A stretch of DNA of 33,829 bases from Candidatus Poribacteria bacterium (GCA_012271015.1 JAAXHD010000363.1:1-33829); one strand, 5' to 3'. Numbered from the stretch's first letter, positions 1-33,829 are shown. Numbers and translations are program-made. The notes: generated from the letters alone by a model not told the origin.

Positions 1-1259
1 GGGACACCCTTCTCACCAAAATCTAAAGCAGTTCCGCGATACGAAGCCGTCTGCATGTGCATCATGGATAAACCTTCAAACTCGGTTAATTTACTGTCCA
101 TTCCAGTTTCTTTCGGCAGTTGCACATCGGGACCCAGTTCCTCCCAATGGATAAATAAAACGATTTTATCCCTTGGACCGGCGATAATACCGTTGAGAAT
201 AGAATGATTGCTTGTGGGTCCCTTCGCATTTATGACATTAGCACCACCCCCGCGCTCCTGAATAGATTCTGTATAAAGTTGGACGAGCCATTCACCGAGG
301 CAACTACTGTCAGCATAGTTGTAAAAAACAATATTTAAACTATCCCTACAGGATTCAGTTGACTGCTGATCGTTGACGGTTTCTTCACCGACAGCTTCCT
401 CAGAAAGATGAATCCATCGCGCCAATCGATAGGCAATGTTATCCTGATGATTATAAGCGAGATTAAAGCCTTCATGCGCCTGATTCACACCTTCGACAGC
501 GGCACGAATTCGGGTGTCGGGAGTTTCACCCTTTCCTGCTGTCATAGCAAGAAAGAACAAACCAACTGGAGAGAACGCCGAAAACCGTCCACCAACCCCA
601 TCAGGAACAGGAAGCAGCGTGTCCCCGTAGAAAGGTGATTGCTCATGCATTCGGAAGAGCACACTGTCGGCGGTTAACCCAGTAGTGGCGAGGACTTGTT
701 GCCGCCAGTTTTCATCCCCAAGCGCATCACGGATAACCATCAACGAAGCCATAGTTTCGGTTGTTGTTCCAGATTTGCTAATGACATTGAAAAGCGTCTT
801 ATCAAGGAGGTTTCTCGCTTTGAGCATCTCAAGTAAGCCGATAAGCTTGCGCGGATCGAAAGTATCGCCTGTGAAATAGACTTCGGGGGCACCCCCGCGT
901 TCCTCAATCGACAGTAAGTTATGATAGGGATGGTTGAAAGAATCATGAAAGACGCGGGCACTCAGATCAGAACCACCTACACCAATGGTAACCAACACCG
1001 AAAACGCCGCACGGGCGCGTGTGGCTAATGCCGCGACTTGGGCAATATCTTCGGACTGGAGATGACTACGGGTCCACGCACGAAGCCCGTGCTCTAACTC
1101 GGCAAGCGGTGCTTTTGTTTCACGCTGAAATAGAAGATGAATCCCCTGCAAAACTTTATCAACGTCCTGTTGTGCCGCCTGCGGGAACGAACCAACCGAC
1201 GCATCATTAACTAAAAAACGTAACTTACCGTCCAACAAGATCTCCTCTCTATTAGCCAT
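1..1259 (-). CDS. pgi: Glucose-6-phosphate isomerase, 3' end outside the window
   Basis: This enzyme interconverts glucose 6-phosphate and fructose 6-phosphate in the cytoplasm. The frame is open from the ATG at 1259 to the window edge, about 419 codons, so the C-terminus is missing. Family motifs seen are VTIGVGGSDLSARVF (sugar-phosphate binding), the NVISKSGTTTET loop, VPDGVGGRFSAFSPVGL, and SIQERGGGANVINAKG further on. No clear Shine-Dalgarno precedes the ATG. A GAGGAG six bases before an in-frame TTG (codon 9) makes that TTG a plausible alternative start. It lies 51 bp downstream of the cupin gene on the same strand, so the two are probably co-transcribed. Around codons 294-302 the frame passes through a CTGATCGTTGAC-type degenerate repeat that codes for NDQQSTES, possibly a small lineage insertion. 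Confidence 0.93.
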   Translation of the reverse strand, partial: MANREEILLDGKLRFLVNDASVGSFPQAAQQDVDKVLQGIHLLFQRETKAPLAELEHGLRAWTRSHLQSEDIAQVAALATRARAAFSVLVTIGVGGSDLSARVFHDSFNHPYHNLLSIEERGGAPEVYFTGDTFDPRKLIGLLEMLKARNLLDKTLFNVISKSGTTTETMASLMVIRDALGDENWRQQVLATTGLTADSVLFRMHEQSPFYGDTLLPVPDGVGGRFSAFSPVGLFFLAMTAGKGETPDTRIRAAVEGVNQAHEGFNLAYNHQDNIAYRLARWIHLSEEAVGEETVNDQQSTESCRDSLNIVFYNYADSSCLGEWLVQLYTESIQERGGGANVINAKGPTSNHSILNGIIAGPRDKIVLFIHWEELGPDVQLPKETGMDSKLTEFEGLSMMHMQTASYRGTALDFGEKGV

Positions 1260-1295
1260 CAATCATAAGAGGTTTACGATTTACGAAAGTCTCTC

Positions 1296-1330
1296 TTAAC
1301 TAACTGCTGATTACTGATCGCCAACTGCTA
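1296..1330. repeat. Degenerate CTGATnACTG tandem repeat between cupin gene and pgi
   Basis: The stretch TAACTAACTGCTGATTACTG continues with ATCGCCAACTGC. It belongs to the same low-complexity family seen at 354-378, 3098-3120, 9235-9336, 10404-10500, 12183-12208, 16835-16930, 24425-24470 and 30048-30075. It overlaps the stop codon of the cupin gene. It resembles the short tandem heptamer-type repeats known from cyanobacteria, but I cannot assign a named family. Confidence 0.55.
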
Positions 1331-1691
1331 CTCTGCCATACTTGTCTGAAAGACGAACGATATCTTCCTCGTCAAAATGACCAAACGCAATTTCGAGTAT
1401 CCGATAGTCTTTAGATTCTCCGATGAGCTGATGCTTAGCACCTTGTGGAATAAATACGGGTTCCATAGGCGCGGGACGCTGAATCGTGCCATCAAGGTTT
1501 ATACAAGCACCCTCATCAAGCGGAACCCACAACTCACTCCGGTGATGGTGATACTGATAACTCACCTGCTCACCTGCCCGAATTTCTAAAATTTTGACGG
1601 TAACGGGCTGATTAAGGACGTATTGTATGAAACGACCCCAGGGTTTTTCAGTTGTCACGATTTCCTGAAGTTCTTTCGGGCACAAAGACAT
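1311..1691 (-). CDS. Stand-alone cupin, type II phosphomannose isomerase C-terminal domain
   Basis: The 126-residue protein is a single cupin matching the C-terminal isomerase domain of bifunctional mannose-6-phosphate isomerase/GDP-mannose pyrophosphorylase. It has KPWGRF, then RAGEQVSYQYHHHRSELW carrying the metal-binding histidines and glutamate, PQGAKHQL with the last metal histidine, and the ending DEEDIVRLSDKYGR typical of the family. The nucleotidyltransferase half is absent. I chose the ATG at 1691 because CGGAG lies about nine bases before it; the frame extends upstream to 1742 without a better site. Its neighbour is pgi, consistent with hexose-phosphate interconversion. The last codons (VAVGDQ and stop) fall within a CTGATTACTGATCG degenerate repeat. 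It could instead be a regulatory sugar-binding cupin. Confidence 0.82.
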   Translation of the reverse strand: MSLCPKELQEIVTTEKPWGRFIQYVLNQPVTVKILEIRAGEQVSYQYHHHRSELWVPLDEGACINLDGTIQRPAPMEPVFIPQGAKHQLIGESKDYRILEIAFGHFDEEDIVRLSDKYGRVAVGDQ

Positions 1692-1938
1692 GATTAAATT
1701 CTCCGAATTGCGGGATAGATTCGTCAAAATAATGTAAGGCAAAGATAGACCCTAACCTCCCTGACGGTCAAAAAATGCTTACAAAAACTCAATAGTAGTG
1801 TATCATATAAATAGTCCAGCGTCAACGCAAAAGAGGCACGCCTGCTCCTTTGACTTTAATCGCTTATCCTACCAAAAAAACAGAATTGCACTTACAGTAA
1901 AACCGAAAAATAAATAGACATTCACCCCTCCCCTAGTA

Positions 1939-1962
1939 GGGTTTTTGCTGGGGTGTTTCTTC
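1939..1962 (-). repeat. Family A interspersed repeat, copy 1
   Basis: On the minus strand this reads GAAGAAACACCCCAGCAAAA followed by ACCC. The same core occurs at 12781-12802, 16695-16716 and 27126-27149. Compared over 24 bases, this copy and the one at 27126 differ at two positions. Confidence 0.75.
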
Positions 1963-2013
1963 AAGGTTTCTAACCTCGCCGGTGCGGAGTGTCTAATTAA
2001 TTCTAAACTTTAC

Positions 2014-2019
2014 TATAAT
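2014..2019 (+). promoter_or_regulatory. Candidate -10 box (TATAAT) before the muropeptide gene cluster
   Basis: A perfect TATAAT lies 23 bp before the TTG start of the next gene. No convincing -35 box is found at a 16-18 bp spacing, so the assignment is weak. Confidence 0.3.
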
Positions 2020-2041
2020 ATCAATCTATTAGGAAACAGAA

Positions 2042-3073
2042 TTGCTTAAACAAAAAATTTCAAGGCTTTTTGAGAATAGCATCTCTGAAAAGGTGTTCCC
2101 CGGTGCCGTCGCCTATATTCTTGCGGGTAAAAAAGTGCTTTACCACGAAGCTTTTGGCTATCGATGTGTGAAACCGAAAAGGCTACCGATGCTTCACACG
2201 ACAATATTCGATTTAGCATCACTAACGAAACCGATTGTCGTAGGGACCCTTTGCATGCAACTCGTTGAGAGAGGCAAACTCTCTTTGGATTCCCCCGTAG
2301 AGAAATATCTACCGGAGTTTAAACAGACAGGGGTGACGCTTAAACATTTACTAACACATACCTCAGGACTTCCTGCATGGTTACCTGTATACCTGCGTGC
2401 ACCATCACGAGAAGATATAATCTCCTATCTCGGAGGCGTACCACTGGAATCTCAACCCGGAAAGAAAGCCGTGTATAGTTGCTTGGGGTATATCGTGTTA
2501 GGGGCACTGCTTGAAAGAGTAACAGCACAATCGCTGGATAAATTGGCACAAGATCAGATTTTCGCGCCGCTCGGTATGGAATCAACGCGGTTCAATCCAC
2601 CACAAGCATGGCGTGAGCACTGCGCAGCCACCGAAGATTCCAACAGTTTTGAACGCCGGATGGTAGGCTACGAACGCTATGACTGGCGAGAAGGTGTAAT
2701 CATCGGGCAGGTCCACGATGAGAACGCACATTTCCTCGGTGGCGTTTCCGGTAATGCGGGACTCTTCTCTACATCAACAGACCTCAGTAATTTCTGCCGA
2801 ACACTGATGGACACCGGCGGGGGACTGTTACGCCCGGAGACCCTTTGTACGATGCAACAAGTCACTTCAACAGAAGGAGAACGTCGGTGCATCGGTTGGG
2901 CTGTAACAGATGACGGCTGTCTCTACCACACCGGATTCACTGGCACTTCAATACGAATATGTTTAAAAAGGAAACTTGCGGCGATTCTGTTGACAAATCG
3001 GGTGCATCCCAATGCAGATCGGCGTGGTATTATCGAATTCCGAAAAATTTTCCACTCAATAGTTTTTAGTTAA
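2042..3073 (+). CDS. Serine hydrolase of the beta-lactamase/AmiE family
   Basis: The 343-residue protein has the serine beta-lactamase/penicillin-binding fold. The SxxK motif is SLTK (within FDLASLTKPIVVG, about residues 57-69), the second motif is YSC (KAVYSCLGYIVLGALLE), and the third is HTG (CLYHTGFTGTS). These define the acylating serine, general base and oxyanion region. In Bacillus subtilis the related AmiE (YbbE) removes peptides from N-acetylmuramic acid and is encoded beside NamZ. The same adjacency here suggests an N-acetylmuramyl-L-alanine amidase role, but an esterase or DD-peptidase cannot be excluded. No signal peptide is visible, so a cytoplasmic location is inferred. The start is a TTG with TAGGA nine bases upstream; no nearby ATG fits. 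The next gene follows after 53 bp. Confidence 0.85.
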   Translation: MLKQKISRLFENSISEKVFPGAVAYILAGKKVLYHEAFGYRCVKPKRLPMLHTTIFDLASLTKPIVVGTLCMQLVERGKLSLDSPVEKYLPEFKQTGVTLKHLLTHTSGLPAWLPVYLRAPSREDIISYLGGVPLESQPGKKAVYSCLGYIVLGALLERVTAQSLDKLAQDQIFAPLGMESTRFNPPQAWREHCAATEDSNSFERRMVGYERYDWREGVIIGQVHDENAHFLGGVSGNAGLFSTSTDLSNFCRTLMDTGGGLLRPETLCTMQQVTSTEGERRCIGWAVTDDGCLYHTGFTGTSIRICLKRKLAAILLTNRVHPNADRRGIIEFRKIFHSIVFS

Positions 3074-3126
3074 AACGTTTTCGTTTAACAAACCCCCTTG
3101 TAACTGATAACCGATAGCGATAAAAA

Positions 3127-4323
3127 ATGTCTTCTACAGCACAACAGCAAAAAGTTGAATTAGGGTTGAATGCCCTGCTTACAGAGAAACGCGACTGGAT
3201 TCAAGGAAAATCAATTGGTCTGATTACAAATCACACCGGGGTTGATGTCACTTTACAGAACAATTATCGGTTGTTCACGGAGGAACCATCGTGTCGACTT
3301 TCTGCGATCTTTTCTCCAGAGCACGGATTCTGGGGCGCGGTCCAAGACGGTATCGCTGTCGACAGCCTCAATGTCTTAGATAAAAACCCATCGCAGTCGC
3401 ACCTCGCAAGCGTCCCAGTCTATAGTCTATACGGACAATCAATCCGTCCAACAGCGAACCAACTTGAAGACATTGATTTGCTCGTCTACGATATGCAGGA
3501 TATCGGTGCGCGTTATTATACCTATATTTCGACGCTCCTGCATGCAATGGAAGCCGCCAGTGAACATGGAATAGAGTTCGTCGTCGCGGACCGACCGAAC
3601 CCGATTACGTGTAATGTCGTGGAAGGACCAATATTGGAGCGAGGGTGTGAATCGTTCGTGGGTATACATACGGTGCCCATCCGTTACGGATTGACAACCG
3701 GCGAATTGGCAACCCTATTGAAGGCAGAACGTGTGCCGTCGTGTCGTCTCAAGGTTGCGTGGATGTCCGGATATGAACGCGGCATGTGGTACGATGACAC
3801 CGGCTTGCAGTGGGTACCGCCCTCGCCCAATATGCCGACACTCACAACCGCAATCCTTTATCCAGGTTTATGCCTGTTTGAAGGAACAAATATGAGTGAA
3901 GGTAGAGGAACGACGAAGCCCTTTGAATACATCGGTGCCCCTTGGTGTAATGGTGAAATGTGGGCTGAAACACTAAATGCATTGCACCTACCCGGTGTCC
4001 TGTTCCGTCCAGTCGTCTTTACACCCGGCCCAGTCGCTGAAAGCACAAAGCACGCGAAACAGACATGCGGGGGTGTCGCAATTCACGTTACCGATAGAGA
4101 ACGTTTCCTTCCGGTAGAAACGGTTCTCCACATGTTATCCATTTTAATCACCGAACACAGAGACCATTTTGCGTTCCGACCCGCGCATTTTGATAGGTTG
4201 GCAGGAAACAACTGGCTCCGAGACGCGCTATTGGATAGGGAGTCACTGGACAATATTCAGGCACAGTGGAGCGATGAACTTCAGGCTTGGTATGATCGCA
4301 GATCACAATTTTTAAACTATTAG
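3127..4323 (+). CDS. namZ: Exo-beta-N-acetylmuramidase NamZ (DUF1343, GH171)
   Basis: The 398-residue protein matches the DUF1343/YbbC family, whose B. subtilis member NamZ releases MurNAc from the non-reducing ends of peptidoglycan fragments. Motifs seen are GKSIGLITNHTGVD, IFSPEHGFWG (E65 and H66), DIDLLVYDMQDIGARYYTYISTL, VVADRPNPI, WVPPSPNMPT and FEGTNMSEGRGTTKPFEYIGAPW, spread over the normal family length. No signal peptide is visible, unlike secreted homologues, so intracellular salvage of imported fragments is a reasonable inference. The ATG at 3127 has no Shine-Dalgarno. The bases before it are a degenerate AACTGATAACCGATAGCGAT repeat. Position between AmiE-like and AnmK genes supports a muropeptide-recycling role. 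Confidence 0.88.
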   Translation: MSSTAQQQKVELGLNALLTEKRDWIQGKSIGLITNHTGVDVTLQNNYRLFTEEPSCRLSAIFSPEHGFWGAVQDGIAVDSLNVLDKNPSQSHLASVPVYSLYGQSIRPTANQLEDIDLLVYDMQDIGARYYTYISTLLHAMEAASEHGIEFVVADRPNPITCNVVEGPILERGCESFVGIHTVPIRYGLTTGELATLLKAERVPSCRLKVAWMSGYERGMWYDDTGLQWVPPSPNMPTLTTAILYPGLCLFEGTNMSEGRGTTKPFEYIGAPWCNGEMWAETLNALHLPGVLFRPVVFTPGPVAESTKHAKQTCGGVAIHVTDRERFLPVETVLHMLSILITEHRDHFAFRPAHFDRLAGNNWLRDALLDRESLDNIQAQWSDELQAWYDRRSQFLNY

Positions 4324-4375
4324 CACTGATGTCGGCTGTTGGCTATCGTTTTAATGCTGAAGTCTACTATAAAAA

Positions 4376-4494
4376 CTTGTAGCCCGTAACATTATCCCGC
4401 AAACCCATACGCGACTTGCGTTAGGAGGGCGGATTTACGGAACGCTCGTGAAAGTCGAAAAGCATGTTGTTTCTCCGCAAGGTAAAATTAAAAT
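4376..4494 (+). repeat. Repeat mosaic upstream of anmK (family B and family C)
   Basis: The 171-bp gap between namZ and anmK is almost entirely repeat. It has a GTAGCCCGTAAC motif (also on the opposite strand near 27162-27174), then family B at 4396-4420. About 70 bp starting GGAGGGCGGAT then follow, ending in CCGCAAGGTAAAATTAAAAT at 4475-4494. That 20-mer abuts the anmK ATG and is found again, 20 of 20, inside anmK at 4960-4979. The AAGG in it may serve as a weak ribosome binding site, although its spacing of 12 is long. Confidence 0.8.
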
Positions 4495-5790
4495 ATGATA
4501 GAATTCTATGAACTCCTCAAAAAACAGAAAAAGTATGTTATCGGCTTGATGTCTGGCACATCAGTCGATGGCATTGATGCAGCCCTTGTTGAAATTACGG
4601 GGCACGGTCTGGAAACGGTAGTGAACTTGATCGCTTTTGAGACCTTTCCCTTTCCACCTGGCGTGCCACAACGCATCCTCGCTCTCTGTCAACCCGATAC
4701 GAGCCGCGTTGACGACATTTGTGAGATGAACTTTTACATCGGACACCTCTTCGCGGAGGCTGCTAAACACATCCTACAAAAAAATGGAATACACGCCGGC
4801 GATATTGACCTCATCGGTTCACACGGTCAAACGATTCACCACTTACCCCTCTTCACCGAACCGCAAGGTAAATCCCAAATCAGAGAAAAAGTAGCCCATA
4901 ACGAAGTGGAGGGCGGATGGACGGAAAGGCACGTAAATCCAAAAACCTACCTCACCGAACCGCAAGGTAAAATTAAAATGCCGTCGACATTGCAGATTGG
5001 CGAACCTGCGGTCATCGCACACGAAACCGGTATTCCCACCATCGCTGACTTTCGGGTGGCAGATATGGCAGCAGGCGGGCAAGGTGCTCCATTGGTATCA
5101 TATCCAGATTATCTGCTATTCCATAGTAGTGTTAAAACAGTGGGACTCCTGAACATCGGGGGAATCGCGAACCTCACAGTGCTCCCTGCAAATGGAGCGT
5201 TCGATTCGGTTTCCGCGGCAGATACAGGACCGGGAAATATGTGTATTGATGCAGCCGTGAGCGAGATAACGGACGGAAGAGAACGTTATGACAAAGCGGG
5301 ACACCGTGCCGCGCGGGGTACGCCTTACCGACCTCTCATTGACGAGTGGCTACAGCACCCTTTTTTTCAATTGACACCACCAAAGACGACTGGACGCGAG
5401 ATGTTCGGATACACCTTCGCAATGGAATGTTTGTCGGCATGCCGTCAGCACAATCTCGCGGATAATGACGTTATCGCAACATTGACCGAATTGACAGTCC
5501 AGACGGTTGCCCTTTATATTTCGCAATTTGCGACGGAGCAGAACCCGATAGATATACTCTATGTGAGTGGTGGTGGGGTACATAACCAGACTATCATGCG
5601 GCGACTCAACGAAGTTTTAGTGAATACTACTGTTGAACCTGTGGATAACTCAGGCATCTCGGCGGATGCCAAAGAGGCGATAGCATTTGCAATCCTCGCG
5701 AATGAATCACTTCACGGACAAGCCGGAAACCTACCTTCCGCCACAGGCGCGTCTGTGCGAAAAATTCTGGGGAAATTCGTGTGTCCATGA
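4495..5790 (+). CDS. anmK: Anhydro-N-acetylmuramic acid kinase, with internal insertion
   Basis: This cytoplasmic kinase of the ASKHA fold converts 1,6-anhydro-MurNAc to MurNAc 6-phosphate during cell-wall recycling. The P-loop-like YVIGLMSGTSVDGIDAALVEI is at residues 14-34. It is followed by GSHGQTIHHLP, TLQIGEPAVIAHETGIPTIADFRVADMAAGGQGAPLV (catalytic Asp region), VGLLNIGGIANLTVL, DTGPGNMCIDA and the late YVSGGGVHN. At 431 residues it exceeds the usual 370-390. The excess is one stretch of about 40 residues between TIHHLP and PSTLQIG (about residues 119-162), encoded by repeat DNA and bounded by two TEPQGK copies. The frame is intact and the catalytic motifs are preserved, so the enzyme is probably active. 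Its stop overlaps the next gene's ATG. Confidence 0.94.
   Translation: MIEFYELLKKQKKYVIGLMSGTSVDGIDAALVEITGHGLETVVNLIAFETFPFPPGVPQRILALCQPDTSRVDDICEMNFYIGHLFAEAAKHILQKNGIHAGDIDLIGSHGQTIHHLPLFTEPQGKSQIREKVAHNEVEGGWTERHVNPKTYLTEPQGKIKMPSTLQIGEPAVIAHETGIPTIADFRVADMAAGGQGAPLVSYPDYLLFHSSVKTVGLLNIGGIANLTVLPANGAFDSVSAADTGPGNMCIDAAVSEITDGRERYDKAGHRAARGTPYRPLIDEWLQHPFFQLTPPKTTGREMFGYTFAMECLSACRQHNLADNDVIATLTELTVQTVALYISQFATEQNPIDILYVSGGGVHNQTIMRRLNEVLVNTTVEPVDNSGISADAKEAIAFAILANESLHGQAGNLPSATGASVRKILGKFVCP
4852..4979 (+). repeat. Family C repeat inserted in frame within anmK
   Basis: The 20-mer TCACCGAACCGCAAGGTAAA occurs at 4853-4872 and again at 4952-4971, exactly 99 bp (33 codons) apart. The intervening DNA contains GGAGGGCGGAT and ends in the same 20-mer that precedes the anmK start. 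AnmK homologues have only a few residues at this point, so this looks like an in-frame insertion or duplication of a mobile-like short element. Confidence 0.78.
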
Positions 5791-6755
5791 TAATGAAAAC
5801 AATCTCCACTCAAGACTTGTCCTACATCACCATTGAAGTTGCTAATAAGAGGGGGGTTTACAGTGTCGCGTTCAACCTGGATGGCTTAACGCTCGCAAGC
5901 GACAGGGATAACACCGTCCAACTCTGGAACGTTGCCACCGGACAAGAAGTAAAAATGAAGCAAACGTTCTGGGTAGATATTGCAGGGAATTTCACCGCCA
6001 ACATCAATAGCGTCGCGTTCAGTCCGGATGGACGGATGATTGCCGGCGGGATTGCCGAGCGCGAAACTATCTGCATCTGGGACGCTGCCACCGGCGGGCA
6101 ACTCAGAGCAATAAGGGAGGAAACAACGAATGCTTTGCATTGGGTCAATACTGTTGCCTTCAGTGCTGACAGCAAGATACTCGCAAGTGGTAGTGAAGAT
6201 GGAAACCTCTATCTTTGGGATGTAGCAACTGGTAGAAAGATGAAAACCCTTACTGAAAATACGGCGAATATTTTTAGCGTCGTGTTTAGTTGGGAAGGAA
6301 AGACATTAGCAAGCGGAAGCGATCAGACCATCCAACTTTGGGATACTGCCACAGGCGAACTATTGAAAGCACTCACAGGACATACAGACTGGGTCCGTAG
6401 TGTCGCTTTCAGTCCAGATGAACAAACGCTCGTGAGTGGAAGTCAGGACAAAACTGTTCGACTTTGGGATACAACCACAGGACAACACCTGAAAACTCTT
6501 ACTGGACACACCTCTGTGGTTTGGAGTGTTGCCTTCAGTCCAGATGGACGAACACTCGCAAGTGGCAGCGCGGACAAGACAATCCGTCTCTGGAATACTG
6601 CAACAGGCGAACAACGTGCGATCCTTACAGGGCACACGGCACCTATCAGGAGTATTGCCTTCAGTCCGGATGGTGTAACGCTCGCAAGTGGCAGCGAAGA
6701 TAGCACAATCCGTCTCTGGGACCTCACGTCTCCCATGCTTCTGCAAAAAGACTAA
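5787..6755 (+). CDS. WD40 repeat protein, single seven-bladed propeller
   Basis: The 322-residue protein consists almost wholly of WD40 repeats. Seven units of the form SVAFSPDG...LASGS.D.TIRLWDTATG can be counted, enough for one closed beta-propeller, with blades becoming more regular toward the C-terminus. No signal peptide or membrane segment is seen, so it is probably a cytoplasmic interaction scaffold. The partner cannot be read from sequence. I use the ATG at 5787, which overlaps the anmK stop as ATGA and implies translational coupling. An upstream GTG at 5781 and an ATG at 5793 are alternatives. The coupling places it in the muropeptide operon, but a role in cell-wall salvage is only inference. 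Confidence 0.85.
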   Translation: MIMKTISTQDLSYITIEVANKRGVYSVAFNLDGLTLASDRDNTVQLWNVATGQEVKMKQTFWVDIAGNFTANINSVAFSPDGRMIAGGIAERETICIWDAATGGQLRAIREETTNALHWVNTVAFSADSKILASGSEDGNLYLWDVATGRKMKTLTENTANIFSVVFSWEGKTLASGSDQTIQLWDTATGELLKALTGHTDWVRSVAFSPDEQTLVSGSQDKTVRLWDTTTGQHLKTLTGHTSVVWSVAFSPDGRTLASGSADKTIRLWNTATGEQRAILTGHTAPIRSIAFSPDGVTLASGSEDSTIRLWDLTSPMLLQKD

Positions 6756-6908
6756 CGGGAATAGAAGTTAAGTTGGATGATGGACCATTTTCCGTAAACG
6801 CTGCCTCCAACAAGAACGTTTTATCAGCAAATACAATTAAGAATTCGACTACGCCGAGCACAGTAACGTTTGAAGAAGGAGGAACCGATAATGAGAAATG
6901 CTTTAGAT
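6756..6908 (+). pseudogene. Possible 3' remnant of a gene upstream of the anchored WD40 gene
   Basis: One frame is open from just after the previous stop to a TGA-free end at 6908 and reads IEVKLDDGPFSVNAASNKNV with a low-complexity TTPSTVTFEEGGTDNEK tail. It has no start codon of its own and overlaps the next gene's start by 18 bp, as the end of a coupled upstream gene would. It could be the tail of a lost sigma-factor-like or similar partner. It may also be chance. Confidence 0.3.
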
Positions 6909-9221
6909 AACTTCCAAATCACGCCGAATCTTACAGAGAACGTCATGCAGGAAATCATCCGTATCAAACCTCCTACACCATCCAGCGGTAAACCGTTCAT
7001 TCCACGGACAATCGCAGTCTCCACAATAGCAGTTATCTTGCTAATGCTAAGTATTGGAAATTACCCTGTAGAAGCACAGACAGATGAAGCCGTCAAAGAT
7101 TACACAAAATGGGAACTACCCAAAGAGGCAAAAGCACGTCTGGGAAAGGGCGGAATCAATGCAATTCAATTCTCACCCGATGGCACACGACTCGCAGTTG
7201 GCAGCAATATTGGTGTGTGGCTCTATGATATGGAGACTGGCAAAGAACTGTCGTTGTTCGCAGGTATGTGCCAAGCCATCGCATTCTCACCCGATGGTCG
7301 CTACCTTGCTAACGGTGGTGGGAAGTATACAATGGCCGAACTTCAAGTGTGGGATATAACGACTGGGCATAAAGTCCCGCTCGTTGATGGGATTTCTTCT
7401 GCCTCAGCACTGCGGTTTTCCTCAGACAGTAAAACGCTTGTCAGTTTGAGAAGTTGGGGAGACACTATCAGCCAGTTGGATATTGAGACTGGACAAGAAA
7501 ATGTAAAACATCTCATAGAACGGCACTTTACTGGGAGCCGCGGTAATGAAGTCTACACACTCACGCATGACAAATTCGCTGTTGGAAATACAGATGGGAA
7601 GATTCAGTTGTATGACACATCAACAGGCAAAATGTTATTGACGCTCAGAGGACATGCAGACTTATCCCTTCAGCCATTAGATGCCGTGCCGAATCAACCT
7701 GCATTTCCGCCACCACATAGGAGTAAAAGTCAAGTCTTAGCGTTGGCATTTTCACCCGATGCCACGCGGCTCGCAAGTGGCAGCCAGGATAAAACTGTCC
7801 GACTCTGGGATCTCGCCAACAACGACAAATGGATTACCCTCCAAAAACATACCGGTTGGACAAACGTATTAGCATTCTCTCCTGACGGAAAAATGCTTGC
7901 AAGCGGAAGCACTGACAAGACGGTGCAATTATGGGACACTGCTACGGGTGATCCACTTGCGACATTGTCCCGCAAGTCCATACGCGGCTTGCGCACTGGA
8001 CATATCAACGGTATTGCTGCTTTGGCGTTTTCACCCGATGGAGAAACGCTTGCAAGCGCGAGTGCAGACGGCACAGTCCGATTTTGGAACACAGAAAGTG
8101 GAGATCCGATATCTACTCCTATCATTGGACACACTGAAAGGGTGAAATCAGTCGCTTTCTCTAACGGTGGTGCTACGCTTGCCAGTGTAGCGTTTAACGG
8201 CATAATTACATTCTGGGATATGAAGACCTCGAAAAAGTCCAATAATCAAGTTGCCGGACACCGAGATATGTTTAGAACTTTAACCCTTTCTCCTGATGGC
8301 ACGAAACTTGCCAGTGTCGGAGCAGACGGGAGCATCATTTTTGGGCTTATTTCTTCTTGGCGACCGGATCCATTAATCCGTTTGACAGAGACGAGCACAG
8401 GCAACGAGATAATGACGCTCACGGATCGCTTGGATCCTTCAAACCTGACTTTTTCACCCGATGGGAAAACTGTAGCTTTTGGCAGTTTTGGGAAAATTCG
8501 ATTATGGAATACGGAAACAGGTATTAGCCTCGATATCTCTCTTTTAGATCAGGATGAAGGTCATAAAGTCCCAGGTCATGACCATGGGAATGGTGCTGTG
8601 GCTATGCCGCGAGGCATGAGACCGCACCAAATGCCAAAAATCAGTGCTTTAGCGTTCTCGCCGGATGGGACCAGAATTGTTAGCGCAACCATGGAAGGAC
8701 AGATCCAAATGTGGGATACGGAGATGGGCATCGAACTCACTTCTCTCGTAGAACAGGAACCAGACGGTGCAGAATATGAGGTGAAAGACGGAGGAATGAC
8801 GGTGACAACCTCATATAAAGATCCTATCTTCGCGCTGGCATTCTCTCCAAATGGCAGACGACTTGCCGCTGGGAGTCAGGAACAGGTTCGTTTGTGGAAC
8901 ATGGAAACTGGGAATTGGGGAAAGGGAATTTCTTCAATTAACAGCCATGAAGAGGGCAGAGTAGTTTTTCAGGGTTCTCAGACATTGGTGTTTTCGCCGG
9001 ATAATATGATCCTTGTGAATGGTGATAGACACGGCAAACTCCAGCTGTGGGACATAACGACAGGAAACCAACTCACCACTCTCAACGGACACACAGCAGA
9101 GGTGGAGACATTGTATTTCTCGCCCGATGGCAAGACACTCGTCAGTGCAGGACAAGACGGCACAATTCTCCTTTGGGATTGGGGTGAAGTTCTTAAGGGA
9201 TCCTCTACGGTGGATGAATAA
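6891..9221 (+). CDS. Membrane-anchored WD40 protein with fourteen repeats
   Basis: The 776-residue protein starts with a short soluble segment (ALDNFQITPNLTENVMQEI), then one hydrophobic helix (about residues 40-57, TIAVSTIAVILLMLSIG). Fourteen WD40-type units follow (IQFSPDGTRLAVGS...VWLYDMETG through FSPDGKTLVSAGQDGTILLWD), consistent with two seven-bladed propellers. The N-terminal half resembles the cytoplasmic-plus-anchor layout of anti-sigma-like proteins, putting the propellers in the periplasm; this is inference. The ATG at 6891 is chosen because AGGAGG lies seven bases upstream; the TTG at 6870 has none. Between two blades (about residues 360-368) a family B hairpin adds the residues RKSIRGLR. 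Near residues 560-580 a His/Gly/Met-rich spacer also looks like inserted DNA. Confidence 0.85.
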   Translation: MRNALDNFQITPNLTENVMQEIIRIKPPTPSSGKPFIPRTIAVSTIAVILLMLSIGNYPVEAQTDEAVKDYTKWELPKEAKARLGKGGINAIQFSPDGTRLAVGSNIGVWLYDMETGKELSLFAGMCQAIAFSPDGRYLANGGGKYTMAELQVWDITTGHKVPLVDGISSASALRFSSDSKTLVSLRSWGDTISQLDIETGQENVKHLIERHFTGSRGNEVYTLTHDKFAVGNTDGKIQLYDTSTGKMLLTLRGHADLSLQPLDAVPNQPAFPPPHRSKSQVLALAFSPDATRLASGSQDKTVRLWDLANNDKWITLQKHTGWTNVLAFSPDGKMLASGSTDKTVQLWDTATGDPLATLSRKSIRGLRTGHINGIAALAFSPDGETLASASADGTVRFWNTESGDPISTPIIGHTERVKSVAFSNGGATLASVAFNGIITFWDMKTSKKSNNQVAGHRDMFRTLTLSPDGTKLASVGADGSIIFGLISSWRPDPLIRLTETSTGNEIMTLTDRLDPSNLTFSPDGKTVAFGSFGKIRLWNTETGISLDISLLDQDEGHKVPGHDHGNGAVAMPRGMRPHQMPKISALAFSPDGTRIVSATMEGQIQMWDTEMGIELTSLVEQEPDGAEYEVKDGGMTVTTSYKDPIFALAFSPNGRRLAAGSQEQVRLWNMETGNWGKGISSINSHEEGRVVFQGSQTLVFSPDNMILVNGDRHGKLQLWDITTGNQLTTLNGHTAEVETLYFSPDGKTLVSAGQDGTILLWDWGEVLKGSSTVDE
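7969..7993 (+). repeat. Family B hairpin repeat inside the anchored WD40 gene
   Basis: CCCGCAAGTCCATACGCGGC followed by TTGCG matches intergenic copies at 4396-4420 and 17123-17147. The ends CGCAAG and CTTGCG pair as a hairpin. It is read in frame and falls in a loop between two WD40 blades. Confidence 0.75.
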
Positions 9222-9332
9222 CAAAGAAATAGTTTTCAGTGATCAGTTGTTGGTTAAGAGTTTGGCTGCGATGGGAACAACACATTTTCCTGCGATAGAG
9301 AATTAACTGATAACCGATAACCGACAACCACT
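9222..9332. repeat. Convergent gap with degenerate CTGATAACCGATAACC repeats
   Basis: The gap between the convergent WD40 and porV-like genes carries CAGTGATCAGTTGTTGGTTA near 9238 and AACTGATAACCGATAACCGA near 9306. No clear hairpin with a T-run was found, so the two convergent genes lack an obvious intrinsic terminator. Confidence 0.5.
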
Positions 9333-10403
9333 CTAAAACCTAATCCTAAGGGATATACGATGGCTGCTACCCAACGCAGGATGGTTCGCAAACGCATAGT
9401 CTAACCCCGCTCCTGCACCTGTGACGAATCGGAGGTTCAACCCAACCCCCGCAGTCAACTGGCGAATACTCTCAAGACTTCCACTCCGTTCTGCCATCCC
9501 AATCCGTAAGGCAAGCAGATCGAAGAGTGTCCACTCGGCACCCACATGCAACTCAACGGGACTCCCCTGTGGTGCCTCGACATCGGATTTGGTCCCAGAG
9601 CCACCCCGATTTTGGATATAGGTATCCAGTGCCAGGACGAGTGTGCTTCGGAAGATAGGAAGCGCATGTATCGTGGCGATACCAATTTTCAGCTGCGGCA
9701 GTATCGTTTCGGTGTGAGACGTAAGATCCGCCGATGGGGGCGGTGTATTCCAATAGAGTTTCGTTGTAAAAGCATCGCTCGCCTGAAGTCCAAGCAGGAG
9801 TTGATGAGATTTTTCTGGATTGGTCATTGCAATAATACCCACATCCGCCCCACCGCCGATGGCATTTGTGCTTCGATACCCACTCATATAGAGGAGTTTG
9901 AGCGTTCCACCAAGCCGTAAATTAATACCACGAAAAGTTGGGAATCTCCAACCGTGAGCAAAGAGAAAGGCGTTATCGGTGTTGTTAAAAGACCCGACAA
10001 CCTCTGGACGGTTTGCGGGTCCGACAGGACGGCTGACCACGGGTAGACTGGTAATAGGGATATCGTCAACGCCGACGCGGAGCCAACTGACACCGATCGC
10101 CCCACGCTTTTTCAACGGGTGGATATAACTAACAAAATCGTAAGCATCCTCCCCATTGAGCGTGGAGTGCATAAAACTGACCTCATATCGAGTGAGTTGT
10201 CCCAATCCAGCGGGATTCCAATAGGGGGCGTAAGCATTGTCACTCAGAGCGGTCCCTGCTCCTCCCATAGCAAGTGCCCGGGCTCCAACCCCAAGCGTTA
10301 GGAAATCAGCAGTGTATCTCGCATCAACGGATTGGAGCGTTCCCACGCAGAACGTAATTATAGTCACAATGAGGTAGAAATTATTTTTTTTACGATATTT
10401 CAT
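9333..10403 (-). CDS. PorV/PorQ-family outer-membrane beta-barrel protein
   Basis: The 356-residue protein has a signal peptide (IVTIITFCVGTLQSVDA, cleavage near residue 28). It then has the PorV-type opening FLTLGVGARALAMGGAGTALSDNAYAPYWNPAGL typical of this FadL-related barrel family, and ends in the aromatic-rich SHRISLRIRF expected of an outer-membrane strand. In the type IX system PorV carries substrates from the translocon to the PorU sortase. It lies 100 bp downstream of the porU-like gene on the same strand, the order also found in Porphyromonas gingivalis (porU-porV). PorV and PorQ cannot be separated by eye. The ATG has no Shine-Dalgarno and sits beside a degenerate repeat. Confidence 0.82.
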   Translation of the reverse strand: MKYRKKNNFYLIVTIITFCVGTLQSVDARYTADFLTLGVGARALAMGGAGTALSDNAYAPYWNPAGLGQLTRYEVSFMHSTLNGEDAYDFVSYIHPLKKRGAIGVSWLRVGVDDIPITSLPVVSRPVGPANRPEVVGSFNNTDNAFLFAHGWRFPTFRGINLRLGGTLKLLYMSGYRSTNAIGGGADVGIIAMTNPEKSHQLLLGLQASDAFTTKLYWNTPPPSADLTSHTETILPQLKIGIATIHALPIFRSTLVLALDTYIQNRGGSGTKSDVEAPQGSPVELHVGAEWTLFDLLALRIGMAERSGSLESIRQLTAGVGLNLRFVTGAGAGLDYAFANHPALGSSHRISLRIRF

Positions 10404-10503
10404 TTCTTAATGGCTCTCGGCTATCAACTATCGGTTGCTAGTAAAGAGGTTATATGCTACCGGAAATCTCAACTGATGGCTGACTGCCTACTGCTGACTG
10501 CTA
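10404..10503. repeat. Degenerate tandem repeat between porU- and porV-like genes
   Basis: The gap contains CTCTCGGCTATCAACTATCG near 10416 and AACTGATGGCTGACTGCCTA CTGCTGACTG near 10470, members of the same CTGAT/CTGAC family found elsewhere in the window. Confidence 0.5.
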
Positions 10504-13500
10504 TTACCGCAATTTCATCATTTTGAGGATTTCGGTTATATCTTTTTCACCGTCGCGCTGGACTCGGAGTTTAGCATAGTAAACGCCATTTGCGACTTCA
10601 ACCCCATCAGCATCTCTGCCGTCCCATTCCACCATAAGAAATCCAGGAGTCGCCGGGAGCGAAAGTTCCCGGATGAGTCGTCCACTCAGCGTATAGATTT
10701 TCACAACAAGTGAGTCGGCGGGTGCTGTTAATTCGCAAGTGAGCGTCGTTTTACGTGGAAAAGGATTCGGATAGTTGAGAAACGACAGCAGTTGCAAAGC
10801 GTCATGAACTCTGAATGTAATCTGATTTGTATCCGTGTTTCCATGGACATCGCTCGCGGTTAGGCGCACCTCATATTCTCGCGGTTCAAGTTCTGGAGAC
10901 GGATACGTCAACACGAGTTGATTTGAGCCCGGATGATGTGTCACCTGATACGCCTCTGGATTGATGCGTTCATACTCACCGAACGCGTCTCCAATTTCCA
11001 ACAATAGCGGACGGGTGAGGTAATCAAGTCCACTCGGGTCAGTTAATGTCGCTCCGATGAGGGGTTCCGAATCCGTGGCATCTCCCGAAATAAAGTGTTG
11101 TTGATTGCCAATGGTGAGCTGTATATCTGGTGGCACAGCATCGTCAGTATACAACAGTGTAATCGGTCCGAGCTGATCCGTTGTAGCCCGAATTGTGCCG
11201 ACAGGTCGAGTTTGAAACCGAAATCTATCCCCAGGAGCAAAGGAACGTTCGCCTTGCGTGAGTTGAAAATGCAAGCCGTAGGGTTTGTAGGAAAACGGTT
11301 CTTCGACTGTTCCACGCAACGGTTGGTTTCCATCGGTCTGGGAACGCAAAATACCGGTTCTCTCACCTTCAACCTGAAATTCAGTATCAGTCAGGAAGAA
11401 GATAGTCCACTTATCTTCGGGCATAGCGGTGCCAGGTGGAAGTTCAATGTAACTGATGGTCCCCGTCCCTTGGTTATCGTCCCTGAACCCAGATGCATAC
11501 CAACGCCGCTCTTGTTGCGGGGAATCGAGATCGGTTTCCACCTCCACAGATTGTGTAAGGGCAGTTATGTTGAATGTCAGGACATCCCCGAATGCCAAAG
11601 GTTTTTCAAAATTAAATTCTACATTCACCGAGAAGCCGTGTCTAAAACTTGGGAAGTCTGTACTAAAGTTCGCAAGCTGCTCCACTGATGAAATAATTTC
11701 CAACGATCCAAGTTCCCGTGTATCGTCCACTGAAGGTGCAAGGAAAAGCCGATAGGTTTGCGGACCTGTAAAAAAAAGGACATATTTGCCAGTTCGCGTG
11801 CCTTCGGGGTGGATACGGACATCGCGGAGTGCACTGTCTCCAATGTTTTCTTCACTTACATTTGTTGCATGCATGCGCTGCTGTAACGCGCCTGTAGCGT
11901 CGGCGAGTTGTTGGGAAGGGAGTCTTGTCCAACTTCCGAGTGTCGAGCTAAATATATAGATACCCAACTCACGTGCCCGGGATGCGACAGCAGTGTCAAT
12001 TGTATCCGCGACTCCCAAATTATTGGGTTCCTCTTCTAAAGGTGTCTCCTCAGATTCCGTACCACCCAATAATTCTCGCGTGAGTTGTGACCTGAGCGCA
12101 CCGAGGTCAAAGTTCAAGTCGATCGCTACCGGAGAGGCAAGTTTAATGTTGTTATCAACCATTAAGAGGTTCTTGGGATTGACAGTTGATAACTGATCGC
12201 CGACAACGATTTCATAACCGTGAGCGGTGGCTCCAGGAAGCGGCGCGCGGTTGGACATTCCGTTAGATGAGGGTTTCGCAGTTGTATCGGCGGAACTCTG
12301 CCCCACGGTGGCAAACTCCTGTTCATCTAAGGAGCGAACTGCCAGTACTGCTGTTTCTTGAAAGCTACCCGGTGGAACAGTGATAACGCAGTTTCGGTCC
12401 AAACTGGTAATCTGACCTGAAGCGGCTGTTTCTGCCACACCCATATCAACAAAGAGTCGTCGGTAGGAAATATTATCTTCCTCATCGTTTTCAAGGACAT
12501 TACCCGGTTGATCCGCCTCGGTCCTTGTCACATCGATATAGACAAATATGTCGTGTGTACCGAGAGGCAGTTGGTCTTTTAGATTTAAAGTAGCAGTTGC
12601 AATTGGGAGTGTATTCAGCGGATCCGGTTCATAAACATCCTTCCCGTTATCGGAGTCCGCCAACGGCGTGCGTTGTACCCAGTCATTGGGACGGATGCGA
12701 GTCGTCCCGAGGAGATTTACATCGTCGTCAACAAGCATATCATCGTCAACATCTGGGTTACCACTGAAAAAAGCAACTTCAATCGGGGTGTTTTTGCTGG
12801 GGGGGTTCCTGCTTTCCCCTTCCACCTGTACATCCGCCGAGAGGTACCACTGCTCCGTTTTGGAGTTGTAGCCATATCCAATCCTGCTAGTTCTGTTGAC
12901 CTCCACAATCGTAAGATTAGGATATACGTAAGGGTAATATTGAAGCCTGTCGCTTGTAACCGTATTGTTATCTATATCCGTGACTTGCAGATTATACCGG
13001 ATAGCCGAACCGTCCGTAGGGGCGTTTAGTGGCTCAGGCACCGTCCACCATCCGTCTTCTGTCTTAGGAGACTGGGGGGGCGGATCTGCAGGAACGAGCC
13101 GGACATTCTCCCATTCTCGGTTTTGTGGATTACGCCATTCCAAAAGGACAAGGAACAGCTGTTCTTTTTCATCGGAGACCTGAACAGAGATGCGGAATTT
13201 GTCCTCACCGACTAATTCGGGCTTAATATCGAGGATTTTTGGGATATTCACGGTAAACCCGTCGCCACCGACAGCAACAGTCGTGTCACTTTGCGCGTAA
13301 TACTCGACATGAGCATCACCGCTGGCAATGTTTTTCGGGACGGAGAAAGTCACCGCAGGATAGGCACCGCGGTTAACAGTAAGCGTCTTTGTGAGAATAA
13401 CATCTCCGGTATAGTATCTAACCGGACCCGAAATGCCTTGGGCGACGGCTGTTTTCCCCGGAAATAGTGCTTTGACGGTGAGTGAGCCGTTAAAAGTGGT

Positions 13501-16500
13501 ATCAGTAACAAAACGTTTTGTTCGGGTCGCTGCATCGTAAGTGGCTGTTTTTACATGCCCTGAAGCAATTCGGAGGGTGTCCCCTGGTGCAACTGTTTTC
13601 GTCTCAATAGTAGGCTGAATTTCACCATTGGCAATAGCGATTTGTAAGGCAGGATCCCCGAAAAGGGTATATTCCATCATAATGTCGATCTGACCCGTGC
13701 CCTCTGTCATCAGCAGTTCGACCTTTGAGTCGAAACTCAAGGGACCGAGTTGTCGGATGTTCCGTTTAAAGAGCATGTCGAAAATGATGCGGTTGAGTGC
13801 ATCGTTTCCGCTACCATAGGTGAGGCGGGTCGCGCTCAACATGCCGATGATACCGCCCCTCTCTTTGCGTAACAATTTCTCTGCCATACTCGGTTCACCG
13901 GGCTTATCGAAATAGCCGTTGTAACAACTCAGGACTAACATGAAAGGAATCTTTGAGGTTTCCTCAACCTGATCAACAGAAGCATTATCAAAGATTGCTT
14001 CGTGTGCCCAAACGATTCTCCCCCCGTGTCCGGCATATTGTGCGAGTACAGCACCCTCTCCAAGTGCCTCAATGATTTTATCTTTTGCAACACGTTGTGG
14101 CAGGAGTCCAGGATAGTCCGCCGGATGTGCTTCTACTTGGTCGATAACATCTTCAAGGAATACCTCAACGGTCTCGTATCCAAGACGGGTGTGATCTTTC
14201 GCAATTTCATCGAGGCTTTTCTTAAAAATAAAATCTCCAGAGTTGCTAACTTCGTCGTCAGCAACAGAAATAATCCTTCTTCGCCAGTCCCCGTTGGGAG
14301 GTGTCTGTTCGTAATTGATGATCTTGTCAACGACCGCATCAGCTTGGTTTATGTTCTCAATACTGAGCCTACCTATATAGAAATCGGTGAATTCATCGTG
14401 TCCGGAGACGGTTGCATACCAGTGATCTGCCGCGGTCCGTCCGAAGGAATCGGTGCGAATATAATGGGTAGGGATGTATCCAGTCAATTCAGGCGGTTCA
14501 GCATGAATGTCTGTGTCAATGCCGCGAAAATCGAAGGTACCATCGCCGAAAAGGACTACGTACGTCGGTGCTGGCGGGGTCCAAGACTGATACGCATGCC
14601 TTAGAAACGCCTTAATTGCCTTTGAACTCACACCACCATCACTAAAGGTATTGTAAATATCATCGGTTGTAACAACTTTCGTGCGGTATCCGCCGCCACC
14701 AGGAGTCATACGCCACGCCGCCAATCTTTGCGCTGCAGATAGGAAGTTAGGGTGTGTCACAATCAGATAATCAGCACCGTGCACCCCCGTCGCTAAGTCT
14801 GTAGGCGCAACGACCTCAATACGATCAGGTTGACGCAACGCCGTATTGGAAACAGCAATAAATTGTGTGCTTCGGGTATCAAGCACTTGGAAAAGTGCAT
14901 TATAGGAATCGGGGTTAGAAACCCCTCCCACATCTGATTCCACGTTCACACCCTGCATCCGAGCGGTGAGATGCGTACCATCCGTCTCAAAGATATGTAT
15001 CCCGGGGTCACGGAACGCTTCAATTTTATACTGGAGTTTACGTCCTCCGGGAAGTTGCTTTTGGGAGGTCGTATCGGTAGTGGGTGATCTGAACCATAAC
15101 TCGTCAGCAACGGCTCGGAAGAGGCGAGTATATTCGACAGAAAAACGGTTGAGGTAGACATGATATGGATATCGGGTAGTATCGTCATCAACGTTGCTGT
15201 CAACTCTGGCTAAAGACAACACGTTTTGCTCACCTTTGGTGCTGCCCTTGAGCGTATCCCAAGTGCGCAAGGTACGTCCGATAGTGAGTGTGTCTTGCTG
15301 TTCCCACTTGGCAAAGTCAATCCGAACCCCATTAATAGCGACCAAAATTTCATGTGATACCGGTGTGCCGCCCTGCAAATCAACGGAGATACGGGGTGGA
15401 TCGAAACTTTTTGCGACATCGTAAAGCGGAAATTCGAGACGCATCTCGGCGGCATCGCCTCCATTTTTGATACCATCCCAGTACCAGAAATCTAAGGCAT
15501 CAAACCAACCGTGCTTGTCACCAGGCGAGACAGTCTCGGTATGGACAAATTCGAGGTTGCTCGTCAGGTGATCCTCTTCAAAATCCACTTTAGAGCGGAA
15601 GGTGGGAACCTGTGTTGCTGTTTGGTCTGTGGGGCTAGCGGTAATCTGTGGCACCCGCGTGGGAATCCGTCCACTGCTGTCAACTGTGAACCAATACACA
15701 TTCCAACGACTATATCGATTTTTAGACTTATGACCCAGGAAAAATATAGCATCGTTCGGATCGAAACTTCCATCCGCCGCACCACTAATGTAGACAGGAA
15801 CGTCTCTGTTTCCTTGTGTGAGTCGGAGTCTCGCAGGATGCGTACCAATGAGATCTACACCCCAATCGTTTTGCAGAGACGCCGCTGTCACTGCGTAGAT
15901 ACCTGTCCCTTGAATAAACAGCTTATAGCGTGTTCCATTGCCTCCGTTAGGGATAAGCGTTGGTGCGGCAGGATTTCCCCGATTTTGGGGTGCTCGGAAG
16001 TGAGCGGCTTGTTCAGCATTGAGGAGTTGATGCGAGAACGCACGCTCAAAAGCTTCTGATTCTGGTACAACGATCCTTTGATCAGGAAAAGTTTGTGAAC
16101 CGCTCCGTTTCGCTGTCAGCGGTCCTCCCTGTTTTGCATAAGAGAAACGTATGTTCACTGTGAAACGCGAATACAAACGCAGTTGGCGAGTGTTCGGCAG
16201 ATATTGCACAGGATATAGTGCCACTGCGATAACACGTTGGCTACGAATATAGCCTTCCCGCACGATCCGAGCAAGAGGCTGCCCAGGGTATGAGCGATTT
16301 CCGGCAAATGAGCCATTCCCCTTTAAATACGCGCTACCGCTTTCCGACCAGTGCTGTGAAGCTGAGTGTTGTGAATCTTTGTGAGAGGGATCTCCGGATC
16401 CCGATTCATATATATCAAAAACAGGAACGGGGACGAGGCGCACACCGGTGCGTGTCTCAGCAGGCGCGGCGGAGACATCAACTGCTTCAATTGTAGCCGC

Positions 16501-16833
16501 CGCCGGTATACCTAACATGAGGCGAGTGACAGGAACTTTAGGGTTTCCCGGTTCGTCAGTGAAACGGCAGTCAGCGTAATGCACCTCTTGGTAGCGAATA
16601 TTATCTCGGATTACCTCGGATATAGTCAGTTCCGGCAAGGTAAATTGAAGGGTGATTCCGTCTATTGATGTAGTTTGAGTAATCTCTGCGAAGGAATCGG
16701 GGTGTTTTTGCTGGGGTGTTTCCCCGCAAACCCCTCCTACGAAGGTGAGAACTTGGATGCTGAGTATAATACCAAACCTGAATAAAGCGTATACAGGTCT
16801 GTACTCCGCCCCTATTCGTTTTGAGAACAGCAT
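10504..16833 (-). CDS. porU: Giant PorU-like C25 (gingipain-family) protease with T9SS C-terminal domain
   Basis: The 2109-residue secreted protein has a signal peptide (FGIILSIQVLTFVGGVCG). A PorU-type N-terminal region follows, then a C25 domain with PTYVVLFGDGTFDFRG, YAGHGG (catalytic His936) and LVLSCYNGYFDKPG (catalytic Cys970). Downstream are several Ig-like regions, including a CARDB-like one (about residues 1310-1420), and a C-terminal FlgD/type-IX-sorting-like domain beginning FLNYPNPFPRKTTL. PorU cleaves sorting signals and attaches cargo to the cell surface. P. gingivalis PorU is about 1158 residues, so this is nearly twice as long, mostly after the catalytic domain. Two family A repeats are translated within it in different frames. 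No Shine-Dalgarno precedes the ATG. A T9SS-exported C25 protease rather than the sortase itself remains possible; the adjacent porV-like gene favours PorU. Confidence 0.83.
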   Translation of the reverse strand: MLFSKRIGAEYRPVYALFRFGIILSIQVLTFVGGVCGETPQQKHPDSFAEITQTTSIDGITLQFTLPELTISEVIRDNIRYQEVHYADCRFTDEPGNPKVPVTRLMLGIPAAATIEAVDVSAAPAETRTGVRLVPVPVFDIYESGSGDPSHKDSQHSASQHWSESGSAYLKGNGSFAGNRSYPGQPLARIVREGYIRSQRVIAVALYPVQYLPNTRQLRLYSRFTVNIRFSYAKQGGPLTAKRSGSQTFPDQRIVVPESEAFERAFSHQLLNAEQAAHFRAPQNRGNPAAPTLIPNGGNGTRYKLFIQGTGIYAVTAASLQNDWGVDLIGTHPARLRLTQGNRDVPVYISGAADGSFDPNDAIFFLGHKSKNRYSRWNVYWFTVDSSGRIPTRVPQITASPTDQTATQVPTFRSKVDFEEDHLTSNLEFVHTETVSPGDKHGWFDALDFWYWDGIKNGGDAAEMRLEFPLYDVAKSFDPPRISVDLQGGTPVSHEILVAINGVRIDFAKWEQQDTLTIGRTLRTWDTLKGSTKGEQNVLSLARVDSNVDDDTTRYPYHVYLNRFSVEYTRLFRAVADELWFRSPTTDTTSQKQLPGGRKLQYKIEAFRDPGIHIFETDGTHLTARMQGVNVESDVGGVSNPDSYNALFQVLDTRSTQFIAVSNTALRQPDRIEVVAPTDLATGVHGADYLIVTHPNFLSAAQRLAAWRMTPGGGGYRTKVVTTDDIYNTFSDGGVSSKAIKAFLRHAYQSWTPPAPTYVVLFGDGTFDFRGIDTDIHAEPPELTGYIPTHYIRTDSFGRTAADHWYATVSGHDEFTDFYIGRLSIENINQADAVVDKIINYEQTPPNGDWRRRIISVADDEVSNSGDFIFKKSLDEIAKDHTRLGYETVEVFLEDVIDQVEAHPADYPGLLPQRVAKDKIIEALGEGAVLAQYAGHGGRIVWAHEAIFDNASVDQVEETSKIPFMLVLSCYNGYFDKPGEPSMAEKLLRKERGGIIGMLSATRLTYGSGNDALNRIIFDMLFKRNIRQLGPLSFDSKVELLMTEGTGQIDIMMEYTLFGDPALQIAIANGEIQPTIETKTVAPGDTLRIASGHVKTATYDAATRTKRFVTDTTFNGSLTVKALFPGKTAVAQGISGPVRYYTGDVILTKTLTVNRGAYPAVTFSVPKNIASGDAHVEYYAQSDTTVAVGGDGFTVNIPKILDIKPELVGEDKFRISVQVSDEKEQLFLVLLEWRNPQNREWENVRLVPADPPPQSPKTEDGWWTVPEPLNAPTDGSAIRYNLQVTDIDNNTVTSDRLQYYPYVYPNLTIVEVNRTSRIGYGYNSKTEQWYLSADVQVEGESRNPPSKNTPIEVAFFSGNPDVDDDMLVDDDVNLLGTTRIRPNDWVQRTPLADSDNGKDVYEPDPLNTLPIATATLNLKDQLPLGTHDIFVYIDVTRTEADQPGNVLENDEEDNISYRRLFVDMGVAETAASGQITSLDRNCVITVPPGSFQETAVLAVRSLDEQEFATVGQSSADTTAKPSSNGMSNRAPLPGATAHGYEIVVGDQLSTVNPKNLLMVDNNIKLASPVAIDLNFDLGALRSQLTRELLGGTESEETPLEEEPNNLGVADTIDTAVASRARELGIYIFSSTLGSWTRLPSQQLADATGALQQRMHATNVSEENIGDSALRDVRIHPEGTRTGKYVLFFTGPQTYRLFLAPSVDDTRELGSLEIISSVEQLANFSTDFPSFRHGFSVNVEFNFEKPLAFGDVLTFNITALTQSVEVETDLDSPQQERRWYASGFRDDNQGTGTISYIELPPGTAMPEDKWTIFFLTDTEFQVEGERTGILRSQTDGNQPLRGTVEEPFSYKPYGLHFQLTQGERSFAPGDRFRFQTRPVGTIRATTDQLGPITLLYTDDAVPPDIQLTIGNQQHFISGDATDSEPLIGATLTDPSGLDYLTRPLLLEIGDAFGEYERINPEAYQVTHHPGSNQLVLTYPSPELEPREYEVRLTASDVHGNTDTNQITFRVHDALQLLSFLNYPNPFPRKTTLTCELTAPADSLVVKIYTLSGRLIRELSLPATPGFLMVEWDGRDADGVEVANGVYYAKLRVQRDGEKDITEILKMMKLR
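12183..12208. repeat. CTGAT-type repeat translated within porU
   Basis: CAGTTGATAACTGATCGCCG ACAACG inside the coding region matches the intergenic repeat style and encodes VVGDQLSTVN. The same VGDQ residues end the cupin at 1311, where the same repeat is read in the same phase. Confidence 0.5.
12781..12802 (-). repeat. Family A repeat within porU, copy 2
   Basis: The 22 bases are identical to those at 16695-16716 in the same gene. Here codons read PSKNTPI, in the CARDB-like region. Confidence 0.8.
16695..16716 (-). repeat. Family A repeat within porU, copy 3
   Basis: CCCCAGCAAAAACACCCCGA TT is read here as PQQKHPD just after the predicted signal peptide, a different frame from the copy at 12781-12802. 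The upstream bases GAGGGGTTTGCGGGGAAACA extend the element. Confidence 0.8.
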
Positions 16834-17174
16834 TCAGTTTTCAGTTTTCAGTTTTCAGTAGCCTTTGTAACAATAACGGTTATTTTTTACCTTCACATCC
16901 TCTTTACTGACTGCTGACAACTAACAACTATTCCTCCGATATCTTGAATACAAAACTTTGTGTTATAGGTGTTATGCAAAGGGAATATCCTTCATTTTTA
17001 ATTGTTGAATTAGACGAATGTCAAATCTTTTTAAGGAAATTCGCCTCCCAGAATCTTCTTGTCTTTCGGATGCCCAGATCCCAAACCCAGTTGCGACTTC
17101 ACCGAAAACCGTTGCGTATTGCCCCGCAAGCCCACACGCGGCTTGCACATGGAGCAACCCCCAGATTTAATAGT
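16834..17174. other. Gene-free gap with tandem CAGTTTT repeats and family B copy
   Basis: This 341-bp gap holds four tandem TTTTCAG-type heptamers directly before the porU start (about 16835-16860) and a CTGACTGCTGACAACTAACA stretch near 16912. A family B hairpin lies at 17123-17147. Short ORFs cross it on both strands but have no start context, so I see no gene. Confidence 0.6.
17123..17147 (+). repeat. Family B hairpin repeat, intergenic copy
   Basis: CCCGCAAGCCCACACGCGGC TTGCA has arms GCAAGCC and GGCTTGC around a seven-base loop. It differs from the copy inside the WD40 gene at a few positions, two of them in the loop. Confidence 0.75.
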
Positions 17175-18155
17175 TTAAAAAACCTTCAAAATAATTTTTC
17201 CGAAATTGCGATTCGCTTCCATATACTCATGTGCTTGCTGTGCTTGCGCTAACGGGAAAACCGTATCAATAATAGGTCGGATTTTGCCGCTCTTTAATTC
17301 AGGTAGCCAGCGATCCATAAACTGTTGCGTGACAGCGATTTTTTCTTCAATAGATCGAGTCCGCAGGACGGAGCCTATCAGCTGGATCCTGTTGCGCATC
17401 ACTGTATTGAGATTAATTTCTGTGGCTGAACCGCCGATTAACCCGAGTTGTAAAAGCCTACCCTTTGTTTTAAGCACAGAAAGGTTCCGTTCGAGATAAG
17501 GTGCTCCGATAAAGTCTACAACGACATCTACACCTTGTCCATCTGTCAAACGTAGAATCTCGGCAACGAAGTCGTTCTCTTTGTAGTTGATGCCCTCTAC
17601 TGCACCGAGTGCTTTACAATTTTCAATTTTCTCCGAGGTCCCTGCAGTGATAAAAACTTTGGCACCGGCATGATGCGAAATTTGAATACCAGCAGTGCCA
17701 ACACCACTCCCACCAGCATGAATCAGGATTGTCTCACCCGCCGATAATCTGCCCTGGGTAAAAATGTTATCACTTGCCGTAAAAAATACTTCAGGCACCG
17801 CGGCGGCTTGTTCAAAAGTCCACTCGTCAGGCATCGGCATTGCCATGCGGTAATCAATGACGGCTTGCTCCGCATAACCGCCACCGCCGACGAGTCCAAA
17901 AACGCGGTCTCCTTTCGACACACCTTTTACAGCACTACCCATTGCTGAAATAGTGCCAGCGATCTCCAAGCCGAGTACCTCCGAATCACCTGGCGGCGGG
18001 GGATATCCACCACGTCGTTGAATCATATCGGCTCGATTTAAGGCAGTCGCATGGACATCCACCAAGACTTGTGTTTCTGTTGGATTTAGCGATGGGACTT
18101 CGCCTAATTGCAAGACTTCCGGTCCGCCATCGCCTGTTCTAATAATAGCTTTCAA
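17175..18155 (-). CDS. NAD(P)H:quinone oxidoreductase, PIG3-type, zinc-independent MDR family
   Basis: The 326-residue protein belongs to the medium-chain dehydrogenase/reductase superfamily and most resembles the PIG3/quinone oxidoreductase branch. It begins MKAIIRTGDGGPEVLQLGEVP and has ALNRADMIQRRGGYPPPPG, LGLEIAGTI and GDRVFGLVGGGGYAEQ. The dinucleotide-binding IHAGGSGVGTAGIQ is near residues 145-158, and it ends HEYMEANRNFGKIIL. No structural or catalytic zinc cysteines are seen. It would reduce quinones or related carbonyls with NADPH in the cytoplasm. The start is a TTG with GGGG eight bases upstream, and it gives the family's usual N-terminus. It is monocistronic by context and divergent from the HepT-like gene. 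Confidence 0.92.
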   Translation of the reverse strand: MKAIIRTGDGGPEVLQLGEVPSLNPTETQVLVDVHATALNRADMIQRRGGYPPPPGDSEVLGLEIAGTISAMGSAVKGVSKGDRVFGLVGGGGYAEQAVIDYRMAMPMPDEWTFEQAAAVPEVFFTASDNIFTQGRLSAGETILIHAGGSGVGTAGIQISHHAGAKVFITAGTSEKIENCKALGAVEGINYKENDFVAEILRLTDGQGVDVVVDFIGAPYLERNLSVLKTKGRLLQLGLIGGSATEINLNTVMRNRIQLIGSVLRTRSIEEKIAVTQQFMDRWLPELKSGKIRPIIDTVFPLAQAQQAHEYMEANRNFGKIILKVF

Positions 18156-18210
18156 TGTTTTTACCCCGTTTTCTGCTTTTAAATATTACACCTAATTTTA
18201 TCATATTTAG

Positions 18211-18290
18211 AAAGGTTACACCAACTTTTAGTGGCAACGGATACCTTGTTCACTCTTTGAAAATTAAATAAGAAGGTTACAACCTTTTAA
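18211..18290. promoter_or_regulatory. Spaced AAGGTTACA repeats upstream of the HepT-like gene
   Basis: AAAGGTTACACCAACTTTTA at 18211 and GAAGGTTACAACCTTTTAAG at 18272 are imperfect direct repeats 61 bp apart. The second also contains the palindrome AAGGTTaCAACCTT. They lie in the divergent promoter region and could be an operator pair; function is unproven. Confidence 0.35.
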
Positions 18291-18359
18291 GTCTACCAAC
18301 GTCTAAAAGAATTGAGTACCTCAGAAGAACAAAAAACTATACAAGAAGAGGAAGAGAAA

Positions 18360-18833
18360 ATGGGAAAAAGGAATGTGAGAAACCCAAAGAAAACTGCGAA
18401 TCGCCGATTCAATCCGGTAAAAGCAAAGTTGGAATCCATAAATGAATGTTTTGACCAATTACGGCATGGACTGCCAGCGAATCAAAAAGAATATATCGAA
18501 GCGGACAGGATTACACATTCTTATGTTAAAAGCTGTTTCCTTATGATTATCCAACGCGCTGTGGACATCAACAATGTTATTATCGAATTTAGCGGACAAA
18601 CACCGCCACAGCAAAAGCACCACAGTTTCCGAGCCTTACATCAAAGTAGTGCTATTGATCGAGAAACCATGGATTTTTTCATGAAGGCTTTGGATTGCTA
18701 CGAGAAGATCGCGAATCCCTACCAAGAACTCGCTCCTTCAGAACTCTATGATACCGCTCTCCAACTTCTGGAGTACGGTGAAGCCTACACCCACCAACTC
18801 GAGAATTTCTTCGTGAATCTTTCACCTTCATAA
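18360..18833 (+). CDS. HepT-like (DUF86) protein lacking the RNase motif
   Basis: The 157-residue protein has a basic N-terminus, then a helical domain whose order matches HepT toxins: FDQLRHGLP, ADRITHSYVKSCFLMIIQRAVDINNVIIEF, a middle RETMDFFMKAL and a last helix. Where HepT has the RNxxxxHxY catalytic motif, this protein has YEKIANPY, keeping only the tyrosine. HepT works with the MNT nucleotidyltransferase antitoxin, and none is nearby. It is therefore probably a non-toxic derivative or an unrelated helical protein. I chose the ATG at 18360 because GAGGA lies seven bases upstream; a TTG at 18312 has no site. Family assignment is by eye and moderate. Confidence 0.62.
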   Translation: MGKRNVRNPKKTANRRFNPVKAKLESINECFDQLRHGLPANQKEYIEADRITHSYVKSCFLMIIQRAVDINNVIIEFSGQTPPQQKHHSFRALHQSSAIDRETMDFFMKALDCYEKIANPYQELAPSELYDTALQLLEYGEAYTHQLENFFVNLSPS

Positions 18834-18834
18834 A

Positions 18835-18863
18835 AATAGGCGCGGTTACTAACCGCGCCTATT
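18835..18863. terminator. Intrinsic terminator, perfect 13-bp stem
   Basis: AATAGGCGCGGTT and AACCGCGCCTATT pair perfectly around the loop ACT. On the minus strand the stem is followed by a T-run (TTTTTA), so it best terminates the lipoprotein gene. It also lies two bases after the stop of the plus-strand HepT-like gene and may serve both convergent genes. Confidence 0.85.
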
Positions 18864-18900
18864 CTACTGGATGATTGGGTATAAACCGTATCTATCCGAT

Positions 18901-19689
18901 TTAGTTAAACTCAACAATACCGCCTGTCCCTTTGAGCACCATATCTGGTTTAAGCAGAATCTGCTCTTCGGATTCCAACTTTAACCCAGTTGGATAGAGA
19001 ACGTAAGCAATTCTGAGCGGGAGATATTTACCTAAATCGGCAAGCCTATCCATACGGCTCTTAAATATTTGCTGTTCGCTCTGCTGGGTCTGATAGGCGT
19101 ACCAATACTTGAGATACGATCCAATACGATTGTTAAAAATCATCTCACCGGAGTTTGCGTCAATGACCCTGACGCGGGTAAGCCCTCTCGCAGTAAGGCG
19201 GGTGCGAATATAGGTGGATGTGCCGGAAATTCCGCCTTGTCTACCCTGTTTCATAAGAAGTTGGTTGTAGTCCTGATCGGTTATCCTCGGTTCTTCCACC
19301 CTTCCGATGATAACCATATCAGCACTGAGTTCCTGTCCGAGCTTCGCTGCCAAGGCAGGATCTGCGTAGACCTGCTCCACCGTTAATCCTAACTCTGTGA
19401 GTTTATCATCAACCGGTTTAACTTTGTTTGAGATGTCGTAAACCCACTCTGCCTCTTTGAATATCAACTCCAAGCGGGTTGCGAGGTTCACGCCAACTCG
19501 TCCAGCTAACTTGCCAACGTCCTCTGCTGCTCCTGCTTTAGCAAAGAATGGAACAATTGCAATGCGTTTTGCATCACTAATCGGGGGTGGGGTATCAATG
19601 TCAATGTGACCATCCTCTGGACCACCAATACAGCCCGCCATTGCGATGCAGAGAAGCGATATAAATAGAAGTGTAAAGAAACGTGCCAC
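18901..19689 (-). CDS. Lipoprotein with LpoB/CsgG-like fold, function unknown
   Basis: The 263-residue protein starts ARFFTLLFISLLCIAMAGC, a lipoprotein signal with lipobox MAGC, so it should be membrane-attached outside the cytoplasm. The mature part has KRIAIVPFFAKAG, then a helix and LGQELSADMVIIGRVEEP, the alpha/beta layout of CsgG/LpoB-like domains. A stretch of variable Gln/Ser-rich sequence (YAYQTQQSEQQIFKSRMDRLADLG) follows. I chose the GTG at 19689 because ATAGGAGG lies seven bases before it and it gives a clean signal peptide; the frame extends upstream to 19773. A good promoter lies at 19864-19893 and a terminator follows the stop, so it is probably a single-gene unit. The fold call is tentative. 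Confidence 0.75.
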   Translation of the reverse strand: MARFFTLLFISLLCIAMAGCIGGPEDGHIDIDTPPPISDAKRIAIVPFFAKAGAAEDVGKLAGRVGVNLATRLELIFKEAEWVYDISNKVKPVDDKLTELGLTVEQVYADPALAAKLGQELSADMVIIGRVEEPRITDQDYNQLLMKQGRQGGISGTSTYIRTRLTARGLTRVRVIDANSGEMIFNNRIGSYLKYWYAYQTQQSEQQIFKSRMDRLADLGKYLPLRIAYVLYPTGLKLESEEQILLKPDMVLKGTGGIVEFN

Positions 19690-19863
19690 TGAAGTGCCTC
19701 CTATAATTTTCTTTCGGCGTAATTTGAAAGCCGTTGGGGAAGTTGCAAAGTATGCTAAAATTTTGAAGCGCATCGTGACTTTTCAAACCCTTTTGAATGT
19801 TACAAGGACTTTAGACACCTCGCGACTTTAGATTTTACTTTACAACCCCCTACATTTCCTAAC

Positions 19864-19893
19864 AACATACCATAAATTACAGAAATAAGTCAA
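19864..19893 (-). promoter_or_regulatory. Sigma-70-type promoter for the lipoprotein gene
   Basis: On the minus strand TTGACT (19888-19893) and TATGTT (19864-19869) are separated by 18 bp. This falls immediately after the stop of the upstream gene and gives a leader of about 170 bases before the GTG start. Confidence 0.5.
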
Positions 19894-19897
19894 GCAT

Positions 19898-20860
19898 TTA
19901 TCCAATCGCTAATGCTCGAACTTCTCCAAATTCATGATCGAGTTTGGTCCACGAATCGCCAGAATCTGCGCTACGGTAGAGTTGTCCACTCACGCTGCAA
20001 GCGATGAGAAGGTCGTTGAACTGCGGATTGTGAGCAAAACACCAAATTGTACTATTTGCTGTTCTACCGATGTCAGCGCGGTTCCACGTCTGCCCAGCAT
20101 CACGTGTCGAGAAGATACCGCCCTGATCACCCGGAGGACCGTTCCCGGCACCGATAAAGACCCGACCAGCATCGCCATTGAGGAAAAACGCCGCACGACA
20201 ATAGGGCCACGGATAGTGTGCCTTGACATTTAGTGGGGTCCACTGTTGTCCCATGTCTGTCGTTACACAGACATCGTTGTTTGTCGCCGCGATGATCGTT
20301 TTAGGTGAACCGGGGACTACACAGAGCCCGTGGATGTCAAGGCTACTGAGACCCTCACTGCGCTCAACCCATGTTTCACCGCCATCTCTACTGAGACGCA
20401 TTCCATCAATCTCAATTCCAGCATAGAGCGTTTCCGAATCTTCCGGATCGACCACGAACGTTGTGACGCGCGGGATAATCGGAACACCTTCACATTCTTG
20501 TGCGAGATCGACGTTGAGTTGATTCCAGTTATCACCACCATCAGTGGATTTGAAAAGCGCAGAGGGACACGTACCCGCATAGAGTGTGTTCGGTGTCCTT
20601 GGATCAACAGTGATTGCCCAAACTTCCAATTCATCCATAGGACTTGAGAGACGATGCCATGATTCAGCGGCATCGTTTGATCGGAAGATACCTTTTTCAG
20701 TCCCGGCATAGAGGATGTCCGAGTTACTTGGATTAACCGCTATGGCACGAACGTCGGCTTCTGGAAAAAGTTCATTACTCGCCCTGCGCCATGTGTCTCC
20801 GTTGTCAGTACTGCGCCAGACGCTTTGTCCAATGGTTCCGGCATAGAGTGTAGGTTGCAT
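19898..20860 (-). CDS. Asp-box (BNR) propeller protein
   Basis: The 320-residue protein has seven Asp-box motifs of the S-x-D-x-G-x-T-W form: RSTDNGDTW, RSNDAAESW, KSTDGGDNW, LSRDGGETW, VTTDMGQQW, STRDAGQTW and RSADSGDSW. They alternate with LYAGT strands (DILYAGTEKGIF), which suggests one beta-propeller of the sortilin/photosystem-assembly (Ycf48) style. Sialidase catalytic residues are not evident, so it should not be called a glycosidase. No signal peptide is seen. GGAGG lies 13 bases before the ATG, longer than ideal. It follows the M30-like protease gene by 73 bp on the same strand. Function is unknown. Confidence 0.82.
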   Translation of the reverse strand: MQPTLYAGTIGQSVWRSTDNGDTWRRASNELFPEADVRAIAVNPSNSDILYAGTEKGIFRSNDAAESWHRLSSPMDELEVWAITVDPRTPNTLYAGTCPSALFKSTDGGDNWNQLNVDLAQECEGVPIIPRVTTFVVDPEDSETLYAGIEIDGMRLSRDGGETWVERSEGLSSLDIHGLCVVPGSPKTIIAATNNDVCVTTDMGQQWTPLNVKAHYPWPYCRAAFFLNGDAGRVFIGAGNGPPGDQGGIFSTRDAGQTWNRADIGRTANSTIWCFAHNPQFNDLLIACSVSGQLYRSADSGDSWTKLDHEFGEVRALAIG

Positions 20861-20933
20861 TTTTTAACTATTGCCTCCTGATCTGCCCTCCATTATATTT
20901 CGGGCAGGTTTAACGTTAAAGTTTTAAACCACT

Positions 20934-22697
20934 TTACTTATCCGCAAGGTAAATTAAAGAACCTGTACCAACAGATATCGAATCAAGCGAAACCTGATAT
21001 ATCATAGACTTCGGTTCTATTTCTGGTTCAAGAAGGAACGAGAATCGATACAGCCGGTTATCCTGTGAATCCTGTGTTATGAGATACATCGGCTGTGCTT
21101 CCCGATAGAGCCGTTCCGTCTTGCTGTCAGAGAGTTTTAGTGTCACAGTAGGCGTTAGCCCGACAAGGGGTTCAGCCGATTCAGCGATGATGTCCCAGTA
21201 ACGCGGATGTACTGGATTCGGAAGCGCAGCGGTAATGAAGGTAATATGCGCGCCGCGGGTTGCACTATATTGGTATGTCGAGTCGTGCGCTTGGAGGTTG
21301 ATTGACTCCATATGCAAACTGGGGACAAGAAGCACTTCTGTAGCAGTACTCGCCAACACAAGAGAGCCAGCATTACCAGCTGATAATTTTATCTCCTTGA
21401 TGTCAATGTTACCAGTGTTGTGAAATTCAATTGCATGAACGGCACTACTCGCTGGGGAACTACTTGAGAATCCAAGTGTTAACCCCTCGGCATCTCTAAA
21501 GCCGATATAATCCGCAGAAAAATTACTCAACTGTCCCCGTTGCGCGCCGCTTGGATAGGAGTAATGCCAGCGGCGAGGCGTAAGAGAAAGTCTGACAGCC
21601 CGATACTCAGATAGATAGTTCGCTAATTTCCATTCGATGAAGATGTCGGAAATTGTCTGGGTTACCCCTCGAGATGCGAGAGCATCTGAGATACCAGTGA
21701 GCGATGTACCACGATTTTGGACAATTTCGATCAGCGTTCCAATACCTCCGTACTGCTCGTGAAGATAAAGCATCCACAAGAAGGCAGCGCCGTAGTGTGG
21801 TAACGAATCCGCATTTCCGTCCGGCCACGTTACAAGCGAGACAGATGGCATCCTTTCAAATGCCGCTATATGTTCTTGCAAAGAATAACCGCAGAGAAAT
21901 GCGGCATACGTTGCACATCCCTCATCAACCCAGGTTACTTCCCTCGAATCATGGCGCCAATTGAGGAGATGTTGAAATTCATGTGCAATAACACTGTGTG
22001 CTCTTTCGCTGTTCGGATTGAGAGGTTGCGTATCAATATATAACATCTCCGCTTCGTTACTACGAATCGGAAACCCCCGGAAACCTGGATTTCGAAGTAA
22101 ACCCCGTTGCTGGTCCGCCGGATTGAAAAAACCTGCTGTGTAACGATCTGCGCCGCGAGCATCTTGAATATTGAGTAGAAGTAAGATAACCCTGCCGTTT
22201 TCATCAATATCCGGTGGGGCTCCGAAAAACTTCGTCAATGTCGGATAAATCCCTTGTTGTGGATTCGCTGGCGTGGTAGCGTCAAAAGCGCGGATCATCG
22301 TCTGCACGGTTCTGGCGGTAACCCGTGTGTTCCACTCAGCCTCTTCCACAAAAACATAACAGAAACTACCTACACCACGTAGAACGGCGGAGACAGTGTA
22401 CTGTTGCATACTCCTGAAATCAGGGGCGAAGAAGGTTCGTTCTGTGCCAATTGGCAAAGCAGGAGCAGCAGGCAAGGCAGGAGCAGTTCGGTTTCCCGGT
22501 GGAAAAAGTTGCTGTGGAACGTCTGTAGCATCAATTGCAAACTTTGGATTTGACAGATGTGGTGTCCCGCAGAGATATGCTGAACTGCTGTAGGGATACC
22601 CCAAAAGCAATAATACCAAGATGACAAGATATGGGCGCGACAAACGACTCGGATGGAGGCTAAGTTGAGCTGCTCGCTTGCGTATTAAACGTATCAT
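20934..22697 (-). CDS. Secreted zinc metalloprotease, M30 (hyicolysin)-like
   Basis: The 587-residue protein has a signal peptide (LVILVLLLLGYPYSSSA) and an Ala/Pro linker, then a gluzincin-type zinc site. HEFQH is at residues 239-243 in SVIAHEFQHLLNW, and WVDEG has Glu259 as the likely third zinc ligand. This arrangement matches peptidase family M30. The C-terminal 200 residues look like beta-sandwich domains without a type IX sorting motif. No Shine-Dalgarno is evident. The last seven codons (LIYLADK) are read antisense through a family C repeat copy at 20942-20960, so the natural C-terminus may have been replaced. It lies 68 bp downstream of the TPR gene and 73 bp before the Asp-box gene. 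Confidence 0.8.
   Translation of the reverse strand: MIRLIRKRAAQLSLHPSRLSRPYLVILVLLLLGYPYSSSAYLCGTPHLSNPKFAIDATDVPQQLFPPGNRTAPALPAAPALPIGTERTFFAPDFRSMQQYTVSAVLRGVGSFCYVFVEEAEWNTRVTARTVQTMIRAFDATTPANPQQGIYPTLTKFFGAPPDIDENGRVILLLLNIQDARGADRYTAGFFNPADQQRGLLRNPGFRGFPIRSNEAEMLYIDTQPLNPNSERAHSVIAHEFQHLLNWRHDSREVTWVDEGCATYAAFLCGYSLQEHIAAFERMPSVSLVTWPDGNADSLPHYGAAFLWMLYLHEQYGGIGTLIEIVQNRGTSLTGISDALASRGVTQTISDIFIEWKLANYLSEYRAVRLSLTPRRWHYSYPSGAQRGQLSNFSADYIGFRDAEGLTLGFSSSSPASSAVHAIEFHNTGNIDIKEIKLSAGNAGSLVLASTATEVLLVPSLHMESINLQAHDSTYQYSATRGAHITFITAALPNPVHPRYWDIIAESAEPLVGLTPTVTLKLSDSKTERLYREAQPMYLITQDSQDNRLYRFSFLLEPEIEPKSMIYQVSLDSISVGTGSLIYLADK
20942..20960 (+). repeat. Family C repeat core at the 3' end of the M30-like gene
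   Basis: CCGCAAGGTAAATTAAAGA differs from the anmK core by one missing A and a terminal change. It covers the final codons of the minus-strand protease gene. Confidence 0.55.
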
Positions 22698-22765
22698 TTT
22701 TCTAACTATGGGAATCTGGGCAATGTAATGGAGTAACGCCCAAGAGTAATAAATTAAAAAATAGT

Positions 22766-24421
22766 TTAAAAATCGGATTTAACAGCATCAAGTCTCTGGC
22801 GCAGTTCAGCGTTGTTTGGCTCAAGTAGAGCTGCTTGCTCCAAAGTTTGCAGTGCCTTCTGCTTCAAGCCTTTCCCAAGATAAGCCTCGGCGAGATGCAA
22901 GAGAATTTCAGGTGTATTGGGCAGATAGTGGAGAGCCTGCTCCAAATTTTCTATTGCCGCATCAAGTTTTCCCTGTTTAAAGTAGATGAGCCCCAAACTA
23001 TCAAGATATGCCCCAGATTTCGGTACGCTTTTGAGCGCACGACGAACCAGAGCTGCGGCTTCATCTAAATTAATGCCCTGCTCTGCATAGAGGTATCCTA
23101 ATGCGTTGTATGCGTCCGGCAATTCTTCTTCAGCAGATAACTCAATTGCCCTGCGGAGATAAGTTTCTGCGCGTTTCACATCGTCTTGCATCTGATACGC
23201 CATTCCTATACCAGAAAGGGCGGGGACATATTTATCATCAACTGCCAGAATCCTTGTGAAAGTTCGTACAGCTTTCCGGGGTACGTTGAATTTGAGGTAA
23301 ATTTGTCCGAGGGTATAGCGTGCTTCTTGGATCTGTTTAGTTAATTCAGCGCGTTCTCTATTTCTGGTACGCCAACCGGTTTGGATCCGCTTTGCCCGTT
23401 CCTCCAGCAAATTGATTACACGCGTGATATGGAATTCAGATCGCTCAAAATCATCTTGTGCCTGATACGCGAGACTAATACCGTGATGTGCTTCAATTTC
23501 AACTTCACTGACATTACTCGGGGTACGTCCCGTTACATTGTTAGTCTCCGCCTGTTCTTCAAGCGGCGACAAAACGAAGAGAAAAGTTTTTATAGCTGCA
23601 GGATAATCGCCGGTTTGCAGGTAAAGTTGTCCCAGGTGGTTCCGGGCACTGTTCTGTTCAGGTCGAATAGTGACGACTCTCTCATAGGACTGCAAAGCCT
23701 CATCAAGCCGATTTTGGGCGACATAGAGTTCAGCAAGTTCCCTATGATGTCGGTCATCGTAAGGTATAATGCGTGTAAGTGCCTTGAAGGACGTAATTGC
23801 AAGTTCAATTTCGCCGAGATCACGTGCCATACTGCCAAGGTAGAAGTAAGCCCTATCGTGGTCAGGATCTAACTCAACCACACGGTTTAAAGTATTAAAC
23901 ATTTTCTTTTGTAGGGTATCAGGTATTTTGCCATTCCTACTCCGTTCCAGATAATAAATGAATCGGTTTGTCACTATTTGAGCGAGGACCCATGTCGCTT
24001 TTACATTCTCAGGATTAAGTTTAATGGCTATCTCGGCATCCTCTTCGGCACCCGCAGGATCCTGCAATTTAGGAAATCGAAGGGACGCTCGCTCGGCATA
24101 AATAAAACTGATCTCGCGCGCAGATAGAAGTCCCTTTTTAACGATCGCGGAGGTGTTATCAATTTCCTCGATTAAGGCATCATAGAGGGCTTTGCTTTTT
24201 GGGATGCCTCGCTCTCCTGTTCTATTTCTGTGATATACTGCCCACATGAGTTGCGTATAGAGTTCTGCTACGTGGGTCATGTCAGCGTTTAATCCTGTAT
24301 CAGCATCGCGGAGTGCCACTAACTCAGGTGTTTCACCCCCGGTTTGCGCTCGCAAATTGGAACTCAAAGGGAGACATACCGCGATTAGCACAAGGATCAA
24401 GAGCACTTTAAAATGTTTCAT
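22766..24421 (-). CDS. Secreted TPR protein
   Basis: The 551-residue protein begins with a signal peptide (FKVLLILVLIAVCLPLSSNLRAQ), so it acts in the periplasm or at the outer membrane. It contains at least nine tetratricopeptide units with the usual W/L-G-Y-A-F-A-P spacing (for example YFYLGSMARDLGEIELAITSFKAL, and near the end YLDSLGLIYFKQGKLDAAIENLEQAL). Such superhelices bind partner proteins; no enzymatic domain is seen. It starts 56 bp after gyrA on the same strand. No Shine-Dalgarno precedes its ATG and a degenerate GACGGC/GCTGAC repeat fills the gap. Its partner is unknown; the secretion genes nearby are the only hint. Confidence 0.82.
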   Translation of the reverse strand: MKHFKVLLILVLIAVCLPLSSNLRAQTGGETPELVALRDADTGLNADMTHVAELYTQLMWAVYHRNRTGERGIPKSKALYDALIEEIDNTSAIVKKGLLSAREISFIYAERASLRFPKLQDPAGAEEDAEIAIKLNPENVKATWVLAQIVTNRFIYYLERSRNGKIPDTLQKKMFNTLNRVVELDPDHDRAYFYLGSMARDLGEIELAITSFKALTRIIPYDDRHHRELAELYVAQNRLDEALQSYERVVTIRPEQNSARNHLGQLYLQTGDYPAAIKTFLFVLSPLEEQAETNNVTGRTPSNVSEVEIEAHHGISLAYQAQDDFERSEFHITRVINLLEERAKRIQTGWRTRNRERAELTKQIQEARYTLGQIYLKFNVPRKAVRTFTRILAVDDKYVPALSGIGMAYQMQDDVKRAETYLRRAIELSAEEELPDAYNALGYLYAEQGINLDEAAALVRRALKSVPKSGAYLDSLGLIYFKQGKLDAAIENLEQALHYLPNTPEILLHLAEAYLGKGLKQKALQTLEQAALLEPNNAELRQRLDAVKSDF

Positions 24422-24477
24422 TGCTTATTAGCCGTCGGTTTTCGGCTGCTGACCGCTATTCTTCCGACAACTACTCC

Positions 24478-27060
24478 TTAGGAATCTGATCCTTCCTCAA
24501 GCAGGGAGGATGAGAGTTCGATCTTGGCTGCATCAACAAGCTTTTCGTCTGCTTGGAGTGCCATTATTCGTACACCTTGGGTGTTCCGCCCGATACGCCG
24601 AATGTCACCGACTGCTGTTCGAGTGACATATCCATTTGAACTAATAAGAACAAGTTCATCAACATTGGCGACACGTTTGGCAGCGACAACTGCCCCGTTT
24701 CGGGTAGATTTCCCGATGGCGATAATACCTTTTCCACCACGTTTCTGCGAGCGATAAGCAGAGACAGCCGTCCGCTTACCGTATCCATTTTCTGTGACAA
24801 TTAACAGCGTATCACTTCCTTTTTTAGAAGAACGTGTCGCTTCTGCTTCCGATGATTCACTGTTAACGATAGCCATTTGTGCGACGAAGTCATCGTCACC
24901 CAAGGTTATTCCACGCATGCCTCGTGTACTGCGCCCGAGAGGTCTGACATCTTTCTCGCTGAAGCGTATAGCAACACCCTTGTGGGTAACAAGGATGACA
25001 TCGGAATCGCCGTCAGTTACCTGTGCACCGATAAGTTTATCGCCATCATCAAGGTTAACAGCAATAATACCACTTGATAGCGTGTTTTCAAAACTGGAAA
25101 GTTTTGTCTTTTTGACAATGCCTTGTTGCGTCGCCATGAAAACAAATTCATTCACCAGAACCTCGCCGGCATCCGCTTCCGCAATCTCATTGGTTTCCGT
25201 AACTTCATCGACATCCGTCTCTTCAATTTCCTCGGTTTCTTGATTGGCGGCTTTTGGACGGACCGTAACATAGGCTGTTATATTTTCGCCTTGCGATAAA
25301 CGAAGCAGATTCACTACAGCGCGTCCAGCCGACTGACGACTGGCTTCAGGAATTTGATGGACTTTCAGTGTATAACATTTTCCCAAATCTGTAAAGAACA
25401 GAATGCTCTGATGGGCAGTAGCGACAAAGATGTGTTCCAGAAAATCGCCATCCTTTGCCGCAGCCCCCCTGATTCCGACCCCACCGCGATGCTGTTTCCT
25501 ATAGGTGTCCATAGGTAATCGCTTGATATAGCCGGAATGCGATAGCGTGACGACCATCTCCTCGTCGGCAATCAAATCTTCGACCTCAAATTCTTTGACC
25601 TCACCCGTGATTTCGGTGCGGCGTTCATCACCATATTTTTCTTTCAGGGTTTCGAGCTCCGTTCGAACAATATCCGTTATCAACGTTTCATTGGCAAGAA
25701 TCGCTCGAAATTCAGCAATCTGATCAAGTAACTCCGTATACTCATCATGAATTCGCTGACGTTCCAGTCCTGTCAACTGTCGGAGCGTCATAGTGAGGAT
25801 TTCCCTCGCTTGTTGCTCAGTGAGTTGATAAGTGTCTTGGAGTTCCCGTTCCGCCACTTGCGGTGATTCTGCCGTTTGAACGAGTTCGATAATCGCTTCG
25901 AGATTTTGTAGTGCTAACAGGTATCCTTCTAAAATGTGATTTCTACGCTCAGCGCGTGCGAGTTCAAATTCTGTCCGCCGCCGAATCACATCTCTCCGAT
26001 GTTCAAGATAGTGGTGAACGATCTCCTCAAGCGTTAAAATCTTCGGAAGTCCCTCTACGAGGCAGAGAAGACTCGCGCTGAAATTCACCTGCATTTGTGT
26101 GTGCTTATACAGTTGGTTCAGGATAACTTGCGCAATTTCGCCGCGTTTGAGGGGTATGACAATGCGAATTTCTTTGTCTGACTCATCTCGAATGTCGTTG
26201 ATTCCAGTAATAGTTTTACTGACAACCAGTTGATACATCCGCTCTAATAACTGGTTTTTCTTTACTTGATATGGAATTTCCGTTATAACGATCTGTTCCC
26301 GTTCCGACCCGCGTATGGAAACTCTCTCTATGACCGCTTTGGCCCGGATGGTGATGCTTCCCCTACCGGTGGTATACATCTGCTCAATACCACTGGTGCC
26401 GACAATAATACCTGCAGTAGGAAAGTCCGGTCCTGGGATGTGTTCCATGAGAACTTCTGAGGTAGCATCTGGATCCGAGAGCTTATGAAGTAGTGCATCA
26501 ACAACCTCGGTGAGGTTGTGCGGCGGTATACGGGTAAGATAACCAACACCTATACCTGTTGTGCCATTGATCAGCAGATTCGGTAGTAGCCCTGGAAGGA
26601 CTACCGGTTCTTCAAGAGAGTCTTTGTAATTGGGCTGGAAATCAACCACCTGCTTTTCAATGTCAACGAGCATCTCGTTGGCAATGAGTGCGAGGCGACA
26701 TTCCGTATAGCGCATCGCACCCGGCGGGTCATCATCAATACTCCCAAAGTTTCCCTGTCCGTCCACTAATGGATAGCGCGTGCTAAACGGTTGTGCCAAT
26801 CCAACGAGGGTGCCGTAAATCGGACCGTCACCGTGCGGATGATAGTTCTTCATCACCTCCCCAACAACAGCAGCGCATTTGTCGTAAGGTCGATTGGCAG
26901 TGAGATTTATCTGTCCCATCGCGTAGATAATCCGACGGGTACTCGGTTTGAGACCATCACGAACATCAGGTATTGCTCGGTTGGTGTTGACACTCATCGC
27001 GTAGGTGAGATACGATGTCGTCAGTTCATTTTCTATGTTGCGTTCTTGGATGTTTTCCAT
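24478..27060 (-). CDS. gyrA: DNA gyrase subunit A
   Basis: The 860-residue subunit breaks and rejoins DNA in the GyrA2GyrB2 complex. It has TYAMSVNTNRAIPDVRDGLKPSTRRIIYAM, and the catalytic tyrosine Y118 in GAMRYTE. The C-terminal propeller contains the GyrA box QKRGGKG (within SQKRGGKGIIAI), which supports gyrase over topoisomerase IV. In the quinolone pocket the residues equivalent to E. coli Ser83 and Asp87 are Gly79 and Gly83, and Ala84 is Pro80. An acidic insertion of about 30 residues (EETEEIEETDVDEV type) lies between propeller blades near residues 601-632. A family C repeat abuts the start codon. It follows gyrB by 395 bp on the same strand. Confidence 0.97.
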   Translation of the reverse strand: MENIQERNIENELTTSYLTYAMSVNTNRAIPDVRDGLKPSTRRIIYAMGQINLTANRPYDKCAAVVGEVMKNYHPHGDGPIYGTLVGLAQPFSTRYPLVDGQGNFGSIDDDPPGAMRYTECRLALIANEMLVDIEKQVVDFQPNYKDSLEEPVVLPGLLPNLLINGTTGIGVGYLTRIPPHNLTEVVDALLHKLSDPDATSEVLMEHIPGPDFPTAGIIVGTSGIEQMYTTGRGSITIRAKAVIERVSIRGSEREQIVITEIPYQVKKNQLLERMYQLVVSKTITGINDIRDESDKEIRIVIPLKRGEIAQVILNQLYKHTQMQVNFSASLLCLVEGLPKILTLEEIVHHYLEHRRDVIRRRTEFELARAERRNHILEGYLLALQNLEAIIELVQTAESPQVAERELQDTYQLTEQQAREILTMTLRQLTGLERQRIHDEYTELLDQIAEFRAILANETLITDIVRTELETLKEKYGDERRTEITGEVKEFEVEDLIADEEMVVTLSHSGYIKRLPMDTYRKQHRGGVGIRGAAAKDGDFLEHIFVATAHQSILFFTDLGKCYTLKVHQIPEASRQSAGRAVVNLLRLSQGENITAYVTVRPKAANQETEEIEETDVDEVTETNEIAEADAGEVLVNEFVFMATQQGIVKKTKLSSFENTLSSGIIAVNLDDGDKLIGAQVTDGDSDVILVTHKGVAIRFSEKDVRPLGRSTRGMRGITLGDDDFVAQMAIVNSESSEAEATRSSKKGSDTLLIVTENGYGKRTAVSAYRSQKRGGKGIIAIGKSTRNGAVVAAKRVANVDELVLISSNGYVTRTAVGDIRRIGRNTQGVRIMALQADEKLVDAAKIELSSSLLEEGSDS

Positions 27061-27125
27061 TCTTTTAACTTTCCCTGCGGTTCGGTGAGGTAGGTTTGGA
27101 TGTTGAAGTGCCTTTCTGTATATCT
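27061..27125 (-). repeat. Family C repeat directly before gyrA
   Basis: On the minus strand GAAAGGCAC...CCTACCTCACCGAACCGCAGGG followed by AAAGTTAAAAGA matches the copy inside anmK (4923-4979) over about 60 bases with few differences. It ends at the base before the gyrA ATG, as another copy does at anmK. Confidence 0.75.
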
Positions 27126-27149
27126 GAAGAAATGCCCCAGCAAAAACCC
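27126..27149 (+). repeat. Family A repeat, copy 4, between gyrB and gyrA
   Basis: GAAGAAATGCCCCAGCAAAA ACCC is the same core as at 1939-1962. It runs opposite to the adjacent family C copy and is followed by CATTACGGGCTACG, the reverse of the GTAGCCCGTAAC motif near 4380. Confidence 0.75.
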
Positions 27150-27183
27150 CTTCATTACATTACGGGCTACGGTTTTCGTACTA

Positions 27184-27350
27184 TAACCCAAGTTGCCACT
27201 TTTCTATTCACATAGCACCCCTCTGGGGTGCGACTTCTCGAATGACCGATTTTCTATAGACATAACACCCCTCTGGGGTGTAAAGAGAAGTTTTCACTTG
27301 AAAAATCTGTATTCAAACGTTCAAGACCTATTAGGTAGCAACTTGGGTTA
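27184..27350. mobile_element. MITE-like element with 13-bp terminal inverted repeats
   Basis: TAACCCAAGTTGC at 27184-27196 and GCAACTTGGGTTA at 27338-27350 are perfect inverted repeats bounding 167 bp without an ORF. Inside are two direct repeats of 31 bp (27200-27230 and 27250-27280, 28 of 31 identical, 50 bp apart), each containing the hairpin CACCCCtctGGGGTG. No transposase is nearby that clearly matches it. Confidence 0.55.
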
Positions 27351-27455
27351 TTATATAGGATTTAGTAGCCTGCAACAACGGCGCAGGCGGGTTTGAGAAA
27401 CGCATGCAAAAATTCTAACGCACGCAATTTCTCCGCAAGGCATAATTATAAAAAT
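27351..27455. other. Gap between MITE-like element and the end of gyrB
   Basis: It holds a GGCGCAGGCGGGTTTGAGAA ACG stretch similar in reverse to DNA near 1962-1986, and a partial family C core CCGCAAGG at 27433 preceded by TTTCT as at 4470. No gene or clear terminator is seen. Confidence 0.45.
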
Positions 27456-30164
<2,709 letters not shown>

Positions 30165-30425
30165 TCAAATAGGACATAGATTGATAGCAGCATTTAGGTC
30201 TCGGTCACATTCAAAGCCACATGCGGAGCAGTGATATGTGCGATCCGAGAGCGTTAAATCTACTTTCTTATGTCCACAGTTGCTACAAGTCTTTGAACTG
30301 GCGAAGAATTGCGGTGCCTCTGTTATGGAGATACCGCGACGGGCTGCTTTGTATTTGAGTTTCGTCAGAAATCCACCCAGAGCAGAGTCGGAGAGTGCTT
30401 TGGCAAGTTTACGGTTTTTGAGCAT
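30165..30425 (-). pseudogene. tnpB: C-terminal remnant of an IS200/IS605-type TnpB nuclease
   Basis: The 86-residue frame contains only the end of TnpB/OrfB. It starts MLKNRKLAKALSDSALGGFLTKLKYKAARRGI, then has the zinc ribbon CSNCGHKK...YHCSACG and the last RuvC acidic motif DRDLNAA. A full TnpB is around 400 residues, so over three quarters is missing. Just upstream (30426-30520) other frames show KKMAEEIENIANEEKQQR-like residues typical of the middle of TnpB, implying an internal deletion. No TnpA, and no complete end pair, was found. The remnant is very unlikely to encode a working nuclease. Confidence 0.8.
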
Positions 30426-30764
30426 ATTGGTAACCTTTGTTGTTTTTCTTCGTTGGCGATATTCTCTATTTCTTCTGCCATTTTCTTCGACTTCTGAGGT
30501 AGTTCATGCCCCTGCCTAAGTTTTTTATGATTTCAGTTTGCCACCCAAGTGTACCTCCTTAGCAAGTACGTTACTTAACGTAATTAATAATAGCACGTTA
30601 CTTAACGGAATTAAGAGGAACATTAGCAGGGACGCTAACGATTGCATTTCCTCTCATGGTGGTAAAGGTATTATATCACTTTACGATGCTTTTTGTCAAG
30701 GGAAAAATGAACTTTTTCGCACAAGACACGCGGGGCGAAATCCAAGCCTAAATCATTGGAATTG
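30426..30764. other. Gap between dciA and tnpB remnant with twin palindromes
   Basis: Beyond decayed tnpB sequence to about 30520, it contains two copies of ACGTTACTTAACG-type palindrome with flanking AATTAA, at 30568-30587 and 30595-30614, 27 bp apart. No plausible gene was seen on either strand; a plus-strand ORF entering from here is antisense to dciA. Confidence 0.45.
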
Positions 30765-31301
30765 TCAAGGCTTATCCTTGCTTTGTGTGGTGAATAATTG
30801 CCACAAAGATTTCTTTAGTTCTGCGTCCGGTACGCTTGCGAGAGCCTGTTCAATTTTTTCTAACTGTTCAGGTGTAACTGGGTGGGTGTTACCAAGGATG
30901 GAGTCTTCTTTTGGCGTTTTTGGACTTGAGGACTGGTCTTCAGTTTTATGGAGTTCTGCTTTTATTTCTACCCGAAGGTCGGTGAGAACGGGTTTCCCTA
31001 ATTCGGTGTTTAGGGCAGTTAATATCTTAGGTTTTTCAAACGATAGGGCATTTTTATAAGCAGGGTATTCTGTGTATATCTTCAGGATGCCATTTGACAA
31101 AGATACGGGTACCGTTTTTCTACCGAGTGCCGACCCACGGAGTGTGCCAAAGAGTGTCTGAAGAAGTTCCGGCCAGAGAGCAAAGACTTTTTGTTCAAGC
31201 ATCTTGGACTCAAGGTCATGTGTTCGGATGAGTTCAGTGAGAAGGTGGCGTAGATTATGGGTTTTGTCCATTTTTTCAACTATAGCCTTGCCTTTAGACA
31301 C
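30765..31301 (-). CDS. dciA: DciA-like DUF721 protein (replicative helicase loader family)
   Basis: The 178-residue protein carries the DUF721 domain near its N-terminus: LRHLLTELIRTHDLESKMLEQKVFALWPELL, then GSALGRKTVPVSLSNGILKIYTEYPAYKNALSFEKPKILTALN. DciA proteins recruit the replicative helicase DnaB in bacteria lacking DnaC or DnaI. The remaining 70 residues are Lys/Glu/Ser-rich and probably flexible. The GTG at 31301 overlaps the recF stop by eight bases, which suggests coupling; an ATG at 31271 would give a 168-residue protein and also fits the family's short N-terminus. Its location one gene from recF next to the origin agrees with a replication role. Confidence 0.8.
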   Translation of the reverse strand: MSKGKAIVEKMDKTHNLRHLLTELIRTHDLESKMLEQKVFALWPELLQTLFGTLRGSALGRKTVPVSLSNGILKIYTEYPAYKNALSFEKPKILTALNTELGKPVLTDLRVEIKAELHKTEDQSSSPKTPKEDSILGNTHPVTPEQLEKIEQALASVPDAELKKSLWQLFTTQSKDKP

Positions 31302-32622
31302 TGGGTGCTATCACCTGGGCATCCTCTACTGTTAGGACGTTTGGGTGCTTGAGATGCTGCACGAGGGGTTCAGCACGAGTCGCAGTGATGAAGGTTTGCG
31401 CACTCAGATTTTGGAGGACGTTTAATAAGTACTTTGTTCGCTTGTAATCTAATTCTGAGGTGACATCGTCCAGAAGGACGATTGGATCCTGCCCCGTCAC
31501 AGCCCGGATTAACTCTAACTCTGCCAGTTTAAGTGCTAACGCTATTGTCCGTTGCTGACCCTGAGACCCGTAGGCTCGCGCTCCCTCTCGGAATGTTTCA
31601 ATTTCGGGTTTGACGACGTAGTTCGCCTCCTCTTTCTCATCTTTCTCAGCGTCCGTGGCTTCAGGACAGTTTTCGTTTTCGGGATCGAAATTGGATGTTC
31701 CAAGCGTGTTCTCCAGTTCGATGAGAAAGTCGTCGCGATGCGGTCCGACGAGCGTTGTGCCTCTCTGTAAATCTGCCCCGCGCGATGCATTTAAGGTTGT
31801 GTCGAATTGCGCTGCTATCTCGACTTCAGTTTTGGTATCAAGAAAACCAATCTCTGACGCGTCTGTTGGATTTTCGGTATCTGCATCCCCTGCTGTATTA
31901 TGTGTATTATGCATTGACATATTGTTCCGCATTGTTGCGGGACAATATGTCAATGCGAGGCTTTCTTTGCCACCCGTAAGTTTTTGGTGATTTTGCATAG
32001 CGTAGACTTTTAATTCGTGAAAAATCTCTAACCGCTTTATGATAACTGCAGTACCGTGTGCAACTAAAAGTTTGTCCCAGACATCTAACTGTACCGCATC
32101 TGCTAAGGTCGTACGAATTTGTTTAAGAAGTTCGTTCCGTTGCCTGAGAATCAGTTTATATTCCTGCAAATTTCTTAAATAGATGCTGTCGATTTGTGAA
32201 ATGAGCAGGTCCAAAAACCTCCGGCGCTCCGCGGGTCCACCCTTCACCAATACCAGTGATTCCGGTGAGAAGAGTACGGCGTTAAACTGCCCAATCCATT
32301 CAGAGCGTTTCGTTTGAAGGATCCCATTTTTTTTCAGTTTAAACTGTCCACGCGCGCGCTTCGTTGCCTCCAACGACACCACATCGTCACTACCGTTTCC
32401 CAACGTTCCTCTCAGATAAAACCCTGCTTCGTTGTGCCGAATAAGTTCGCCATCGCGAGTGGCTCGGTGTGATTCGGCAGTACAAAGGAAATAGATTGCC
32501 TCAAGTAAACTGGTTTTCCCTTGGGCGTTCCCACCAATAATTAGGTTGACAGGCTTGGAAAAACTGATTTCGCAATCAATATAGTTGCGGAAGTTGCGGA
32601 GAACAATATTGTTTAGCAACAT
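31294..32622 (-). CDS. recF: RecF DNA repair ATPase, with two lineage insertions
   Basis: RecF binds single-strand gaps and helps load RecA. It begins LNNIVLRNFRNYIDCEISFSKPVNLIIG, has the Walker A GNAQGKTS (residues 31-38), the ABC signature YGSQGQQRTIALALKLAELEL and Walker B DPIVLLDDVTSELD. At 442 residues it is longer than the usual 360-370. The excess lies in two places: residues about 223-262, where DNA contains a long palindrome, and residues about 304-335, an acidic stretch (DPENENCPEATDAEKDEKEE). Both lie outside the ATPase motifs, so activity is expected. The start has no Shine-Dalgarno. It is the first gene left of the origin. Confidence 0.95.
   Translation of the reverse strand: MLLNNIVLRNFRNYIDCEISFSKPVNLIIGGNAQGKTSLLEAIYFLCTAESHRATRDGELIRHNEAGFYLRGTLGNGSDDVVSLEATKRARGQFKLKKNGILQTKRSEWIGQFNAVLFSPESLVLVKGGPAERRRFLDLLISQIDSIYLRNLQEYKLILRQRNELLKQIRTTLADAVQLDVWDKLLVAHGTAVIIKRLEIFHELKVYAMQNHQKLTGGKESLALTYCPATMRNNMSMHNTHNTAGDADTENPTDASEIGFLDTKTEVEIAAQFDTTLNASRGADLQRGTTLVGPHRDDFLIELENTLGTSNFDPENENCPEATDAEKDEKEEANYVVKPEIETFREGARAYGSQGQQRTIALALKLAELELIRAVTGQDPIVLLDDVTSELDYKRTKYLLNVLQNLSAQTFITATRAEPLVQHLKHPNVLTVEDAQVIAPSV
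31911..31956. repeat. Long palindrome inside recF
   Basis: The arm GCATTGACATATTGTTCCGC A (31911-31931) and its complement (31936-31956) form a 21-bp stem with one G-T mismatch, closed by a four-base TTGT loop. It is translated in frame as the start of the first RecF insertion. Confidence 0.85.
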
Positions 32623-32819
32623 TTGTTTTATATTCGGCTATCAACAAGTAAGTAAATCGTCGTTTGTGAAGTTAGGAAGCCGTGCCTGTTGAGAGAAAGG
32701 AAATGTGCGCGTATTGTTGATTGAAATATTTATCTATTTGTGTTAACCCGTTTAACTTTTGATCCCTGATCGAAATTTTTTCTTCCTGCTTAACCGTCTT
32801 TTCTTTTCTTCGCGTTTCC

Positions 32820-33080
32820 CGAGTTATCCACAATTCTAATATTAGTACTAATTACGATATATATATTTAATTCTGTAGTAGTAGTAGTAGGGGCTGTGGA
32901 TAAGTGGATAACTCGCTTAAACCCTTATGTCCATTGACTTTATCCTGTGGATAACCTGTGGATAACTTTTTAACTTATCCACAGGTTATCCACATTTTTT
33001 TTAAACTTCTGACTTATCCACAATTTATCCACAAATACTAACAGAGTTATCCACAGGTTATCCACAGGTTATCCACAGAT
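32820..33080. other. oriC: Replication origin oriC with DnaA box array
   Basis: The 541-bp gap between recF and dnaA carries eleven perfect TTATCCACA boxes. On the plus strand they start at 32824, 32975, 32986, 33014, 33025, 33047, 33058 and 33069. On the minus strand they occupy 32895-32903, 32946-32954 and 32957-32965. A one-mismatch box is at 32903-32911. Neighbouring boxes are mostly 11 bp apart. The AT-rich stretch 32832-32875 (TACGATATATATATTTAAT) is the likely duplex-unwinding site. Flanking genes dnaA and recF support the assignment. Confidence 0.95.
32876..32894 (+). promoter_or_regulatory. DnaA-trio and GC cluster of the unwinding module
   Basis: Five consecutive TAG triplets (32876-32890) are followed by GGGC (32891-32894) and then a perfect minus-orientation DnaA box. 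Read 3' to 5' from the box, the triplets are GAT repeats, which is the DnaA-trio element described in Bacillus subtilis, in the same order and orientation. Confidence 0.85.
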
Positions 33081-33163
33081 TTAAAGGGCTTCATAAAGAG
33101 GAAAAAGGGATGATTTCGCATTGAAAAGTGGAAACTGGGGACGATATACCTTTCGGAATTAAG

Positions 33164-33829
33164 TTAACGGAATTGATTGATTAGTAGGAGAATCATTCGT
33201 TTCTCTTCGCCATCTTCCTCAATAATTTTTTCTATCTGTCTACAGGCATGGATGACAGTGGTATGATCTCCCCTGTTAAATGCTTGGGCGATATCTGAAT
33301 ATGACATTGCTGTGAGTTCTCTGCACATGTACATAGCGATCTGACGCGGTTGCACCAGTGCCTTTGTCCGTTTCTGAGATACGAGATCCTCTGTTTCGAT
33401 TCCAAAGTAATCGGCGACAACTGTTTGTATGGCTCTCGACGTGGCGGTTTTTCGATGTCGAATGGGTGCAGGGGGCCCGATATCACTCAGGACCTGCCGG
33501 GCGAAGTCTAAGGTCAAATCTTCTTTGAGTATTGTCGATTGCGCAATTAACCGCACGAGGGTTCCTTCGAGTTCTCGGATATTAGTTCTAACTACTTCAG
33601 CGATGTAACTGAGTACATCATCGGGGAGGTTGTCTAACCCTTGGTCTCGGCATTTCTGCCGGAGAATAGCGATGCGTATTTCGTATTGTGGCATGCTAAT
33701 TTCGGCTACCATGCCCGATTGGAACCGAGATTGGAGGCGTTCTTCAAGGTTTACGAGGTTGTCTGGTGTCCGGTCACTGCTCATGACTATCTGGTTTTGA
33801 TTCATGTGCAGGGCGTTGAAGGTATTAAA
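33164..33829 (-). CDS. dnaA: Chromosomal replication initiator DnaA, 3' part
   Basis: The frame is open to the window edge (222 codons) and begins inside the AAA+ domain with FNTFNALHMNQNQIVMSSDRTP, sensor 1 region. It continues with RLQSRFQSGMVAEI (arginine finger/box VII region) and RTNIRELEGTLVRLIAQ (sensor 2). The C-terminal DNA-binding domain IV has PRQIAMYMCRELTAMSYSDIAQAF and the signature NRGDHTTV. The usual signature is G-R/K-DHTTV, so arginine and glycine appear swapped here. The 5' half is outside the window. An internal ATG at 33805 is not the start. DnaA binds the boxes just downstream of its own gene and unwinds the origin. Confidence 0.96.
   Translation of the reverse strand, partial: FNTFNALHMNQNQIVMSSDRTPDNLVNLEERLQSRFQSGMVAEISMPQYEIRIAILRQKCRDQGLDNLPDDVLSYIAEVVRTNIRELEGTLVRLIAQSTILKEDLTLDFARQVLSDIGPPAPIRHRKTATSRAIQTVVADYFGIETEDLVSQKRTKALVQPRQIAMYMCRELTAMSYSDIAQAFNRGDHTTVIHACRQIEKIIEEDGEEKRMILLLINQFR

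Follow-up and report, generated by a model that had tools for sequence, protein, structure and literature searches.

How the same 22 nucleotides came to lie twice in one protein gene, and to be read there in two frames, is the question raised by a 33,829-nt stretch of Candidatus Poribacteria DNA (the window), which belongs to a metagenome-assembled genome (G000; 438 contigs, 84% complete). The 22-mer AATCGGGGTGTTTTTGCTGGGG was found exactly at 12781–12802 and 16695–16716, both within one PorU-like gene (Table 1) whose product carries Peptidase_C25 (286 bits), Propeptide_C25 and FlgD_ig domains (Pfam). As the original prediction had it, the two copies are read in different frames of the minus-strand ORF, the first as PSKNTPI (12788, phase 2: ...NPPSKNTPIE...) and the second as PQQKHPD (16702, phase 0: ...GETPQQKHPDS...). 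The expected number of 22-mer matches by chance was zero, not even one being present in any of 100 dinucleotide shuffles of the window. Two further copies had been placed in intergenic DNA, at 1939 and 27126; both are indeed related and lie likewise within GTAG-footed repeats, but they are diverged sequences with about 15–16 core bases in common rather than full 22-mers.

Table 1. Repeat-related features of the window (positions count from its first nucleotide)
Feature	Position	Strand	Basis or remark
PorU-like C25 protease gene, 2109 aa, both 22-mer copies inside	10504..16833	-	ORF and Pfam
Site 1: REP-like hairpin element GTAGGAGGGGTTTG[CGGGGAAACACCCCAGCAAAAACA]CCCCGATTCC	16693..16740	-	At signal-peptide end
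Loop module GGGGAAACACCCCAGCAAAAACA in site 1	16703..16725	-	Codon alignment and tree
Site 2: GGGGAA + AGCAGGAACCCCCCC + AGCAAAAACACCCC	12785..12819	-	Two 15-nt modules, one degenerate
Intergenic GTAG hairpin (GTAGG...GGTTTCTAACCTCGCCGG) with GTTTTTGCTGGGGTGTTTCTTCAA	1936..1982	+	Sequence
Intergenic copy GTAGCCCGTAATGTAATGAAGGGGTTTTTGCTGGGGCATTTCTTC, gyrA-gyrB spacer	27114..27170	-	Sequence
Another GTAG hairpin GTAGCCTGCAACAACGGCGCAGG	27365..27387	+	Its family carries the module elsewhere

A simple, independent 22-mer repeat was rejected, as the two ends of the 22-mer consist of one stem half and one loop half. The 22-mer is a junction, at which a loop module is joined to the stem of a REP-like palindrome, and what spreads is not this junction alone but a hairpin that has a GTAG foot and a loop that varies. 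The palindromes consist of a GTAG foot followed by a GGGG...CCCC hairpin; many module copies lie within such structures with the foot at the 5′ side (for example GTAGGAGGGGTTTGTAACCCCGA), and the foot is present at site 1 of porU (GTAGGAGGGG...CCCC). The site 1 DNA folds at −12.4 kcal/mol (z −3.6), a module-free version of its element (GGAGGGGTTTTTAACCCCGATTCC) is found elsewhere, and paired changes on both sides of the stem were observed among hairpin copies (GGGATTACAAATCCC, GGGCTTACAAAGCCC, GGGTTTACAAAACCC, GCGGTTACAAACCGC). The loop module has the unit AAACACCC-MAGCAA-AAACACCC, with a period of about 15 nt. Classification by flank pattern into eight hairpin families assigned 64 of 250 module copies and left 186 unassigned, partly because many sit in long repeated-word mosaics (GAAATTGAG, TACGCAGAAA, CCCTATCAAGGG); this classification was left out of the proportions given here, and a hairpin setting is claimed for many copies only.

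The claim that the repeat is maintained or spread as nucleic acid, not as protein, survived a comparison of porU orthologues, which were found in 23 congeners at 73–88% amino acid identity and did not keep the same residues at both places. At site 1, an insert is present in 5 of the 24 orthologues and absent from the other 19 (codon alignment), and the five encode different residues. The insert has ends common to these five related species (GTAGGAGRGG and CYCGATTC) and differing content between them: G000 has the module in forward orientation, G010 and G013 have it reversed and encode its opposite strand, and a small GCGGAAATCCGC hairpin is followed by two forward modules in G008 and by three in G017. 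The forward module is read as TPQQKHP, the reversed one as VFLLG, which lengthens the hydrophobic signal peptide. Since G000 and G010 are sisters in the tree (support 96/96), their opposite orientations require at least two orientation changes or separate acquisition. At site 2, which has no GTAG foot, most congeners keep another sequence, of the ancestral GGCATAGAGGTCCC type. The module residues occur in only one other species, G013, in which AGCAAAAACACC replaces GGCATAGAGGTC as a single module with the length unchanged; relative to it, G000 has an extra 15-nt degenerate unit.

Genome-wide, the 18-base core at ≤2 mismatches matched 111 times in G000, and a reversed-pattern control gave zero matches. 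Among 147 module copies examined, 19 sit in ORFs of ≥250 aa, all 19 in sense orientation and divided 8/4/7 over the phases; in another species, one 2133-aa protein (L165) contains two copies in two frames. The use of all three phases, and the location of most copies outside long ORFs, further supported spread as nucleic acid. The module contains no T, and all six of its frames are therefore free of stop codons. The orientation kept in genes is the one encoding hydrophilic residues, and this sense bias probably results from purifying selection, for which the hydrophobic antisense reading would be a sufficient reason. The uniform sense orientation and the hydrophilic residues would also suit selection on the peptide, with the linkers ETPKQKHP and HPSKNTPP being functional and recurring by convergence or by exchange as protein. 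Such selection is most improbable, as the three frames, used equally often, give three different peptides, one per frame, and most copies encode none of them within a long ORF; moreover, the gene is retained in orthologues that lack the insert, VFLLG is encoded at the same site in G010 and G013, and no peptide conservation was seen among orthologues.

Four more genes with the element were aligned, namely sulfatase, DUF255, transglutaminase-like and GNAT acetyltransferase genes, so named by sequence resemblance and not by family scan. In these genes G000 has long-loop elements such as TCGGGG[GAACACCCAAGCAAAAACA]CCCCTCCCACA, and at the same sites its congeners have the 24-nt short-loop element TCGGGGTTACAAACCCCTCCCACA (SGLQTPPT), tandem copies of it (five in the DUF255 gene of G008, and two in G003 and three in G020 in the sulfatase gene), or nothing. 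Taken on the opposite strand, the short-loop element, hereafter the host hairpin, reads TGTRGGAGGGGTTTGTAACCCCGA, which again consists of a GTAG foot and a hairpin. With porU included, empty, short and long alleles were observed at orthologous sites of five conserved genes, the palindromic insert being in frame in each and absent from orthologues.

Several hairpin families likewise occur both module-free and module-bearing (for example TGTAGGAGGGAACTCCGATTCC vs. TGTAGGAGGGTGGAAACACCCCAGCAAAAACACTCCGATTCC, and GCGAGGTTAGAAACCTCGCC vs. GCGAGGTTAGGGGGAAACACCCAAGCAAAAACACCCCACC). The usual loop change leads from ...AA|CCC to ...GGAA-ACACCCMAGCAAAAACA-CCC, with the join at AA/CCC, and the net gain is mostly +17 to +22 nt within a full range of +12 to +22. 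A fixed-length mini-transposon was rejected, as the boundaries vary and net gains of +12, +15, +17 and +20 to +22 occur. Otherwise the 17-nt module might be a very small mobile element in its own right, entering hairpins at AA/CCC independently of REPs, which would accommodate its occurrence in several hairpin families and in contexts with no recognised hairpin, as well as the footless site 2. This is improbable, given that the left boundaries vary (GGGG, GAAG, GCAG, TGG) as does the net gain, and that no target duplication was seen among the comparisons of module-free and module-bearing hairpins. We know of no mobile element as small as 17 nt.

The account that we favour as the most probable, with reasonable but far from full confidence, has two steps, in which a REP-like palindrome is inserted and a shared module later takes the place of its loop, or extends it, at the same site. 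In the first step, palindromes insert at many places, genes included; they would probably be mobilised by single-strand transposition of the RAYT (TnpA_REP) type on the lagging-strand template, and the insertions that keep the frame of the gene would survive. In the second step, the loop of a resident palindrome is exchanged or extended by the module in either orientation; changed loops are observed at fixed sites, and these end states suggest template switching between dispersed hairpins, or gene conversion, as the simplest route. Both orientations would be possible because a GGGG/CCCC stem, being identical to its reverse complement, can align with a donor either way round. The footless site 2 and the copy at 1939, which has the module in the hairpin arm and not in the loop, fit this account imperfectly.

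It could instead be that only whole palindromes move, the long-loop and short-loop elements being two REP subfamilies, each copied by RAYT as a unit with no exchange in place. Long-loop members of one family do occur at many loci, as expected from unit amplification, and loop variants coexist within REP families of other bacteria (PMC3733652). However, in the sulfatase, DUF255 and transglutaminase-like genes the long loop of G000 lies exactly at the short-loop position of its congeners, and the one porU insertion common to five species has several loop states; each such case would require an element to be excised and another to insert at exactly that base, and we consider this alternative unlikely. 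Beyond the two-step account, it is possible, though doubtful, that the loop sequence of about 17–23 nt propagates by itself between hairpin families, copied from loop to loop in either orientation, in which case it would form a second layer of selfish sequence in REP loops and, through them, inside protein genes.

Y1_Tnp proteins were detected in 23 of the 24 genomes of the genus. Nine of them were examined: six scored above the NCBIfam NF047646 cut-off (REP_Tyr_transpos), one was of the IS200 type and two were below the cut-off. GTAG hairpins surround most RAYT genes, and two RAYTs (L336 of G020 and L341 of G005) lie among GTAGGAGCGAGCTGCGCTCGCGAT hairpins (GTAGGAGCGAGC stem), a close stem variant of the porU family. 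No RAYT was found beside hairpins of the exact GTAGGAGGGG (GTAGGAGGGGTT) family, and none matching it in the 84% complete G000; the three Y1 proteins of this genome adjoin other hairpins, and two of them score below the RAYT cut-off.

The GTAG strand of the host hairpin lay on the lagging-strand template at a ratio of 37:8 in G022 (p = 1.5e-5) and 21:8 in G010 (p = 0.024), while the ratio of 30:19 in G005, where exact DnaA boxes were not found, was not significant (p = 0.15). The module showed a strand bias of 51:21 in G010. In G010 a cluster of DnaA boxes at 2.348 Mb fixes oriC; in G022 and G005 its position comes from gyrA/gyrB synteny. As the GC skew of G010 was near zero and changed sign (19 samples), composition does not explain the strand bias, and pure composition bias was rejected as its cause. 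IS200/IS605 elements, which are related to RAYTs, are known to target the lagging-strand template (PMC6006769); a like orientation bias was seen in two of the three Poribacteria genomes, although here it is statistical and bears indirectly on mobilisation by a RAYT, and oriC is confirmed by a full DnaA-box cluster in G010 only.

Within one sponge-associated genus of Candidatus Poribacteria, copies of the hairpin-forming element are dispersed over the genomes. At ≤1 mismatch, the 18-base core has 11–114 copies in 23 of the 24 genomes, with none in the congener G022 and none in 16 outside genomes (other genera of the order and class), and the copy number of the module varies tenfold between close species. 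An exact 21-mer scan of species genomes gave only Candidatus Poribacteria among the matches listed, and the absence outside the genus is based on this and on the 16 outside genomes. The host hairpin has 19–193 copies in all 24 genomes and 0–1 outside the genus, and over the 24 genomes its copy number did not correlate with that of the module (Spearman 0.05, p = 0.83). A phage origin was rejected, IMG/VR having one module match and zero host-hairpin matches. The 438-contig state of the window's genome might suggest a metagenome assembly artefact or a chimeric bin, but the family is present in 23 genomes, including the single-contig chromosomes G005 and G010, with frames open and flanks orthologous, and the probability of an artefact is negligible. 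Dispersal in and between genes, with a replication-linked strand bias, would also suit a selected DNA-level signal, such as an uptake signal, a Chi-like site or a protein-binding site. Such signals, however, arise mostly by point change at constant length, whereas here the sites were gained as indels of 12–48 nt, and with the absence from G022 and the tenfold copy-number spread among close species, this explanation is very improbable.

REP elements are commonly regarded as extragenic, and differences in their loops as of little consequence. The Poribacteria hairpins resemble the GTAG REP and RAYT/TnpA_REP systems (REPtrons, BIMEs) in forming 20–40 nt hairpins with a 5′ GTAG foot, in their tens to hundreds of copies, in the GTAG hairpins flanking RAYT genes of the same genus, and in the location of some copies inside ORFs. 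REP loop variants and intragenic units have already been described (PMC3733652, PMC8266576, PMC2817692), and the host elements are a further REP-type family. New, and unlike those systems, is a loop module common to several hairpin families with different stems and seen both forward and reversed at a single orthologous site; it also grows in steps of about 15 nt, and the exact cognate RAYT was not found in G000. No account of this family was found in the literature searched on Poribacteria with palindromic repeats or REP-associated transposases.

Rickettsia palindromic elements (RPE) are in-frame palindromes in conserved protein genes, which stay intact (PMC2229807), and RPE-4 and RPE-6 have already been equated with REP-type repeats (PMC3733652). 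Like RPE and their Wolbachia counterparts, the Poribacteria palindromes lie in frame within conserved genes and do not destroy them; however, RPE, which are Rickettsiales sequences, are about 100–150 nt long, with about 105–146 bp for those of the first kind, whereas the insert described here is 24–48 nt, uses several frames and has a loop that changes after insertion. IS1397, ISKpn1 and ISPpu9/10 are insertion sequences that target REP palindromes (PMC1525189), and similarly bring DNA into them, but these are full insertion sequences with a transposase, while the Poribacteria module is about 17–23 nt with variable boundaries. In one genus, a REP-like hairpin can be followed gene by gene as it enters conserved proteins and its loop then changes, and close relatives still show the empty, short, long, reversed and tandem states. 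Two questions can thereby be tested, namely whether REP insertion proceeds from the lagging-strand template, and whether dispersed copies swap hairpin loops.

Elsewhere in the window, for which Rfam gave no match above the gathering score, GTAG feet are present at 1936 and 27170. A module-free hairpin similar to that of the 1939 copy, GTAGGCGAGGTTAGAAACCTCGCC, adjoins a RAYT gene in G010 (L331). The insert in the gyrA-gyrB spacer is absent from G010, G022, G008 and G005. The neighbouring GTAGCCTGCAACAACGGCGCAGG hairpin has module-bearing relatives, for example at L036 and L043.

Further in-frame palindromic inserts were found in the signal-peptide region of porU, the PorU-like protease gene, in three congeneric genomes (G010, G001 and G005), and more than one family of palindromes seems able to insert here without harm to the gene. 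The gene directly downstream, at 9333-10403 of the window, weakly matches UPF0164 and possibly encodes a PorV/PorQ-type partner of a type IX secretion system.

Outside porU, a protein of another Poribacteria species (PCPOR4) carries two copies of the module, the short loop sequence of the REP-like hairpins, in two different frames. One exact copy also lies on a contig of a viral collection (L373, IMGVR_UViG_2740892559_000001), possibly a provirus or a Poribacteria host fragment. Further, the C-terminus of a RAYT (REP-associated tyrosine transposase) gene of the congeneric genome G008 (L333:1833-2363) reads MEVSGLETPPTSS; this gene has apparently itself been invaded by a hairpin element of the porU-type REP-like family.

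Recurring words of 9-15 nt follow one another in intergenic mosaics of up to 75 nt. The gyrA-gyrB spacer of the window (27061-27455) is about 395 nt long and packed with several repeat families, two CACCCCTCTGGGGTG palindromes among them, while the spacers in G010, G022, G008 and G005 are shorter, about 120-200 nt. The clustered DnaA boxes and their dnaA/recF/gyrB/gyrA surroundings mark the chromosomal origin, which lies 16 kb from porU.

Coordinates and sequences of inserts, module copies, mosaic words and origin features
Feature	Position	Description	Sequence
G010 porU N-terminus (L072)		in-frame palindromic insert, 39 nt	..GTGCCATTTAAGGCAC..
G001 porU N-terminus (L079)		in-frame palindromic insert, 51 nt	CAACAACTCGT..ACGAGTTGTTG
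G005 porU N-terminus (L083)		in-frame palindromic insert, 18 nt	AACTGGGTAACCCAGT
Module copies, L165 (PCPOR4)	2410 and 4196	in one 2133-aa protein	
Mosaic words	L032:16235, L043:12388, L039:15198	intergenic	GAAATTGAG, GAAATACGCA, AAGCAAGGG, CCCTATCAAAAACAC
DnaA-box cluster	window 32824-33082	11 boxes, between dnaA 3′ end and recF	TTATCCACA
dnaA	window 33164-33805	3′ end borders DnaA-box cluster	
recF	window 31294-32622	other border of cluster; gyrB, then gyrA, adjoin
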